Source: Pleurocapsa sp. FMAR1 (GTDB lineage: Bacteria > Cyanobacteriota > Cyanobacteriia > Cyanobacteriales > Xenococcaceae). From it: a DNA stretch of 64,000 bases. Location of the stretch: positions 3,906,001 through 3,970,000 of the forward strand of contig NZ_OY762512.1 in assembly GCF_963665995.1 (NCBI RefSeq). The letters are read 5' to 3'. The position numbers and the translations under genes were made by a program. A model generated the notes under the pieces. It did not search any database, was not told the origin of the DNA, and saw only the letters and a program-made list of their open reading frames with translations. The first letter of the stretch is position 1; every line of letters begins with the position of its first letter. Positions 1 through 64,000 of the stretch are shown here, one piece after another.

Positions 1-109
1 AATTTGTCTTTGGGTTCAATTCTCATTTGAAAACTCGATCGCTAATTACTAATTAAATAGCGATCGCTTTATAGGAGCTATGTTATTAGCTAACTACTTT
101 ATTACTTAA

Positions 110-1966
110 TCAGTTCCAGTTACCAATCAATGTAAAAGACGACCAAAAGTAAGGATGAGCAAGGGATAAATTACCTTCAGGAAACTCTTTTGGTAGAGCC
201 AATTTTTCTCCATTTGATAAATCAACGCGTTTATCATTAATGTTAACTTTGCCATGCAACATTTCTAATTGAGTTTGTTGCAAAGCTTCAGCTTTAATCA
301 AAGTACTATCTAATTGATTATAAAATTCACCCATCAGAGCTAATGTTCCCAAATCACTAACATACCAAAGGCTTGCTAATGCTGATTTAACGCCTGCTTG
401 TACTGCCAATCCTGCGAAACCTAGTTCTGCTTTTTCGTCTCCTATAGCAGTGTCACAAGCACTTAAAACCAACAATTCTATTGGCGTGTTGGCGGTATTC
501 CAACCAAGCTTATCTGATATATTTCGTAGTTGGGGAATTCTCAGCTTACCATCGTAAAACTGAATATAAGAATCATTTAAATCCCCTGCTTTAAATTCTG
601 CATGGGTGCCAAGATGAATAATCTGAAAAGAATTTTTACGGCTATTTTGAGCTATAAAGTTAGGAATAGTAAACTGCTTATTCAGAAATGCCTCTCCTTT
701 ACGAGGATCGCTGACAATAGTTTTTAATTCTATACCCATAGTTGGTAATGACGGTTGATCGGTAAATTCTGAAGCTCCCATAGCCAAAATAGAGCTTTTT
801 GCAGGATCTACGTAGCGAGTATCTGTTAAACCAAAGCTAGGAACTATTGCCGTAGCATATTTTTCGACTAAAAATTGTTTACCATCATAAAGTGCTGCTA
901 GAGGCAATAAACGTAATCCCGAATCCATTGAGAAAACCAAAATGTCGATATTATTAGCTTGCAATTGCGCTTCTAAAGGTTTAATTAATACGTTATAAAG
1001 TTTTTGCCCTGATTCCCTGTAGTCAGTATCTTGTAAATTTCTAGCGTTACTAACCTCTTCACGGAATTGAGTTGCAGTCGCGATTACATCTTTTCTAGAG
1101 GTGTCCTTGACAGTTTTCCGTATAGTTGTCTCTTTTAATTGAGGCAGATCTGTGGATTTAAGATCGCTTGAGGCAACTGTAGAACTTTTAGCAGCAGCAG
1201 ATTTTGAATCATCGGGCAGCACTGCCAATGATTCAAGCTGATTTTTTTGCAGTGATATATTGATAAATGCAGCCTTTTTACCAGTTTGCTGTTCCAATTC
1301 AGCCAATCTGCGAGAAATATCCCGAACAGAAGGCACTTTGCCATATATTTGTAATCCTGAAGAATTAATTAATTGATTTAATTGAAACTCCTCCTGCATT
1401 TGTATTGCTAAATCAGTAGGAGCGTTTTGGAATTGTACCTCATAAGCAACACGATCTAATTGTCCTGTATTTACATTTTCCTCAGCAGCTTTTTTTTCTT
1501 CCTCAACAGCCTTTTTTTCTTCCTCAACAGCCTTTTTTTCTTCCTGAGCGGCTTTTTCTGTTGCTTGTGCTTGAGCGGGTGTTTCCTCTTCTTGAGCGGG
1601 TTTTTCCGTCGCTGGAGTACTAGTTGTGGCTGGCGATTTGTTCGTATCTAATGAGCTTGTATCTGATGAACCTCCAACAGCATTGGGTGTTTCCTGAACT
1701 GCCTGATTTGAATTTTGGTTAGTACTCCCTGAAGAGGTGTTCGAGTTATCAGAAGGAGTTTCTAAAGCGTCAGAAAGTCCCGTTGTTTCAGTCAAAGTAT
1801 TGCTATCGGCAGTGTTGCCATCTGTAGGACTACCATTCATAATTTCGTTGGGATTTGGCAATGTAATATCCGACATATTCCCTGTTTGAGAACGAACTGA
1901 ATCAGTAGCTAACAATGACCAGATTAGAACTAAAAGTATTTTGACTGGCAGTTGAAATAATTTCAT
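110..1966 (-). CDS. Secreted CHAT-domain (caspase-like) protein
   Basis: The 618-residue product has an N-terminal signal peptide (about residues 1-26), a long Ser/Thr/Asn/Glu-rich linker to about residue 165 with a tandem heptad block (EEEKKAV repeats, a 21-nt DNA period), and a C-terminal CHAT domain over about residues 330-618. The likely catalytic dyad is visible: His in HLGTHAEF and Cys in LLVLSACDTA. CHAT domains are caspase-like cysteine peptidases of clan CD. Unlike many cyanobacterial CHAT proteins it shows no clear TPR array. It lies 30 bp downstream of the outer-membrane-like gene at 1997-3019, so the two are probably co-transcribed and both are exported. The substrate is unknown. 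Confidence 0.85.
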   Translation of the reverse strand: MKLFQLPVKILLVLIWSLLATDSVRSQTGNMSDITLPNPNEIMNGSPTDGNTADSNTLTETTGLSDALETPSDNSNTSSGSTNQNSNQAVQETPNAVGGSSDTSSLDTNKSPATTSTPATEKPAQEEETPAQAQATEKAAQEEKKAVEEEKKAVEEEKKAAEENVNTGQLDRVAYEVQFQNAPTDLAIQMQEEFQLNQLINSSGLQIYGKVPSVRDISRRLAELEQQTGKKAAFINISLQKNQLESLAVLPDDSKSAAAKSSTVASSDLKSTDLPQLKETTIRKTVKDTSRKDVIATATQFREEVSNARNLQDTDYRESGQKLYNVLIKPLEAQLQANNIDILVFSMDSGLRLLPLAALYDGKQFLVEKYATAIVPSFGLTDTRYVDPAKSSILAMGASEFTDQPSLPTMGIELKTIVSDPRKGEAFLNKQFTIPNFIAQNSRKNSFQIIHLGTHAEFKAGDLNDSYIQFYDGKLRIPQLRNISDKLGWNTANTPIELLVLSACDTAIGDEKAELGFAGLAVQAGVKSALASLWYVSDLGTLALMGEFYNQLDSTLIKAEALQQTQLEMLHGKVNINDKRVDLSNGEKLALPKEFPEGNLSLAHPYFWSSFTLIGNWN

Positions 1967-1996
1967 GTTGATATTTTCCTAAAAGGTAAAATGATT

Positions 1997-3019
1997 TTAA
2001 AAAGTAAAAGTATAGCCAAAACCAAAGATAAATCTTGTGCCATCTCCAGCGGTACCAGCAATATCTGTTAGAGCAGGTACTATTACAAGAGGTAATTTTC
2101 TAAACAAAACAATAGGAGTACCAATGGTTAAATCTTGACCGCTCCACTCAGCCACAAATCCCACAGGATCTAAAATTTTGACTGCTAAACTACCGAAGAT
2201 ACCTAGTGTTTTATTACCGTTATTAATATTAGACTCAGAACGAAATTGCCCACCTCCTACTCCAACAGTTGTATATATTTCACTAAAAGCTTTGCTTCTA
2301 TCTTCACGTAATTTGAATCTTTTCGTAACAACTCCATAAACTGAAGAACCCCCATCAGTATTACCCCATGTAGCTAAACCTTGTACTCCAATAGCTACGG
2401 CAAAATCCTTGGGTAAACGACGATGCAACTTAAGATTGATTGCTCCGTCGCTGAATGGTGAACTTACGTCAACTAAACTAATTCCAATCTGCGCGCCAAT
2501 GTTTTTTGAGGGATTTCCTAAACCGAAACCTATACCTATTACTCCGTCTGCTTTATCTCGGAAGCGAACACGATCTTGGAAACCAAAACCTATTCCCGCA
2601 CTTCTCCAGGACGCACCATAGGCAGATGGATTAATAATTGTGATACTTGGGGAAGCTCGATAAGGCTGCTGGGTAAATGGTATTCGTAGTGGTATTCTTG
2701 TTGGTTCAAATCTTTCTCCCCCTGTGGGTTGGCGACGTAATGATGGAATACCGCTATCGGCAGGAGAGGAGGATTCTGAAGATTCGGCAGCTACAGTACT
2801 ATTAATATTTAGATTGTTAAAAGAAGTAAAGTTGAATTTTAATTCTGATTTTGTAGATTTAATCGTATTTCCTAATAAATTACTTGCTGATGATTTAGAA
2901 GTTATATTGTCAGGAACTTCAGCTTTAATCTCACTGCTCATTGATAAAAACAAAGCGTTCATTAAAGAGAACTTAGCAATTTGCACAAGGGACTTATTGA
3001 ACTTATTAATAATTGACAT
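1997..3019 (-). CDS. Exported protein, probable outer-membrane beta-barrel-like
   Basis: A 340-residue protein with an N-terminal hydrophobic segment (about residues 10-32) typical of an export signal, a low-complexity Ser-rich stretch, then about 200 residues of alternating glycine/aromatic strands (for example VIGIGFGLG and FIFGFGYTFTF). It ends in Phe, as outer-membrane barrels do. No named family is recognised. It is first in a likely operon with the secreted CHAT gene 30 bp downstream, which suggests the two work together at or beyond the periplasm. The barrel reading is inferred from residue pattern only. Confidence 0.6.
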   Translation of the reverse strand: MSIINKFNKSLVQIAKFSLMNALFLSMSSEIKAEVPDNITSKSSASNLLGNTIKSTKSELKFNFTSFNNLNINSTVAAESSESSSPADSGIPSLRRQPTGGERFEPTRIPLRIPFTQQPYRASPSITIINPSAYGASWRSAGIGFGFQDRVRFRDKADGVIGIGFGLGNPSKNIGAQIGISLVDVSSPFSDGAINLKLHRRLPKDFAVAIGVQGLATWGNTDGGSSVYGVVTKRFKLREDRSKAFSEIYTTVGVGGGQFRSESNINNGNKTLGIFGSLAVKILDPVGFVAEWSGQDLTIGTPIVLFRKLPLVIVPALTDIAGTAGDGTRFIFGFGYTFTF

Positions 3020-3431
3020 TTACGTGGGTAATTTTTCAAATATTTCTATATATAACTTGGGCTTTGTGTTCTTATTTGCAGTTAATCGAGATGAAAAACA
3101 TAGTGAATACCGAAATACCCTTGACTTAGAACAATAGCTTTTTTAGACTTTTAGTTCTTCTATCAAGCTATTTTTTGTTGCATAAGTTTTGTTATATTAG
3201 AATAGCTATTGTTTACCTAAGTGTAATTGTTAGTAACAAGCCTCAAATAAACTAGGGAAGATTAAAGCAAACAATAGCCACAGTTTTAGATCGTTTAACA
3301 TTAAGACAGAAGAATAAGTAGCGACTTCTTGTATATTTATTTAAACCTAAATAAGCTTTTAACCATATGCCCAATGTCAACTAATAATTTTGATTGATAT
3401 TAGGAACTTTTTGCATATACTATTAAGCAGC
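3020..3431. other. Intergenic region upstream of the barrel/CHAT pair
   Basis: About 410 bp of AT-rich DNA between the start of the gene ending at 1997 and the stop of the COP23-like gene. It should hold the promoter of the barrel/CHAT pair. I see no structured RNA, tRNA or repeat of the families described here. Confidence 0.5.
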
Positions 3432-3953
3432 TTACCACCACGGCCACCATACAGGTTGATATGGTTTGTCGTCAAAGCTATATATATTACCTCTACTTTT
3501 TAATGCCTTACACTCTAAAGGCTTCATATTGTTTAAAACGCAACCTGCATTGTAGTTAGGATTTACGCTGAACAACTTCTCGCTGGCTTTATCAGCGCAG
3601 TTTTGGTTTTCTTCTGTAACTAAGCAAACTAAATTTTTCTTTTCTAGACTTTCTGCCTTCAGATATTTGGCTGTTTTTTGCTGATACGAAGCCTGTAATT
3701 TGTTGGCAGTTTGCTGACAAATTTCTTTGCCAGACTGTTTTGGAAGTAGATATTCTGAGTGCCAACTCATGATTGGCTTGAGGTTCACTTGCCCTGAAGT
3801 ATAGGCATACATTGTTGGCGTACCTTCTTGAGTAGCGCAGACAAAGGCAGTATTAGCAGATTTTTTATTAGGATTTTTTTCTGCCTGGACGGGCAACGAA
3901 CTTATCGCGATCGCGCAACCGACCAAGGCAGTATATAGGTGCTTTTTATTCAT
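3432..3953 (-). CDS. COP23-domain secreted protein
   Basis: A 173-residue protein with a signal peptide (about residues 1-24, ending VQA). The mature part has the cysteine layout of the circadian oscillating protein COP23 family: AFVCATQEGTPTMYAY near the start, an EICQQ segment, LVCLV and a C-terminal CVLNN..ECKAL. COP23 proteins are known only from cyanobacteria, and the original member is a peripheral membrane protein with circadian abundance. The Trp/Pro-rich tail (QPVWWPWW) is unusual. It stands alone, with more than 150 bp free on each side. Function unknown. Confidence 0.75.
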   Translation of the reverse strand: MNKKHLYTALVGCAIAISSLPVQAEKNPNKKSANTAFVCATQEGTPTMYAYTSGQVNLKPIMSWHSEYLLPKQSGKEICQQTANKLQASYQQKTAKYLKAESLEKKNLVCLVTEENQNCADKASEKLFSVNPNYNAGCVLNNMKPLECKALKSRGNIYSFDDKPYQPVWWPWW

Positions 3954-4114
3954 AGATCGTGTCTTCTATTTGGTATATAGAGCTATATTAAACATACACC
4001 AAATGTAATTTACTATGTAAACTTACTGAATTACTATTATTTCACTAAATATATTGTCACAAGCGTAAATTTTTGATAAAGATGATTTTTCAAACGCTTC
4101 TCATCCTTTATTCT

Positions 4115-5938
4115 TTATCCCTTATCTTTCAAAAGCCCAGGTCTAGGCATGGATACAGGTTGACGTTTATTTATCTGACGTAGCCAGAAGCCACCTATAA
4201 CTGCCACAGTAAGGGATATCCAGCCTGTCAAAGATTGCAGCAACAAAAATCCACCGATCGCAAACATTGAGCCAAATAAAAGCAAGGTGGCAGCAATCAC
4301 TCTAATTAAATCTTGAGTTAAATTTTGTGCAGCAGGAATACCTGTTCTCTCTCGCTGACGCTTCCAGCCTATTCCTCCTGGCTGTACTCGGCGATAGAAT
4401 TTATCTAAAGTAGCATCGGCTTCTGGAGGAGTAAGATACATCACGGTAATCCACAGCAAGGCAGTTACAACCGAAATAAATAGGAGATTAGAACCGAAAT
4501 CGCCTAATATTTGTTCAAATATGGGAAAAAGGTCGATAATTTGTTGAGGATAAATACTGGTAATTAGCCCAATAATAAAACCGCCTACCATAGCAGTCAA
4601 TTCCGCAGCAGCATTAATTCGCCACCAAAACCAACGCAAGATCAACACCAACCCAGGCCCAGTGCCGATCGCAATTACTAAACGAAAAACAGTGGTAATA
4701 TCAGTAGAATAAAATGCAGCGATCGCCCCAAAAACTGTCACTAAAACAGAGGCGATTCTACCTACCATCACTAATTCTGCTTGACTAGCGTTAGGCTTGA
4801 GAAAACGTCGGTAAAGGTCGTTGGTCAAATAAGATGCACCCCAGTTAATCGAAGTAGAAACCGTACTCATAAAGGCTGCAATCAGCGAAGTCACCACCAA
4901 ACCCAACATTACAGGAGGCAAAAAATCCAGCATCAATTTTGGATATGCCAGTTCCTTATCTTCTAGATCTGGATAGATAACCATAGCTACCAAAGCAACT
5001 ATAATCCAGGGCCAAGTACGTATTCCATAGTGAAGGATATTAAAAAACCACGAGGCTTTTTCAGCTTCGGCTTCAGTTTTTGCTGCTGCCAAACGCTGTA
5101 CAAACTCTCCCCCGCCATCGCTGCGACGAAAAGACCACCACTGAAGAAACAAGTAAGCAGAAAAAGTAGTAGCGGTAATTCCCGCAGCATCATTCCACCC
5201 CATACTGCCATTGCTGAATTGAACAGGGAAAAAAGACAAAACATCTATCTCACTGGCTTGTTGAACTTGGGGAATTAGTTCATGAATACCACCTACATGA
5301 TTGACGGCTACAATTGCTACGGCGATCGCACCAAGTAAAGCCAGAAAAAATTGAAAGAAATCCGTAGTCACAACGCCCCATAGCCCAGAAAAGCCAGAAT
5401 ATACTAAAACTATAACGCTAACGCCGACTACACTCCAAATTTTGATGTTTTCCCCTGGATTAACTCCCAAACTTTGCCAAAGTTCTAAGGCATCTACTAC
5501 CTTAACCATCGCTAGCATGGCGTAACCAATACCAATACAGTTAATCGGCACAGCAAAGAGAAAAGCTTTCGTCCCCCGCAAAACAGCAGCCGTATTTCCG
5601 CCATAACGCACCTCTGTTAATTCTGCATCGGTAAGAATTTCCGAACGTCGCCACAAACGAGAAAAGATATAAATCATGATTACATGAGAAATACCAAAAC
5701 TCCACCATTCCCAGTTACCAGCAATACCGCGACTACCTACCACACCACAAATATATAAAGGTGTATCAATGGAAAAAGTGGTCGCTGCCATACTTGTCCC
5801 TGCTAACCACCACGGAAGCGATCGCCCTGAAACAAAAAAGTCTTCCATGCTTTGGGATGCCTTACGGGAGAGAAAAACCCCTAAACCAATGGTGAGCAGA
5901 AAATATACAAGGACAATTAGCCAGTCAATCAGCGTCAT
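4115..5938 (-). CDS. Sodium:solute symporter family transporter
   Basis: A 607-residue polytopic membrane protein with the layout of the SSS family (LeuT fold, about 13-14 helices): it starts MTLIDWLIVLVYFLLTIGLG and contains FFVSGRSLPWWLAGTSMAATTFSIDTP, where family members hold substrate and Na+. It probably imports an organic solute with sodium, but the substrate cannot be read from sequence. The start is supported by a partial second copy of the same 5' end at 7418-7576. The copy also keeps 33 bp upstream of the ATG, so that upstream DNA belonged to the locus before duplication. Confidence 0.9.
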   Translation of the reverse strand: MTLIDWLIVLVYFLLTIGLGVFLSRKASQSMEDFFVSGRSLPWWLAGTSMAATTFSIDTPLYICGVVGSRGIAGNWEWWSFGISHVIMIYIFSRLWRRSEILTDAELTEVRYGGNTAAVLRGTKAFLFAVPINCIGIGYAMLAMVKVVDALELWQSLGVNPGENIKIWSVVGVSVIVLVYSGFSGLWGVVTTDFFQFFLALLGAIAVAIVAVNHVGGIHELIPQVQQASEIDVLSFFPVQFSNGSMGWNDAAGITATTFSAYLFLQWWSFRRSDGGGEFVQRLAAAKTEAEAEKASWFFNILHYGIRTWPWIIVALVAMVIYPDLEDKELAYPKLMLDFLPPVMLGLVVTSLIAAFMSTVSTSINWGASYLTNDLYRRFLKPNASQAELVMVGRIASVLVTVFGAIAAFYSTDITTVFRLVIAIGTGPGLVLILRWFWWRINAAAELTAMVGGFIIGLITSIYPQQIIDLFPIFEQILGDFGSNLLFISVVTALLWITVMYLTPPEADATLDKFYRRVQPGGIGWKRQRERTGIPAAQNLTQDLIRVIAATLLLFGSMFAIGGFLLLQSLTGWISLTVAVIGGFWLRQINKRQPVSMPRPGLLKDKG

Positions 5939-5987
5939 GGATTTAGTGCCTGTTTAAAATGCCTCATTATACGCTTAATGTGAATTA

Positions 5988-6093
5988 GCGGTGAGACCCC
6001 CTAAAGGGTTCAACAGTTCCTTCAACGGAGGGAACCTCCGCAACGGACTGTTGAACCGCGTCGCCGTTAGGCGCAAGGGAATGCTGACCAAGA
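5988..6093 (+). repeat. HPR-1 palindromic repeat carrying a nested HPR-3 hairpin
   Basis: Begins GCGGTGAGACCCC and ends GCTGACCAAG, the boundaries of the HPR-1 family. The core (CCGCGTCGCCG..AGGCGCAAGGGAA) is split by about 60 bp containing an HPR-3 hairpin (CAACGGAGG..CCTCCGCAACGG at 6023-6046). Arms are GGTGAG/CTGACC, one mismatch from the GGTCAG/CTGACC pairing of other copies. It lies just upstream of the symporter gene. Confidence 0.75.
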
Positions 6094-6527
6094 AAAAAAG
6101 CTGATTCTTCCATTTCTATCCAAAATTTGTCTGTAAAAACCAAAATATAATACTGGGGGAACTTTCCCCCAGACCCCCTGTTGGGGACGTTACGACCCTC
6201 CCCAAACCCCTTCCGTAAACATTAACCATGACCATGACTTTACTCATCAACTAATTTCTAGCTATCTGGATGAAAAATTGAATCTGCTTGAGTTAGGTTC
6301 TCAAAAAATCTTTATTTCTCTTAAAATATTGGACTTTTTATAAGCTGATAGTTAAAAAGTCAATTCACATTAGACGTAGTTTATAGCTTTTAGCTTTAAG
6401 AAAAGAGTAGCTATTATCTTTTGATAATCTCTTGTTCATCAGACTGAAGGCATAGAATATTATAGAGAAGCAAGCAGATTAATTCATTGCCTAAGCTATT
6501 AATAAAGACTTTAATCATAAATTAACT
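6094..6527. other. Intergenic, no gene seen
   Basis: Between the HPR-1 copy and the DUF433 gene there are about 430 bp of AT-rich DNA. A G/C-run patch (near 6155-6205, CCCCCAGACCCCC type) resembles the CCCCC/GGGGG palindromic repeats found near 7.1, 8.0 and 14.1 kb. No coding potential is seen. Confidence 0.45.
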
Positions 6528-6767
6528 ATGAATGATCGAGAACTACTAAGCCGTATTACTACCAATTCTGAAGTAATGGTAGGAAAACCCGTAATTCAAG
6601 GGACACGCCTTACGGTAGAATATATTCTCAATCTTTTGGGTCACGGTGCATCAATAGCAGAGATTATTGAAGAATATGATGGTTTAGTAGAAGCAGATAT
6701 TAGAGCTTATTTATTGTTTGCTTCTCAATCTCTAGAAACTACAGCATTTATGCCACTAAGTAGGTGA
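6528..6767 (+). CDS. DUF433 antitoxin-like protein
   Basis: A 79-residue protein with the DUF433 signature VMVGKPVIQGTRLTVEYILN followed by a helical tail (EIIEEYDGLVEADIRAYLLFA). DUF433 proteins are winged-helix-like, VapB-type antitoxins usually encoded just ahead of a DUF5615 PIN-like toxin. Here that partner starts 21 bp downstream (6789) but is disrupted, leaving the antitoxin orphaned. The pair lies between the two copies of the symporter 5' end, so it probably arrived with, or between, the recombination that made that duplication. Confidence 0.85.
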   Translation: MNDRELLSRITTNSEVMVGKPVIQGTRLTVEYILNLLGHGASIAEIIEEYDGLVEADIRAYLLFASQSLETTAFMPLSR

Positions 6768-6875
6768 AAAGTAGGTGAAATTTATAAAATGCGTTTCTTA
6801 GTAGATGAGTGTGCTGGTATTAAATTGGCTTTTTGGCTGAGAGAACAAGGTTACGAAGTATTTTCAGTTTATGAA

Positions 6876-7157
6876 GAGGATATCTGAACAGGGCTATTTC
6901 ATTCTGACTATAATTAATCAAGAAATGAATTTCTTGGCTTAAAGTCCAAGTCCGTTTAAACGGACTTAATATATTTAGACAGAGAATTTATTCTCTGGCT
7001 TTCGAGAATGAAATAGCCCTGATATCTGAATAAGTTTTTTAATCCTGTGTTTTGCCCCCCTAGCCCCCCAAATTTGGGGGGAATATGAAAAAAGTCCCCC
7101 AAGCTTGGGGGATTTAGGGGGCTTTGGTGTAACAAATAAGACTTCTCAGACAACCTC
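6876..7157. mobile_element. Small inverted-repeat element inside the DUF5615 gene
   Basis: The left end reads GAGGATATCTGAATAAGT (interrupted by another insertion) and the right end is the complement of GAGGTTGTCTGAGAAGTC. The interior holds a CCCCC/GGGGG palindrome (CCCCCCAAATTTGGGGGG type). The same ends and interior recur at 14074-14404, which disrupts a HigA gene. No transposase is inside, so it is a MITE-like passenger. Flanking triplets are GAA and TAA, so a target duplication is not exact here. Confidence 0.65.
6889..7021. mobile_element. 133-bp MITE with perfect 17-bp inverted ends and a 9-bp target duplication
   Basis: The ends are perfect inverted repeats: CAGGGCTATTTCATTCT at 6889-6905 and its complement at 7005-7021. 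The element is flanked by the identical 9-mer ATATCTGAA (6880-6888 and 7022-7030), a clean target-site duplication. The interior carries further dyads, including AAGTCCGTTTAAACGGACTT. It has no ORF, so movement would need a transposase in trans. It sits inside the terminal repeat of the element at 6876-7157 and is therefore younger. Confidence 0.9.
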
Positions 7158-7417
7158 TAAGAAGCTAGAGGTATTACATACATTTGATTACCAATGACAA
7201 AGACTTTGGGGAAAAGGTTTATCGAGAAAAATGTCCCCACAGAGGAATAATTTTGATGCGTTTGCAAGATGAACGTTCTGCAAATAAAATTAACGTCTTA
7301 CAGCGTTTGTTTTTAATGTATCTTCCCAGAATTCCTGATAGTTTTGTTGTCGTTACAGAAACAATGGTTCGTTTTCGTAATAAATTTTAAATGTTAACAG
7401 TTCTAATTGATATGTGT

Positions 7418-7576
7418 TTAGAGCGATCGCCCTGAAACAAAAAAGTCTTCCATGCTTTGGGATGCCTTGCGAGAAAGAAACACTCCTAAACCAATGGTGA
7501 GCAGAAAATATACAAGGACAATTAACCAGTCAATCAGCGTCATGGATTTAGTGCCTGTTTAAAATGCCTCATTATA
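7418..7576 (-). pseudogene. Truncated second copy of the symporter 5' end
   Basis: Positions 7422-7576 match 5817-5971 with no gaps and six differences in 155 bp. This fragment encodes the same first 41 residues (MTLIDWLIVL.. to ..FFVSGRSL), starting at 7543, and then meets TAA at 7418-7420. All six differences are synonymous (five third positions and one CTA/TTA leucine first position). The two copies lie in the same orientation and flank the toxin-antitoxin insertion. The fragment cannot make a transporter. Confidence 0.9.
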
Positions 7577-7603
7577 GTAGCTATTATTTTTAGGAAGTAA
7601 AAA

Positions 7604-7704
7604 GCGGTGCGACCCCGCGTCGCCGTCAGGCGCGCCCTCAGCAATAACCTCAACGGAGGAAACCTCCGCAACGGTTTTGCTTCGCAAGGGAACGCGCACC
7701 AAGA
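7604..7704 (+). repeat. HPR-1 repeat with nested HPR-3 hairpin
   Basis: Starts GCGGTGCGACCCCGCG and ends GCGCACCAAGAC, with perfectly paired arms GGTGCG/CGCACC. A nested insert of about 50 bp splits the GGCGC/GCAAGG junction and contains the HPR-3 hairpin CAACGGAGG..CCTCCGCAACGG (7651-7674). The same type of nested insert is at a different point in the copy at 5988. Confidence 0.8.
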
Positions 7705-8135
7705 CAGTAAAAAGTAAAAAGTAGGGAGTAGTAATTTAACCGAACGTCCTAACGTTCATATGTAATGCGATATGAATGTGTGTACTCTTGTGAGATAGAT
7801 TATTTTTCAATACTGTTCGGTTGGTCGCTTAAGTTTGGGGGACTTTTCTGAATCTGACTCACCCAAAGTTGGGGGCTGGGGGGCTTAACCAAACGGTATT
7901 AGTTTATTTTTTGCTTGTCAACGATCGCGATCGCAGTTCTTTTGGGTACTCTAGGTAACAATTAAGGCTGGATTTTATATACCTAGGACTTACGCGCTTG
8001 CCCCCTAAATCCCCCAAATCTGGGGGGACTTAAAACTCTTTCCCCCCAGATTTGGGGGGCTAGGGGGGCTAAATTAATTGAAATGCGTAGGTTCTAATAC
8101 CTTTGTTGATATCTATTGGTAAGTTCTAACTTTAC
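7705..8135. other. Repeat-rich spacer ahead of the pilin operon
   Basis: Contains a solo IS630-like end (CGTCCTAACGTTC..GTAATGCGATA near 7747-7774, similar to the right end of the IS630 element at 46654), then G/C-run palindromes near 7833-7888 and 7999-8072 of the CCCCCAAA/TTTGGGGG type. The pilin promoter probably lies in the last 60 bp. No gene seen. Confidence 0.5.
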
Positions 8136-9668
8136 ATGAAATTATTATTAAAAACTCTATTACAGCGTCGCGCCAGGGACGAGGGTTTTACTCTGCCAAT
8201 GGTAATTGCCTTGGGTTTGGTGATGCTTCTTTTAGCCGCAGTAAGCATTACCACAGCTAATGAAGAGAATTTAACCGCCATCACTCAAAATTCACGCTCT
8301 GATGCTCTGGCGATCGCCGAAGTCGGCGTAGCCCGATATAGAGAATTATTAGATCGTAACCGAATATTAACAGTATATGACTCAAGCGCGTGGGGAACAC
8401 AAACGCAAATTTGTGATAATTTAACCAGTTTTCTTCCAGGGGTTTCTAAAAACATTAGTCTGGATGAAGATGGTCAGATTCTTAATAATGATGGTGACTC
8501 TACAGATAGTTTTACTATTGGCTCTTACTTATTAGTTTCTTATGACTATACCAATGATAATCCTCCTGCTACTTCGATTGCCAACGGTACATTTAATATG
8601 ACAAATGATACTGCTAATAATAATGCTAGAGGTATTTTAACAATCAAAGGTACAGCATCTGATAACAGTGAAGCGCAAATTCAGGTAGATATTCCCATTC
8701 GCATTAATCTCGATGATGTGAAGAATCTTGCCCCTGCTTTATGGATTGGTAATTACGATAGCACCACGACAAAACTGGGTAATTTAACTATCGGCAATGG
8801 AAATGTTGTTATTACCGATAAAGCCACAGCAATTGATGGATGTAGAAATTTTCCTAGTTTAGCGACAGGAACAAGACCAGTTATTAGCGACAGTCGCAAT
8901 TTGCCTCCAATTGCAAAAGTTTCTAATCCAACAGCAACAGTTCCTGCTGATAAGGGAGATTTTGAAAAAGCGAGAGATGCTCTTACTGGTGAACCAAGTA
9001 CAATAAATACTCCCGATAATAGTACAACAGGGCGATTGCTTTTTGGTGCTACTACACATTCCCCATTTAACCCAGATGCCAATAATACTAATTGCTCCAA
9101 TATCAAATTGTGTCGCTACTATTATGAATTTGGATCTAATATTTCACCTTCACATCCATCTAACCCTTCGTCTCTAACTTCACCGTTGGTAGATACAGAT
9201 TTATTAACTGATGGAGTTGCTAGAACCACCTTGGTACTAAATCAATCTCTTACTATCAATGCATCTGGTAGAGATGTAAAAATTGGTAGTACTAGTCCCG
9301 TTGCCAATGATTCAAATGCTTTTGAAATATACGTCAATGGCAATAACAACCTTGAAATCAATGCTACTGGTGGAGATGTCACCATTAACGGCTTTATCCA
9401 TGCCCCTAATAGTACCTTAACTATTAATGGAAATAGAAAAGTCACTATTAATGGCTCTGTTTGGGTTAAAGATTTCGTTAATAATAGAACATCAACAGCA
9501 GCAACTACAGCAACTACTATTTCTCCAGACATGATCACCAGAGAACCTACCACCGATGATGCTTCCACTTCAGGTAGAGCTTACAGATTTTATAGCACAA
9601 CCGCCCGCAGAACCGCCAGACCAATAACTGGTAGCCCAACTAACTGGAAAACGGAGCAGGTAAATTAA
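8136..9668 (+). CDS. Type IV pilin-like (PilX-like) large pseudopilin
   Basis: The 510-residue protein begins with a basic leader and a type III signal: ..RRARDEGFTLPMVIALG followed by a hydrophobic helix. The prepilin peptidase would cut after the Gly. Position +5 of the mature protein is Met rather than the usual Glu, as in PilX-like minor pilins. The rest is Asn/Thr-rich beta-type sequence with repeated NxTINGN motifs. It is first of four co-directional pilin-like genes (6 bp to the next), resembling the pseudopilin clusters cyanobacteria use for pili or polysaccharide secretion (Hps-type). That link is inferred from layout. Confidence 0.75.
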   Translation: MKLLLKTLLQRRARDEGFTLPMVIALGLVMLLLAAVSITTANEENLTAITQNSRSDALAIAEVGVARYRELLDRNRILTVYDSSAWGTQTQICDNLTSFLPGVSKNISLDEDGQILNNDGDSTDSFTIGSYLLVSYDYTNDNPPATSIANGTFNMTNDTANNNARGILTIKGTASDNSEAQIQVDIPIRINLDDVKNLAPALWIGNYDSTTTKLGNLTIGNGNVVITDKATAIDGCRNFPSLATGTRPVISDSRNLPPIAKVSNPTATVPADKGDFEKARDALTGEPSTINTPDNSTTGRLLFGATTHSPFNPDANNTNCSNIKLCRYYYEFGSNISPSHPSNPSSLTSPLVDTDLLTDGVARTTLVLNQSLTINASGRDVKIGSTSPVANDSNAFEIYVNGNNNLEINATGGDVTINGFIHAPNSTLTINGNRKVTINGSVWVKDFVNNRTSTAATTATTISPDMITREPTTDDASTSGRAYRFYSTTARRTARPITGSPTNWKTEQVN

Positions 9669-9674
9669 ACTCTT

Positions 9675-10388
9675 ATGAATAAATTGTTATTGTTATTGTT
9701 CAAATTTAAAAAAGGAACGCCTCGAAAAGAAACAGGTTTTACTACCTTTGAAATTCTTATTTCACTGCTAATTGCTTTGCTCTTCGTTGCTGTATCCATG
9801 CAAAGCTTGGTCTATGCTATGGCAATGAAAGTTCAAGCACAAGAAAAGCAAAGAGCTAATGAACTGATCCAGGAAGATATTGAAAGGATTAACCGACTAG
9901 GTAGCACAACTCTAACACCACCAGCACCAGCAACAGGAGATTCGCCAAAAGCTAATCCTGTATGTAATCCAATAGATACGTCTGCAATAGCTGCTGCACC
10001 ATCAGCAACTCCTCCTATACCTGTTGAAATACCTGCAAGAACAGCCTATGAAAATAGCTATGCTAAAGCACTTTGGGATAGACTTCAAGAAACGGCAGCA
10101 AGCCCCGCAACTAGTACCTCACTTACCAAGACCATCATTAAAAAAATTAAATCAGACGGTTCTCTGGATACAGGTGGTAAGCAGTTAGCTTTAAGGCGTT
10201 TTGAAATAAGTAGCACAACTAATAATAGTACCGCCCCTCATAGAACTTTAAAGGTTGGCTATCAAGTTTGGAATTGGGACGGTACTAATTTTAAAGACAA
10301 AAATGGCGGAGCTATTGGTACTGGAGATGAACCGATCGCAGAAACTTATGTGGAGATTATCCCTGATGTCGCTTTACGCTGCCCGTAA
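9675..10388 (+). CDS. Prepilin-like protein
   Basis: A 237-residue protein with a classic prepilin signal: basic leader, ETGFTTFEILISLLIALLF, with Glu at mature position 5, then a coiled helix (QAQEKQRANELIQEDIERI). It starts 6 bp after the preceding gene and overlaps the next by 23 bp, consistent with a translationally coupled operon. It is probably a minor pilin or pseudopilin inserted in the inner membrane and processed by PilD. Confidence 0.8.
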   Translation: MNKLLLLLFKFKKGTPRKETGFTTFEILISLLIALLFVAVSMQSLVYAMAMKVQAQEKQRANELIQEDIERINRLGSTTLTPPAPATGDSPKANPVCNPIDTSAIAAAPSATPPIPVEIPARTAYENSYAKALWDRLQETAASPATSTSLTKTIIKKIKSDGSLDTGGKQLALRRFEISSTTNNSTAPHRTLKVGYQVWNWDGTNFKDKNGGAIGTGDEPIAETYVEIIPDVALRCP

Positions 10389-10869
10389 ATCTAACTCTGG
10401 TTTTACCTTAATTGAAATGCTCGTCACAATTATCATTATTGGGGTAATTGCGGCGATCGCTACTCCTAACTTTCTTGGCTTGCTCAATCGCAATCGAGTC
10501 AATCAGGCACAAAGGCAAGTAGAAGGAGCGTTAAAAGAAGCTCAAAGACAAGCTATGCGTAAAGGGAAGCAATGTTCTATTAATGTTAATATTACTGATA
10601 GTACTATTTCTGGTGGATGCTTGTTAAGCAATAGAGAATTAAACACCGATAGTTACAAAATTCAACTAAACTCTACTACAACCCCAATTACTTTTTCAGG
10701 TAAAGGCAATATAACTGGGGCAACTCCTCTTTTAGTTGTATCTATTCCTAATGGCACAGATTCGCGAAAATGTGTGGTTATAGATAGTCTATTGGGTTCG
10801 CAGAGATCGGGAGATTATTCTGAAGCTATCGCTGCGGGTGCAACACCTGTATATGCTAATTGTCAATAA
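10366..10869 (+). CDS. GspH/FimT-like minor pilin
   Basis: I start this gene at ATG 10366, inside the end of the previous gene, because it gives the compact leader MSLYAARKSNSGFTLIEML of a prepilin. Longer forms would only read through the upstream gene in another frame. The 167-residue product has mature Glu5, a hydrophobic helix and the GspH/FimT-type body with ALKEAQRQAMRKGKQC and a C-terminal Cys. It resembles the next gene (10917), so the two are likely a tandem duplication. Confidence 0.85.
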   Translation: MSLYAARKSNSGFTLIEMLVTIIIIGVIAAIATPNFLGLLNRNRVNQAQRQVEGALKEAQRQAMRKGKQCSINVNITDSTISGGCLLSNRELNTDSYKIQLNSTTTPITFSGKGNITGATPLLVVSIPNGTDSRKCVVIDSLLGSQRSGDYSEAIAAGATPVYANCQ

Positions 10870-10916
10870 ATACTATTGTTTTATACTGCTAAATTATTAA
10901 ACCAGAGAAATTAATA

Positions 10917-11417
10917 ATGCTACAGTCAGCAAAAAAAAGCGATCGCGGTTATACTTTGACAGAACTGATGATTGTTCTTGTTATTATTGGGATTATAGCT
11001 GCGATCGCTGTTCCTAACTTTCTTGGTTTACTTAGTCGTATTAGATTGCAAGGAGCATTACAGCAGCTATTAGGGGCAATCAATGAAACTCAGCGGTTAG
11101 CTATGGTTCGAGGTAAATCCTGTCAAATCAATATAGACCCCAATACTAAAAAAATCACTGCCAATGCGGGCTGTTTACTAAGCGATCGCAATCTAAATGA
11201 CGAAATAACTGTCCGCAGCAATTTTACAGGCGCAACAAATATTACCTTTTCCTATAGAGGCAGCACTACCAGAATGGGAACTATTGTTTTATCTTCAGAC
11301 TATACTGACTTACAAAAATGCTTTGTAATTGCTTTGGGTACTGGTATTAAAAGAGTTGGTGACTATAACGGCAGTAAGACTGGTTCTGTTTCTGGCAGCA
11401 ACTGCCAGACAGAATAA
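10917..11417 (+). CDS. GspH/FimT-like minor pilin (paralogue of 10366 gene)
   Basis: A 166-residue protein with prepilin signal GYTLTELMIVLVIIGIIAAI, then NFLGLLSRIRLQGALQQLLG and NETQRLAMVRGKSC, closely parallel in order to the preceding gene. Both keep the CLL(S)xR(x)LN segment and two or three cysteines that could form disulphides after export. It is last of the plus-strand pilin set. A small inverted-repeat element follows at 11456. Confidence 0.85.
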   Translation: MLQSAKKSDRGYTLTELMIVLVIIGIIAAIAVPNFLGLLSRIRLQGALQQLLGAINETQRLAMVRGKSCQINIDPNTKKITANAGCLLSDRNLNDEITVRSNFTGATNITFSYRGSTTRMGTIVLSSDYTDLQKCFVIALGTGIKRVGDYNGSKTGSVSGSNCQTE

Positions 11418-11455
11418 TACTAAATTCTGTTTCCATAGGTCACTTTGAGGTGATA

Positions 11456-11563
11456 TATAGCAACCGAACTATAGATTAAGACATTTAAAATATCTCTTAA
11501 ATCTCTTTGCGTCTTTGCGCGAAACAAATAATAGTTGTCTTAACCTTTGCTTCGACTGCTATA
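11456..11563. mobile_element. Small IS630-type MITE (TATA-ended inverted repeats)
   Basis: The left end TATAGCAACCGAAC..TTAAGACA pairs with the right end TGTCTTAAC..TTCGACTGCTATA as imperfect inverted repeats of about 28 bp. The outermost bases are TATA, as in IS630-type insertions at TA. The roughly 108-bp body has no ORF. It lies between the pilin operon and the toxin-antitoxin island. The following bases hold AAAGGCTTTAGCCGCATAT, which also occurs at 14.31 kb and, in variant form, near 46.07 kb. Confidence 0.6.
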
Positions 11564-11629
11564 AGTCACAAAGGCTTTAGCCGCATATAGTCAGAAGAAC
11601 CGAGGCTACAACATTAAGGAAAGAATATT

Positions 11630-11896
11630 CTAATAATGATATCTAGCTTGCAAAAATTCGACAAATCTTTCGGTTACTCGATAAACTAATCTATGTTCCT
11701 GAGTAATTCTTCTCGACCAAACATCACTTGCTATATGCTTCAAGGGTTCAGGCTTGCCAATACCTTTGAATGGATCTTTAGTCACTGCTTCTATTAAATC
11801 TAGAATTTTCTTTGCTTTAGCCTTGTCTTTTCTAAACCACCAGCCTAAATCTTCTCGAAACCTTTGGTTAAAGATAATCTTACGGTTGGCATTTAT
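11630..11896 (-). pseudogene. Txe/YoeB-type toxin frame without a usable start codon
   Basis: The frame 11630-11884 encodes RKIIFNQRFREDLGWWFRKD and continues with the YoeB/Txe hallmarks GIGKPEPLKH..WSRRITQEHRLVYRV to the end FLQARYHY. YoeB-type toxins are ribosome-dependent mRNA endonucleases. It follows the YefM-like antitoxin with overlapping ends. Between an in-frame TAA and the conserved RKII segment there is no ATG, GTG or TTG. An ATG does exist one frame off (antitoxin end, AAATGCC), so one base may have been lost. It might still start at ATT or ATA. Otherwise it is inactive. Confidence 0.75.
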
Positions 11897-12188
11897 CGAT
11901 TAATTCTGACAAACCTTCGCTCTCAATTAATTCATCTGGCAGTCCATCCCGAACTCTCGACTCCTCTAAAGCTGCAAACAATCGCTCGGCATTTTTAGGC
12001 GATCGCAGTAAATGCAAACTCTCTAAAATAGCAGTCAGTTCATCAGCAGGTAAAATGGCAATATCTTTATGCCCTCTTCTGGTAATAAGAGCGATCGCAT
12101 TTTCCTGTTCAATTCGATTCAACAAGGTAGCCAAATTTTGTCTGGCATCGGTATAGGAAGTAGATATAGGAAACATTTTTTTGTACAT
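11880..12188 (-). CDS. YefM/Phd-type antitoxin
   Basis: A 102-residue protein. The YefM/Phd core begins at the second Met: MFPISTSYTDARQNLATLLN, then ALITRRGHKDIAILPADELTAILESLHLLRSP, the usual DNA-binding N-terminal fold. The acidic C-terminal tail would clamp the toxin. The cognate Txe/YoeB-type frame follows directly on the same strand. Start choice is open between the first Met and the one at residue 5; the second fits the family better. Confidence 0.9.
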   Translation of the reverse strand: MYKKMFPISTSYTDARQNLATLLNRIEQENAIALITRRGHKDIAILPADELTAILESLHLLRSPKNAERLFAALEESRVRDGLPDELIESEGLSELIDKCQP

Positions 12189-12277
12189 ATTATCATGACA
12201 AATAACGATTTACAGAACTTTTAGCATCAAGCCAACTCTAAGCGCGATTTCGCTACTCAAGAACTTTTCAATGACAA

Positions 12278-12685
12278 TTAGCTGATATTAGGCGCAATAG
12301 TCTTGACAAAAGAATAGTCAAGTATTTTTTTGTCAACTGTGACAACAGAAATATTAGATACCCTTGCTGTAGCCACAATTATCCTATCTGCTGGATCTTT
12401 ATGAAAATCACCTGGTAAAGTTTGTGCCTCAACTGCGATCGCAGGAGTGATACTAATTAAAATTATTCCTTCTTGTGACAAGGCGATTTCAAACCATTCT
12501 TGAATCGGTAAAGGAAGAATAATTCTTTCAGCACTAACCAGTCTGGCTATCTCAATCAGACTGATAGTAGAAATTCCTAGTCCATATTCTCTTTCTTTTT
12601 CAATAACCTGACGATGATAATTGGTCAATCTAGGATCGTTTTGATTCAACCACACAAAAATATGAGTATCTAGTACAATCATCAA
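12278..12685 (-). CDS. PIN-domain toxin, VapC family
   Basis: A 135-residue PIN protein: IVLDTHIFVWLN carries the first acidic residue, SLIEIARL the second and PADRIIVATARV the third/fourth set, followed by VVTVDKKI. VapC toxins are Mg-dependent RNases, often acting on tRNA or rRNA. Its ATG overlaps the stop of the upstream antitoxin gene (12682-12685), the usual coupled VapBC arrangement. All catalytic acids appear intact, so it is probably functional. Confidence 0.9.
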   Translation of the reverse strand: MMIVLDTHIFVWLNQNDPRLTNYHRQVIEKEREYGLGISTISLIEIARLVSAERIILPLPIQEWFEIALSQEGIILISITPAIAVEAQTLPGDFHKDPADRIIVATARVSNISVVTVDKKILDYSFVKTIAPNIS

Positions 12686-12966
12686 GTCTTTTCATCGAAG
12701 TTTTCCATATTCCAATCTTCTTGAGGAATAGCGGGTTGTTCGGGATCGGCATAATAGGCGTAGGGTTGCATATTCGCCAAAGGATTAGGGCTATATTTTT
12801 TTTCCACTGCTGCACCAGTGTTGATTTTGGAGAACTTATTTTGAATACTTTCATTTAGTATTTCTGAAGCAAGGGTTTCTACAGAAACTTTTCTCTCGGC
12901 AGCAGCTTTAATTAAAAGTTCCTGAGCTTTTTTACTGATATTGACGTTTGTTCCAACCATAATCAA
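12682..12966 (-). CDS. VapB-type antitoxin
   Basis: A 94-residue protein. The N-terminal MVGTNVNISKKAQELLIKAA and KVSVETLASEILNES look like a ribbon-helix-helix (CopG/VapB type) DNA-binding segment. The C-terminal half is acidic and Pro/Tyr-rich, fitting the toxin-binding tail. It is followed with a 4-bp overlap by the PIN toxin. Expected to repress its own promoter upstream of 12966. Confidence 0.8.
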   Translation of the reverse strand: MIMVGTNVNISKKAQELLIKAAAERKVSVETLASEILNESIQNKFSKINTGAAVEKKYSPNPLANMQPYAYYADPEQPAIPQEDWNMENFDEKT

Positions 12967-13090
12967 ACAAGCAAACTGTATTCATTCTATCTTTTAGTTG
13001 AAGTTATTAAAAATCAGGCATTAGTACTGGTTCGGTATCTGTCAATAATTGTAAGAAAGAATAAGACTGCTTCGAGGTTCGTAATATCAT

Positions 13091-13231
13091 TAGACCTCTT
13101 GCATGAATAAAAGATTAATCATTCTTGCTCCGTCCCTATGCTTGAGGAAACCTCAAGCGGGGCGGTGCGCTTTTTCCCTTAATCTTTCCCTCTTTCTCAA
13201 GTAGTTAATTATGATTCGTGCAAGAAGTCTA
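13091..13231. mobile_element. 141-bp inverted-repeat element with an HPR-4 hairpin inside
   Basis: The ends TAGACCTCTTGCATGAAT (13091-13108) and ATTCGTGCAAGAAGTCTA (13214-13231) are inverted repeats with two mismatches. A relative with ends AGACTTCTTGCA../..TGCAAGAAGTC is at 32776-32884. The interior carries an HPR-4 cassette: CTTGCTCCGTCC, hairpin GCTTGAGGAAACCTCAAGC (13140-13158), then GGGGCGGTGCGC. No ORF. It lies in the spacer between the VapBC and HigBA modules. Confidence 0.7.
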
Positions 13232-13313
13232 TTGTTTTTGTTTTAATAAGCCTCTTGACTTTTTATTCTCTTTTTGAGAACATAAAGAAAGAATTAAATC
13301 TAGTCAATATAAT

Positions 13314-13613
13314 GTGCGTGTCATTAGCCGAAAAATTCTCCGTGATTATTGTCAGTCTCATGCTGATGCCTGTGATGCTCTTTATAACTGGTACAGAGTT
13401 TCTAGTAAAGCCAAGTGGGAAAACCTAACTCAAGTACAGGCTACTTACAAAACTGCCGAAGCAGTAGGTAACCTAACAGTTTTCAACATCAAAGGCAACC
13501 GCTATCGTTTAATAGTCGATATTATCTATCCTAGTCAAAGAATCTATATTAAATACGTTTTAACCCACGCTGAATACGATAATGACAAATGGAAAAATGA
13601 CCCTTATTACTAA
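13314..13613 (+). CDS. HigB-type mRNA interferase toxin
   Basis: A 99-residue protein starting at GTG: RVISRKILRDYCQSH, then AKWENLTQVQATYKTAEAVG and RLIVDIIYPSQRIYIKYVLTHAEYD, which is the RelE-fold HigB family that cleaves translated mRNA. Toxin-first order with the antitoxin overlapping downstream is typical for HigBA. The reading frame is intact. Confidence 0.9.
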   Translation: MRVISRKILRDYCQSHADACDALYNWYRVSSKAKWENLTQVQATYKTAEAVGNLTVFNIKGNRYRLIVDIIYPSQRIYIKYVLTHAEYDNDKWKNDPYY

Positions 13614-13995
13614 TCCCGAATCTTACGCTCAGTTACTAGCAAAATATCAACCCAAAGTCATTGAAAGCGAAGTAGAGAATGATCGCGCCATTGCTCTAGC
13701 CCAAAAATTAGAACATAAAGCCTATCGTACTTCTGAAGAAGATGCGATTCTTGAATTAATAGTTACTTTAATCGAGAAATTTGAGGATGAACATTATTCT
13801 ATTTCCAAAGGTACGCCTCAACAAATGCTTTTACACTTGATGGAGTCTAACAACGTAAAGCAAGAAAACTTGGTGGGAGTAGTAGGTTCAAGGGGAGTTG
13901 TCTCAGAAGTGGTTAACGGAAAACGCAGTATCAGCAAAGCACAGGCAAAGATTCTGGCTGAATTTTTCTCTGTTGATGTAGGTTTGTTTATTTAA
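13597..13995 (+). CDS. HigA-type antitoxin
   Basis: I place the start at ATG 13597 (MTLITNPESYAQLLAKYQPK), the family's usual N-terminus. An ATG 15 bp upstream is in frame. The product is about 132 residues: a toxin-binding N-terminal half, then a Cro/C1-type HTH (QQMLLHLMESNNVKQENLVG..SEVVNGKRSISKAQAKILAEFF). It overlaps the toxin gene by 17 bp. It likely autoregulates the operon. Confidence 0.9.
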   Translation: MTLITNPESYAQLLAKYQPKVIESEVENDRAIALAQKLEHKAYRTSEEDAILELIVTLIEKFEDEHYSISKGTPQQMLLHLMESNNVKQENLVGVVGSRGVVSEVVNGKRSISKAQAKILAEFFSVDVGLFI

Positions 13996-14049
13996 AAAAA
14001 TAAGTATCAAAGGAATGATTGCTCCCAAGGCTGAATTTTAGTCCCTTTT

Positions 14050-14667
14050 ATGAAAATACCTAAATATCGCTCAGAGGTTGTCTGAAAAGTCTAATTTGTT
14101 ACATCAACGCCCCCTAAATCCCCCGCCCCTCCCTACCCCTCCCCAATTCTGGGGAGGGAACGATTGGTCTCCCCCAAACTTGGGGGAGATTAGAGGGGGC
14201 AGGGACTTTTAGATCTTGTTCCCCCCAAATTTAACGAGCGACCCCGCTTCGAGACCCCGCGTCGCCGTCAGGCGCAAGGGAATGCTCGAATTGTCGGCGT
14301 AAGACGCAAGATAAAGGCTTTAGCCGCATATACGCGCGAGTTGGGGGGCTAGGGGGGCAAGACCCAAAATTCTAATGTCAAGAAACGACTTTTCAGATGT
14401 CCTCTCACCAACCCATCCAGGAGAAATGTTACTCAAAGAGTTTTTAGAGCCAATGCAAATTACTCAATAAGCACTAGCTCAAGCAATTGGCGTACCCTAT
14501 TAACGAGTCAACGAACTGGTTAACCAAAAAAGAGGCATTACCCCTCAACTGCCCTGCGACTATCCAAGTTCTTTGGTAACAGTCCCGATTTTTGGCTTAA
14601 TTTGCAAAATGCTTGGGAAATCTATCATGCTCAAGCGGCAGAAGCAGAACAACTGGAAAAAATCTAA
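14050..14667 (+). pseudogene. HigA/VapI-type antitoxin, interrupted and decayed
   Basis: Removing the element at 14074-14404 plus one TCA copy joins MKIPKYRS to PTHPGEMLLKEFLEPMQITQ in frame, a typical HigA start. The rest (ALAQAIGVPY, RVNELVNQKRGITP, ALRLSKFFGNSPDFWLNLQN) is recognisable but has TAA codons after ITQ and after GVPY and a one-base loss after GITPQ. No toxin gene remains next to it. It is a solitary dead antitoxin. Confidence 0.85.
14074..14404. mobile_element. 331-bp MITE-like element inside the HigA gene
   Basis: The ends GAGGTTGTCTGAAAAGTC and the complement of GAGGACATCTGAAAAGTC are inverted repeats with three mismatches, flanked by a TCA triplet on both sides (14071-14073, 14405-14407). 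The interior has CCCCC/GGGGG palindromes and a nested HPR-1 core with arms TTCGAG/CTCGAA (14248-14290). A second copy of the element is at 6876-7157. Without it the HigA frame closes perfectly, so the boundaries are well supported. Confidence 0.8.
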
Positions 14668-14780
14668 CCTTGGGCAACAGGTTGAAGATTAGAAATCTGA
14701 ATTAAGACACTTGCTGTCTTGTATATTTCAATTTTGGCTGTATATTCTCTTTTAATTTGAAAACATAACACATTATTTTT

Positions 14781-14810
14781 GTATGGCGAACAGCCGTTCG
14801 CCCTTACGAT
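14781..14810. repeat. HPR-5 palindrome
   Basis: GGCGAACAGCCGTTCGCC flanked by GTAT and CTTACGA. It is related to palindromes at 18948-18976 (GGCGAACGGCCGTTCG) and 48810-48835 (GGCGAATGACCATTCGCC). It lies just downstream of the pilin-like gene ending at 14879. Confidence 0.7.
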
Positions 14811-14878
14811 TAATCTGTAGCGAAGACAGTTTAATTTGATATTAAAAACGTAATAAACAATAATTATTGACTTATGGG

Positions 14879-16459
14879 TTAGGTTGAAGTGGGTCTGCCT
14901 GTAGCAGCAGAGCATGCAGTACCAGAAAAACAACTAGGAGCAAATTTTTTCTCAAATACGTCTGAGGTAACAACAAAAATATTATCTTGTAAATCAAATC
15001 CAGGTTCCGTAGTACTAGCATGAACACCAATTTCAAACCCAATGATTCGTTGATCTTCCCCTAAAAGCTTTAATCTTGCTTTTTCTGCTGTTTTTTGTTC
15101 TGCTGTCAAACTTGTTAACGAGTCTACATAAACTTTATAAGCGTCGATCTCGGTCACAGAAGTTGGAATTTTAAATTTTGTGTTTCGGTTATTCAGAATT
15201 TCGGTCTGGGTACCTGTAGTAGTATTATTATCGCGATCGATAATTGCCCAACCTTTGTCATACAAAAATCTACCTAAAGTTTGTTGCCCTAATTCACTAC
15301 CACCATAGTTGGGAACGCTAGAACCTTTTTTAAAAAATTGAACAGTTTCATTGGAATCACCTTTGACTCGTGGCTTATCAGCAACTGAAGGACAACTTCC
15401 AGTTAAAGCAGGATCACGATCGCACTCACCATTAAATGTTGTAGGATTACCAAAGTTTACAGTGTGAGCTACTGCAAGTGAACTACTATTACAGCCCGTC
15501 GCATTTATAGGATTAGAAGTAATTGTTAGAGGTTGATCGGATTTTATTTCAATTGGTTGAGGTTGAGCTTGTGTAGTGCTATTTGGATTCTGAGTCCAAC
15601 TAACAGGAGTTGCAGAATTACTAAAATCAGTTCGCATATGCCACCATGGTTCTGCACTGTCTTTGCATTTATAGTTACCCCCTAAACCTTCAACACTCCA
15701 AACAACAGATGTATTTTCATCTGTTTTATATGCAAGGGTTTCTCTAGCTCTAGCTACAACCTGAGTATCATTAGTTTGACTATCATTATTTACGCCACTA
15801 GCAGTTTTGGTTTGTCCTGTAAGAAATAATTGCGCGGTATTAGTTCCAGTAATACAAGCATAAAAACCTGTGGGATTCGTTGGTGTAACTGTTCCAGTCG
15901 TACAGGGTGAGGTTACAGTCGTATTATTAATACCATCAATTAATGCTTGCTCTGTCCACGAATTGATTGTCCCTGCAGGTTTTGGAGAATACTCGCCATT
16001 CGCATTCAATGGTGGTCCCCATCGATATAAAACTTGGGGTCCTTTCCAATTAGTACCACTATTTGATTTAAGATAATATATTACTCGTTCGTCTTTGATA
16101 TTAGGGTCACTATCTGTATCTAATGTCACACTGTCATTGATTAGTGGAATGTCTAATGCCAAGACTACTGTTGCGCCAGAAACTGTAAATCTAGGTGCAT
16201 TAGTGGCATTAGTTTCAATCTTTCTCGCTCTCCTAAGTTCATCAGAGATAAAATCCAAAGCGCGAGAGTTTTCATTTCTTGCTTTTGCTTTAGAATTTTC
16301 GCTTTGAGTAGTTCCTAATACTGTGACTAGACCAAAACCCAATGCGCCGATAACAAAAATACTCATGAATAAACCAATAAGTAGTTCGATTAAAGTAAAA
16401 CCAGAATTAGCATTAAATTTGTTTTTTTTTAAAAGTTTATATAACTCTTTATTTTTCAT
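14879..16459 (-). CDS. Large prepilin-like protein (PilW/Hps-type pseudopilin)
   Basis: A 526-residue protein with the prepilin signal NSGFTLIELLIGLFMSIFVI, then a coiled segment (ENSKAKARNENSRALDFISDELRRARKI) typical of PilW-like pilins. The C-terminal 400 residues are Thr/Asn-rich with several cysteines (SPCTTG, YACITG, NATGC, GECDRD, GSCPS) that could form disulphides once exported. It is transcribed toward the four pilin genes at 8.1-11.4 kb and separated from them by the toxin-antitoxin island, so it may be the fifth member of the same machine. Hps-type polysaccharide secretion is an inference from gene content. Confidence 0.75.
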   Translation of the reverse strand: MKNKELYKLLKKNKFNANSGFTLIELLIGLFMSIFVIGALGFGLVTVLGTTQSENSKAKARNENSRALDFISDELRRARKIETNATNAPRFTVSGATVVLALDIPLINDSVTLDTDSDPNIKDERVIYYLKSNSGTNWKGPQVLYRWGPPLNANGEYSPKPAGTINSWTEQALIDGINNTTVTSPCTTGTVTPTNPTGFYACITGTNTAQLFLTGQTKTASGVNNDSQTNDTQVVARARETLAYKTDENTSVVWSVEGLGGNYKCKDSAEPWWHMRTDFSNSATPVSWTQNPNSTTQAQPQPIEIKSDQPLTITSNPINATGCNSSSLAVAHTVNFGNPTTFNGECDRDPALTGSCPSVADKPRVKGDSNETVQFFKKGSSVPNYGGSELGQQTLGRFLYDKGWAIIDRDNNTTTGTQTEILNNRNTKFKIPTSVTEIDAYKVYVDSLTSLTAEQKTAEKARLKLLGEDQRIIGFEIGVHASTTEPGFDLQDNIFVVTSDVFEKKFAPSCFSGTACSAATGRPTST

Positions 16460-16757
16460 ATTAAGGAAAGCTTTTTATATATAAAACTAAAAATATTTAT
16501 TTGGTATTTAAGCGAAGTAATTTAGATTAGATAAAAAGAATTTATTACCGTCTACACTTGTCGCCGTTTATACTATTACTAACCCAATATAGTTGTATCG
16601 ATCAAAGAGTGTAAATTCGTAAACACACTGATTTTCAAATGAAGCGGAGATAAATATCAGGTAAATTACTTTGGTTTTTAAGCTGTTAGCTTTTAGCCGT
16701 TAGCTTGTTAAACAGCAAATTTTATCTACAAAATAATTGTCCATAAAATGTATAAAA
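16460..16757. other. Promoter region of the large pilin gene
   Basis: About 300 bp of AT-rich DNA between the pilin-like gene and the terminator of the DUF3598 gene. It must contain the pilin promoter. No further element recognised. Confidence 0.4.
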
Positions 16758-16779
16758 AGCCCTCCAAATTTGAAGGGCT
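16758..16779 (-). terminator. Rho-independent terminator of the DUF3598 gene
   Basis: On the minus strand AGCCCTTCAAATTTGGAGGG forms a hairpin (AGCCCT..AGGGCT) followed by a T run (TTTTTATAC). It lies about 80 bp after the DUF3598 stop and insulates it from the downstream pilin gene. Confidence 0.8.
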
Positions 16780-16860
16780 TAACGGTTGTTTTGAATGCCC
16801 AGTCCATTTTAAAAAATAAGGCGATCGCAAATTGTTCAAATTTAAACTCAAGACAAATCG

Positions 16861-17697
16861 TCATCTGACCTTTTTTTCTGTAACTAGAGTACAGCTAACC
16901 CAGTTACCTTTCTCGTTATAGCTACGAATAATTCTCTGTCTAGTATCTGGTTTGAGTAACCAACCCATTTCTAAGACAAAATTGTGACCGAGTTGGATCT
17001 TTAAAGGGCAATTGCAGGATGCTCCATCAGGTAGCAGCAAAACTTGGGTTGGTATACTGCTATTTTCAAATAATAATTTCGAGTTTTCGATTCTGGCAAT
17101 GGAGCTTATAGTGCGATCGCCAAAAGACAAACTCTGTTCTATATGCTCACTGTCTTTTTGCTCGATCTGTAAGTAGCTAGTAAAGGTATCAGGATTTCTC
17201 AGATCGGCATACATAGTGGTTGCCTCTCCCTGCCATTCTCCTAGTAAACTAGCAACGGTTAAAGCAGGTCTTTGGGGAACGTTGCTATTGGGCAGCTTTT
17301 CCCTAATTAATACCACTTTATCTAACCCAGAAGCACTATTATAAAGCTCTACCATTCGCAGTCTACGAGTGCCATCGCCAAAATCATTATCAATTAAGCC
17401 AAACTCCGCGCCGAAAGTGCTGTAAGGACTCCACTGCATACTTCCTTGGGAGAAAGCACCATTGGTAAAGAAAATAATACTGCGATTGAGAGAGTCATAA
17501 TCTACCACTACATCGCGACTGGGTTCATCTGGTGGTAGGTAGCGCACTACCTGATGGACATTTTTATTTTCATTTAGTCCTTCTAAGGTAACTAGAGTTG
17601 GAGTATCTGTTAGCTTTTCTCCTTTAGGTGAAAAACGAGTAAATGAGCCGTGCCATTCCCCTAAATTTTTGAGAAAATAGTCCCATTGAGTAAGCAT
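16861..17697 (-). CDS. DUF3598 family protein (lipocalin-like)
   Basis: A 278-residue protein with two similar halves: WDYFLKNLGEWHGSFTRFSP at the start and LTVASLLGEWQGEATTMYAD near residue 150. This repeat of a W-x-G-x-(F/A)-T motif marks the DUF3598/calycin-like fold of cyanobacteria and plastids, related to the lipocalin fold of bilin lyases. No catalytic residue is evident. It is monocistronic with its own terminator. Function unknown; binding a pigment or lipid is only a structural guess. Confidence 0.75.
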   Translation of the reverse strand: MLTQWDYFLKNLGEWHGSFTRFSPKGEKLTDTPTLVTLEGLNENKNVHQVVRYLPPDEPSRDVVVDYDSLNRSIIFFTNGAFSQGSMQWSPYSTFGAEFGLIDNDFGDGTRRLRMVELYNSASGLDKVVLIREKLPNSNVPQRPALTVASLLGEWQGEATTMYADLRNPDTFTSYLQIEQKDSEHIEQSLSFGDRTISSIARIENSKLLFENSSIPTQVLLLPDGASCNCPLKIQLGHNFVLEMGWLLKPDTRQRIIRSYNEKGNWVSCTLVTEKKVR

Positions 17698-17780
17698 ATA
17701 TTTAGTTTTAAGTTATTTTACTAGAACACTCGATCGTCAAAAGTATCGCCAAAGACACGTTAATTAAATAAGAAACAACA

Positions 17781-18212
17781 ATGTTTGTACATCTAGTCAG
17801 CACTCTCAATAATTGGGTAGTTAGTTTGTGTCAGTTATTAGCACTGTTTGTGATTATTACAGGAATAATTAAAGCGTTAATAATTTACGGCAGGCATATT
17901 TTTAGTGATTCAAGTTCGGCGATCGCCTTTCAAGGAAGTCGATTAGAGTTAGGCTATGCTTTTTCTCTAGGACTAAGTTTTTTGGTTGGAGGAAGCATCT
18001 TAAAGACGACGATCACACCAACTTGGAACGACCTCGGACAACTAGCCGCAATTATTTTACTGCGAACAATTTTAAATTATCTCTTGCTAATGGCAATTGA
18101 TAAAAGTGCCGATTCTAAGGGACAATCTTTATCGCCAGATAAACAGAAAAGCGACGACCAAAGCGCACCCCCTTCGCGATTGGCTTCGCCACCTCACGAA
18201 GTGCGATCTTGA
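17781..18212 (+). CDS. DUF1622 family membrane protein
   Basis: A 143-residue protein with three hydrophobic segments (about 12-35, 52-75 and 86-105), the family core RLELGYAFSLGLSFLVGGSILKT and ILLRTILNYLL. It is an inner-membrane protein of unknown role. The last about 30 residues (DQSAPPSRLASPPHEVRS) are encoded by an inverted-repeat block (GCGCACCCCC..CACTTCGTG type, about 18160-18205), so the native tail seems to have been extended by a palindromic repeat. Confidence 0.75.
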   Translation: MFVHLVSTLNNWVVSLCQLLALFVIITGIIKALIIYGRHIFSDSSSAIAFQGSRLELGYAFSLGLSFLVGGSILKTTITPTWNDLGQLAAIILLRTILNYLLLMAIDKSADSKGQSLSPDKQKSDDQSAPPSRLASPPHEVRS

Positions 18213-18302
18213 AGATTACGCCTGATGTGAATTTGACTAAGCTGTATACTCATCATTGACTGATAATGTTACCCTTTTACTAAAGTTTAAGTGAATGGAC
18301 TG

Positions 18303-18947
18303 ATGAGCGACAATCAAGATCGAGTTGTTGAGCAACTTACGACACAGCTATCGGCGATTCAAGAACAGTTAAGTCAATTAACCCGCCGTTTTGATAATCT
18401 GGAAAATAATTTGGGGGAAGTGTCTAAATTACCAGCTAAAATAGCTCAGTTTGAAGATGATTTAATGTTGTTAGGCGATCGCTATCGCTATAGAAAGATT
18501 CAACAATATCTAATAGAAAGTAATTGGTTTGAAGCGGACAAAGAAACTATCAGATTGATTCTGTCGGTAACAGCTAAAGAAATTGAAGAGCTTACTCCCG
18601 AAGATATACAGCACTTTCCCTGTAATGATTTAATCGTAATCGATCGCTTATGGATGAAATACAGTGATGGTCGTTTTGGTTTTAGTCCTCAGTTAAAAAT
18701 ATATCAAGAACTGGGCGGTGGTTTTAATACCATCCTTGAGCAAAACCGACAGTTAATCGAAATCTGGGGCGAACACTTAGGATGGCGCAAAGATAATCGT
18801 TGGCTTCCCTGTGATGAATTGGATTTTAGTCTTAATGCGCCTTTGGGTTGTCATCCTTCTCGCTGGTGGAATTCTCCCTATGGATCGAAGATGACTAATT
18901 TCTTTTTAGGTCGTTTAATTACCTGTGATATTAACATTGAGCAATAA
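18303..18947 (+). CDS. GUN4-domain protein
   Basis: About 214 residues from ATG 18303; a GTG 12 bp upstream is also possible. An N-terminal coiled coil (DRVVEQLTTQLSAIQEQLSQ) precedes a GUN4 domain over about 70-210, with LIESNWFEADKETIRLIL, IDRLWMKYSDGRFGFSPQL, WRKDNRWLPCDELDFSLNAP and GCHPSRWWNS. GUN4 binds protoporphyrin/Mg-protoporphyrin and activates Mg-chelatase. Cyanobacteria encode several GUN4-domain proteins, and this one with its own coiled coil may be an accessory paralogue. A palindromic repeat begins right at the stop codon. Confidence 0.85.
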   Translation: MSDNQDRVVEQLTTQLSAIQEQLSQLTRRFDNLENNLGEVSKLPAKIAQFEDDLMLLGDRYRYRKIQQYLIESNWFEADKETIRLILSVTAKEIEELTPEDIQHFPCNDLIVIDRLWMKYSDGRFGFSPQLKIYQELGGGFNTILEQNRQLIEIWGEHLGWRKDNRWLPCDELDFSLNAPLGCHPSRWWNSPYGSKMTNFFLGRLITCDINIEQ

Positions 18948-18976
18948 GTAGGGGCGAACGGCCGTTCGTCCCTACG
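18948..18976. repeat. HPR-5 palindrome abutting the GUN4 stop
   Basis: GTAGGGGCGAACGGCC followed by its complement CGTTCGTCCCTAC. This is the most complete of three HPR-5 copies in the window. As a transcript it would form a strong hairpin directly after the GUN4 stop and may affect 3' end stability. Confidence 0.75.
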
Positions 18977-19029
18977 ATATAATTGCTGTGTTTCCTCATC
19001 CTTCATCCTTTCGCCTTCATCCTTTTAAA

Positions 19030-20700
19030 ATGGCTAAACCAACAATATTGACCGTTGATGACGATTTAGAAGTACTACAGGCGATCGCTCGCGATCTCAG
19101 AAAACAATATGGCGATCGCTTTCGCATTGTTCGTGCTAACTCTGGGGCATCGGCAATTGAGGCTTTAGAACAGCTTAAGTTACGCAATGAAACAGTAGCT
19201 TTGTTCCTCACCGATCAAAGAATGCCCGAAATGAGCGGGGTGGAGTTTATTGAAAAAGCCGCGCCGATGTTTCTTAAAGCAAAACGGGTATTACTCACAG
19301 CTTATGCCGATACCAATGCTGCAATTGAGGCGATTAATACCGCCCGACTCGATTATTATCTCCTCAAGCCTTGGGATCCTCCAGAAGAAAAGCTATATCC
19401 TGTCTTGGATGATTTATTAGAAGATTGGTTGGCGGTGTATCGTCCTGCATTTGAAGGAATTAGAGTAATTGGCGATCGCTGGTCGTCTTATTCCCATAAT
19501 GTGAAAGACTTTTTGGCACGTAACCAGATTCCCTATCAGTGGATGGATGTAGAAATTGAACCAGAAGCAACCAAGCTAATTGAATATGTATCTCACCAAG
19601 ACAGTCAGCCTAAACTTCCTCTGGTATTATTTGCCAACGGCGATAAATTAGAACAGCCCAGTAACCTAGAAGTAGCAGCAAAGATTGGGTTACAAACCCA
19701 AGCGGGCAAACCTTTCTATGACTTAGTAATTGTCGGCGGAGGTCCCGCGGGTTTGGCAGCAGCAGTCTACGGGGCATCAGAAGGCTTGAGTACAGTGATG
19801 ATTGAACGTTCTGCCCCTGGTGGACAGGCGGGTTCAAGTTCTCGGATTGAAAACTATCTCGGTTTCCCTGTGGGCTTAAGCGGAGATGACTTAGCCAGAA
19901 GAGGCGTTACTCAAGCAAAGAGGTTTGGGGTAGAAATCCTGACCCCCCAGGAAGTTGTCGAAATAAAACTAGAAGATCCCTATCGCCTTGTCAAGTTAGC
20001 CGACGGTAGCGAAATCAATTGTCATGCCTTGCTATTAGCAACGGGAGTATATTGGCGTAAATTAAATCTACCAGGATGCGATCGCCTGACAGGTAGAGGT
20101 GTTTATTATGGTGCAGCCAAAACCGAGGCTTTATCTTGTCAAGATGAACATATTTATCTCATTGGTGGGGCAAATTCCGCAGGACAAGCAGCCATGTATT
20201 TTTCTCAGTATGCTGCCAAAGTTTCGATGCTAGTCAGGGGAGACTCTTTAACTAAAAGTATGTCTCAGTATCTTATTGACCAAATAAATGCCACCGATAA
20301 CATTGAGGTATTAACCCACACCGAAGTTACTGAAGTACACGGAGAAAATAGCCTGACAGGATTGACTTTACTCCATAACCAAACAGGAGAAACCGAACAG
20401 GTAGAAACCAATTCTCTGTTTGTTTTTATTGGGGCAAAACCCGAAACCGAATGGCTAGATGGGTTAGTAGCCAAAGATGAACGAGGCTTTATCTATGCAG
20501 GGGCAGATCTGAAGAAAAGCGAACATTTTCGGGGGTGGAATCGCGATCGCGATCCTTTTTTACTAGAAACTAGCGTTCCTGGTATTTTTGTCGCGGGAGA
20601 TGTCCGACATAATTCAGTTAAACGGGTAGCTTCTGGAGTAGGGGAAGGTTCAATCGCCATTATGTTTGTTCATCGTTATCTAGCTGAAGTCGGCGCATAA
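19030..20700 (+). CDS. Response regulator fused to thioredoxin-reductase-like flavoprotein
   Basis: Start placed at ATG 19030 (MAKPTILTVDDDLEVLQAIA), giving about 556 residues. Residues 1-125 are a receiver domain with the acidic pocket (VDDD), the phospho-acceptor in FLTDQRMPEMSG, and Lys in YLLKPWD. A linker follows, then a TrxR-like FAD/NADPH module with VGGGPAGLAAAVYG (FAD), IGGANSAGQAA (NADPH) and GIFVAGDVR. The place of the TrxR redox CxxC reads GVYYGAAKTEA, so the dithiol is absent. It cannot be an ordinary thioredoxin reductase; a signalling or FAD-dependent oxidoreductase role is likely. Confidence 0.85.
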   Translation: MAKPTILTVDDDLEVLQAIARDLRKQYGDRFRIVRANSGASAIEALEQLKLRNETVALFLTDQRMPEMSGVEFIEKAAPMFLKAKRVLLTAYADTNAAIEAINTARLDYYLLKPWDPPEEKLYPVLDDLLEDWLAVYRPAFEGIRVIGDRWSSYSHNVKDFLARNQIPYQWMDVEIEPEATKLIEYVSHQDSQPKLPLVLFANGDKLEQPSNLEVAAKIGLQTQAGKPFYDLVIVGGGPAGLAAAVYGASEGLSTVMIERSAPGGQAGSSSRIENYLGFPVGLSGDDLARRGVTQAKRFGVEILTPQEVVEIKLEDPYRLVKLADGSEINCHALLLATGVYWRKLNLPGCDRLTGRGVYYGAAKTEALSCQDEHIYLIGGANSAGQAAMYFSQYAAKVSMLVRGDSLTKSMSQYLIDQINATDNIEVLTHTEVTEVHGENSLTGLTLLHNQTGETEQVETNSLFVFIGAKPETEWLDGLVAKDERGFIYAGADLKKSEHFRGWNRDRDPFLLETSVPGIFVAGDVRHNSVKRVASGVGEGSIAIMFVHRYLAEVGA

Positions 20701-20744
20701 GTTTTAAGTCGGTGATTCTAGCTAATAGCTAAAAGAAGTTGTTC

Positions 20745-20865
20745 TAAAAGCGCGAAAAGCGAAGCAGCGCAGTTCGAGGGTTCGCCTCGTTATGCGACTG
20801 CTTCAAGAAGTCGTTGCGGGGGTTTCCCCCGTTGAGCTTATTGAGCAAGAAAAACAAGGCTATTA
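20745..20865. repeat. G/C-rich hairpin mosaic with an HPR-3 copy
   Basis: Contains GCGCGAAAAGCG, several short hairpins and CGTTGCGGGGGTTTCCCCCG (from 20812) followed by GTTGAGCTTATTGAGCAAGA. The same two flanks surround a different hairpin at 47593-47640. It stands out from the AT-rich surroundings. Confidence 0.7.
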
Positions 20866-20913
20866 ACCCGAAAGTAGCGTTAAATATGTGCTGGCGTGGG
20901 GCTTTTCCTGGGT

Positions 20914-21489
20914 TTAACTCTCAAGCAAAGTTTTTATTTCTACCACTTTTTGATTATATTGGTTGTCTTCTATAGCTGGAATTAATCGATCAGTAGCAAT
21001 AGGTAAATTCAATTCAATCCAAGATTTACAGCCACCATAAGCATTACTGTAAGGAATAGATTGAGGCTGAGGTAGACGATAAACTTTTAGTAGTAAAACT
21101 ATCAAAGGTTTTTGAGGCTTCCATTTAAGGCGATCGCCGATCATTTGTTCATTCCAGATATGATATGGTTGCAGTGCCTCTATTTGCTCAATATTATCAA
21201 TTGCTAAAATATCTGTTATTTCAGCACAACTTTTAATAGTTACTTGTTCTGGATGCCAGCCAGACTCCACGGAGACAACTTTAGAAACATATTCTGGCTT
21301 AAGTAAATGAGGTTTTTGATGTTCGTAGGTAGGATATAGCCAAACAAAAGAATGTTCTACCTGAAAACCCCGTTCGCGAATACCTCCTTTACGCAGCAGG
21401 ATGATAGTATCGCCTTGATTTAAAGCTTCAATGGCGATCGCCCATTCTTTTAAAGCGTGTTGAAGGTGTAGACGTTTAGCTAGCTTCAT
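20914..21489 (-). CDS. DUF1802 family protein
   Basis: A 191-residue protein: LKEWAIAIEALNQGDTIILLRKGGIRE, then FWLYPTYEHQ-like text (FVWLYPTYEHQKPHLLKP), which is the DUF1802 signature. No signal peptide and no known catalytic residues. It is found in cyanobacteria and some bacteria with unknown function. Stand-alone gene beside decayed chemotaxis-type genes. Confidence 0.8.
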   Translation of the reverse strand: MKLAKRLHLQHALKEWAIAIEALNQGDTIILLRKGGIRERGFQVEHSFVWLYPTYEHQKPHLLKPEYVSKVVSVESGWHPEQVTIKSCAEITDILAIDNIEQIEALQPYHIWNEQMIGDRLKWKPQKPLIVLLLKVYRLPQPQSIPYSNAYGGCKSWIELNLPIATDRLIPAIEDNQYNQKVVEIKTLLES

Positions 21490-21528
21490 AGCTAATAATA
21501 AATATTGGTAACTGCTTTAAGTTTAATC

Positions 21529-21890
21529 TTAAACTAATCTTGCTAAATCAAGAATAAAAACAGTCAGTGCAGTATTGTCGTCTTGAGGAATAACCGTAAC
21601 ATGACTGGCAATTTTTAAAGTATCGGCTTGTCGGTAAGCATTAGGTATAAGACGAATCTGTGCTGCGGGAACATCAATCAAACTAGGAGATTCTGCTACC
21701 ATGATTCCTCATGCTCCTGTAATATTTTGGCTGATGATAAAATAACCTTTTGTTTGAGAGGTTTGGAGCAAGCTAATTTTAAATAACTTTTGGTGTAGAT
21801 CGACAATAGCCACTTCTTGTTCTGCTATATGAGCTAAATCAACATGACTCAGCCTGCTACCATACGTGGGATTATGTTTCAATAACCTTT
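21529..21890 (-). pseudogene. Decayed CheW/PilI-like gene
   Basis: The C-terminal part reads MVAESPSLIDVPAAQIRLIP, AYRQADTLKIASHVTVIPQ and TVFILDLARLV to TAA at 21529, the end of cyanobacterial CheW/PilI-like proteins. Upstream in frame lies HVDLAHIAEQEVAIVDLHQK and GYFIISQNITGA, separated from MVAES by a TGA. Further N-terminal sequence is not recoverable. CheW couples receptors to CheA kinases. It lies next to a truncated CheA/PilL gene, so both parts of one signalling system have decayed. Confidence 0.75.
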
Positions 21891-21958
21891 TGCACCTGCA
21901 AGTAATAGGTCAGAGGTCAGAAGTCAGAAGTCATTAAAATTCTGCTTTCTGGTTACGG
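21891..21958. repeat. Short tandem repeats (AGTCAGA type)
   Basis: AGGTCAGAGGTCAGAAGTCAGAAGTCA is a short heptanucleotide tandem repeat of the STRR kind common in cyanobacteria. Related runs of other words are at 22818-22850, 23909-23942 and 51978-52008. Confidence 0.7.
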
Positions 21959-22806
21959 TTAGTTGTGATGGCTGTATTGTTGAACTAGCTTGTCTATTTC
22001 TGAGAGAAATCTATCTTCGACTGAGTAAGCTTGGGCTAATTCTCTTAAGGCAAAAGATACTTCCCCGCATTGTTCGCGATCGCCTGCTAAGATCCGCTCT
22101 TTTGCTAAAGTATAATCAGCGACTGTTGCCTGAATTATCTCTAAAATGCGATCTCTGTTCTGTGCCAAGGCTGTTTGGGACGTTTGCACAATATCGCTAA
22201 AGCCTGGCAGGTTAAACAACTCCGTGAAACCAGCAAACATATCTAGCTGTCCCTGTAATTCCTCTTCTAAATTATAATTAGCGGGATTAGCTGCAACGGT
22301 TTGTAGGTGTTCTAAAGCCTGGACAACAACTTCAAAGATCGAAGAGACAATATCCACTCCCAAATCATTAGAACTGGGCATATAATTATCAGCATTCTTG
22401 AAAGCATCTGCCAAACGGACTTTTAAAGCAGCAAATACTGGTTCAGCCGCTAATAAAGCCTCTTCTTCGTCAAAAGTTCCTGCTTCAATTTCTCCAATGA
22501 GGGGATTACGCAGACAATCATATCCCTGTAACAATAAACTTTCTAATTCCCCATCAAAATCAACGCGATCGCTATAAAGAGCCTTGAAAAAATCCTCTAA
22601 TCGATGAGCCAATAATTCAATCGCCCCTAACTCAACACTGGCTGCACCACCTTTGATCGAGTGAGCAGCACGCATCAACTCATGAACTTTTGGGGTACTA
22701 TGGTTTTCACGCAGGTCAAGAAGACCTGTTTCTAGTACCTGTAATAGTTCTTGAGCTTCTTCGATGAAAAATTGGCTTGGTCGCGAATATCGGGGTTGAG
22801 TGACAT
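21959..22806 (-). pseudogene. Truncated, frameshifted Hpt (CheA/PilL N-terminal) gene
   Basis: The expected start is ATG 22804-22806: MSLNPDIRDQAN, typical for cyanobacterial PilL/PixL-type CheA kinases. It continues as FFIEEAQELLQVLETGLLDL in another frame; one base appears missing from the A5 run at 22767-22771. The Hpt phospho-site is intact (MRAAHSIKGGAASVELGA). The protein ends after about 280 residues (SEIDKLVQQYSHHN), whereas the family continues with dimerisation, ATPase, CheW and receiver domains. The kinase part is lost and the neighbouring CheW is dead. Confidence 0.8.
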
Positions 22807-22875
22807 GATTTGGGCGGGTAATAAGTAATAGGTAATAAGTAATACAGCAAAATTGTAGTTTTTCGGGTTTTATAG

Positions 22876-23406
22876 TCATTCTAAATAATTTGCGTATGAT
22901 TTAAGGATGTCATCCAAAGAAGTACCAGGAGCGGAATAAATACGTCTTTTTTTGAGGATGGCAAAGTCTTGTTCGATACGATTAAAATCGGCTGAATAGG
23001 GCGGTAAAAACAAAACTTTATGACCCGCTTGTTCGGCAATACGAAATACATCATTTTGCCGATGAAATGCTGCATTATCAAGAATAAGAGTAGAGTTCGG
23101 ATTCAATTCGGGAATGAGATGCTCTTCAAGCCACTGATTAAACCATAAAGCGTTAGTACTTCCTTTAAAAAGAACTGGTGCTAATAATTCTTTGCCTCTT
23201 TTTCCTGCTATTAAGCTTGTTCTCGTTCCTCTTTTGCCATTGCGCTCGCCATAGGTTTTTTGTCCTCGTTTTGACCATCCATATGGGCGATAAACATATT
23301 CTTCAAAGCCCGATTCATCCAAGTAAACTAAGTTATTTGAACCATCTAAAACAACAATCTCACGCAAATTTCTCAGAAAAGCGATTCGTTGACCATGCTT
23401 ACGTTC
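22876..23406 (-). CDS. IS630 transposase, catalytic ORF B
   Basis: The DDE half: NLVYLDESGFEEYVYRPYG (first Asp), STLILDNAAFH (second Asp) and DFNRIEQDFAILKKR (Glu), in IS630/Tc1-mariner order. Its frame is open upstream of the first Met (23367) through LKYSERKHGQRIAFLRNLRE into the A8 run at 23422-23429 (T8 on the plus strand), so it is probably expressed as a fusion with ORF A by a +1 shift or transcript slippage. All three acidic residues are present, so it is likely active. Confidence 0.85.
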   Translation of the reverse strand, partial: ERKHGQRIAFLRNLREIVVLDGSNNLVYLDESGFEEYVYRPYGWSKRGQKTYGERNGKRGTRTSLIAGKRGKELLAPVLFKGSTNALWFNQWLEEHLIPELNPNSTLILDNAAFHRQNDVFRIAEQAGHKVLFLPPYSADFNRIEQDFAILKKRRIYSAPGTSLDDILKSYANYLE

Positions 23407-23407
23407 A

Positions 23408-23722
23408 CTATATTTTAGAGTTTTTTTTACGAGTCAATTTCATTTGTTTTTGAGCAGATCCAATCGCACTCGTATGGACTCCAAAATGTTGCGCCCGCTC
23501 TCTCAAAAGAGCGTCTGGATTTTCTTGAATATGTTGGATAAGTGCTTTCCAATCTAGTTTTCGCTTTCTTCCTAGTTGTGGTGTTGGAGTTAAATTCTTT
23601 CTTTGACACCAATCATTCACACACCACAAACTTACCTCATATCTTCTTGATGCTTCTGCCTTTGAGCCTCCCGTCGCTACAAAGTCAACTACTCGTTTTC
23701 GTAAATCTACACTATAAGTCAT
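23408..23722 (-). CDS. IS630 transposase, DNA-binding ORF A
   Basis: 104 residues: MTYSVDLRKRVVDFVATGGS and the helix-turn-helix region SKAEASRRYEVSLWCVNDW, the usual N-terminal paired HTH of IS630. It ends LTRKKNSKI shortly after an A8 run. Reading +1 from that run continues in the ORF B frame (KKTLKYSERK). The pair therefore behaves as one frameshifted transposase. Confidence 0.85.
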   Translation of the reverse strand: MTYSVDLRKRVVDFVATGGSKAEASRRYEVSLWCVNDWCQRKNLTPTPQLGRKRKLDWKALIQHIQENPDALLRERAQHFGVHTSAIGSAQKQMKLTRKKNSKI

Positions 23723-23832
23723 CTAATAGGATTGATTTTTCAACTCAATCCTATTATTCCATATGTTTCCTATTTAGAATGACTATACAGTTGTTTATGC
23801 CCACCTACTTATAGCCGTACCAAGTTAAATTA

Positions 23833-23882
23833 GCGGTGCGACCCCGCGTCGCCGACAGGCGCAAGGGAACGCGCACCAAGAC
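23833..23882 (+). repeat. HPR-1 repeat, simplest intact copy
   Basis: GCGGTGCGACCCCGCGTCGC then CGACAGGCGCAAGGGAAC and GCGCACCAAGAC, with paired arms GGTGCG/CGCACC. About 49 bp with no nested insert, so it is the best reference for the family in this window. Confidence 0.85.
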
Positions 23883-23904
23883 AGGACATATTTAAAGTTA
23901 TTTG

Positions 23905-23980
23905 CTCGCAAGTAACAAGTAATGAGTAACGAGTAACGAGTTTTGAGAAATGTCTATCACGTTTACACGTAATGCTATAT
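23905..23980. repeat. STRR run and solo IS630-like end
   Basis: A run of AGTAACGAGTAACGAGT heptamers (about 23909-23942) is followed by TGTCTATCACGTTTACACGT and AATGCTATA, which resembles the right end of the IS630 element ending at 46654 (TGTCCTAACG..CGTAATGCTATA). No transposase accompanies it. Confidence 0.6.
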
Positions 23981-23989
23981 TAGAAAAAT

Positions 23990-24394
23990 CTAGGTTTTAA
24001 ATTTGCCGATGTCTAACTGAAGTTTTTCTGCTACGTTTGAAAGCTGCTTAATCGAAGTAGATACTTGAGTAGCCGATTGAGAATTATTTTCGGTGATCGC
24101 CCGATCTAAACCATCAAATTCTGATAAAAATTCTAGCTTGGGTGCTAGTCTATCTAAAGCAGATAAATCGCTGCGTTTAAAACGTTTAATATTACTGAGA
24201 ATAGGACGTAAATAATCGGCAATAATTCGCTCGTCAGGATTCATTAAGCTTTTACGAGCAAGAGCGATCGCATCTGCTGGATATTGACGACGCTTCATTG
24301 CCATAGCAAAGGCTTTAGTAATTTCTGCGTTAGATGCTCCAGGGGATACTTCCAAAACATCATAAGGGTTTGGTGTAGGCGATTGTTTGTTCAT
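23990..24394 (-). CDS. J-domain-like protein lacking HPD
   Basis: A 134-residue protein. NPYDVLEVSPGASNAEITKA is a clear J-domain opening, but the HPD loop needed to stimulate Hsp70 ATPase is replaced by RRQYPADAIALARKSLMNPD. The C-terminal half is helical (STSIKQLSNVAEKLQLDIGK). It is last in a minus-strand run: Hsp70, zinc-ribbon/LysM, TPR, J-like, with about 20 bp to the TPR gene. The J-like and Hsp70-like proteins in one operon suggest a dedicated chaperone set, though this J domain may bind rather than activate. Confidence 0.7.
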   Translation of the reverse strand: MNKQSPTPNPYDVLEVSPGASNAEITKAFAMAMKRRQYPADAIALARKSLMNPDERIIADYLRPILSNIKRFKRSDLSALDRLAPKLEFLSEFDGLDRAITENNSQSATQVSTSIKQLSNVAEKLQLDIGKFKT

Positions 24395-24414
24395 ATATTG
24401 ATATCTTTATCTTT

Positions 24415-26703
24415 TCAGCGATGTATTCTTAAACTGTTGTAAATCTCTTGAAATGCTGGTTCGCGTGGGCAAAGTTCATAAGCCCACTGTGCAAGTTGGT
24501 ACATTCCATCAAAGTACAGACTACGGCTTTCTGAAGCTTCGAGGATGACATTGATACAAACCTCGGCAACTTTGAAACGCACCTTTTCGTGGCGCGATCT
24601 TTTTGCTATTTGAACACCTTCTTTAAATTCGCGTTTCATGACGCGACTAATTTTTTCTAGCTCTACTTGCATTTCAACTGTTTCTATCAAATTGAGGATA
24701 AAAGAGTTGTTGGGATCGATATCTTTAATCTTTTGAAGTTTTTTCAATCCTTGCTCATAGCTAATTGTCTCGTTTGATAGTTTTTCTGCAACTTGTCTAC
24801 CTTTATACTCAGCAAAATAACTTCTAGAAGGTTGACTATTTAAAAGCTCATACCAAAAATTACTGAACTGTAGATGTTCATCAAAATCGTTTATTTTCTT
24901 ACGCTGTAATTCACAGAGTCTATCTATTTCCTTACACCAATCAGACTTGGCTTTTATTTCGGATTTAGCCTGTTGAAGTGGATAAATTGCTTTACGCCAT
25001 TCCAGATTTTGTAAATAGTGACAGCCTTCATGATAAGACATAAAATAACAGGCAAAGTTATCTGCTTCGCAAGATGGATTTTCATAGGGTTTAATTTTAA
25101 TAGCACGCGCCGTATCTCCTTCCATACAAGCTGCTACGGCTAAACCCCAATCTGTATATAATGCTGCTTGCATAGACTTACTGTATAGTTTTTCTACAGG
25201 GAAAGTAATTTCTGTTAACTTATGGCGATGACGCTGATAACAACCAGATGGAATAAAAATCCTATTGACTCTTACTCCAACAAGAATAGAAGAATTTTCT
25301 CCTTGATAAAAAGAAACCATATCTCGACGATAAATATCCCTTAATTTTAAATACTTTTCAATATCATCATCTTTAACAGCATCGATCGCATTTTCTAATA
25401 CTTGCTTTAGTTTGGCGGAAACATCTTTTATATCAATAGAGTTGCTTCCTAACCAGGGAACATTTTGTAGTGTGGGATTGTGTTCAATATTTGCTAAAGC
25501 TGTTGACCAAGCAATAATAAAATAGCCTAACTTGTTTGAATCTGTCTGAGAAAGATAATAGCTAGCGATCGCCCAGTTGTGTAGAGAATTGATATCCTGT
25601 TGTTTCAACCAAATTTGTTCGGTTTTTGCAGCTATTTCTTGCCAGTTTTGACTTTCCCAAATTTGACGCTCTAAAAAAGGCTGAATATGGTTCTCTAAAT
25701 TAAATTTTACTACCGTATCAAGACCGAACTTTTCAATAAATTCCAGGCTGACAGATTTGGCAATTTCTACTTGTCCTCGATCTAAAAGTTTTTCTATTTC
25801 ACAAATACTATTTAAGCGATCGCGTTCTGCCAAACTTTTAAGCATAGGACGTTGAGTTACTTCTATACTAACTTTGGAAATAGATCGCCACTCTCGATCT
25901 GCTTGTTGCCAGTTTCCAAGTTTAGTATAAGCAAAACCACGAATATAAGCTGCTTGTTCTCCATCTATTCTTTCTAAATAAGAGATTGCTTGTTTGGGAT
26001 TATGTTTAACAGCTAAAATACTTAATCTAATCTTGCATTCGTCAAATTCTGGTATTAAACCTAATGCTTGTTCGTAATTAGCTTTTGCTTGATTTAATTC
26101 GCCTGTTTTCTCTACAACTAGACCTGATTTATATAATTCTTTAGCTTGTATTACTCGTTTTAATTTAGTTAATAACTGTTGTCCATCTTCACGAGTAAAT
26201 TTGTCTAATATCGGTACAAGTAAATCGATTGCTTCTTGAAATTGCCCTTGTTTAGCTATTTGAACAGATTGTTTTAAAACCTTTTCATAGTTTTCTTGCT
26301 GCTTGATACCTTCTTGACATTTGGATATTTCACCCTTTAATTCAGTGGTAGAAAAAAGTTTTTGGGCTTTAATAAATTCAGTTAATGCCTCTTTAAAAAA
26401 ATTACCTATAGCATATTTTTTACCATTAGCTAATAGTTGCTGAAATCTCTGGTGATCGTCTATTTTTTGCTGACATTGATTTGCAGCTTTGACAAACTCA
26501 GGTTTGTTAACTAATTTACTGCACTGCTTATATAGTGAAAGAGCTTGTTTAAGCCTAGTTGTATCGTCAGAAATTCTAGTATCTTTCGTTTCTAATTTTT
26601 TGGCTTCAACATAAAGTTCATTAGCTTTATGGTGCTTTTGATATTGGATAAATATAAAGCTACCTAAGCCTATTAAAATAATAAGAAAAAGTAAAAATGG
26701 CAT
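24415..26703 (-). CDS. Membrane-anchored TPR-like protein
   Basis: A 762-residue protein with an N-terminal transmembrane helix (PFLLFLIILIGLGSFIFIQY) and then TPR-like helical pairs: FFKEALTEFIKAQKLF, GQFQEAIDLLVPILDKF, GELNQAKANYEQALGLIPEF, LGNWQQADREWRSI. The C-terminal half is less repetitive, with a Cys-rich patch (SCEADNFACYFMSYHEGCHY). It follows the LysM gene by 43 bp and is probably a scaffold of the same Hsp70 operon. Confidence 0.7.
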   Translation of the reverse strand: MPFLLFLIILIGLGSFIFIQYQKHHKANELYVEAKKLETKDTRISDDTTRLKQALSLYKQCSKLVNKPEFVKAANQCQQKIDDHQRFQQLLANGKKYAIGNFFKEALTEFIKAQKLFSTTELKGEISKCQEGIKQQENYEKVLKQSVQIAKQGQFQEAIDLLVPILDKFTREDGQQLLTKLKRVIQAKELYKSGLVVEKTGELNQAKANYEQALGLIPEFDECKIRLSILAVKHNPKQAISYLERIDGEQAAYIRGFAYTKLGNWQQADREWRSISKVSIEVTQRPMLKSLAERDRLNSICEIEKLLDRGQVEIAKSVSLEFIEKFGLDTVVKFNLENHIQPFLERQIWESQNWQEIAAKTEQIWLKQQDINSLHNWAIASYYLSQTDSNKLGYFIIAWSTALANIEHNPTLQNVPWLGSNSIDIKDVSAKLKQVLENAIDAVKDDDIEKYLKLRDIYRRDMVSFYQGENSSILVGVRVNRIFIPSGCYQRHRHKLTEITFPVEKLYSKSMQAALYTDWGLAVAACMEGDTARAIKIKPYENPSCEADNFACYFMSYHEGCHYLQNLEWRKAIYPLQQAKSEIKAKSDWCKEIDRLCELQRKKINDFDEHLQFSNFWYELLNSQPSRSYFAEYKGRQVAEKLSNETISYEQGLKKLQKIKDIDPNNSFILNLIETVEMQVELEKISRVMKREFKEGVQIAKRSRHEKVRFKVAEVCINVILEASESRSLYFDGMYQLAQWAYELCPREPAFQEIYNSLRIHR

Positions 26704-26746
26704 ACGCTTGATTATTTTGGAATTTTAATTAAAGAAATTAAATGTT

Positions 26747-27271
26747 TTAGCAATTGTTCTTAAGATTAGGGACAAATAAGAATTCTCCAATTTCTATCGA
26801 ACTTTCTCGACCTTGTATTGCTGGATTAGCTTCACTAATTAATGACCAAGAGTTAATATCTCCATAAAGCCGCGAAGCAATTAAGGACAAAGAATCTCCT
26901 TTTCGCACTACGTAGTTAAAGCCACCACAGGATTTTGACTCAGGCTTTTCCGCAACGGTAGGAGATACGACTGATTGATCTGGTTTAGTTTCGGATGTTT
27001 GATTAGAAGCAGTGGTAGAAGTTGGTGTAGTTTGTGGCTGTTGTTTGGCAATAACAGAATTACCTGCAAATCCTAAGCCAATACCCAGTAGCAGAAATAA
27101 AATCGCTATACCCACAGGTAGCCAGATGGGAATAGTTCGTTTTTGTTCTTTTATTTCTACAGGCAACTCTGCCAGCATTCTGTAGGTAGAAAGATCGGTT
27201 TCGCAATTAGGACAAGTGTTGGCTTCAATTTGCGATCGCTCGCAAACTGGACAAGTTAACTTTACTGACAT
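26747..27271 (-). CDS. Zinc-ribbon, transmembrane, LysM protein
   Basis: A 174-residue protein with three parts: a zinc ribbon (CPVCERSQIEANTCPNC), a transmembrane helix (WLPVGIAILFLLLGIGLGFA) and a C-terminal LysM-like domain (YVVRKGDSLSLIASRLYG, then EIGEFLFVP). Topology would put the zinc ribbon in the cytoplasm and LysM in the periplasm, where it could bind peptidoglycan. It links the cytoplasmic chaperone-like genes of the operon to the cell wall. Confidence 0.8.
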   Translation of the reverse strand: MSVKLTCPVCERSQIEANTCPNCETDLSTYRMLAELPVEIKEQKRTIPIWLPVGIAILFLLLGIGLGFAGNSVIAKQQPQTTPTSTTASNQTSETKPDQSVVSPTVAEKPESKSCGGFNYVVRKGDSLSLIASRLYGDINSWSLISEANPAIQGRESSIEIGEFLFVPNLKNNC

Positions 27272-27311
27272 AACTTTTTAAGAATGTGGAGGATGAAAAT
27301 TTAAATAAAGT

Positions 27312-27368
27312 CTCCCTGCCTTTTGCCCCCCTTTGCAAGGGGGGTTGGGGGGATCGGGATAAGGGGGC
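27312..27368. repeat. G/C-run palindrome in the operon
   Basis: GCCCCCCTTTGCAAGGGGGG followed by TTGGGGGGATC..AAGGGGGC. It is related to the CCCCC/GGGGG palindromes near 7.1, 8.0 and 14.1 kb. It lies between the Hsp70 stop and the LysM start. Confidence 0.7.
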
Positions 27369-27372
27369 GCAG

Positions 27373-29576
27373 TTATCGGGTTAATCCTGTGGCAATACTG
27401 TTGTTACTAGTAGGAAGCGGTTGATCTATATAATGACGAACATCTTCAGCTAACTCTCTGAAGAGTCTTTCTGCTTCATAACCGTCTTCCCGTCTCATTG
27501 CATCAATCATCTGAGATAATTTACCAGCCATAACTCTGGCTTTACTTGGCTCTATTTGATGCGCTCTAGCAACTCCATCACGACAAGCTAAGATTAAATT
27601 GACTTTTTCGGGAAGGTTGTCTAACTCACGTCGAGCATCTTCAGTAAGAGCGTGCAGTCCAGAAATATTGTTATCAGCGATCGCCTTTTTTAAATCCCTA
27701 GATAATGTTTCCAGTCGTTCTTTCTGACTAGAGGGAAGCAGAAATTCACACTCTTGGGTAATAAACTCAAAATATCTAATAAAGAATTTGGCAGTATCGT
27801 AATCATCATCAGCAAATCGTTTTAACTCCTGTGATTTTTCTTTGGCTGCGTTGGCTCGATCCTCTCTTATGTTGCCATCTTGAGTTTTAATTTGATTAGC
27901 AGCTTTAACTGTCTCTCCAGCAATACGATAAGCTTCTTGAACTCCATGTTCGGTTAAATTACCTTCTTCATTAAGTTGCTTGATAGTCTCCTCAACGTCG
28001 CGAGAAATACTTTCATCTTGTCCCCCTGTTGATAAAGAACAACTGACTTTTACCGAAGGATCGTTTTTTAAAATAGCTGTAGTCTGAAGTGAGTTATTTT
28101 TTTCATCTAACTCTGCTGTTACCAAAATCTCCGTTCCTTTAGGATATGCTTTGTCAAGTGCTAACCACATATCGCCTATTCGTTCATCATCCCTTTTACT
28201 GACATCATCGGGACTGTAAAATTTAAAGTGAATTAGGCTTTGTCCATCTGCTTCTGTTTTAAAAGTATGAGTAGTCTTAATGGGAAGAATATCTCCTTGT
28301 TTGATTAGCTTGTGTCGAGGATCGTTAACTAATTCAATACAATAGTCGCGAGAAACTGTACCTACTTTCTCAATCAAACCAGCAGCAGTAATTGCAGCAC
28401 CTTCGGCGACTGCATACATTGGACGGGATGAACTACTACTTTGTCTGCACCAAAAGCTTCTGTAACCTTACGCTGTACCAGAGGAATTTGAGATGAACCA
28501 CCTACCAGTAAAACAACATCAATCATATCCTCTGGATAATCAGAATACTTAATTGCATCCTTACAAACAGCAATAGAACGTTCTACCATAGGTAAAATCA
28601 TGCCCTCAAACTGTTCGCGAGTAATCTCTACCTCAATTGAGATCGCCATTCCTAAATCATCTAGTAGCGGGGTAGAAGGCATAATTTGAGCTTTAGAATT
28701 GCTACTGAGTTGAATCTTAGCTTGTTCTACAGCCATTTTTAGATCGCCCATAAAACGAGCTTTCTGGTAATGAGGCATCTTATTAATTAAGCTATCTATA
28801 TCTTCCAAATCTTCTGCTTCTGCTATCTGCTCTTTTACAAAATCTATCAGGCGATCGTCTATATCATCACCACCAAGCCATAAATCCCCTGCTTTACCAG
28901 ATTCAATAAATTGATTGCCAGCAGCAGTTACTATAGATGAGTCAAAAGTACCACCACCAAAGTCATAAACCAAAATGGTTTTAACATCATCGGAGTTAGG
29001 TTTGAAACCATAGGATATTGCTGCTGCGGTAGGTTCTGGCAATAGTTCCGATCCCGCTAATCCTGCTCTAGTTGCTGCTATTTGAGTTGCGTTTCTTTGC
29101 TTATCATTAAAATAAGCAGGAATAGTAATTACAGCCCTAGTAATTCTCTCTCTTTGCCCTTGTTGCTCTTGATAAGTTAGGGCATTTTGAACAATCTTTT
29201 TGAGAATTTCAGCACTAATATCTTCAGGCTCATATTCTTTGCTATCTAGCCATACCGAAAGGCTATTTTCCGTACCTTTGGTTGACTTAGAAATTTTGTA
29301 AGCAAAACGATCTAATTGCTGTTGAACTACAGAATCCCCAAACCCTCTACCAATAAGTCTTTTGATTGAAATAACGACATTTTCAGGATCGGCTTTTAGC
29401 TTTTTATAAGCATCGTTTCCGACAATAATTCGATTGTTTTCCAACGCAATCACAGAACGAGTAAGTGTGCGATCGGGCGCAGGATTATCTGGCGCGGTAA
29501 CTATTTCTGTATTAGCAAATTTAAATGCAGCAACTGAATTAGTTGTTCCTAAATCAATTCCGACTATATTTCCCAT
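27373..29576 (-). pseudogene. Hsp70/DnaK-type chaperone, frameshifted
   Basis: The N-terminal frame (28374-29576) is a full Hsp70 ATPase domain: VGIDLGTTNSVAAFKF, YFNDKQRNATQIAATRAG, VYDFGGGTFDSS, VVLLVGGSSQIPLV. It ends VVVHPVQCM.. where family members read VVHPRPMYAVAEGAA. That text continues in a second frame (27373-28419). One base is missing from the G run at 28425-28427. Joined, about 734 residues, with a short substrate-binding region and a long helical, non-DnaK C-terminus. A true frameshift would leave an isolated ATPase domain; a sequencing error is the alternative. Confidence 0.8.
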
Positions 29577-30138
29577 GTAAAAATTTCCTTTCTATAAAAA
29601 TTTCTGCTCTAAATTGAATCTTTTTTAAAGCAGCTTCATATTTTTATATTTTCCAAAAATAGCCGTATATTATCAAAATTAACTATGTTTAAACTAAATA
29701 TATACTATTAAACATTTAGTTTGCCTTTAAGTATTTATTGTTATGTATAGTCATCAAATACTTTTTATTTACGCTTAAATACTCAAGAAGTAATATTACA
29801 AAATTTAAAGTAAATATACTTAGTTGTATTTCAGCATCCACTTGACTTAAACAGTAAATACAAACTGCTTTACCTATTGTCTTAATTGAAAATGGAAGCT
29901 ACTTGTTCATTTGGACAATCAAAAAAGAGCAAAAATATGAAGTGTTAATAATGTCTAAGTTCTTTGTTTGATATCTGAAAATATAGAATAGCTGACTTTA
30001 AACGTATTGAATTGAAGTGAGCAACATACCAGAAGTAAATTTTCTTTCATAGTCTAATTTTTCCGATTTCTTTTAGTTTAAAAGTCAATTTGCGAACACT
30101 AGTTTGGATGCTTATATACACATCCTAATTATGAAATT
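29577..30138. other. Divergent intergenic region
   Basis: About 560 bp of very AT-rich DNA between the divergent Hsp70 gene (minus) and the small membrane gene (plus). It should hold both promoters. No hairpin family or coding signal recognised. Confidence 0.5.
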
Positions 30139-30179
30139 ATGACCAAACCAAAAAATGACTCTTTCAAAAAAAGCCGATA

Positions 30180-30584
30180 ATGCTTGCCATTTTGGGAGTA
30201 GTTTCTTTGATAGTTACAGCATTAGCTGCTTTTTTTATTTTGCAAGGAATGAGAGAGGCAAAAATTGAAGAACAAGAAAAGCAAGCTGCTATTCAGGCAG
30301 AGCAGCAAAAACAAGCTGCAATAGAAAAAGAACAAGAAAGGCAAGCTGCCATTCGCAGAAGACAAATTTCTGAAGGGAACGAAGAAGATTTGACTGCTGC
30401 TGAAGCCGAAAAAGAACCTGCGCTAAAAGCTGAAGCTGAAGGAGAAGAACAAAATGCTATTAAAGCTGAAAAGGAAGCTGCTCTCAAAGCAGCATTAGAA
30501 GCTCCTAGACCTTGGCAATTAAAAACTTCAATCAAGAGTGATTCAAGTGATTTAGAAAGCGTAATTAGTGGAGAGAAAAAATAA
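30180..30584 (+). CDS. Single-pass membrane protein with charged coiled coil
   Basis: A 134-residue protein: hydrophobic helix MLAILGVVSLIVTALAAFFI, then a Gln/Glu/Lys/Ala-rich coiled coil (AAIQAEQQKQAAIEKEQERQ). No family recognised. An ATG at 30139 reads MTKPKNDSFKK in another frame and would join this protein if the A7 run near 30167 had one more A, giving a natural cytoplasmic leader. The stop overlaps the start of the next gene (TAATG), so they are translationally coupled. The pair diverges from the Hsp70 operon. Confidence 0.6.
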   Translation: MLAILGVVSLIVTALAAFFILQGMREAKIEEQEKQAAIQAEQQKQAAIEKEQERQAAIRRRQISEGNEEDLTAAEAEKEPALKAEAEGEEQNAIKAEKEAALKAALEAPRPWQLKTSIKSDSSDLESVISGEKK

Positions 30585-31366
30585 TGAAAAATGTTGTATC
30601 CAAAAGCTTAATTGCAGCTTGTGTAACTGGTGTTGCAATACTTTCAACAGCCAAAGCTAGTGTGGCACAAGTTAATATGAGTTTCTTGACTGAGGTTGCT
30701 GAAAGTTGCCAGAAAGATGTATTGTCATCGGAATATTATCAACAAATGGGATATAAAACTGGGGAAATTCCCAGTAAAGAATATGCAGATGGATATCTTC
30801 TTGGAGATTGTATTGAATCTAGATATTTCTATTTACAGGTTATCTCTCAATTTCCTTGGCTAGTTTCAACAAAGGAGATGCTACCTGGATATCCAGTCGC
30901 AGTCGCAGTTTCTCTTTTAGCTGAAGCTAATACTTTTAGCAAAACATTTATTTTAGATTGTCTCGTCTCTAAAAACAGTGAAAGTCAAGAATGTACAGAC
31001 GCAGATGGTTTTAAAGCACTATCTTCAGGTTTGATAGATGGTGGCTACGTTGATATGTTTTATGGTAATGATTATCAAACCCAGAACAAGAGATATAGCT
31101 ATATGTGTCCTTCTTGTGTAGTTGCCTATAATAAAAATCCATCAGGAAGAAAAATGATTGGGGCATTCATAGAATGGTTTACGACACTCGAACCATCCCA
31201 AAGAAAAGAAGTAATGTCTATTTTGGGCGATGAACAAGCACAAATAAACAATCGCGTTAGTATACAAAATGAAGCTGACAAAGCCTGGAATGAATACACT
31301 GCCATACGTCAAAGAATGACAGAAGAAGAAAAAGAACGGCGTAGAAGAGAGCTTTTAGGTGAGTAA
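30584..31366 (+). CDS. Secreted protein of unknown function
   Basis: A 260-residue protein with a signal peptide (cleavage near ASVAQ, residue 28). The mature part has six or more cysteines (SCQKDV, GDCIES, LDCLV, QECTD, MCPSC), including a CPSC pair, and a charged C-terminal helix (MTEEEKERRRRELL). No family recognised. It is coupled to the upstream membrane coiled-coil gene and followed by a strong terminator, so the two form one unit. Confidence 0.6.
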   Translation: MKNVVSKSLIAACVTGVAILSTAKASVAQVNMSFLTEVAESCQKDVLSSEYYQQMGYKTGEIPSKEYADGYLLGDCIESRYFYLQVISQFPWLVSTKEMLPGYPVAVAVSLLAEANTFSKTFILDCLVSKNSESQECTDADGFKALSSGLIDGGYVDMFYGNDYQTQNKRYSYMCPSCVVAYNKNPSGRKMIGAFIEWFTTLEPSQRKEVMSILGDEQAQINNRVSIQNEADKAWNEYTAIRQRMTEEEKERRRRELLGE

Positions 31367-31444
31367 TTAGCAAAATCCATTTTAGTTCCCGCACTTTATT
31401 ATCTTGTCAAAGCACTATCTTTGCCGAAGATCGCAGTTATGCCT

Positions 31445-31482
31445 AGAAGACTGGATATTTTTCCTGAAATATCCAGTCTTCT
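31445..31482 (+). terminator. Strong rho-independent terminator
   Basis: A perfect 16-bp stem AGAAGACTGGATATTT with complement AAATATCCAGTCTTCT, loop TTCCTG, then TTTT. It lies about 80 bp after the secreted-protein gene and ends that two-gene unit. The symmetric sequence could work for both strands. Confidence 0.85.
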
Positions 31483-31584
31483 TTTCCACAATATGAAAGC
31501 GCGAAACAACACAAACAAAAATATCTAATATCAAATAATGTCTATTGTGTTTTCTTCATAAGACTATCATCCAGCAATGCCTAC

Positions 31585-32670
31585 TCAAATATTCTCCATC
31601 AATGTGGCGATGGTTTCGATTTGTTGTTCGACTTGATGACGCTTGATGGCAAGCTGGTAAGCTTTTTCTGCTCTTGCTTCTGCTTCTTGGGGATTATTTA
31701 GCAAATGAGCGATCGCTTGCTGCAAAGCTTTGGCATCTCCTGGTTCGACTGTAAGGATCGCCTCTGCATCCATCAAATACTCTTTCAATCCTTCAGTTCG
31801 TGTAACGACAATTGGTTTACGACAAGCCATTGCTTCGACTAGACTTGTCGCACCAGCAGACCAATCACTAGGCTTGACACAGACAACAATTAGATCCGCA
31901 TCGTGATAAAGCTGAAGTAATTCGGGTAGTGCATAAAAGCTATTGGACATATTAACAGGAATAGTTTTGGGGAAATTCCGCGCTAGTCCAGGTGCAAATT
32001 GCGAAAAACCAGCAATCTTAACATCGACATCTAAATCTTTAGTCGCCGCAGCTAGTAGATGGTAATCTCGTCTTTCTAAACCAACGCTGACAATAAGGGG
32101 GCGAATTTTGTTGGCAGATGGCTGTCCTGGCTTAAAGAATTTACAATCGGTTGTATACCAAAAATAACCAATTTTAGATTCGGGTAAATGCAAATAGTCT
32201 CGCAAAAAATCGAGTTGAGCGCGGGAATGAGCGACATATAAATCGATTTTGTCGGCGACGCGATATAAACTTAAGGCTGACTTTCCACGAGGTCGATTAA
32301 TATTGTGAAAGCGTACTACGATTTTGGGTCGATTTTTCTTACTACTATTAACAGCAGCGAATGGAATTCCTAATCCTTCCCCTTCACAAAAAACAAAATC
32401 ATCTTCTCCGAGTCTAGAAGTTACTCTGCGGGCATATTCCCAATAGTGTGGTATGCCCGTGATTTTGCCCCGAAGTTGATCTGGGAACGAAACCGAGCCT
32501 GAGCGTGGTTCATAAAAAGTGGCATCCAATCTTTCACCAAGCATCCAGACATCGTTACGAGGGCATTTTTGCGATCGCGCTTCTAAACTTCGTGTTTTTT
32601 GCCGTTCCAAATCATTAAATTTTCTCAGTGGGACGTGATATTTCAATTTTACTTGGCTCTCATTTAGCAA
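31585..32670 (-). CDS. Glycosyltransferase, GT-B fold (GT4-like)
   Basis: A 361-residue protein with no signal peptide. The C-terminal half has the GT4-like nucleotide-sugar site: ADLIVVCVKPSDWSAGATSL and VEAMACRKPIVVTRTEGLKE, with the EAMACRKP helix. It would move a sugar from a nucleotide donor to a glycan. The next gene upstream encodes a nucleotide-sugar dehydratase/decarboxylase-like enzyme, so both may serve a surface polysaccharide. The start may lie further in, since the first about 20 residues look poorly conserved. Confidence 0.8.
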   Translation of the reverse strand: MLNESQVKLKYHVPLRKFNDLERQKTRSLEARSQKCPRNDVWMLGERLDATFYEPRSGSVSFPDQLRGKITGIPHYWEYARRVTSRLGEDDFVFCEGEGLGIPFAAVNSSKKNRPKIVVRFHNINRPRGKSALSLYRVADKIDLYVAHSRAQLDFLRDYLHLPESKIGYFWYTTDCKFFKPGQPSANKIRPLIVSVGLERRDYHLLAAATKDLDVDVKIAGFSQFAPGLARNFPKTIPVNMSNSFYALPELLQLYHDADLIVVCVKPSDWSAGATSLVEAMACRKPIVVTRTEGLKEYLMDAEAILTVEPGDAKALQQAIAHLLNNPQEAEARAEKAYQLAIKRHQVEQQIETIATLMENI

Positions 32671-32775
32671 TTTTAAACTAATTACTGAGGGGATGAATAA
32701 TTATATCTGCCGTTAGTATTTTAACTAAATTTTTTCTCTAAAATGCTAATTATAATATTAGTTTAAACTTCAACA

Positions 32776-32884
32776 GACTTCTTGCACAAATTATCTTTAT
32801 CAGTCTTTAAATACTTTTTTAATGTGTAATTTAAAGGATTGATAATAATTTCTAGAATCTCTAAATTTCTTCATGCAAGAAGTC
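32776..32884. mobile_element. Small inverted-repeat element (same ends as 13091-13231)
   Basis: GACTTCTTGCACAAATT at the left and TTCATGCAAGAAGTC at the right pair as imperfect inverted ends, enclosing about 109 bp of AT-rich DNA. The end motif GACTTCTTGCA is shared with the element at 13091-13231. No ORF; it lies between the epimerase stop and the glycosyltransferase start. Confidence 0.6.
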
Positions 32885-32891
32885 CAACTTT

Positions 32892-33986
32892 TTAAGCACT
32901 AACTTTTTCTTGCACTGGAGATGCGTATTGTTGGTGATAATAGCTCATTGTCTCTAACAACACTTCTGCCAAAGGTTTTGTTGGAGTCCAACCCAGTAAT
33001 GTTTCTGCTTTACTAAGATCGGGCATACGGCGATCGCAATCTTCATATCCTTCACCGTAAAATTGCTTCGAGGTAGTATTAACAATAGGATGATTTTTAT
33101 AACTTAAATCACCCGTAATCTTAGCGTAGGTAAGACGCATCAACTCAGCAAGTTCGGCAATATTTACTTCGTTATTGCGGTTGCCAATATTAAAGATTTG
33201 ATTTTGAGCTTTGTCTGGAAATTTAAGCATTAGACGCATAGCATCAACCGCATCATGAATAGATACGATTGTGCGCTGTGCGAGTCCACCATCCACCAGT
33301 TGCATTGGTTTGTTGTCTAACAAAGCAGTCATAAAGCAAGCTAAAACTCTAGGTACGCCATCGGAACTACCATCTCGACCAGGAATGTAATCCATCTTTG
33401 GCCCAAAAAAGTTAAGCGGTCTGATGATGGTAAAAGGCATACCGTTTTCTTGATTGTGGGCGTAGATCAAACGTTCGGTCATCTGTTTTGCACAGGCATA
33501 AGTCCAACGCTGATTGGAAATTGGTCCCATAATTAGTGGCGTTTCGTCTTCTCGCAGTTCGTAAAAATCGGGGTTGCTGTAATTATCTCCAGGTAAGTAG
33601 CTCGATAAAGTGCGACCGTATACTTCGCTAGTAGAAAAGCTAACCAACCATTTTTTGTACTTGGCGCACAATTCTACAATTGGATAGATATCGAATAAAT
33701 TGGCATAGATCGTGTCTAATGGGCGAGTATTATACTCCGCTGGGTTGCAGATAGCGGCTAAGTTAAAGACGACATCAGCTTGGGCAATTTCACTTTCAAT
33801 TTCTGCTAACTCTCCAGGTGAATTAGTCGTATTTCGATGTAAATGAAAATTGGGATTTGTAAGATGTCTGGCTATTTTGCGATCGCTAGGATCCCAGCCA
33901 TGAATTTCAAAACCACCTTCATCAAGTAGCCTGTCTAAAAGATGACTACCAATAAAGCCACCACAACCTAACATTATTATTCGCAT
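32892..33986 (-). CDS. SDR nucleotide-sugar enzyme (ArnA-C / UDP-apiose/xylose synthase-like)
   Basis: A 364-residue extended SDR. GCGGFIGSHLLDRLL binds NAD; the catalytic triad is in SFSTSEVYG (Ser/Thr) and YACAKQ (Tyr-x-x-x-Lys). NPAEYNTRPL, RPLNFFGP and the C-terminal YYHQQY follow the order seen in ArnA C-terminal decarboxylases and UDP-apiose/UDP-xylose synthases. It likely acts on UDP-glucuronate to give UDP-xylose, UDP-apiose or a 4-keto sugar; which one is not decidable here. It is likely a partner of the glycosyltransferase at 31585. Confidence 0.8.
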   Translation of the reverse strand: MRIIMLGCGGFIGSHLLDRLLDEGGFEIHGWDPSDRKIARHLTNPNFHLHRNTTNSPGELAEIESEIAQADVVFNLAAICNPAEYNTRPLDTIYANLFDIYPIVELCAKYKKWLVSFSTSEVYGRTLSSYLPGDNYSNPDFYELREDETPLIMGPISNQRWTYACAKQMTERLIYAHNQENGMPFTIIRPLNFFGPKMDYIPGRDGSSDGVPRVLACFMTALLDNKPMQLVDGGLAQRTIVSIHDAVDAMRLMLKFPDKAQNQIFNIGNRNNEVNIAELAELMRLTYAKITGDLSYKNHPIVNTTSKQFYGEGYEDCDRRMPDLSKAETLLGWTPTKPLAEVLLETMSYYHQQYASPVQEKVSA

Positions 33987-34535
33987 ATTCTATATCCTAA
34001 CTTTGTAGTATTTATGTGTCTTTGGGGTAATTTTACCATGAAAAAGTGTATTTTTAGTTAATGCTAGTAATATTGCTTAGTTCAAAATCGGTAATATAAA
34101 TATCGCTTGAAAAATAGACGCTACTGAATCGGGGCATAAATAGTAAGACTAATGTTCTTGTCCATTTTGAAAAAGCCAATAACTAAAAATATTAAAATTA
34201 AAATCTAAAGTTTTATGCTTTAAATCATTACCGTCAGTTTTTTGACTTTTAAGAACAATAGCAAGTAACCTCTTCATAAATGTGTCAATTTTATGACAAT
34301 ACTGTCACACTTATTTGCCAAGATTAAATACTTATTATTCACACACATCAACAATTAGAGTAATTAAAGCAGTTAAAAAGAATGATTTACCGTTATATTC
34401 AACTTACAAAGGGCTTCGATAGCTGTTGTTTTGTTAATAATTAAATTTTGTCCGAACCATTTTAATACATATAACAGAAATATAATTTGCATAATTAATT
34501 TTGCTATAGAAAATGTCGATTAGATAGTTGCTTAT
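33987..34535. other. AT-rich intergenic region
   Basis: About 550 bp without a gene or a recognised repeat family. It must carry the promoter for the sugar-nucleotide gene at its left end. Confidence 0.5.
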
Positions 34536-35537
34536 TTAGCCGTTATTTATTTTAGTACCGACAGCCAAACGCATTCCATTGACAAAATCCCAACCAGATT
34601 GAGAGCGTTTCCCTGCAAGCTGTACCTGTTCTAGGAGTAATAAGCCTAAACCTGTCTGCACAACTGCACCAAAGTTTTTGATATTTTTGACTATTTCTCC
34701 TGGTTCACCTGAAAGCGAGGCTAATTCTAAGTATTGTTGTTTAATGCTAATGTATTTTTCTGGCAGGTCTTGAATAGTAGCTTGGGTAAGAGGAACTGTA
34801 GCACTTATTTTTAGTTTTTTATCCTGCAACGTGGCAGCACAATTAGGGAAAAAGCCTCGCACTTGATTGTGTACTTCTACTGCACTTTTTGACCAATCAA
34901 TTATAAAATCAGACTTATCAATTAATCGTGCATAGGTAGCCTGGCTGTTATCTTGCCGAGTGGGTGAAATCTGCTGTTGTTCTAGTTTGAATAGAGTATC
35001 CAACAATAAATCTGCTCCCTGAGTGGCGAGACTAGCAGCTAAATTATGGGCATTATCTAAAAGTTTGATTTGGGTTTCGGCTTTGAGCAGCATATCTCCC
35101 GTATCCATACCCTCGTCCATCAACATAGTAGTGATGCCTGTAAGGCGATCGCCATTGACAATGCTCCACTGAATCGGCGCAGCACCGCGGTATTGGGGTA
35201 ATAGCGAACCATGAACGTTGATACAGCCTAATTTGGGCATTTCTAAGATTTCTGAGGATAAAATCTGTCCATAAGCTACGACGACAAAAGCATCTGCTTG
35301 AGTATTTCTGAGATTATTTAAAGTTTCTTGGTCTTTTTTAATTCTTCGAGGTTGCCAGATAGTTAAATTATGTTCTCTGGCAATTTTTTTAACCGCCGAG
35401 GGAATAGTTTTACTGCCTCTACCTCTTCTTTTATCTGGTTGAGTCACTACTCCCACAACCTCAATCTCAGGGTGTTCTAAGAGTTTAGTTAAAGTAGTAA
35501 CGGCAAATTGAGGAGTACCAAAAAAGACAATTTTCAT
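34536..35537 (-). CDS. fmt: Methionyl-tRNA formyltransferase
   Basis: I start at ATG 35537 ([20 protein letters not shown]), seven codons inside the longest frame, because this is the conserved Fmt N-terminus. The 333-residue product has the formyltransferase site: [20 protein letters not shown] (catalytic Asn, His) and [18 protein letters not shown] (Asp). It formylates Met-tRNA from 10-formyl-THF for initiation. The C-terminal OB-fold domain is present. Confidence 0.95.
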
Positions 35538-35628
35538 GTTGATTATTGTACTTGCCAACGGCTATGCTGATTACTGAAAATAATTATTCTCTGTGGTGAT
35601 AAGATTAAATGCGATCGCGCTTCCCAAC

Positions 35629-37617
35629 CTACTTACTTATTACTTCAGCAGCTTCTTTAACTTCAGCCTGATAAATTGGTAATTCAAACCAGAAGCTTGT
35701 GCCGACACCAACTTCACTATCGATATAAACTCTGCTGTTGTGCTTTTCAATTATATTTCTGACAATAGAAAGACCTAAACCAGTGCCTTCAAGGGTGTGA
35801 ACTCGATTTTCTACTCTAAAGAAACGCTCAAAAATAGCATCTTTATCTTCTTTAGAAATGCCGATTCCTGTATCCATTACTTCTATCCTAACTGCTGGCT
35901 GGCGTAATGTATTAGAATCAGCTTTGGTTGCGTAGGCTCTAACCGTAACTTTTCCGCCCGAATTAGTAAATTTTAAGCTATTGCCCACCAGATTAGTTAA
36001 TACCTGTAGTAATAAATCGTAGTTACCCAATACAGCAGGCAAGTTAGACTCAAGCACCCGATCTAATTCAATTCCTTTATCTTTAGCGTTTAGCTGGCAG
36101 GTTCGCAAAGTCTGTTCTATGGGTTGAATCAAATCTACTTCACTGAGGCTATAGGCACGAGAAGATTCTAGGCGAGATAGGTCTAAAACATCATTAACTA
36201 AACGAGTTAAACGATCTGTTTCGTGGTTAGCCGTATCTAAAAACTCTTTTCTTTGAACGTGAGTTAAATTCTCGCCATATTCTGAGAGGGTTTCAATAAA
36301 AGACTTGATGTTAAATAAAGGAGTTCTCAATTCATGGGAGACATTGCTGATAAATTGACTTTTTGCTTCGTTTAACTCCACTTCACGGGTAATATCTTGA
36401 ACCGTCATGGCAATTCCCTTAACATTTTCGCTACCGCCATCGACAACTCGACGGAGTAAAACCCGAATAGTTCTGGATACAGGTTTGTTTACAGTAATCC
36501 GAAATTCGTCTTTGGTGGGTAAAAGATGATGTTTTTCTGCTTCTGAAGAAATAGACTTTTCTGGTTCAACCTTAGTTTCTGGCTCAGTCTTGCTATCAAT
36601 CATCTGATAAAGTGGTTTAGTTAGCTTAACCGTCAATTCTGAAGGCAGACGATGCAAAACATTTTCACCGATCGCCTCTTTTTCCCAACCAAAAATGTTT
36701 CTGGCTGTAGGATTGGCTAAAATAATCCGCATTTCTGGATCGATTAACATTGCCCCATCAGCAATGGTAGATACCAAAGTTTCCAGCTTTGCTTTTTCTG
36801 AGGTTAATTCTTCAATATTTTGTTCTTCATATTTTTCTAGCTTCTCAGCCATTTGATTAAAGCTACTAATTAACTCTCCTAACTCGCCTCTCAAAGGCAG
36901 ATCGATTCGTTGCTTAAAGTTTTTTGCAGCAATGTTTCTTACCCCTACCAACAGTTCTTTGATCGGTTTAGTGATCATCAAGGCATTAAATACATTGCCC
37001 AAAATTACCATTGCCCAGATCGTAATAAATACGGCAATTGTTACATCTCGCGTCAAATTGGTCGAAGCCACAATTGTGGGATTGGGATTGATGCCGACTG
37101 CCATCACCCCTAAATACTTATTGTTGTGCCGTAGAGGCACAAAAACGTCGGTTACTTGTCCGTTGGGTGTTTGATGTTGCCGCACAAAGGGCAAATCAAT
37201 ATTTGGATCGTAGTTGTTGGGTAGCTTAATACGACGTTTGATCGTCAGAGAGTTTTGGACTTCTGCTTGGGAATAGGGAATGCCGAAAAAGATACTCCCC
37301 GCACGATCGGCATAGATTATGTAACGAATACTGGAGGTGCTGCGGTAAAAACGATCGGAAAAATTTGCTAAACCTGTTAAGTCATTTTCAGCTACTAAGG
37401 GTGCTGCATTGGAAGCAATTAAGATGCTTAAATCACTTCCAAAGCGGGTGTCATTAATATTTGACTCTAGCTGAATTGTATTGACTGCCCAGAAAGTTAT
37501 GCTGCTCATAATCAAAGAAACTATCAAGGTAGCAGCAGCCATCAGCTTAGTCTGGAGGGTAAAATCAGACCACCAGAGGGAGATAACTTCTTTGATTTTA
37601 GTAATGAAGGTCAGCAA
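35629..37617 (-). CDS. nblS: Sensor histidine kinase NblS (Hik33/DspA)
   Basis: A 662-residue kinase in the NblS order: transmembrane helix (about 26-48), periplasmic sensor loop, second helix (about 195-215), HAMP, PAS (MLIDPEMRIILANPTARNIFG), H box (SQFISNVSHELRTPLFNIKS), N box (LTNLVGNSLKFTN) and G boxes (DTGIGIS, GTGLGLSIV). NblS is the essential, near-universal cyanobacterial kinase controlling high-light and nutrient-stress responses, including phycobilisome degradation and photosystem genes. Length and layout match the family. Confidence 0.92.
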   Translation of the reverse strand: MLTFITKIKEVISLWWSDFTLQTKLMAAATLIVSLIMSSITFWAVNTIQLESNINDTRFGSDLSILIASNAAPLVAENDLTGLANFSDRFYRSTSSIRYIIYADRAGSIFFGIPYSQAEVQNSLTIKRRIKLPNNYDPNIDLPFVRQHQTPNGQVTDVFVPLRHNNKYLGVMAVGINPNPTIVASTNLTRDVTIAVFITIWAMVILGNVFNALMITKPIKELLVGVRNIAAKNFKQRIDLPLRGELGELISSFNQMAEKLEKYEEQNIEELTSEKAKLETLVSTIADGAMLIDPEMRIILANPTARNIFGWEKEAIGENVLHRLPSELTVKLTKPLYQMIDSKTEPETKVEPEKSISSEAEKHHLLPTKDEFRITVNKPVSRTIRVLLRRVVDGGSENVKGIAMTVQDITREVELNEAKSQFISNVSHELRTPLFNIKSFIETLSEYGENLTHVQRKEFLDTANHETDRLTRLVNDVLDLSRLESSRAYSLSEVDLIQPIEQTLRTCQLNAKDKGIELDRVLESNLPAVLGNYDLLLQVLTNLVGNSLKFTNSGGKVTVRAYATKADSNTLRQPAVRIEVMDTGIGISKEDKDAIFERFFRVENRVHTLEGTGLGLSIVRNIIEKHNSRVYIDSEVGVGTSFWFELPIYQAEVKEAAEVISK

Positions 37618-37703
37618 TGTAATCGGTTTTAAATAAATATTAAGTTAAGTGAATTATAGTGTATTAACTGGGCTGACGAACAGAAAAAAAATCTTATAAA
37701 CCT

Positions 37704-38963
37704 TTAGTTTTTGTACTTATGCCCAATGTCACGACGGTAATACATTCGCTCAAACTGAATTGATTCTACTGCATTGTATGCAGAAGCGATCGCCTGCTCA
37801 AAATCATCTCCAATAGCAGTAATTCCTAGCACTCTACCACCATCGGTAAGAATTTCTTCTTGTTCTAGTTTTGTACCTGCATGAAATACTATTGCACCTT
37901 TATTGGTAGCTTCAGCTATTCCTGCGATCGCCTTGCCTTTCTCGTAAGTATCGGGATAGCCTCCAGAAGCAGCCACTATGCACACCGCACTACCTGCTTT
38001 GGTTTTGATTGGCGGCAATTGTGATAATTTTTGTTCGACACAGGCAAGTAAAATCTCATCTAAAGGCGTATCTAAAAGAGGTAATACTACCTGAGTTTCA
38101 GGATCGCCAAAACGACAGTTAAATTCAATTACTTTTGGTTCACCTTCAGGGGTAATCATCAAACCTGCATACAGTACTCCGCAATAATCAATCTTCTTTT
38201 GCTTGAGAATATCTAAAGTAGGCTGCAAGATTTCTTGTTCAATTCTTGTCATTAACTCTGGCGTTACTAATGGCACAGGAGAATAAGCACCCATTCCGCC
38301 CGTATTTTTGCCCGTATCTCCCTCGCCGATCCGTTTATGATCCTGGGCGGGAGACAGGGGGCGAATAGTCTTACCATCGGTAACCGCCAAAACCGATACT
38401 TCTGAGCCTGTAAGAAATTCTTCGATGACTAATTTACCAGAATTATCCCTTAGTAAATCTACTGCTGCGATCGCCTCCTCTATAGTAGTTGCCACAATTA
38501 CCCCTTTCCCCGCAGCTAAACCATCGGCTTTGACCACAATCGGCGCACCTTGAGCGCGAAGATAATCTTTGGCAGCAGCAGCATTAGTAAAAGTCTTAGA
38601 CTTGGCAGTAGGGACATTTGCCTGAGTCATAATTTCTTTTGCCCAAGACTTGCTCGATTCTATTTGCGCGCCTTCTTTCGTCGGTCCAAAAACAGCAATA
38701 TTACGCTCTCGTAAATAATCGACAATTCCCAAAGATAAAGGAACTTCTGGTCCTACTACCACTAAAGAAATTTGATTGGCTTTAACCGCATCGGCAATAC
38801 CTGCAAAATCATCCACAGCTAAAGCTAAGTTGTGGCAGTTTGACATAGTTGCAGTGCCACCATTGCCAGGAGTACAAAAAACTTCGTCTACGTTAAAAGA
38901 TTGTAATAATGTCCAGGCTAGGGTATGTTCTCTGCCACCATTGCCCACTACTAATACTTTCAT
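37704..38963 (-). CDS. purD: Phosphoribosylamine-glycine ligase
   Basis: A 419-residue ATP-grasp enzyme: VLVVGNGGREHTLAWTL at the N-terminus, the ATP-binding segment PIVVKADGLAAGKGVIVA, HKRIGEGDTGKNTGGMGAYS and EFNCRFGDPETQ. It makes GAR from phosphoribosylamine and glycine in purine synthesis. Ordinary length, with an HIP1 site inside. The neighbour nblS is on the same strand but about 90 bp away. Confidence 0.95.
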   Translation of the reverse strand: MKVLVVGNGGREHTLAWTLLQSFNVDEVFCTPGNGGTATMSNCHNLALAVDDFAGIADAVKANQISLVVVGPEVPLSLGIVDYLRERNIAVFGPTKEGAQIESSKSWAKEIMTQANVPTAKSKTFTNAAAAKDYLRAQGAPIVVKADGLAAGKGVIVATTIEEAIAAVDLLRDNSGKLVIEEFLTGSEVSVLAVTDGKTIRPLSPAQDHKRIGEGDTGKNTGGMGAYSPVPLVTPELMTRIEQEILQPTLDILKQKKIDYCGVLYAGLMITPEGEPKVIEFNCRFGDPETQVVLPLLDTPLDEILLACVEQKLSQLPPIKTKAGSAVCIVAASGGYPDTYEKGKAIAGIAEATNKGAIVFHAGTKLEQEEILTDGGRVLGITAIGDDFEQAIASAYNAVESIQFERMYYRRDIGHKYKN

Positions 38964-39146
38964 ATACCGTTGCTGATTTATGTATAAAATTCAACATTAA
39001 ACTGTTCGTGGCTGTCAGCTATAAGCTATAAGCTTTTTAACGAGTGAACAGATAATAATAACTTTGGTTATAATACCCTGATTCAGATTACCTATCCTAT
39101 TAGTTTGTCGTTCAGGAAAACTGCCCAGTACAGACAAGTCATGCCT

Positions 39147-39198
39147 GTCTTGGTCAGCATTCCCTTGCGCCCTACGTCGACGCGGGGTCTGACCGCTT
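39147..39198 (-). repeat. HPR-1 repeat with GGTCAG/CTGACC arms
   Basis: Read on the minus strand: GCGGTCAGACCCCGCGTCGA then CGTAGGGCGCAAGGGAATGC and TGACCAAGAC. The arms are GGTCAG/CTGACC instead of GGTGCG/CGCACC, a two-sided change that keeps pairing. It lies between trpF and purD. Confidence 0.8.
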
Positions 39199-39219
39199 GT
39201 CTCTTCTCTAATTGCCCTA

Positions 39220-39855
39220 CTAATTGTTAATTGTTAACTGCTTAAAGAGTTGAGTTACCTTATTTAAGTCTTTGTCTCCAGGCGATCGCTCTACGCCACT
39301 AGAAAGATCGATCCCGTCGGGTTGGAGGCGAGATAGGGCATCGGCGATATTATCAGGGTTTAATCCCCCAGCCAGCATCCAAGGTAAAGCTGGTTTAAAT
39401 TGCTTTAAGTCCTGCCAGTCAATAGTTTTGCCTGTGCCACCCAGCATTTGAGGATGATAAGCGTCTAGAAGCAAAGTATCTACTTTGTCTGTATAGGCTT
39501 TAGTATTTAGCAGGGATGCAGCAGTTTTAATCCGAAAGGCTTTGATTAGTTCAATTTTAATAGAAAGTGCCTGACGTAATTGAGCGCAAAAGTCGGGAGT
39601 TTCTGAGCCGTGTAGCTGCACCGCAGTTAGATTTGCTGTATTAACTACCGTGACAATTTCAGCTAAAGAATGATCGGCAAAAACTCCCACCTTATCAACT
39701 CGCGGTAATAAATTATCGGCGATCGCCTTAATATTAGCTGGAGTAATATAGCGAGGCGATCGCTTCACACAAATAAAGCCCAAGCTATTTGCGCCCAATG
39801 CCACAATTTCTTGACCTTGTTTAATTTGAGTAATTCCGCAGATTTTAACTCGCAT
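39220..39855 (-). CDS. trpF: Phosphoribosylanthranilate isomerase
   Basis: A 211-residue (beta/alpha)8 protein: MRVKICGITQIKQGQEIVAL, with the catalytic Cys in KICGIT, LTAVQLHGSE, and LLLDAYHPQMLGGTGKTIDW carrying the Asp. It catalyses the Amadori rearrangement in tryptophan synthesis. No other trp gene is nearby, as is usual for cyanobacteria. Confidence 0.95.
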   Translation of the reverse strand: MRVKICGITQIKQGQEIVALGANSLGFICVKRSPRYITPANIKAIADNLLPRVDKVGVFADHSLAEIVTVVNTANLTAVQLHGSETPDFCAQLRQALSIKIELIKAFRIKTAASLLNTKAYTDKVDTLLLDAYHPQMLGGTGKTIDWQDLKQFKPALPWMLAGGLNPDNIADALSRLQPDGIDLSSGVERSPGDKDLNKVTQLFKQLTINN

Positions 39856-40014
39856 ATGTAATAAAACCAGATAATACCGTATTTTTTTAGTAAAACTTTG
39901 AACTACTGTTAATTATTTAGAAGAAACGCGGTTTTCCAGAGAGAGATTTTTATAATTCCTATAAACAAACGTAGTCTAAAAAATATTTAAAGAGCAGAGG
40001 AGTCAAGATTCATA

Positions 40015-40287
40015 ATGATATCTAATTTTCTTTTAGCAGTTCAATACACCCCTTCAACAGCCGATTGGACTCCTACCGTGGCAATAGTCATGATTATGTC
40101 TAATTTATTTTGTATTGCCATTGGTCGCTATGCGATTCAAAATTCAGGGCAAGGTCCTAGCTTGCCCGTACCCAAACCTGAAGTATGGAGTAATTTCGGT
40201 TTACCTGAACTACTGGCAACTACTAGCTTAGGTCATATTCTGGGCGCAGGAATTATTCTTGGTTTAGGCAACGCAGGAGTTCTTTAG
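40015..40287 (+). CDS. psaK: Photosystem I reaction center subunit PsaK
   Basis: A 90-residue protein with two transmembrane segments around [20 protein letters not shown] and [20 protein letters not shown], the PsaK pattern, with the conserved [19 protein letters not shown] loop. PsaK sits at the edge of photosystem I near the IsiA/antenna side. Preceded by a GAGGAG-type ribosome site. Monocistronic. Confidence 0.95.
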
Positions 40288-40368
40288 CAGTAATTAATTA
40301 GGGTTACATTGAGTTGGCAGATTTTAGCGATCGCACTATCTCTAATTGCCAATTTCATCTACTCTTAT

Positions 40369-42093
40369 CTAATTTAGCTGTAGAGATTCTGAATCTAGAA
40401 ATTCTATCAAACTCAAGGGCATGGCTGGTTTGCTGATTATCGATCCGTATTGAGCATTAAGATACTGAGCATAGGTTGGCTCGTTAGTAATGTAAGTACT
40501 AAAAAACGCTAATCCTAATTGTTTAACATAGCCTTGAGCTATTTTAGGATCGGGACCGATCGCTTGGGGAGGAACAGGAATACTCCCAGCCGACTCGTTA
40601 AGAGTGGAAAAATGTGTCCCACCCTCTAGCAGTACTAAATACTTTTTGGGAGTTTTTAGCCAGGTAAAGGGAATAATTTGTTCAGATAAAGAGGGCGTGA
40701 CGGGATCTGCGCTACCTGATACTAGCATTACAGGAATCTTAATTTTACTTAAGCCTTGTTCGCCAAATACGGAGCTAGTCAAAGGATTAATAGCAACTGC
40801 TGCTTTAATGCGCTCGTCTCTAAGATTTACGCCAGTTTCTACAACAGGAATCTGTAATGCTAGACACTGAAGCAGTAAAGATAAATTCCAAGAATCATCT
40901 AAATTAGTACAATCTCGATTTAGAGTTTGCCAATTTAATTCTGCTCCTGCGATCGCCAAAGCGGTATATGCTCCAAAAGACTGTCCAATCATGCCGACAT
41001 TGTTGGTATCAATCTTTTTGCCATAGTTACGGGCTATATAATCCAGCACGAACTTAATATCTAAAGGACGATCGATTAACTCCTTGGGTGGAGTTACATC
41101 TCTAACTAAACCGTTTAACAAAGCCTGAATTTGTCTAGCACTGCTGCCTGGATGTTCGGGTACAGCAACGGCAAAGCCATGAGAAGCAAGATGTTTAGCA
41201 AAATAAGCAAAAGTAGTCAGGTCGCTACCCAAACCATGAGAAATAATAATCAATGGCAATGGCTGCCTGTTTTTAACTTTAGGTAAATAAAGCTCTACGG
41301 GAAAAGTGCGCTCGCGAGACCGACCCGAAGGATCATCGCGACGGCTATCTTTCATCGTCAATAGCTCTTTACGGTATGAATATTTACCTGGGCTTAATAA
41401 ATCTGAATTTATAGTTTTGGGGGCAGTCACAGCTAGTTGGCTTTCTTTTGTGGCTTCAGCTTGCACAGCAGCGATCGCGCGCTGATTGCCTTTAACCACT
41501 TGACTGAGATCTTTAATGATCTCTAATCCTTGTCTCGAATCAATTCGCAGTATTTTGGTTGGAAACTTCTTCAGCACGTTAAGAGGAGTTAATCCACCAT
41601 CTTCAGCGTCTGCTGCTGCCAAAATCAACGCCGAACGAATTGCATAAAACCCAGGTTGACGAGCTTTGGTTTTAATTACTTTAGAAACTCGGTCTAAAAT
41701 TTTTTCTCCCTGAAAAGAATAGAGAAATTGAGCGATCGCTAAATGGTCAAAATCCGCACTAGTTGTTAAACCCACTTTAAATTTCTGTAACTGTTCTGGG
41801 GTCAGAAATCCAGCATAGCTGGCTAACTCTCCTTCAATTTTTCCTGTAGTGGCATAAGTTTCTAGAGACTTAATTGAGACAGGAAACTCTAATGCTCCAT
41901 AACTTAAGACGATTTCTTCGGCTGCTACTGCTTTTTTCGTCCAATAGCCAATCAGCCCCAGGGAGCAAACTACCTGTAAAGCTCCCAGGGCAATATATGA
42001 ACCTAAGTGGGCGATTTTACTCCTAGACCGATGCCGATTGCTTTTTAAGGTAGATTGATTGGCTATCGAGCTAATAAACAAAGAGAATATCAT
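40369..42093 (-). CDS. DUF1400 alpha/beta hydrolase
   Basis: A 574-residue protein with an N-terminal hydrophobic segment (about 30-50, probably a signal/anchor), a DUF1400 domain (IVLSYGALEFPVSIKSLETY..GELASYAGFL) and a C-terminal alpha/beta-hydrolase fold. The nucleophile elbow is GMIGQSFGAY (Ser), and LLEGGTHFS is the probable His region; the Asp is probably in VSGSADPVTPS. Annotated relatives are PAF-acetylhydrolase-like esterases. The substrate is unknown. Confidence 0.85.
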   Translation of the reverse strand: MIFSLFISSIANQSTLKSNRHRSRSKIAHLGSYIALGALQVVCSLGLIGYWTKKAVAAEEIVLSYGALEFPVSIKSLETYATTGKIEGELASYAGFLTPEQLQKFKVGLTTSADFDHLAIAQFLYSFQGEKILDRVSKVIKTKARQPGFYAIRSALILAAADAEDGGLTPLNVLKKFPTKILRIDSRQGLEIIKDLSQVVKGNQRAIAAVQAEATKESQLAVTAPKTINSDLLSPGKYSYRKELLTMKDSRRDDPSGRSRERTFPVELYLPKVKNRQPLPLIIISHGLGSDLTTFAYFAKHLASHGFAVAVPEHPGSSARQIQALLNGLVRDVTPPKELIDRPLDIKFVLDYIARNYGKKIDTNNVGMIGQSFGAYTALAIAGAELNWQTLNRDCTNLDDSWNLSLLLQCLALQIPVVETGVNLRDERIKAAVAINPLTSSVFGEQGLSKIKIPVMLVSGSADPVTPSLSEQIIPFTWLKTPKKYLVLLEGGTHFSTLNESAGSIPVPPQAIGPDPKIAQGYVKQLGLAFFSTYITNEPTYAQYLNAQYGSIISKPAMPLSLIEFLDSESLQLN

Positions 42094-42292
42094 GCCAAAT
42101 TATTCAAGTAGAGCATAAGAACTACTACCGTTGTAACATTTTCCTTATTTGCTTTTAGCTGAAAAACCAAGGCGATCGCTATAGGAAAATACCAAACAGT
42201 GAAAAGCTGAGAGCTTTTTTATTGTGCGATCGGATAAATAAGATTACTATTTATTAAGGTTTACAAATAAAAATAAGAGGATTTAAAAATTT

Positions 42293-42472
42293 ATGCCATA
42301 TACAGAAGAAGAAGGTGGAATATTAAACAACTTTGCTAAAGAGCCAAAAATGTATACAGCCGACGAGCCTGATAAAGCTGAGAAACGCAACTATACCATT
42401 CTCGGAGTGCTAGGGTTTTTGCTGGTGGGCGGTATCATAGCAGTCGCAATATTCGCATCTACTGCCAGCTAA
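42293..42472 (+). CDS. psb34: Psb34-like small photosystem II assembly protein
   Basis: A short gene encoding 59 residues: MPYTEEEGGILNNFAKEPKM, then ADEPDKAEKRNYTILGVLGF and one transmembrane helix to the end TAS. This is the Psb34 (ssl1498-type) family of cyanobacteria, which binds PSII assembly intermediates in the CP47 area. A ribosome site (AAGAGG) lies about 12 bp upstream. It sits just ahead of the cyanoP gene, another PSII assembly factor. Confidence 0.85.
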   Translation: MPYTEEEGGILNNFAKEPKMYTADEPDKAEKRNYTILGVLGFLLVGGIIAVAIFASTAS

Positions 42473-42637
42473 TTTCTAAGCATCAAATAAAAAAAAACTA
42501 TTATGATTTTGCCTCGTGTTTTCATATTTGCAGCACGGGGCATTTGTTTGGCTTTGGTGTCTTTGGTATGCTATGAGACAATAAAAATGCAAAGTAATAG
42601 TATTAAAAACAAGATTTATAGAGGTAATAACATAAAA

Positions 42638-43189
42638 ATGTTCAAGTCTTTCTTCGCTGGCTTGCTAATTGTTTTAAGCTTATTGGTAACAAGTTGTTCT
42701 ACAGGAGTAACTGGCTTACAAAGTTACGTCAACACTAGTAAAGGTTATGAGTTTTTGTATCCTAACGGTTGGATACCCGTTAATTTAGGAACATCTGCTA
42801 GAAAAACCGTAGATGTCGTATTTCGTGATTTGGTAGAGACAACAGAAAATCTTAGCGTTATTATTAATAATGTTCCTGATGACAAAACCTTAGAAGATTT
42901 AGGCGATCCCTCAGAAGTTGGATATCGTCTGCTCAAAGTAATTAATAATACCGATCCTGATAAAAAAGCAGAATTTCTCAGAGCCGAATCTCGTCAAAAC
43001 AAAGACAAAACTTACTATCTTCTAGAATATGAAGAAAACTTGCCCGATCGAGAAGAAAGACATAATATTGCTAGCGTTTCCGTTAGTCGTGGTAAAATTT
43101 TTACCTTTAGTCTGTCTACCCCTCAAAGACGGTGGGATAAAGTTAAAGACAGTTTTGAAGTTGCAGCAAAATCTTTTACCGTCAGGTAA
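42638..43189 (+). CDS. CyanoP (PsbP-domain lipoprotein)
   Basis: Start chosen at ATG 42638 because it gives a lipoprotein signal (MFKSFFAGLLIVLSLLVTSC with Cys acylation); an in-frame ATG at 42503 would add an odd extension. The mature 160 residues form a PsbP domain: YEFLYPNGWIPVNLG, FRDLVETTENLSVIINNV, YYLLEYEEN. CyanoP helps early PSII assembly in the thylakoid lumen. It follows psb34 on the same strand. Confidence 0.88.
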   Translation: MFKSFFAGLLIVLSLLVTSCSTGVTGLQSYVNTSKGYEFLYPNGWIPVNLGTSARKTVDVVFRDLVETTENLSVIINNVPDDKTLEDLGDPSEVGYRLLKVINNTDPDKKAEFLRAESRQNKDKTYYLLEYEENLPDREERHNIASVSVSRGKIFTFSLSTPQRRWDKVKDSFEVAAKSFTVR

Positions 43190-43237
43190 TTTATGAGGGA
43201 TGAGGATAATAAAATTGATTGGCTGTTTTAGTTACTT

Positions 43238-43726
43238 TTAATCCTTTACATAAATAGCTAATTCTAACCATAAATCAGGAAAAGCGTCTTGAAAGTAGTC
43301 TGCTTTTCCTAATTCCATATCGCGATAATCAAAGCCTGGAGCTACAGATTCACCCAATAAACCAAATTCCCCTGTTTCAAGTACGGCAGCTTTCCAATGA
43401 TTTCCTGGTATCAATAGCTGCGCTACTTCTCCATGAGCAAAATTAAGTCCAAGCTTGACTTTGTTCAATTTTCCAGATGGACTAAGAACTAGATAGGTAA
43501 TCGGTGAGCCTGCTTGGAAATAATGCAAAATATCTGACTGATTCTTGTGAAAATAATCGATAGGACGATCGTCGGTAAGCAGATAGTAGATAGAAGTGAG
43601 TATACTGCGATCGCTTCCTGTTCTTGAGGTTGCTATACTTGTTTCTGAGCGATAAGTTTCAGAGAAATAACCACCCTCAATATGTTCAACTAAAGATAGA
43701 TGTTTGATTAAATCCTCTTTATTCAT
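43238..43726 (-). CDS. DUF985 cupin protein
   Basis: A 162-residue cupin: EHIEGGYFSETYRSET at the start, then FHKNQSDILHYFQAGSPITY and GDLGLL-type text (GEFGLLGESVAPGFDYRDM). DUF985 cupins have a conserved His/Glu metal site; their reaction is unknown. It seems to be monocistronic. Confidence 0.85.
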   Translation of the reverse strand: MNKEDLIKHLSLVEHIEGGYFSETYRSETSIATSRTGSDRSILTSIYYLLTDDRPIDYFHKNQSDILHYFQAGSPITYLVLSPSGKLNKVKLGLNFAHGEVAQLLIPGNHWKAAVLETGEFGLLGESVAPGFDYRDMELGKADYFQDAFPDLWLELAIYVKD

Positions 43727-43860
43727 TTTTGATAATTTTGCTCTTTCGGGAATTAGGTTTGAGTGTCAGGCGATCGCCATAATTAATTTTAGATATTTTT
43801 GGAGCGATTAAATTAAGTCTAGCCTAATCGCTCCCTATAAGACACAGAATCAAAAGCTAC

Positions 43861-44814
43861 TTACTGATAACCTATTAGTTCTTCCTGATTATTCCAATTA
43901 AGGGTATCGCCAATCTGTTTACCGTCATGATAAGCAGCTAGTATAACCTCGCTAGTTTTACCCCAAGAAATAGTACCATCAGCAGCGATCGCAATTGCGC
44001 CTAAATCTCGATTACGACTGCGTGATTCGCTCATAGATTTTTCCATGGCATCCGCTAAAGACATACCATCGGTAACGCGAATCACAATTTTGGCAGCTAA
44101 ACATTCTTCCATAATCTCTTCGCCAATTCCTGTGCAGCTTACCCCAGCCGAGGCATCGGCATAGTTACCTGCGGGCATAGCAGAATCGCTCACTCGACCA
44201 ATTCTTTCTAATCCTTTGCCCCCTGTGGAAGTTCCTGCGGTGATTTTACCGTTTTTGTCGAGAGCAACCACCCCAATTGTTCCTTTTCGTGGCTCGTGAA
44301 TTAATGCTTGTTCGGCAACTACTCCTGCCATTTTTTTGTCAAAATTTTCATTCCGTTCCTGCATCCATTCTTGCAGGCGAATCTCTACTAAAGGATCGTA
44401 CTTAGGCACATGAAGTTCTCGCAGTAGTTCAAACGCACCATAGTCCGATAATACGCGATCATTTTCTCCCTGCAAAAACTTCGCCAGTTCAATCGGATGT
44501 CTAACACGGGATACATTAATGATCCCACTAAAACGTTGCTTCGAGCCATCCATCAAACCAGCACTCATACGTATCTGTCCGTCAGACTGAAGTACAGAAC
44601 CTGTACCTGCATTAAAAATTGGTTGATTTTCTAGCAGTCTACACCCCAAAATAACAGCATCAGTAGCACTAGCTCCATAAGCGAGTAAGTCATATACTTC
44701 TTCAACAACCGAATGAAGGGCTTGGCGGACTACCGCTTCACCCTTCTCACTCCTGATATGTCCTCCTGCGCCACCGTGAATAATTAGCTTGGGCTGTACT
44801 TGATTAGCTGACAT
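43861..44814 (-). CDS. Isoaspartyl peptidase / plant-type L-asparaginase
   Basis: A 317-residue Ntn hydrolase: PKLIIHGGAGGHIRSEKGEA, GTGSVLQSDGQIRMSAGLMD, and the autocleavage Thr in PRKGTIGVVALDKNGKITAG, with GGKGLERIGRVSDSAMPAG after it. Cleavage at the Gly-Thr bond gives the active alpha/beta dimer, which removes N-terminal isoaspartate from damaged peptides or hydrolyses asparagine. Length typical. Confidence 0.92.
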   Translation of the reverse strand: MSANQVQPKLIIHGGAGGHIRSEKGEAVVRQALHSVVEEVYDLLAYGASATDAVILGCRLLENQPIFNAGTGSVLQSDGQIRMSAGLMDGSKQRFSGIINVSRVRHPIELAKFLQGENDRVLSDYGAFELLRELHVPKYDPLVEIRLQEWMQERNENFDKKMAGVVAEQALIHEPRKGTIGVVALDKNGKITAGTSTGGKGLERIGRVSDSAMPAGNYADASAGVSCTGIGEEIMEECLAAKIVIRVTDGMSLADAMEKSMSESRSRNRDLGAIAIAADGTISWGKTSEVILAAYHDGKQIGDTLNWNNQEELIGYQ

Positions 44815-44882
44815 AAATTAAATTGCTTCACTGAAAATTAACAACCGCATCATTGTAGATGGAAGCCCTACATAAATGCTGT

Positions 44883-45044
44883 TTATGATTCACTATTATC
44901 AGATTGTTTGCGGCGACGACAACGATCTGAGCAATATTTAACGTCGTCCCAACACTTTGACCATTTTTTACGCCAGGTAAAAGGGCGATCGCATACAGGA
45001 CAAATTTTAGTGGGAAGATCGGATTTCTGACGCTGACGAGGCAT
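44883..45044 (-). CDS. DUF2256 small zinc-binding-like protein
   Basis: 53 residues: [20 protein letters not shown], then [20 protein letters not shown] and CRRRKQ. The C-x-x-C ... C ... C-x3-C pattern fits a small zinc finger; DUF2256 is short and widespread in cyanobacteria and proteobacteria. Function unknown. The neighbourhood to the right is repeat-rich. Confidence 0.85.
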
Positions 45045-45104
45045 ATTTTAAGAAAGGAGGGATAAGGACGAAACAGTTTTATCAAAAAGTTTTTATTGCA
45101 GCCC

Positions 45105-45205
45105 CTTTGGGGCAGATCGTCGTCTTACGACGACTTCGCTGCGAAGCGCACCGCCCTTTGCTCCGTTTAGGAGCAAATAAGGACGGAGCAAGAAGCAGCG
45201 TGCAG
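45105..45205. repeat. Hairpin cluster including an HPR-4 cassette
   Basis: Successive hairpins: GCCCCTTTGGGGC, CGTCGTCTTACGACGACG-like, CTTCGCTGCGAAG, and TTTGCTCCGTTTAGGAGCAA between GCGCACCGCCC (45146-45156) and GGACGGAGCAAG (45181-45192). The two flanks of the last one also occur at 13124-13170 around an unrelated hairpin. Confidence 0.75.
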
Positions 45206-45333
45206 TATTTAGTTTAGCAAAACCCTTCTAAAAACTTAATTGAAGGTGATTAGACAGAGATCGCCCATGCGATGTCTTCGATTGAGTAGAGTGTAAGACT
45301 CTATTTAATTGGAACTAATAACTAGCAAGCGTG

Positions 45334-45384
45334 GTAATAGATGCGAGAAAGGGGTACTCCCCGCATCTATTACACCTTTCTCGC
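45334..45384. other. Interlocked inverted repeats (pseudoknot-like order)
   Basis: GTAATAGATGCG (45334-45345) pairs with CGCATCTATTAC (45362-45373), and GCGAGAAAGG (45343-45352) pairs with CCTTTCTCGC (45375-45384), both perfectly. The order A-B-A'-B' cannot form both simple hairpins; it is either a pseudoknot or a two-state switch. It lies 50 bp outside the IS1 element. Confidence 0.6.
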
Positions 45385-45699
45385 AGGGACTATTCTTTAT
45401 TATTACTTGAGGCTATCCCACTAATAAAATTCTGGTAGTCCTAAAGATGTAAGGATGCGTTGTAGTGATGGACAAAATACCAACGGGCGAGTGGAATATG
45501 GCTCTTAAACAGAGCCATATTCCACTCGCCCAAATTGCTCCAACATGATTTTCAATCTTCTTCGAGAAGAAAAGTGTTTTTCTGACTAAACGAGAAACTC
45601 TTTGACGCAATGTACAGTTAAATCTCTCGATATAGCAATACGTGGCTAGGTTAGGACAAAATTAGCTAAAATAAAAGCGCTCGCCAAAACCGAAAAATA

Positions 45700-46651
45700 A
45701 TGCCTGCTCCCTATAGCTACGATTTAAGAAAAAAAGCCGTAGATGCCTGTTCTAGAGGTGAAAAGAAGAGAACTATTTGTCGATTGATGAAAATAAGCCG
45801 TAACACCTTAGACCTATGGCTGAAAAGAGAACAAGAAACAGGAGACTTTAAAGCGGTCGCCGAGCGTCCCACCAGAGAAGAGCGAAAAATTCAGAATTTA
45901 GAGAGATTCAAACAGTTTGTTAAACAACATAAAGATAAGACACAACAGCAAATGGCAGATTTGTGGGGAGAGAATCTTACCCAGCAAAATATTAGTGATG
46001 GAATTAAAAAGTTAGGCATAACCAGAAAAAAAGCGGTCAGACCCCGCGTCGCCGACAGGCGCAAGACAAAGGGCTTGCCCGCATGTACGCTGACCAAGAC
46101 AAACTTACGGGTATCAAGAAACAGATGAAAAGAAAAGAAAAGAATTTCAAGAGCAACTAAAACATCAACAGGCAAATAACCTAGTTTATGTGGATGAAGC
46201 AGGATTCGATAACCGAGACGATTATCCCTATGGTTATAGCCCCAAAGGAGAAAGATGTTAGGCACTCAAATCTGATAAAAGAAATGAGAGAGTAAGTTGG
46301 ATTGCTGCATTCAAAGAAGGAAAAGTGTTTGCTCCGTTAACTTTTGAAGGGTCATGTAATCGAGATTTATTTGAGACATGGCTTAAAGAAAGTTTGATTC
46401 CTCAACTTCAACCTGGAAATATCATTATTATTGATAATGCTACTTTTCATAAAGGACAAAGTATTCAAGAAATAGTAGAAGAAGCAGGGTGCCAGATTTG
46501 GTATTTGCCCTCTTATTCTGCCGATCTAAACAAGATAGAGCGTTGGTGGTCGGTTCTCAAAACTTGGATGAAGCAGAGAGTTAAAGAATTTGAGACTGTT
46601 AGAGAATGTGTTGATACAGCTTTCAAAAAATGTCCTAACGTATATGCGTAA
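45700..46651 (+). pseudogene. IS630 transposase pseudogene
   Basis: Starts MPAPYSYDLRKKAVDACSRG with the usual HTH region and continues to GIKKLGITRKK. An HPR-1 repeat (46033-46100, 68 bp) then breaks the frame. Beyond it TYGYQETDEKKRKEFQEQLK and NLVYVDEAGFDNRDDYPYGY resume in the correct order; a TAG at 46259-46261 replaces a sense codon in KGERC(Y)ALKS. The C-terminus has the remaining DDE residues (IIIIDNATFHKG, DLNKIERWW). Two independent lesions make it inactive. Confidence 0.9.
46033..46100 (+). repeat. HPR-1 repeat inside the IS630 transposase
   Basis: Begins GCGGTCAGACCCCGCGTCGC and ends GTACGCTGACCAAGAC, arms GGTCAG/CTGACC. An extra mini-hairpin (AAAGGGCTTGCCCGCATG) lies inside. Its 68 bp shift the transposase frame. 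Insertion followed an A7 run. Confidence 0.9.
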
Positions 46652-46944
46652 TGCTATATAATTAGTTTGTCCTGTCTCCTTTCCTACGGCTTGATGGCGT
46701 TGGGAAGGGATTACTTGTTCATAGGCTTCCCAGAAATCACTATAACAAACGGCGCACTGTCGATAGACTGGAGGTAAAGAAGACCCAAGTTTTCTAGCTC
46801 CTTTTCTGCTGCGGTCGCCGACATGAACTCCAATCACTTCTTTAGTCTGAACATCTAAAGCTAGCCAAATCCACTGTTTATTGCTTTTATTGCCAACAAA
46901 TGACCACATCTCATCACACTGAATGGTCAGTTTTCCTGTCTTGG

Positions 46945-47716
46945 TGCGCCTTCGCGATTCGTCTTAAAAAGACGCGGTGAAGCAGTTGCGGTGGTGAGAC
47001 ACTTGCGTTGCGGACGGCAGTTTTTGAGGCGAGGAAACGCCCCCGTTTAGGGGGCTTGTTCCACTCGCCTGTTGGGACAGAATACTCTGACCCAAAACAC
47101 GCCTCGTCTATGACCCGTTGAGGTACCTGCGGGGGTTACCCTTTGGTTGTCGAGGGCGAGCAAACTGAGTCAAGGTTCCCTGGCATAAGCAAAGGCACGA
47201 ACCCGAAGGGAGGGAACCTCCGTTGCGAGACACCCTCGACAGTACGTGCGTACAAGTCCTTCGTCTGCGGAGGGAAAGCCAAGGCGCGTTTTGAGTGGGA
47301 AGCTTCTCACTCAAAAGCCGCCGTTCCTGCAAGGCTGTCTCGCAAAACCGTTGCGGGGGTTCCCCCCGTTGCGACCAAGGACGCTTCGTCCGCAGGTGAG
47401 TCCGTTGCGCGGGTTCCCCGCGTTGAAGGAACTGTCGAGGGCGAGATACCTGCGGGGGTTACCCCTTGGTTGTCGAGGGCGAGCAAACTGAGTCAAGACC
47501 CCGCGTGCGCGAACTGTCGGCGCGTTTTGGGTGGGAAGCTTCCTACCCAAAAGCCGCCGAGGAGTTCGCCGCCGTTGCGAAGCGCGAAAAAGCGTTGCGG
47601 GTCTGCGACCCGTTGAGCTTATTGAGCAAGAAGCAACGTCGAGCCGCATTTTGCGGCTGGCGCAAGGGAATGCTAACGGGTGTTGAACCATGCGCGGGGG
47701 TCGCACCGCTTTTTTT
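46945..47716. repeat. Large composite of nested palindromes
   Basis: A G/C-rich block of about 770 bp in AT-rich DNA. Its outer ends match HPR-1 (on the minus strand GCGGTGCGACC at about 47706 and GCGCACCAAGAC at about 46945), so it looks like one HPR-1 copy swollen by nested repeats. Inside are two HPR-2 palindromes (47283-47322, 47519-47558), several HPR-3 hairpins (47348, 47402, 47593), a GTTTA-loop hairpin (GCCCCCGTTTAGGGGGC) and a 51-bp direct duplication (47124-47174 and 47447-47497, one mismatch). Its open frames are not genes. Confidence 0.85.
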
Positions 47717-47842
47717 TAGCTGTCACGCTAACTTGCTTGGAAACTGATTCATATTTGTCATTGACGTAGTTTTGTAGCCAAGGTTCTGAAACATCTGTCA
47801 CTCTTGCACCCTCGACACTTGCTTCAAGTCGGTGAAACCGAT

Positions 47843-47882
47843 GGCGCGTTTTTTGTATGAATATTCACACAAAAAAGCCGCC
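47843..47882. repeat. HPR-2 palindrome, third copy
   Basis: GGCGCGTTTTTTGTATGAAT then ATTCACACAAAAAAGCCGCC, a 40-nt near-palindrome aligned end to end with the copies at 47283-47322 and 47519-47558. It lies in the short insertion splitting the IS1 transposase after KIPLAGIAR. Confidence 0.9.
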
Positions 47883-48148
47883 TTCCCAACGCAGTGTCTG
47901 GCAATCCCCGCCAATGGAATCTTTTCTAATAATAGCTTGTCAATTAAATTTTTGGTCGGTTGACTAATAACTTTTTGCTGTCGATTTTCGACGAACTGTC
48001 TACCGCAGTCACGACAACGATAATTTTGGTTTCCATTGTGAATTTTTCCATTTTTTACAATTTGCTTGGACTTACAAGAAGGACAGGATATTAACATCTT
48101 GCTCTACAAAATTATTTCTTCTTATATCCTTACATCTTTAGGACTACC

Positions 48149-48295
48149 TTAACTTTTTACACGGATATCTGCGAAATCAAGACAGTTTAATAAATAGGTT
48201 GATTAGAGTAAAAAAACAGCAGAAGAAAGGTTCTAGTTAGCAAATTTTTATCGCTCAAGAATGTTTTAGATAGACTGATAAAGGCAGTTTCTACT
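48149..48295. other. Spacer right of the IS1 element
   Basis: About 150 bp of AT-rich DNA between the IS1 right end and the stop of the next gene; nothing recognised. Confidence 0.4.
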
Positions 48296-48919
48296 TTAGC
48301 TTAGCAAAGGAATAGCTGTTCCCAATTTACGGTAGTCAAGCAATTTATCTACCGCTATTTCAATTGATTCAATCTCTTGAACTTTGCGATCGCCACACAG
48401 ATCGATTAAGCTAGTAAAAACTTTATTAACAGTGCCATCTAATTCGCTCAAAGTCTCTGTTGGTGGAGGTGGCAGGGGTGGTGGATCTATAATTGAACCA
48501 ACAACAACTCTAGCTTCCTGCTCAGCCGTTTCTCCATTGCCATAATCAGCAAGCACTTTAAATACTGTTGTATTAGCAATTGTCGTCTCGTATTCATCGG
48601 AAGGACGAAACTCTTGGGTAATTAACGTTCCATCTTGATAGAGACTAGTTTTTAATGCTCCTTTTGCCTGGCAGCGCACTCGGACAGGTTTAGACGAGGC
48701 TAAACTGGGCATTACCTGAGCATTTAGCTCAATTACTCTAGGTTCGGGTGGTTGTAAAATTCCCCGACGATAGAGAATCAGGCGATCGCTAAATTCAATT
48801 GATTCAGGTGAGGGCGAATGACCATTCGCCCCTACATCGCTTTTGATGGCGAGGGACGTTGGGGTTTCCCCAGCTTGTCCAATCGCCATGTTGATGTAAA
48901 CCTTTTCTCCTACTTTCAT
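48296..48919 (-). CDS. Uncharacterised protein with a repeat-derived segment
   Basis: A 207-residue protein with no recognised family. The middle looks like a beta domain (VRVRCQAKGALKTSLYQDGT..VFKVLADYGNGETAEQEARV), followed by a proline-rich hinge (DPPPLPPPPTET) and a helical tail. Residues near 28-38 (DVGANGHSPSPES) are encoded by an HPR-5 palindrome (48810-48835), inserted without breaking the frame. The gene starts 19 bp after the stop of a decayed gene on the same strand and may once have been part of its operon. Confidence 0.55.
   Translation of the reverse strand: MKVGEKVYINMAIGQAGETPTSLAIKSDVGANGHSPSPESIEFSDRLILYRRGILQPPEPRVIELNAQVMPSLASSKPVRVRCQAKGALKTSLYQDGTLITQEFRPSDEYETTIANTTVFKVLADYGNGETAEQEARVVVGSIIDPPPLPPPPTETLSELDGTVNKVFTSLIDLCGDRKVQEIESIEIAVDKLLDYRKLGTAIPLLS
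48810..48835. repeat. HPR-5 palindrome inside a coding region
   Basis: GGGCGAATGACCATTCGCCC with GAG and CTAC flanks. Compared with the copies at 14.8 and 18.95 kb the arms differ by a compensatory change (GAATG/CATTC against GAACG/CGTTC). The host gene stays open across it. Confidence 0.8.
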
Positions 48920-48937
48920 GTCCCAATGACCATCTTG

Positions 48938-49250
48938 TTATCCTTGAAGAATTGTGTTTTGCAGTAGAGAAATTTCTGCATCCAGCAAAATATTGAGGTT
49001 TAAGTCTTTAGCAAAAGCATCTTTTAAAGCTTTGGTTGTCCAGTGGTCTAACTCCTTACTCCAAACTTTCTGCAAAATACAAACGGGAGCAAAAGGCTTA
49101 GAACCTTCGGGACGAATTTTCTCACAATCTTTAATTGAGATACCAAGTCACTGATGTTAATCTTTCTAAGGCGCGATCGCTCGGCAGAACTAGAAATTGT
49201 TACCTCATCTTTGCCTTGGAGTTTTAACGGTAATGGCAGATTATTAGGTA
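48938..49250 (-). pseudogene. Decayed gene remnant, family unknown
   Basis: Two adjoining frames read NNLPLPLKLQGKDEVTISSS..ERSRLRKINIS and then, one frame over, LGISIKDCEKIRPEGSKPFA, CILQKVWSKELDHWTTKALK and AEISLLQNTILQG before TAA at 48938. They look like one protein broken near 49160. I do not recognise the family and no start codon is clear. Confidence 0.5.
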
Positions 49251-49254
49251 TTGA

Positions 49255-49905
49255 TTAGGTTTGAGAGTCAATTACTGAACTCCAGTCATCGTTTTTGACT
49301 GCTACTTCTAATTGGTGACGGCGTTTGATTTCGACCTCGCTTTGCATAGCTTGTGATGTTAATTCATCAGTTAAAGTGGCATCTGCCATTGCTTTACGTA
49401 GCTTTAATTTCTTATCCTCATAAGCATCACGTTCGCCATTGGTCATAGCAGCTTTGGCTGCTTCACCAATTGTTTGCGCCCAAGTTCCCTGTTCTCCAGT
49501 ATTTCCAGTGGGAGTATAATTAATTTCTGCTATCCAATCATTTTTAAGTGCTTCCATTGCTTGACGTTTGGGAAACTTAAAAGTTTGAACCCGAACAAAA
49601 GTACATACTTGAGTCCCGTTTTGAGCAATATGTCCCCTAAGAGAACGTAAAACATCTCTAGAATAACCAACATACTGGTAAAGGCGATCGCTATCCAAAA
49701 CTGCATAAACTCCAGCAACTTTAGCATTTTCTGCTTGTTCTGACCATGCGGATAAAGTAACTATGGCTGTTCCATCAGACTGCGGGGCAACGGTAGAGGC
49801 ATCAGCACTATGCTCATGGTCAGAACTATATAAAAAGCCATGCAAGCCTTGATGAGCAATAGGAACGTTTTGATGTTCGATGGGAGTATTTTTTTCAGAT
49901 TCCAC
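49255..49905 (-). CDS. GIY-YIG nuclease-fold protein
   Basis: A 216-residue protein. KVAGVYAVLDSDRLYQYVGY then SRDVLRSLRGHIAQ has the GIY-YIG arrangement (GVY..YVGYSRDV..R). The C-terminal half is helical and charged. Plant GRXS16-type proteins carry a comparable GIY-YIG module ahead of a CGFS glutaredoxin. Here separate CGFS glutaredoxin and BolA genes lie 1.5-3 kb away. Cleavage activity is plausible but unproven, and some members are not nucleases. Confidence 0.75.
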   Translation of the reverse strand: MESEKNTPIEHQNVPIAHQGLHGFLYSSDHEHSADASTVAPQSDGTAIVTLSAWSEQAENAKVAGVYAVLDSDRLYQYVGYSRDVLRSLRGHIAQNGTQVCTFVRVQTFKFPKRQAMEALKNDWIAEINYTPTGNTGEQGTWAQTIGEAAKAAMTNGERDAYEDKKLKLRKAMADATLTDELTSQAMQSEVEIKRRHQLEVAVKNDDWSSVIDSQT

Positions 49906-50055
49906 AGCTATAGTCTTGGTAAAGATCTATTAATTATCCTACCCGTATATAGTTCGACAAAATCTTTCTGGATAAGAATTGTAATTTAATTTTTGGCCTT
50001 GCTGATTACAGATTTGCCATAAAAAAGACTAGAGAGAATTACAGCAAACATTTAT

Positions 50056-50736
50056 TTAAAACTCGACTTGTGCCAAACGCTTCTGTAACATTCCTGGAAA
50101 AGCCTCATAATATTTTTGATTTAGGGGAGAAGGATGGGGCAAGGGTAGCAACTTCACTGAACGTTGATGAGTCATGCCCATATCGTCTGTAGCACTGAGA
50201 TTTACCCTTAGAGAATTTTCAAAGCGATCGCTACTTTTATAAAAACTCTCAACTTCTCCTTTTGCACCATAGGGAACAAACCATTTAAAAGCTTCTGTTC
50301 CAAGAGGGATAATCTGATTTCCCTGCCAGTGAAAGACAAATAATCTTTCTATAAAAGGACGAAATCTTTTTTTTACCTTCATCAAATAAGCTTTGTTTCC
50401 TGGTGGCTTATACGGCACAGTATTAGTTAATAAAACTCTCTCAATAATCGTAGCGTCTAAATCTTTTCTTGAAGGGGCTTTTTGTTTATAAATTCCATAA
50501 TAAAAACCTTCTCTGACCATTGTTCCTGAAGCACCAATTAAAGGTTGTTCAGCATGAACCTCATCTTTACCTAAATCACGACCAAAAAAACATAGAGGAC
50601 TTTGTAAATTTCCTGCATAAAGAATTGGCTTAGTAGGCTCAAGTCCAGCAGATTTATATACAGGAATATCTATCGGAAAATCTTCTCTTTGTGCTTCTTG
50701 TTGCACCTGAGCAATTAAAGTAGCAATATCGAACAT
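50056..50736 (-). CDS. Uracil-DNA glycosylase superfamily protein
   Basis: A 226-residue protein with the UDG-superfamily shape: the first motif near LCFFGRDLGKDEVHAEQPLI and GASGTMVREGFYYGIYKQ, and a C-terminal LPHPSPLN (the HPS loop). Such proteins excise uracil or related bases from DNA; the exact substrate cannot be assigned. It lacks an evident CxxC iron-sulphur set. The gene has free DNA of about 350 bp upstream. Confidence 0.75.
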   Translation of the reverse strand: MFDIATLIAQVQQEAQREDFPIDIPVYKSAGLEPTKPILYAGNLQSPLCFFGRDLGKDEVHAEQPLIGASGTMVREGFYYGIYKQKAPSRKDLDATIIERVLLTNTVPYKPPGNKAYLMKVKKRFRPFIERLFVFHWQGNQIIPLGTEAFKWFVPYGAKGEVESFYKSSDRFENSLRVNLSATDDMGMTHQRSVKLLPLPHPSPLNQKYYEAFPGMLQKRLAQVEF

Positions 50737-51090
50737 AAATTAATTTTGTTAATTATCTTATTAAGTTGCTGTAAACGGTGGGTTGAAACCAAGACTAGAT
50801 ATATTGCTGAAGTTTAATAGAAAAAATGCTTTTTACTTCTTTTTCTCTAGTTCCTAATATTGAATTTAGTTTACTTACAAACCGTATTTGATTATTGATC
50901 GCCCGTTATCGAACTTGACGGCAATGTCAATAAAGCTTTTCAGCTATTTTATAGTTTTTTCGTTCACCTATATTAGTTCTCAAGCTTGAGACTTTCTAAC
51001 TTGGATCGCGGTAAAATGATAAAAAGTCAAAAAACTTAATAACAGTTCAACTTATACCCACAACTTAAGGAAAATAATTAAGCAATAGTC
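50737..51090. other. Divergent intergenic region
   Basis: About 350 bp of AT-rich DNA between divergent genes; it must hold both promoters. No repeat or RNA gene recognised. Confidence 0.4.
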
Positions 51091-51354
51091 ATGATTCTTC
51101 AAGATCCGCAAACAATTCGGCATTATCAAACAATCACCGACGGAATGGTAAACCTCTGGTGTAGACGCTACAGCTTTGAGGAAATTAGACTGTATTTGGA
51201 TGGCTATATTGCTTGTTTGCGCAACAGCAACTTTATTGAGCAATACCAGATTCATAAATTAGAAGAGCAAGCATTAAGCTTTCTACGAGATCCCTCTAAT
51301 TTTGAGCGATCTTTTCCTCAAACACAAATGGAAACTGACACAGACTACTATTAA
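51091..51354 (+). CDS. Conserved small cyanobacterial protein (DUF6761-like)
   Basis: An 87-residue helical protein: DPQTIRHYQTITDGMVNLWC, YSFEEIRLYLDGYIACLR and YQIHKLEEQALSFLRDPSNF. It resembles a short protein family found across cyanobacteria; the DUF number is from memory. No catalytic features. Followed by a bidirectional hairpin shared with the convergent glutaredoxin gene. Confidence 0.65.
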   Translation: MILQDPQTIRHYQTITDGMVNLWCRRYSFEEIRLYLDGYIACLRNSNFIEQYQIHKLEEQALSFLRDPSNFERSFPQTQMETDTDYY

Positions 51355-51404
51355 CTCGCTCGAAAGCTTTGGAAAATTTTAGATAATTTTTTATTTGAAA
51401 TACG

Positions 51405-51434
51405 AAAGAGACGGATAGTTACAGCCGTCTCTTT
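51405..51434. terminator. Bidirectional terminator hairpin
   Basis: AAAGAGACGG pairs perfectly with CCGTCTCTTT around a 10-nt loop, with A/T runs outside. It lies between the convergent small-protein and glutaredoxin genes and can serve both. Confidence 0.8.
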
Positions 51435-51454
51435 AAAGTTATAGGCAGTAGATT

Positions 51455-51778
51455 CTAGGAAGCTAAGGCAACTTCAACCATCTGTTGCAATTCACCACTT
51501 TGATACAGTTCGATCGCAATATCTGAACCGCCAACAAACTCCCCATTAATATATATTTGAGGGATAGTAGGCCAATTGGAATATTCTTTGATTCCTTGAC
51601 GTATATCTTGATCTGCCAAAATATCTACGGTTTCGTAAGGAACACCCAGAGTATTGAGAATTTGCACTACATTGTTAGAAAAACCACACTGGGGCATCAG
51701 TTTCGACCCTTTCATAAATACCATGACTTTGTTGTCATTAAGTAATCGATCAATTTTTGTTTTTACTTCAGGTGTCAT
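51455..51778 (-). CDS. Monothiol CGFS glutaredoxin
   Basis: A 107-residue protein: [20 protein letters not shown] has the monothiol CGFS site; [20 protein letters not shown] and [18 protein letters not shown] are the glutathione-binding loops. Such glutaredoxins (Grx4/GrxD type) carry [2Fe-2S] clusters, often together with BolA. A BolA gene follows 225 bp upstream on the same strand, a known functional partner. Confidence 0.93.
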
Positions 51779-51977
51779 AAATCTTTATTACCTATTTTGC
51801 TTAATTTACTAAATAACGCCAGCTATTATTTGTAGCGATTAATTCGATCTTACTAAACTTCAAAACATTAGATCATTTAACAATTTTAAATGATTGAGCT
51901 TAAACAGCTTGACTAGTAGATGTGGGCTTAAATTTAAATAGTCATTTATTTAGCTTGAGACTAGTAGCAAAATTTAA

Positions 51978-52008
51978 CTCGTTACTCGTTACTTGTTACT
52001 CGCTACTT
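51978..52008. repeat. Short tandem repeat (STRR)
   Basis: ACTCGTTACTCGTTACTTGT followed by TACTCGCTACT, the complement of the AGTAACG heptamers at 23909-23942. It lies at the 3' end of the BolA gene. Confidence 0.7.
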
Positions 52009-52260
52009 AAGCGGAGCGCTACTAGCAGCCTGCCAAGCTTCAGGAGTGTAGGTTTTAAGAGAGAGGGCATGAATTGTTTCTGATGCCAACTCAGCTTGCA
52101 GTGCAGCATAAACTATTTGATGCTGTTTGACTCTGGATTTGCCTGCAAAGTCTGGAGATACAATTATGGCTTCAAAATGTTGTCCATCGCCCGCAACTTT
52201 AACTTTGGCATTGGACAGTTTCTCTTGAATCATTGTTTGTACTTGTTCAGGGCTAATCAT
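52003..52260 (-). CDS. BolA family protein
   Basis: An 85-residue protein with the BolA fold: [40 protein letters not shown] (the FxGxxxxxRH-type helix) and [18 protein letters not shown]. BolA proteins pair with CGFS glutaredoxins in iron-sulphur trafficking. The last codons overlap the STRR repeat, so the C-terminus may be repeat-derived. Confidence 0.9.
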
Positions 52261-52352
52261 ATTTTATTTTAGTAGAATGGGTATAGACTTTAATTTTAGA
52301 CAGTATTTAGTTGTTGTAACCTAAACCTAATCTGCTCTATGTAATTAAGTTA

Positions 52353-53051
52353 TTAGGGATTAGGAATCGTTGGATCTACACTTGGCGGTTGAGCTTCTGG
52401 GTTTGGAGCTTGAGGGGCAGCATCAGGGGGAGACTGAGGAGACTGGGGAGTAGGTGCTGGATTTTGCAGAGGAGTAGAATCTGGTTTAGAAATAGTAAGA
52501 GGCGTATCTACAAAACCAATCTCTAATAGCTGATCGTAAGCCTTCTTACCCAATCCAATTCCTGGACTTTGAGAGGTAACAACTTGAATTAGCAAAGGAA
52601 TAGATAATTCAGGGTTTCCCTGCGCTCGATGAACTAAAGCCAACTGATAGGTTGCATTGTCCCTGGCAACACCAGTTTCCAAAGCTTTTTTGCGCTGAGA
52701 TTCAGCAGCAGCATTGTCTATTCCAGTGGTGCTATTGAATAGCTGGAGATAGAAGTTAGATAGTTGGTTGTATACCTGACGCGCACGCTGCAATTTCTGT
52801 GATGCTAGAGCATAATTTTGAGCATCAATAGCCTTATCGGCTTCTGCCATTAGTTTTTTTCCGCCTTCGATGCTAAAAATGCTGGCTGAGGGAAGAGAAT
52901 TACCTTCGGCGGCTTTATTTTCAGTCGATTGAGACTCTACGGGAGTAGTTGTTGACTGTGCCTGAATAGAAGCAATAGGAAAACCAATTAAAAATAAAGT
53001 CAAAAACAATAAGCGAGGCACAGAAGAGTTAATTATATTTAGTCTAAGCAT
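52353..53051 (-). CDS. Secreted TPR-like protein with proline-rich tail
   Basis: A 232-residue protein with a signal peptide (about 1-31, ending SIQAQS), helical pairs KLMAEADKAIDAQNYALASQ and LVHRAQGNPELSIPLLIQVV that look like degenerate TPRs, and a Pro/Gln-rich C-terminal tail. It is probably periplasmic. No specific function is indicated. Confidence 0.6.
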   Translation of the reverse strand: MLRLNIINSSVPRLLFLTLFLIGFPIASIQAQSTTTPVESQSTENKAAEGNSLPSASIFSIEGGKKLMAEADKAIDAQNYALASQKLQRARQVYNQLSNFYLQLFNSTTGIDNAAAESQRKKALETGVARDNATYQLALVHRAQGNPELSIPLLIQVVTSQSPGIGLGKKAYDQLLEIGFVDTPLTISKPDSTPLQNPAPTPQSPQSPPDAAPQAPNPEAQPPSVDPTIPNP

Positions 53052-53240
53052 AGGTTATGTCTTACCATTTTGTTTCGGTCTTGAGAGGTGATGGCTTTGA
53101 GGCTTCAGGTATCTTATCACCCAATAACCCGTGTGTGAAAATCAAAAACTTTATCTTGATTGGGATTAAAAAACTGGTTGATTTATCATTTGATCGCTTA
53201 TGGTGGAAAGGTTTATTTCTAGGCAGCTTTAGCTTAGTCT

Positions 53241-54659
53241 ATGTATCGCTTAATTTGGATTTTATCCTGCATAACTTTAATTACCGCCTGTCAGAAAACT
53301 TCTTCTCGACAAGCTAATTTACCTCAAGATAAATTTATTCAAGCTTATTTTAATCATCGACAAAGTAATGATGATACTTACATCGATCCTTATCGTCAAA
53401 TAGAACATTCAGGTGATAATTTAGAAGCAGTAATAATTAACGAGATAGAAAAAGCAAAAACTAATATCGATTTAGCTGTGCAAGAGCTAAATTTACCATT
53501 AGTGGCTCAGGCTCTAGCTCAAAGTTATCGCTCAGGGGTAAAAATAAGAGTAATTTTAGATAATAACTATAGTCGCCCTTTGAGTAGTTTAAGCGCACAG
53601 CAAATTAAGCAGTTAAAGCAACGCGATCGCCTAAAATATAATCAGTTTTTTCAGTTAGTAGATCTAAACCAGGATGGTCGTTTAAGCGATCACGAAATTG
53701 CCCAGAGAGACGCTTTAGCGATTTTAGAACAGGCAGGTATTCCTGTCATTGACGATGCTGCTGATGGCTCAAAAGGAAGCGGTTTGATGCACCATAAATT
53801 TATGGTAGTTGATGACGAAAAAGTAGTCACAGGGTCAGCGAATTTAACCCTCAGTGGTGTTCATGGAGATATTGATAATTTAAATACCAAAGGTAATGTT
53901 AATCATTTACTTACTATTGATAATAACCAGGTTGCAAAGTTTTTTACTGAAGAATTTAACTATATGTGGGGAGATAATAATCAAGGCGGATTAAATAGCA
54001 GATTTGGTTTAAAGAAACCTTGGCGATCGCCTGTATCTATTCAAGCAGAAAATACCCAGATTACAGTTCAATTTTCTCCTACTCCTAGCAGCAAGAATTG
54101 GCAGGATAGTACTAATGGTTTAATTGCCAAGACAATCAATGAGGCTAACAAGTCTATTGATTTGGCATTGTTTGTTTTTAGTGACCAAGAAATAGCTAAT
54201 ACTCTACAGTCAAAACAGCACCAAGGGTTGAGCTTACGAGGTGTTTTCGACCCTGGTTTTGCCTTTCGTTACTACAGTGAAGTATTAGATATGCGAGGCA
54301 TTACCCTCAGCAATGACTCTTTGAAGCGAAAAAATTCTCTCTGTCAAGCCGAAACTGGTAACAATCCTTGGCAACAACCCCTGCAAACTATGGGTATAGC
54401 CAACCTAAATGCGGGAGATAAGCTTCATCACAAGTTTGCCCTAGTGGACGATCAAACCGTGATTTCTGGCTCACAAAATTGGTCTGAGGCTGCTAATAGT
54501 AACAACGATGAAACTGTGATTGCGATCGATAACCCAACAGTTGCCCAGCATTTTCAACAAGAGTTTGAAAGTCTTTATCAAGTGGCTTTTTTCGAGCTAC
54601 CGCCCAAAATAAAAACTAAGCTTCAGCAGCAACAATCTTGTCAGCGTACACTGCCTTAA
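53241..54659 (+). CDS. Lipoprotein phospholipase D-family protein with EF-hand loop
   Basis: A 472-residue protein. The signal ends in a lipobox (ITLITAC), so it is membrane-anchored outside the cytoplasm. Two HKD motifs, HHKFMVVDDEKVVTGSANLT and HHKFALVDDQTVISGSQNWS, form the PLD active site. Between the first strand region and the first HKD lies DLNQDGRLSDHE, a canonical EF-hand calcium loop. It may be a calcium-regulated nuclease or phospholipase of the cell envelope. The EF-hand inside a PLD is uncommon. Confidence 0.85.
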   Translation: MYRLIWILSCITLITACQKTSSRQANLPQDKFIQAYFNHRQSNDDTYIDPYRQIEHSGDNLEAVIINEIEKAKTNIDLAVQELNLPLVAQALAQSYRSGVKIRVILDNNYSRPLSSLSAQQIKQLKQRDRLKYNQFFQLVDLNQDGRLSDHEIAQRDALAILEQAGIPVIDDAADGSKGSGLMHHKFMVVDDEKVVTGSANLTLSGVHGDIDNLNTKGNVNHLLTIDNNQVAKFFTEEFNYMWGDNNQGGLNSRFGLKKPWRSPVSIQAENTQITVQFSPTPSSKNWQDSTNGLIAKTINEANKSIDLALFVFSDQEIANTLQSKQHQGLSLRGVFDPGFAFRYYSEVLDMRGITLSNDSLKRKNSLCQAETGNNPWQQPLQTMGIANLNAGDKLHHKFALVDDQTVISGSQNWSEAANSNNDETVIAIDNPTVAQHFQQEFESLYQVAFFELPPKIKTKLQQQQSCQRTLP

Positions 54660-54794
54660 AGAGGAGCGCGTTCGGCGGTCAAAAAGCTTTAAGTTCTAAG
54701 CTTGGCAATATTATCTAAATTCTATTGATAATTATTATCGATTAACAGCTATAATTTTTTAATTAAACTAATTGATTAATATTCTCAATAACCA

Positions 54795-55115
54795 ATGATT
54801 AACAACGATCGCGAATCCTATCCCCAAAGTCGAAAAAAAGCCAATCTAGAACCCTCTTGTCATTTAGAACAGAATAAACTTAGTCAGGTTTTAGCGGTTA
54901 AGTGGTCTTCACGCTGGGATGTATTTCGTCGCCTCAAGGAATTAGAGATTAATTGCCAGTGTTCAACCAATGAGCCTTTGCTGGTTCATTTGCATAGTCC
55001 AGCTACTGCTATACAAATTTGGAGTGTAGTTAGACAATTTAATGGATCTCGTCAGGAATTGATTGGATGCTTAGATGATTGCTGGCAGATAAGGTACGAT
55101 CGTAGAAGCAAATAA
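54795..55115 (+). CDS. Conserved cyanobacterial protein of unknown function
   Basis: A 106-residue protein: LAVKWSSRWDVFRRLKELEI then CQCSTNEPLLVHLHSPATAI and QIWSVVRQFNGSRQELIGCL. It seems like a small cyanobacterial family without a named domain. It is followed 16 bp later by the ferredoxin-like gene, so both are likely one operon. Confidence 0.6.
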   Translation: MINNDRESYPQSRKKANLEPSCHLEQNKLSQVLAVKWSSRWDVFRRLKELEINCQCSTNEPLLVHLHSPATAIQIWSVVRQFNGSRQELIGCLDDCWQIRYDRRSK

Positions 55116-55131
55116 TTTTGAGCGAGCAACG

Positions 55132-55719
55132 ATGAAAAAAGCAGGTAATGCAGTCTCTTCTTTTAATCTCAGTGGAAAATTGAGCAAAATTAAGCTTGAG
55201 AAAAATAAAATTAAATACATTAAGCTGGCTACCGAGCAAAATAAAGTTTGGATCAAGGTCAGCAAAAAGCTGAGAAAGCAGATTTCACAACTACCCCTTG
55301 AGTCTAAGCTAGAGGTAGCAGGAAAGCTTAAACAATATTCCAAAACGGGTAAGGTCAAATACAAAGCCCAAACTATTACTTTAGTGCCTCAAAACCTGGA
55401 GCAATCTGCCAAAATCAAAACTAAGCAGGTTTCTTTGCTGCCTGTGTTTGACAGCAAAACAAAATCCAAAGCTAAAGTGTTGATCTGCCAAAAATCCAAC
55501 TGCTGGAAAAAAGGTGGTCAACAAGTCTTTGAAGAATTAGAATCCGTATTGAGCGATCGCAATTTAAGCGAGCAGATTTCGATTAAAAAAACAGGCTGTT
55601 TAAACAAATGCAAAAAAGCTCCTAATTTAGTCATGCTCCCTGACAAAGCTCATTACACCAAGGTTAAACCAAAGCAGGTTGCCGATTTTGTTGATAAGCA
55701 TTTAATTGCTGAATCTTGA
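55132..55719 (+). CDS. Thioredoxin-like [2Fe-2S] ferredoxin-domain protein
   Basis: A 195-residue protein. Residues about 115-195 form a thioredoxin-like ferredoxin: VLICQKSNCWKKGGQQVFEE and KKTGCLNKCKKAPNLVMLPD give four Cys (C-x4-C..C-x3-C) for a [2Fe-2S] cluster. The N-terminal 110 residues are lysine-rich and beta-like, with no recognised fold. It may pass electrons or sense redox state. Same operon as the preceding small gene. Confidence 0.85.
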   Translation: MKKAGNAVSSFNLSGKLSKIKLEKNKIKYIKLATEQNKVWIKVSKKLRKQISQLPLESKLEVAGKLKQYSKTGKVKYKAQTITLVPQNLEQSAKIKTKQVSLLPVFDSKTKSKAKVLICQKSNCWKKGGQQVFEELESVLSDRNLSEQISIKKTGCLNKCKKAPNLVMLPDKAHYTKVKPKQVADFVDKHLIAES

Positions 55720-55948
55720 GCGTGACAAATTTAAAGACCGCGCTGTTTGTCTCAGTTATAACCTTTTTTAACTCACTGAAACATAGAAACTGTAAGAAAT
55801 CATACTTTGGTGGATTAAAATCATAACTTTTAATCCTCAAGATGGATTCAATCTGGCAGATACTCAATCAAATTAAGGAGTAAGAAGGATGAATATTTAA
55901 TGCTTCACCCTTTTTGAATTACTTGTTAATGACCAATGATCGATAAAA

Positions 55949-57232
55949 ATGCGACAGCTACTGATTGAGGTACAGCTTGGGAAAGGGAAGAAGATTATCG
56001 AATTAGCCGAACAAGAGTTTCAAGGAGCTAACTTAAGTCAAACAGCAGCAAATACCTCTAGAGGAGAGATCGATTTAGTAATAGCTTATGTTCCTAACTC
56101 TCAGGTAGAGAAATTTCTCGGAGAATTAGAAGACTTTGAAGACCTTCACGTTACTTTAATTCCTCGTGGAGTAATGCCTCTTAGACCTCCTGTGGATGAA
56201 GTTCCTGACAAAGTGATTGATGTTGAACCCAAAAGTCCTTTAGAAGTATTTTTAGCTGGTTTACAAAGTGTAGGCTCTTGGAAAGGTTTTATCGCTTATG
56301 CCATAGCTGGCGGAATTATCGTCTGGATTGGTTTATATACTAACAGCAGCTTTCTTTTGGTGGCAGCAATGTTAATTGCTCCTTTTGCTGGTCCGGCGAT
56401 GAATTTTGCGATCGCCACTGCTAGGGGAGACGGTTTATTACTCAAAAAAAGTTTAGTTCGCTATGTAACTGCAATCTTGGTAACTGCTACGGTGACTTGT
56501 TTACTGAGCTTAATTTTGAGTCAAGATCTAGCTTCTAATTCAATGGTAGAAAGTAGCAAGGTTTCTTCTGTGTCGGTTTTGCTACCTTTAGTTGGTGGTG
56601 CTGCGGGAGCTTTAAATTTAGTGCAGTCAGAACGGAGTAGTTTAGTTTCGGGGACGGCGGTAGGAATGTTGGTTGCTGCTGCTTTAGCACCGCCTGCGGG
56701 AACTCTAGGAATGGCAGTTGCTTTGGGGATGTGGAGCATGACCTTTAACTGTGGATTTCTTTTGATTTTGCAGTTAATAGGGATTAATCTAGCTGCTGCG
56801 ATTGTTTTTCGTATCTATGGATTGTCCTCCCAAGGAGCGCGCTACAAACGAGGAAGTAAGTGGATTTTTCCCGTCACTTTAGCTATTACATCTACGGCAT
56901 TAGCTATTTTATTGAGCGTGCAGTTTTCTCTCGATCCAGATTTGCAACGCTCTAGTTTAGAACAGCGTGCCAATGCTGAGGTTCAGAAAGTTGTTAACAA
57001 TAGCGATTTAGGTAAGTTAGTTAAATCCAGCGTTAGTTTTACTAGAGCCGATATTAAGGATCAAAATACCTTGTTGTGTTTGATTTATGTCCAACGTCCA
57101 CAAAATATTACCTTATCCGATCGACAAATAAGCGATCGCTTAACAGAAAAAGTACAAAATAGTCTTGTACAAAAGGATTTCAAGGCGACACCTTTAGTCA
57201 GCGTTAACGTATTAAAGTCACCTAGTTATTGA
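55949..57232 (+). CDS. DUF389 membrane protein
   Basis: A 427-residue protein with an N-terminal soluble domain (about 1-80), a membrane core of about six helices (from about 105 to 310) carrying the DUF389 motif AAMLIAPFAGPAMNFAIATA and AALAPPAGTLGMAVALGMWS, and a C-terminal soluble domain. Function unknown; the TIGR00341-like family occurs in bacteria and archaea. Confidence 0.85.
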   Translation: MRQLLIEVQLGKGKKIIELAEQEFQGANLSQTAANTSRGEIDLVIAYVPNSQVEKFLGELEDFEDLHVTLIPRGVMPLRPPVDEVPDKVIDVEPKSPLEVFLAGLQSVGSWKGFIAYAIAGGIIVWIGLYTNSSFLLVAAMLIAPFAGPAMNFAIATARGDGLLLKKSLVRYVTAILVTATVTCLLSLILSQDLASNSMVESSKVSSVSVLLPLVGGAAGALNLVQSERSSLVSGTAVGMLVAAALAPPAGTLGMAVALGMWSMTFNCGFLLILQLIGINLAAAIVFRIYGLSSQGARYKRGSKWIFPVTLAITSTALAILLSVQFSLDPDLQRSSLEQRANAEVQKVVNNSDLGKLVKSSVSFTRADIKDQNTLLCLIYVQRPQNITLSDRQISDRLTEKVQNSLVQKDFKATPLVSVNVLKSPSY

Positions 57233-57319
57233 GGGGAAAAGAGAAATCAATCATTAAATACGTTTTTTTGATACCTTATAGTTTGATAAGTTAAAAGGAA
57301 TTTTATTATTACAATTTTT

Positions 57320-57592
57320 ATGAGTTTACCAGAGGCAGACACCCCTTTATACAATCACAGCTTACCAACCATCGAAGACTGGCTACGAGGTCAAGGGTGT
57401 AATCAAGATCGAGAAAATCTTCATTGCTGGTATCTTGACAAATTTGCTTGGAAAGCAGAGATTTGTTTAGACGTGGAAGAACTGACCGTACGCTATTACG
57501 ATGCAAAAGAGGCAAGTCAAAACCTTAGTCGTTCATTTAAATATTCTTTGAGTCGCCAAGACATTGAAGAGGCGGTTTTCTCAGGGCCATAA
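57320..57592 (+). CDS. DUF3143 family protein
   Basis: A 90-residue protein: TPLYNHSLPTIEDWLRGQGC, then LDKFAWKAEICLDVEELTVR and LSRSFKYSLSRQDIEEAVF, the DUF3143 pattern restricted mostly to cyanobacteria. No signal peptide, no catalytic residue. Function unknown. Confidence 0.85.
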   Translation: MSLPEADTPLYNHSLPTIEDWLRGQGCNQDRENLHCWYLDKFAWKAEICLDVEELTVRYYDAKEASQNLSRSFKYSLSRQDIEEAVFSGP

Positions 57593-57827
57593 TTTTGAGC
57601 GACAAAAATCTAATTTGTTAACGCTACTTACTGCATTTGATTAATATTCCTCGAACATCAAAGTATTAGCAGGAATGCCAAAGATTCAGGCTAATGCTTT
57701 TAATTTGTCTTGCTGTTTATTCTGTAGCTTTATCAGGGAATACTAAAAAAGGCAATTGTCTTTGATTGAAAAAGTATTTTCAAAAATAATCCTCAATCAA
57801 ACATTGCCATAATTGAAGAATTTGAGT

Positions 57828-60317
57828 ATGGCAATGAATAATCTAGGCTTTAAACTACCTAACCTACTAGAGCTTTTCGTCCGTCACACTCCAGCAGCGA
57901 TCGCCATGTTAGATCGAGAAATGCGTTATTTGGTTATAAGCGATCGCTGGATTGAAGATTATCAGCTAAAAGAAAAAAATATTATTGGGCGAACTCATTA
58001 TGAAATTTTCCCCGAACTCCCCGAACGCTGGAAACAAGATCATCGAGACTGTCTAGCGGGAAAGGTTGAGTTTCTCAAAAGTGAGGAAGATAGTTTTGTT
58101 CGACCTGATGGCAGAGTTGACTGGTTGCGCTGGGAACTACGCCCTTGGCATGATTTGGAAGGTAAAATCGCTGGTTTAGTGATGCTTTGTGAAGTAATTA
58201 CCGAGAGAAAACTACTAGAGCAAAAATTACAAAAGAACGAAGCTCAAATGCGCGCTATGTTTGAAGCCATGACTGACTTGGTTTTAACTATCGAGTTGGT
58301 TAATGATTCAATTCAAATTTTACCAAGGGAATTTTACAATTCAAACTATGGTAATGCTCACCATCAAACAATCGAACAAACTGATGCTCAATTATTTCAT
58401 GGTGCTGAAGCCGAGAATTATCGCAGCCTGATACGACAAGTTTTGCAGACTCAGCAAGCCATTAACCTTGAATACAGTCTTAAGCTCAATAATTCTTTGG
58501 ACTGGTTTAGCGTCAATATTTCCCCCGTATCTGAAACTATCGTTATTTGGGTGGCTCGTAATATCAACCATCGCCAAGAAATGGAACAAAACCTTTTTGC
58601 CGAAAAAGAGCTAGCTCAAGTTACCTTAAAATCCATCGGCGATGCAGTCATTACCACTGATGCTTTAGGTAAAGTAAAATTCGTTAATTCAGTAGCAGAG
58701 CGATTAACTGGCTGGGGGACAGCAGAAGCTCAAGGAAAACCAATAGCCAAAATTTTTCAAATTATCAACCAACATACCAGAGAACCTGTAGTTAATCCTG
58801 TAGATTTGGTTCTACGAGAAAATCATATCTACGAGCTTGCTAGTGATACTGTGTTAATCGCCCGTGGTGGAAGTGAATATGCCATTGAAGACTCAGCAGC
58901 ACCAATTCAAGATCGTCAAGGTAACCTTATTGGTGCGGTCATTGTCTTCCACGATGTGACTGAAGCTCGCAGTTTAGCTCACGAATTATCTTGGCAAGCT
59001 ACTCACGATACTTTAACTGGGTTATATAATCGACGCAAATTTGAGCAACAATTAGATTCAGCAATTCAAGAATCTCAAGCTAATAAAATAGACCACGCTC
59101 TTTGTTATTTAGATTTAGATAGATTTAAAATTGTCAACGATACTTGCGGTCATGCTGCTGGAGACGAATTACTAAAACAGGTAACTAAGTTACTGAAGCA
59201 AAGAATTCGTAGTTCGGATATTTTTGCTCGTTTGGGAGGAGATGAATTTGGACTTTTACTTCATCAATGTCCGATACAAACAGCGCAAACAATTGCTAAT
59301 CAACTCAGACAATTAATTCACGACTTTCGCTTTTCTTGGGAAGATAAGATATTTAAGATTGGAGTTAGTATTGGTTTGGTTGCTATAGATTCAACCACAA
59401 CCAACTTAGCCAGTTTATTAAATAAGGCTGACGCAGCTTGCTACGCAGCTAAAGAAAGTCGTAACTGCGTCCATCTTTACTACGAAGATATTATAGTTGC
59501 CCAACAATGGGGACAAAGACAGTGGATTGCCATATTAAACCGAGCTTTAGAGGAAGATCTTTGTCTTGATGCGCGTACATACGACCCCGCGCAGCATCGC
59601 TTTTGTCTTTATGCTCAAAAAATTGTTAACCTCAAAGATAATGGCGATCGCACTCATTATGAAATACTTCTCCGTTTAATTGGCGAATCAGAAGAAATAA
59701 TTGTTCCTGGTGCATTTCTTCCTGCTGCGGAGCGTTATGATTTGATGCCAGCGATCGATCGTTGGGTCGTCACTACATTTTTTGCTAGCTATGAAGCTTA
59801 CTGTCAATCTAGACAAGAGCAAAATTTAAAGCATCCAACTAACGTATACACCATCAATCTTTCGGGAGCGAGTATTAATAATCAAGAGTTTGCTACTTTT
59901 CTTCAAGAACAATTTGATTGCTATGCTATTCCACCTGAGACTATTTGCTTTGAAATTACCGAAACAGTAGCGATTTCTAATTTAGGTAAGGCAGTAACTT
60001 TAATCAAGCAGTTAAAGAAATTAGGTTGCTCAATTGCTCTAGATGATTTCGGTAGCGGTATGTGTTCTCTGACCTACTTGAAAAATTTACCCGTTGATTA
60101 TCTAAAAATTGATGGTAGCTTTATTAAGAATATCGCCAATGACCCTGTTGATTATGCGACCGTAGAATGTTTCAATCATATCAGTCAAATCATGAACATC
60201 AAAACTATCGCTGAATTTGTAGAAGACGATGTTATTCTGCAAAACTTAAAGCAAATAGGTATTGACTATGCTCAAGGTTATGAAATTGAGAAACCTCAGC
60301 CTCTAATCTTCAACTAA
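57828..60317 (+). CDS. PAS-GGDEF-EAL signalling protein
   Basis: Start at ATG 57828; an upstream TTG at 57813 is in frame. About 829 residues: PAS near 10-125 (ERWKQDHRDCLAGK), a weaker PAS about 130-255, PAS/PAC about 260-380 (ADALG-type ITTDALGKVKFVNSVAERLT), GGDEF with RLGGDEFG, and EAL with ITET, LDDFGSGMCSLTYL, DYLKIDG and AEFVED. The EAL box reads EILLR, so diesterase activity is uncertain; GGDEF keeps its signature. It should synthesise or turn over c-di-GMP in response to a PAS signal. Confidence 0.9.
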   Translation: MAMNNLGFKLPNLLELFVRHTPAAIAMLDREMRYLVISDRWIEDYQLKEKNIIGRTHYEIFPELPERWKQDHRDCLAGKVEFLKSEEDSFVRPDGRVDWLRWELRPWHDLEGKIAGLVMLCEVITERKLLEQKLQKNEAQMRAMFEAMTDLVLTIELVNDSIQILPREFYNSNYGNAHHQTIEQTDAQLFHGAEAENYRSLIRQVLQTQQAINLEYSLKLNNSLDWFSVNISPVSETIVIWVARNINHRQEMEQNLFAEKELAQVTLKSIGDAVITTDALGKVKFVNSVAERLTGWGTAEAQGKPIAKIFQIINQHTREPVVNPVDLVLRENHIYELASDTVLIARGGSEYAIEDSAAPIQDRQGNLIGAVIVFHDVTEARSLAHELSWQATHDTLTGLYNRRKFEQQLDSAIQESQANKIDHALCYLDLDRFKIVNDTCGHAAGDELLKQVTKLLKQRIRSSDIFARLGGDEFGLLLHQCPIQTAQTIANQLRQLIHDFRFSWEDKIFKIGVSIGLVAIDSTTTNLASLLNKADAACYAAKESRNCVHLYYEDIIVAQQWGQRQWIAILNRALEEDLCLDARTYDPAQHRFCLYAQKIVNLKDNGDRTHYEILLRLIGESEEIIVPGAFLPAAERYDLMPAIDRWVVTTFFASYEAYCQSRQEQNLKHPTNVYTINLSGASINNQEFATFLQEQFDCYAIPPETICFEITETVAISNLGKAVTLIKQLKKLGCSIALDDFGSGMCSLTYLKNLPVDYLKIDGSFIKNIANDPVDYATVECFNHISQIMNIKTIAEFVEDDVILQNLKQIGIDYAQGYEIEKPQPLIFN

Positions 60318-60361
60318 GATTATTGATGTTAGCCAAATTCGGAAATAAACTTGTAGATATT

Positions 60362-61078
60362 ATGAATAGAATTGTTGAAGTTTTAGCCGACAAGACTGAT
60401 TTGATCAAGCGATCGCAAGAAATTCTTTTATCTCGCCTACAAGCAGCTATTGAAGCAAGAAATCAATTTACTATCGCTTTAGCAGGAGGCAGCACCCCAA
60501 AACCTCTTTATGAATCTTTAGCTAGTCAGCCTTTACCTTGGTCGAAGATACATTTTTTTTGGGGAGATGAACGCTATGTGCCAGCTAGCCATAATGACAG
60601 TAATCAGTTGATGACCCGTCAAGCTTTACTAGACAGAATTGACATTCCCCAGGGCAATATTCACCCTATGGATACTACCGTCGCAGACCCTCTTGAAGCT
60701 GCCCAAAAACACGAGCAGGATCTGCAAGAGTTCTTTGGAGTTAAACAGACAGAAATGCCCAAATTTGACCTAATCTTGTTGGGCATGGGAGATGATGGAC
60801 ACACAGCCTCATTGTTCCCCAAAACTGAAGCCTTGTCCGTTAGCGATCGCTTGATTACCGTAGGCAATAAAGATGGTCAGCCTCGTCTTACTTTTACCGT
60901 CCCCTTGATTAATCAAGCTCGTTGCGTTGTCTTTTTAGTTGCTGGAGAAAATAAACGTTCTGCTTTAAAAGAAGTATTTGCCTCCCAAGGTGATGCTCAA
61001 AATTACCCCTCTCGTTTGATTCAACCCCAAGGAGAACTTATCTGGCTGTTGGATCGTCAAGCAGCAGCCGAACTATAA
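60362..61078 (+). CDS. pgl: 6-phosphogluconolactonase
   Basis: Start at ATG 60362 (MNRIVEVLADKTDLIKRSQE), giving 238 residues as is usual; an upstream in-frame start would overlap the spacer to the PAS gene. FTIALAGGSTPKPLYESLA, IHFFWGDERYVPASHNDSN and DLILLGMGDDGHTASLFP are the sugar-phosphate site. It hydrolyses the lactone in the oxidative pentose phosphate pathway. Confidence 0.93.
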   Translation: MNRIVEVLADKTDLIKRSQEILLSRLQAAIEARNQFTIALAGGSTPKPLYESLASQPLPWSKIHFFWGDERYVPASHNDSNQLMTRQALLDRIDIPQGNIHPMDTTVADPLEAAQKHEQDLQEFFGVKQTEMPKFDLILLGMGDDGHTASLFPKTEALSVSDRLITVGNKDGQPRLTFTVPLINQARCVVFLVAGENKRSALKEVFASQGDAQNYPSRLIQPQGELIWLLDRQAAAEL

Positions 61079-61193
61079 ATTGCCTAGCTTTTCTATTGAT
61101 CTGTAAAAAACTAGAACGCCAAAGGTAGTATATAGTGGGATAAAAAAATATCTATGTCGGTAGCAGTGTAATAGTCAGTTTAAAAAAATACCT

Positions 61194-62213
61194 ATGATTA
61201 CTTGCCCTAGTTGCAATCATCAAAATCCAGAAGGATCTTTGCAATGCGAAAATTGCTATACTCCTTTGCCCGCTACAGTTGGCTGTCCTAACTGTGGTGC
61301 ATCCGTACAAACTGATGCTACTTTTTGTGGTCAATGTGGTTTTAATTTACAAGCAGAAAACCCCTTTGCCGAAGTTTCTTTAGCAGAAACATCATTCGCA
61401 TCAGAAGAAATTCCCCTGCCAGAAGAAATTCCCCTGCCAGAAGAAATGCCTCTATCAGCAGCCAGCGAGGATATTTTACCCGAAACCTCTATGAGATTAC
61501 CAATCCAAAGCCCTTGGGATGAGCAAGAAGAGGAAGATATGATGACCATTGGACAAACTTACCCAGTATCGCAGATTATAGAGCCAGAGACAGCAGTTAA
61601 TTCTGAATCTTCTGTACCAGATACAAAATTTGCAACTGAAGCAGAATATAATGATTCAACTGCTGATGAAGAAACTTTATCCTGGGAATCAAATACTGCC
61701 GATTTAAGTTTGGATTTTGAGCAGTCCCAAGTAGCTTCAGAACCTTCTTTTGAAGAGCCACCAGCATCAGCACCACCTGGAGTTCCTTTAGAATCAATTA
61801 ATCTTAATAATCAAGCTGGTTCGTCTATACCTAAACCCGCTCAAGATAGAGAAAGTTATGCAGCAAGTGCAACTCAACTACAGTTACAAACCGTCAGCCT
61901 ACTTCATTTACAAAGCAATACTAAGATAAAACTGCCTTTAGACTTAGATGTGGTTCATATTGGTAAACCAAACGGTCAAATTCCTCCTGATATAGACGTA
62001 GCTGGTTTTCCTGATTCAGAAATAGTATCACGGGTTCATGCTGACATTCGGATTGAAGGAGACACTCTTTATATCGAAGACGTGGGCAGTTCTAATGGAA
62101 CTTATATAAATCATTCTTCTTTGGTAAGAGGTAATCGCCATCGCCTACGACCAGGCGATCGCATTTCACTAGGAAAAGGAGATTTAGTAACCTTTATCTT
62201 TCAACGTAGCTAA
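61194..62213 (+). CDS. Double zinc-ribbon and FHA protein
   Basis: A 339-residue protein: two zinc ribbons (CPSCNHQNPEGSLQCENC and CPNCGASVQTDATFCGQCG), an acidic linker with an EEIPLP repeat, and a C-terminal FHA domain (IVSRVHADIRIEG, DVGSSNGTYINHSSL) that binds phospho-Thr. It probably reads phosphorylated proteins made by Ser/Thr kinases. No kinase lies in this window. Length and domain order match a cyanobacterial family. Confidence 0.88.
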   Translation: MITCPSCNHQNPEGSLQCENCYTPLPATVGCPNCGASVQTDATFCGQCGFNLQAENPFAEVSLAETSFASEEIPLPEEIPLPEEMPLSAASEDILPETSMRLPIQSPWDEQEEEDMMTIGQTYPVSQIIEPETAVNSESSVPDTKFATEAEYNDSTADEETLSWESNTADLSLDFEQSQVASEPSFEEPPASAPPGVPLESINLNNQAGSSIPKPAQDRESYAASATQLQLQTVSLLHLQSNTKIKLPLDLDVVHIGKPNGQIPPDIDVAGFPDSEIVSRVHADIRIEGDTLYIEDVGSSNGTYINHSSLVRGNRHRLRPGDRISLGKGDLVTFIFQRS

Positions 62214-62331
62214 AATGTCTGGTGAAAAAACAGTATTAATACCATACAAATGAACTAACGGTGCAACATCGATAGAAAGTAAAAGGTAGGGAGTTTCAAC
62301 CTATATGAAGCACCTTGAAAACTAAATATTA

Positions 62332-62514
62332 ATGATTACAGCAAAACAAGCACTGAAAGCTTGTATTTTGTCCGAATTTCTAACCTCAAAAGGCTTACCA
62401 ATACGGGTATTTCGATATCTAGAAGCTGAAAAGTTAATTCGGATAGAAGCAGGCTTTAGAGACAAACAAATTAGAATTGTTATTAACGAGAATGGAAAAG
62501 CAAAATATATCTAA
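62332..62514 (+). CDS. DUF6888-like small protein
   Basis: A 60-residue protein: ACILSEFLTSKGLPIRVFRY then EKLIRIEAGFRDKQIRIVIN. It resembles the DUF6888 family, which occurs in tandem with DUF6887 in cyanobacteria and looks like a toxin-antitoxin type pair. The next gene overlaps it. Family assignment is from memory of the pattern. Confidence 0.55.
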   Translation: MITAKQALKACILSEFLTSKGLPIRVFRYLEAEKLIRIEAGFRDKQIRIVINENGKAKYI

Positions 62515-62704
62515 AACACTAGAAAACATGACGGTTGAGCAACTCAGCCAATACATGAAAGACAACAAAGACAATCATGAAGAGTGGCAAAAAGCTTATG
62601 ACCTATTTGCTCAAAAATCTGATTGGCAAGATGCGCCAGAAGGCGCATCCTGGGAGGAACAAAAGCAATTTGTTGAAAATTTTGTTTCTCAAGTAACAGG
62701 CTAG
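62492..62704 (+). CDS. DUF6887-like small protein
   Basis: A 70-residue protein, started here at ATG 62492 inside the previous gene: TLENMTVEQLSQYMKDNKDN, HEEWQKAYDLFAQKSDWQDA and FVENFVSQVTG. The MTxxxLxxY opening fits DUF6887. Overlapping ends (23 bp) with the DUF6888-like gene suggest coupled translation and one two-gene module. Confidence 0.55.
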   Translation: MEKQNISKTLENMTVEQLSQYMKDNKDNHEEWQKAYDLFAQKSDWQDAPEGASWEEQKQFVENFVSQVTG

Positions 62705-62790
62705 TATCATAGTCAAATCCTTATTTCACAAAGAAAATTAAACTATGAATATTTAAAAATCTTGCCAGACAATTAAAATTTGCTTAAGTT

Positions 62791-63570
62791 TTAGCGGACT
62801 GTAAAATCTCTCTGCACAGTTAGGTCTAAGTCGTTGTTGGGATCGATAGAAATTAGCTCTGCTTTGTTTCCTCCCAACAACAGCCCAGCGAGCGCTCCAG
62901 CCCCAGCACCTCCAAGGACTTTTAATGCTCCAATATCGCCAAAGATTTCTGATAATACGGCAGCAGCACCACCACCAATAGCAGCACCTTTAAGGATATC
63001 GCCCGCATTTGCGCCTTTTTTGACAGTTTCTGTGCGGGTTATAACATTAGAAATTGCCTCAATGGGTAGGCTTGTACCGTCAGGAAAAATAACCTCATCG
63101 GCAACAAACAATGAGCCAGTTTCATCATTACTAGGTTGAATATTTCCTGAAATCTCGCTACCGTAAGGGATTAAGGTATTTTTTCGACTATCTCGCACAT
63201 TAGCTGCTACCAACAAAGTTACAGGTGTAGTTTCTTTAGGAGTTACTAGAATTTTGTCTTTGTCGTATTCTATGGGAATAACAAAGCCTTCAGGGACGGT
63301 ATTAGACGCACTAGCAGGAAAACGATCGCGTTGTTGGTCATTGTCTCTAGATGGGTTATATTCTCTGTCTCTAGTTGGATAATATTCCCTATTTCTAGGT
63401 GGGTTATATTCCCTGTCTCTAGGTGGGTTATATTCTCTGTCCCTAGTTGGTGTTTGTTCGGGAAAAAGCTGTGCTTGGGCTATATTGGCAAAATTAGCGA
63501 CCGTAGTTAGCGAAATAGCAAGAGTAGTAAAAATAGAGGTGGTTATCTTAGAGTATTTTGCGTTAAACAT
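62791..63570 (-). CDS. Secreted protein with octapeptide repeats and a glycine-rich C-terminus
   Basis: A 259-residue protein with a signal peptide (about 1-32, ending AQAQ), then four tandem octads of the type DREYNPPR (24-nt DNA period, about 63335-63450), a beta-type middle (VTLLVAANVRDSRKNTLIPY) and a C-terminal Gly/Ala helix (GAAIGGGAAAVLSEIF, GGAGAGALAGLLLGG) of glycine-zipper type. It may anchor in, or span, the outer membrane. No named family. Confidence 0.6.
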   Translation of the reverse strand: MFNAKYSKITTSIFTTLAISLTTVANFANIAQAQLFPEQTPTRDREYNPPRDREYNPPRNREYYPTRDREYNPSRDNDQQRDRFPASASNTVPEGFVIPIEYDKDKILVTPKETTPVTLLVAANVRDSRKNTLIPYGSEISGNIQPSNDETGSLFVADEVIFPDGTSLPIEAISNVITRTETVKKGANAGDILKGAAIGGGAAAVLSEIFGDIGALKVLGGAGAGALAGLLLGGNKAELISIDPNNDLDLTVQRDFTVR

Positions 63571-63721
63571 GACTAGGTAAAAATATTTCTTTGAGAGATT
63601 TAGTTATGAGCAATTGACGCAGAGAGATAAACCATAGTTCCAAATAATTGATTTACAGATAGTAATAGCAGTTGGTAATCCAGTCAGAATCTAAGGTATA
63701 AGTCCAAGCAAAGTAACCTTC

Positions 63722-64000
63722 ATGTTAAAATCCCACCTGCGCTCGAAAAAACCCAAACGCAAGCCAGCAAAACATCGAGCCCATTTTTTTTTAAAGCACA
63801 AAAGACTAATTTTGTTGGTTTTGATTAGCAGTTTAGGCTGGGGGTTTTGGCAGGTTCAAAGCAGTCTGTTTTCCCAGTCGAGAAAAGAACAAGTTGGTTC
63901 AGTATCACCTATAGTTAATTTGCGATCGCTTGCTCCTACTGCTAGAGCTAACCAATTAAAACTTTTGAGTAACGCTGAAGGAAATGGCGATTCTGCTCAA
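63722..64000 (+). CDS. Membrane-anchored protein, truncated by the window end
   Basis: An ATG at 63722 opens MLKSHLRSKKPKRKPAKHRA, a very basic leader, then a transmembrane helix (LILLVLISSLGWGFWQVQSS). 93 codons are visible and the frame continues off the window. The start is reasonable because the basic stretch obeys the positive-inside rule. Family not determinable. Confidence 0.6.
   Translation, partial: MLKSHLRSKKPKRKPAKHRAHFFLKHKRLILLVLISSLGWGFWQVQSSLFSQSRKEQVGSVSPIVNLRSLAPTARANQLKLLSNAEGNGDSAQ

Follow-up and report, generated by a model that had tools for sequence, protein, structure and literature searches.

The short palindromes designated HPR-2, three of which lie in the window (here the whole 64,000-nt stretch of Pleurocapsa sp. 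FMAR1 that was analysed), belong to a dispersed family for which we give a probability of roughly 0.6 to the following reading: HPR-2 is a mobile, non-autonomous DNA element, ~44 nt long, formed by little besides an imperfect palindrome of 22 + 22 nt and moved in trans by a putative enzyme. The suggestion of the earlier note, made from the window alone, that this is a structural element that spreads is supported by precise empty sites and by strong covariation within the family. The three 40-nt palindromes at 47283, 47519 and 47843 are indeed present and align without gaps; these copies and the two gene fragments around them are as follows.

47283-47322, + strand: core of copy 1, within the 44-nt unit 47281..47324 (AA-[core]-GT), in a GC-rich array of other repeats.
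47519-47558, + strand: core of copy 2, within the 44-nt unit 47517..47560 (TC-[core]-GA).
47843-47882, + strand: core of copy 3, within the 44-nt unit 47841..47884 (AT-[core]-TT).
47798..48097, - strand: insA-like frame of an IS1-family element (Pfam Zn_ribbon_InsA, E 4e-10), interrupted by the module that carries copy 3; context only.
46526..46909, - strand: part of an IS1-type transposase (Pfam DDE_Tnp_IS1, E 6e-12); context only.

Copies 1 and 2 sit in an array located between the IS1 transposase part and the insA part. For copy 1, the empty counterpart is a related repeat lacking the unit in locus L031, where GGGAAACCC directly joins TCCTGC. The flanks of copy 2 pair with each other and lengthen its stem by 2 bp; an empty site for this copy, sought in the gathered loci via the joined flanks, was not found. 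Copy 3 is nested in a module of ~95 bp, which itself splits the IS1-like insA reading frame. This module occurs without the unit in L182 of genome G002 and in L154 and L155 of the same genome as the window, with a net difference of +44 nt, and IS1-like copies that lack the module run continuously across its ends. The folding z-scores, obtained for four single strands (both strands of one copy and a single strand of each of the other two), range from -4.05 (copy 1) to -5.30 (copy 2).

The GC-rich array (window 46930-47720) comprises several other short palindromic repeat families, and the pattern of one of its repeats, CGTTGCGGGGGTTCCCCCCGTTG, is found in 20 of the 360 gathered loci. An IS630-type transposase in two reading frames (45700-46651, + strand) adjoins the broken IS1, and a 24-nt tandem repeat, TCTAGGTGGGTTATATTCTCTGTC, at 63346-63465 forms four overlapping 48-nt copies with 24-nt spacing.

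A dispersed family emerges from the search of the genome of origin, a single contig of 5.43 Mb, in which the pattern GGCGCGTTTT-N20-AAAAGCCGCC has 23 exact matches and the reversed pattern has none, which is well above what chance would give. When up to three mismatches are allowed, two further copies with GTCGCG..GCCGAC appear, in which pair 2/39 is changed from G-C to T-A on both sides, along with one copy that has a perfect outer palindrome and is matched on both strands; L034, a match with three mismatches, is non-palindromic and was dropped. With at most one mismatch, copies were detected in this genome and in 7 of 12 relatives from the same genus, and in none of 14 genomes from other genera of the family. 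The sole match among 33 genomes of the order (L094, another family) is non-palindromic and was likewise discarded. A covariance model with E up to 0.01 has matches in 8 of the 13 genomes of the genus; some palindromes appear on both strands in its counts, and its places are those among the matches listed. The named carriers are Pleurocapsa sp. CCALA 161, Waterburya agarophytonicola KI4 (order Pleurocapsales), a Myxosarcina MAG and the Hyellaceae MAG CSU_1_1, and 32 of the 59 stretches recovered in the scan of named genomes fall in these four assemblies. The other 27, all outside the genus, are singletons; of the 8 positions in their inner stems, 0-5 are paired, compared to 6-8 in 120 of 123 family copies, and they were treated as chance matches.

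The carriers are scattered on an rpoB DNA tree. G000 has copies and its neighbour G004 has none (support 0.997), and the same holds for G007 and G009 (support 1.000); weakly placed are G008, beside G005 and G010 (0.459), and the pair G011 and G012, beside G001 (0.526). Identical cores occur in species with rpoB identity of 82-84%, for example, that of window copy 3 in G000 and G012. Altogether, the gathered set consists of 126 copies in 81 flank contexts, several of which share long flanks via larger repeats; three copies were kept out of the set of 84 cores by their low scores. Nine identical GTCG copies in G002 were considered as a burst, and this was rejected because the inspected ones share flanks, so that a larger repeat carries them.

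Within the stem, the changes previously described at pairs 11/30 and 12/29 of the three window copies are as first given, whereas the central pair 20/21 of copy 3, claimed to be A-T, is actually T-A. The outer arms are constant, as claimed, but not fully paired: C5·C36 and G6·G35 are mismatched in all three window copies. The stem is laid out as 4 + 12 bp with an internal loop. Further stem mismatches are G·T at 16/25 in copy 1, G·T at 15/26 in copy 2 and A·C at 15/26 in copy 3.

The covariation across the family is strong. Among 72 distinct cores, 95.2% of the stem cells are paired, compared to 84.3±0.6% in shuffles, and double-change cells number 131 compared to 40.3±8.2, with such changes at 8 of the 16 pairs, these counts being drawn from related sequences rather than independent events; when the partners are slid by 1-3 columns, pairing falls to 38.5-58.5%. 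Furthermore, 22 of the 52 pairs of cores that differ at exactly two positions do so at both partners of one palindrome pair (30 elsewhere), when, by our estimate, the partner would be hit about 1 time in 39 if the second position were chosen at random. Fifteen of these 22 differences keep a Watson-Crick pair, and seven swap one mismatch for another. The rule that inner-stem changes are allowed only where pairing is preserved is nevertheless too strong: covariation is evident, but pair 15/26 is Watson-Crick in just 49 of 84 cores (pair 14/27 in 65 of 84), and two internal positions are kept unpaired. Each of these two, 5/36 and 6/35, is without pairing in 82 of the 84 distinct cores. C·C (74) and G·G (77) predominate, and T·C (5) and G·A (4) variants also occur, indicating that the mismatch is retained even when its letters change.

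Complementarity also extends to the adjacent central bases, 20 and 21, in 55 of the 84 cores, compared to 41.0 in shuffles (12 of 5000 shuffles are as high). Such bases cannot pair in a hairpin, so the hairpin does not explain their complementarity, which could come from a DNA-binding dimer acting on double-stranded DNA or from the copying of one arm from the other. The latter possibility, which had been raised at the outset, agrees with the central bases but implies that the internal mismatch should be erased, and it is paired in only 2 of 84 cores. In an alternative explanation, template switching during replication (quasipalindrome correction) creates both the palindrome and the covariation, the units move by some other route, and pairing is not selected. 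The central complementarity fits, and the two copies without the internal mismatch, L168 and L232, resemble corrected copies; general correction, however, would remove a mismatch that survives in 82 of 84 cores, and we regard this explanation as unlikely.

The most direct evidence for the movement of the palindrome as a mobile DNA unit comes from filled and empty sites. When the flanks of the 126 copies were joined, 58 had a spanning match without the core in the gathered loci, some of these matches being paralogous repeats or weak. In 14 of the 24 loci checked in detail, at least one comparison has 44 or 45 nt as the sole gapped bases: +45 in ten (L179, L190, L255, L178, L260_694, L254, L258, L055, L182_2716 and L192) and +44 in four (L066, L177, L219 and window copy 3); the remaining ten loci show further indels. 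The empty sites of L179, L258, L190, L055 and L066 are confirmed in 2-5 other genomes, and several empty counterparts are paralogues rather than orthologues, some from the same genome (L219, L255/L296, L192 and window copy 3). For example, L066 reads AAAGTTAC[core]TTTTGAATATGG compared to AAAGTTTTGAATATGG in the empty site of G012, and L190 reads TTTTAAGGC[core]GCACAGG compared to TTTYAAACAGG in two other genomes. Units are also nested inside other units (L208, L199, L229 and L176), in IS1-like elements and in other repeats. It is hard to reconcile these sites with a fixed regulatory RNA hairpin that is copied passively inside larger repeats. Several copies do ride such repeats, as the 81 contexts for 126 copies indicate, but the clean insertions of single units, including those in the coding sequence of otherwise similar genes, and the empty sites contradict passive copying; no Rfam family is matched within the window either, and we consider this alternative very improbable.

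The extent of the unit follows from the flanks. Positions -2/+2 are complementary in 45 of the 81 contexts (27.3 in shuffles), most contexts have a mismatch at -1/+1 (complementary in 27 of 81, 32.1 in shuffles), and from -3 outward complementarity is at or below that of shuffles. Because complementarity ends at -2/+2, the unit is taken to be ~44 nt, i.e., the 40-nt core with ~2 nt on each side. The end dinucleotides of the 126 copies are AA..G(T/C) in 44, AC..TT in 16 and GC..GC in 14, with others in the rest, and in 40 of the 81 contexts, T is the base immediately 5' of the unit (background 0.287, P 7e-5). The apparent target duplication has a length of 0-5 nt, with TTAC in L173 and L185, GTCA in L165, TA in L212 and L252, GTTAA in some, and none at L190 and L178. 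Taken as the only rule, a 4-bp duplication accounts for L165, L173 and L185 but fails at L190, L178, L203 and L066, and the description as a 44-nt unit was chosen for that reason. With 0 or 1 extra nucleotide, this description fits most sites; a duplication of 4-5 nt with altered copies fits some of them equally well.

Three copies, each from a different genome (L165, L150 and L182 around 2716), lie in the same short IS1-like stretch, which reads TATTTGTCATTGACG in the IS1 of the window; this stretch is a possible hot spot.

With respect to mechanism, we hypothesize that an enzyme supplied in trans would recognise the palindrome, probably through the mismatch, which would give the palindrome an orientation, and would move or copy the unit as DNA, either as a single-stranded hairpin or as a double-stranded palindrome. 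The variable apparent duplication (0-5 nt) and the mixture of +44 and +45 insertions are untidy for a classical transposase. The Y1 (HUH) tyrosine transposases were the first suspects because REP elements are tied to them, as stated in the portions of PMC3116915 and PMC3733652 used here, and HPR-2 might be a REP/REPIN-type element moved by such an enzyme on single-stranded hairpins. The imperfect hairpin with a conserved mismatch, the inconsistent duplication and the short preferred 5' target all point in this direction; Y1 matches are present in 13 of 13 genus genomes, and copies lie within ~0.2 kb of four of them (G008 has two of these four, and G002 and G003 have one apiece). The distribution of the copies, however, is discordant with RAYT/Y1 as the mover despite these four neighbours: G011 has 21 model matches (in which some palindromes count on both strands) and yet a single partial Y1 match covering 42 profile positions, whereas G010 has 27 Y1 matches and no copy. 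None of 34 scanned Y1 loci with their flanks, out of 115 Y1 matches, holds a copy; the scan covered 37 loci, of which L181, L255 and L260 were included for holding copies and are the sole ones that do. The Y1 gene in L255 is an insertion target, and a consistent GTAG tag is absent from the flanks (among the 126 copies, GTAG adjoins a single inspected one, L238). Taken together, a Y1 route appears quite improbable.

Another route, rather improbable in our assessment, is spread via an RNA intermediate that folds into a hairpin and is reverse transcribed, as has reportedly been proposed for the cyanobacterial SDR elements. The size class, the self-nesting and the compensatory changes match the features reported for SDRs, and reverse transcriptase domains are encoded in 13 of 13 genus genomes, a distribution that is uninformative as to the mover, except for G006. 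That genome has 48 model matches (again including second strands of some palindromes), and RVT_1 is matched there by no more than a 118-aa fragment and, weakly and in part, a 638-aa frame, which argues against this route. So does the absence of an excess of G·T over A·C among the stem mismatches on the strand as written (24 and 36, respectively), such that neither folded RNA strand is clearly favoured, and so does the persistent complementarity of the adjacent central bases.

A parent IS sharing the arms was also sought: none was seen in the 4 of 13 genomes searched by arm pattern, and no lone arms facing each other within 5 kb were noticed there by eye, a search that a parent with divergent ends would escape. 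Likewise, an enzyme that has been lost or has diverged would go unnoticed in all of these comparisons.

Some of the mobile units lie inside genes. Forty-eight of the 126 copies are within a stop-to-stop frame of at least 100 codons that is open through the core, some of these being GC-rich repeats; protein families were sought in 20 of these 48 frames. One case is pheT of the Hyellaceae MAG CSU_1_1 (TIGR00472, E 5e-158), which carries HPR-2 inside the B3/4 domain as an insert of exactly 15 residues, LTAAFEWEASHSKRA, with both sides conserved in the alignment to four other genomes; two solved PheRS beta chains have a gap where the insert sits. A single pheT was found in this genome, which is 95% complete, and since the record is a MAG contig with low stated coverage, there is a small possibility of an assembly error. 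Similarly, recG of G002 carries AARFGCEDSYPKAAA, which is lacking in recG of G003 and G006, and comparable 15-residue inserts occur in a TnpB (L254) and in a Y1 transposase (L255); such in-frame inserts are +45 nt.

The position relative to codons is biased in these genes. The unit lies exactly between two codons in 13 of 16 cases, in phase 0 in three and in phase 2 in none (P 4.9e-5 compared to open-frame frequencies, for 16 cases of mixed criteria and in a test formed after inspection of the data). Stop-free cores are most frequent in phase 2 (81 and 79 of 84 on the two strands); in the preferred phase, they are 53 and 51 of 84. Of the 16 cases, eight have a homologous empty protein; in the other eight, the open frame that holds the unit itself matches a protein family and has 25 codons or more to either side. 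For the former eight alone, the preferred phase is found in six (P 0.013). Not counted were L073, L186 and L173, which match no family (L173 is also +44), L259 and L185, with fewer than 20 codons upstream, L177 (+44), L218, with the same context as L214, and frames of GC-rich arrays, e.g., L004, L018, L019, L026, L120_1058, L152, L161 and L225. Insertions of +44 nt break reading frames in at least five cases (L066, L177, L219, L226 and the IS1-like gene of L150); the preferred phase is seen in one of the first four (Fisher 0.06) and not in L150.

Given that most units are stop-free on either strand in the preferred phase, 15-residue inserts might be possible without killing the gene. We infer that in-frame copies are seen because tolerable inserts survived, rather than because the unit is targeted to frames. 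Stop-free insertions of +45 nt in genes would survive selection by adding 15 mostly hydrophilic residues, and tolerance would be best for those that fall exactly between codons and encode ARFxxExSxSKAA or, from the opposite strand, its counterpart. On this basis, we tentatively propose, as a possibility that falls short of our favoured expectation, that these are selfish 'coding palindromes' of one cyanobacterial genus, mobile units of 44-45 nt that could give 15-residue inserts between codons, the single pheT of CSU_1_1 included, while the gene survives.

A separate observation concerns the P4-type primase gene (L299 120-165 in G006 compared to L182 8600-8740 in G002), in which the G006 orthologue has an unrelated in-frame palindrome, GGTGAGCCG..CGGCTCACC, near the HPR-2 site of G002. 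It seems that an unrelated palindrome does likewise at nearly the same place of the orthologous gene; its pattern is found at one further locus among the 360 (L046).

We read HPR-2 as comparable to several known systems without matching the full definition of any; a description of HPR-2 itself was not found in the literature searched. The SDR elements that Elhai et al. are said to have described from Nostoc in 2008 are reportedly dispersed non-coding units of 21-27 nt that form hairpins, show compensatory changes, are nested in themselves and in mini-transposons, and are limited to one cyanobacterial group. HPR-2 shares with them the very small size, the non-coding, dispersed and hairpin-forming nature, the compensatory changes, the self-nesting and the restriction to one cyanobacterial group. 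It differs from SDRs so described in being about twice as long (44-45 nt), palindromic nearly to the centre and equipped with a retained internal mismatch, in residing in Pleurocapsales, and in having some copies in frame. The SDR elements of Nostoc are cited in PMC4390886 and PMC3733652.

As described in excerpts of PMC10969869 and PMC2635572, the Rickettsia palindromic elements are palindromic mobile repeats, many of them in frame in protein genes, and the former source gives their size as ~150 bp. By comparison with these descriptions, HPR-2 is alike in its in-frame insertion into unrelated genes (pheT, recG, TnpB and Y1) and unlike in its size of 44-45 nt, its addition of 15 residues, its phylum and its common occurrence outside genes.

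According to the sections consulted of PMC3116915 and PMC3733652, REPs and REPINs are short imperfect palindromes with sub-families that show compensatory stem changes, and the CGTC-tagged REPs lack a known transposase; the latter source gives them a CGTC tag, a stem of 8-9 bp, a loop of 4-5 nt and a CCA-like tail. HPR-2 resembles REPs and REPINs, as portrayed there, in its imperfect palindrome and its sub-families of compensatory changes, and the CGTC REPs in having no transposase assigned to it. It departs from the same accounts in having no consistent GTAG tag, a stem longer than most and precise insertion of single units, as well as, in contrast to REP/RAYT systems, in the carrier genome G011, in which a full Y1 gene was not found; compared to the CGTC REPs of that account, CGTC occurs just where the GTCG sub-type follows C, and a regular CCA tail is absent. 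MITEs such as Nezha of cyanobacteria, named in the consulted parts of PMC3733652 and PMC10969869, are likewise non-autonomous and palindromic, and HPR-2 is presumably moved in trans as they are; as far as those parts describe MITEs, HPR-2 is distinguished by its 44 nt and may also differ in its target duplication, which appears to vary, and in its parent IS, of which none with the same ends was seen in the four genomes searched. What sets HPR-2 apart from SDRs, from REPs and from the Rickettsia palindromic elements is, in each case, its size, its tag or the accompanying gene.

HPR-2 is far too short to encode its own movement, yet has spread around the genomes of one cyanobacterial group, and the empty and filled sites are direct evidence that so small a DNA unit has moved. 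In one defined genus, its clean sites, orientation, target preference and retained mismatch make it possible to test how 20-50-nt palindromes spread in bacteria. With the in-frame insertions in pheT and recG, the phenomenon of the Rickettsia palindromic elements would reach free-living cyanobacteria at about one third of the size, and coding palindromes, if true, would provide a route from the smallest mobile elements to new protein loops.
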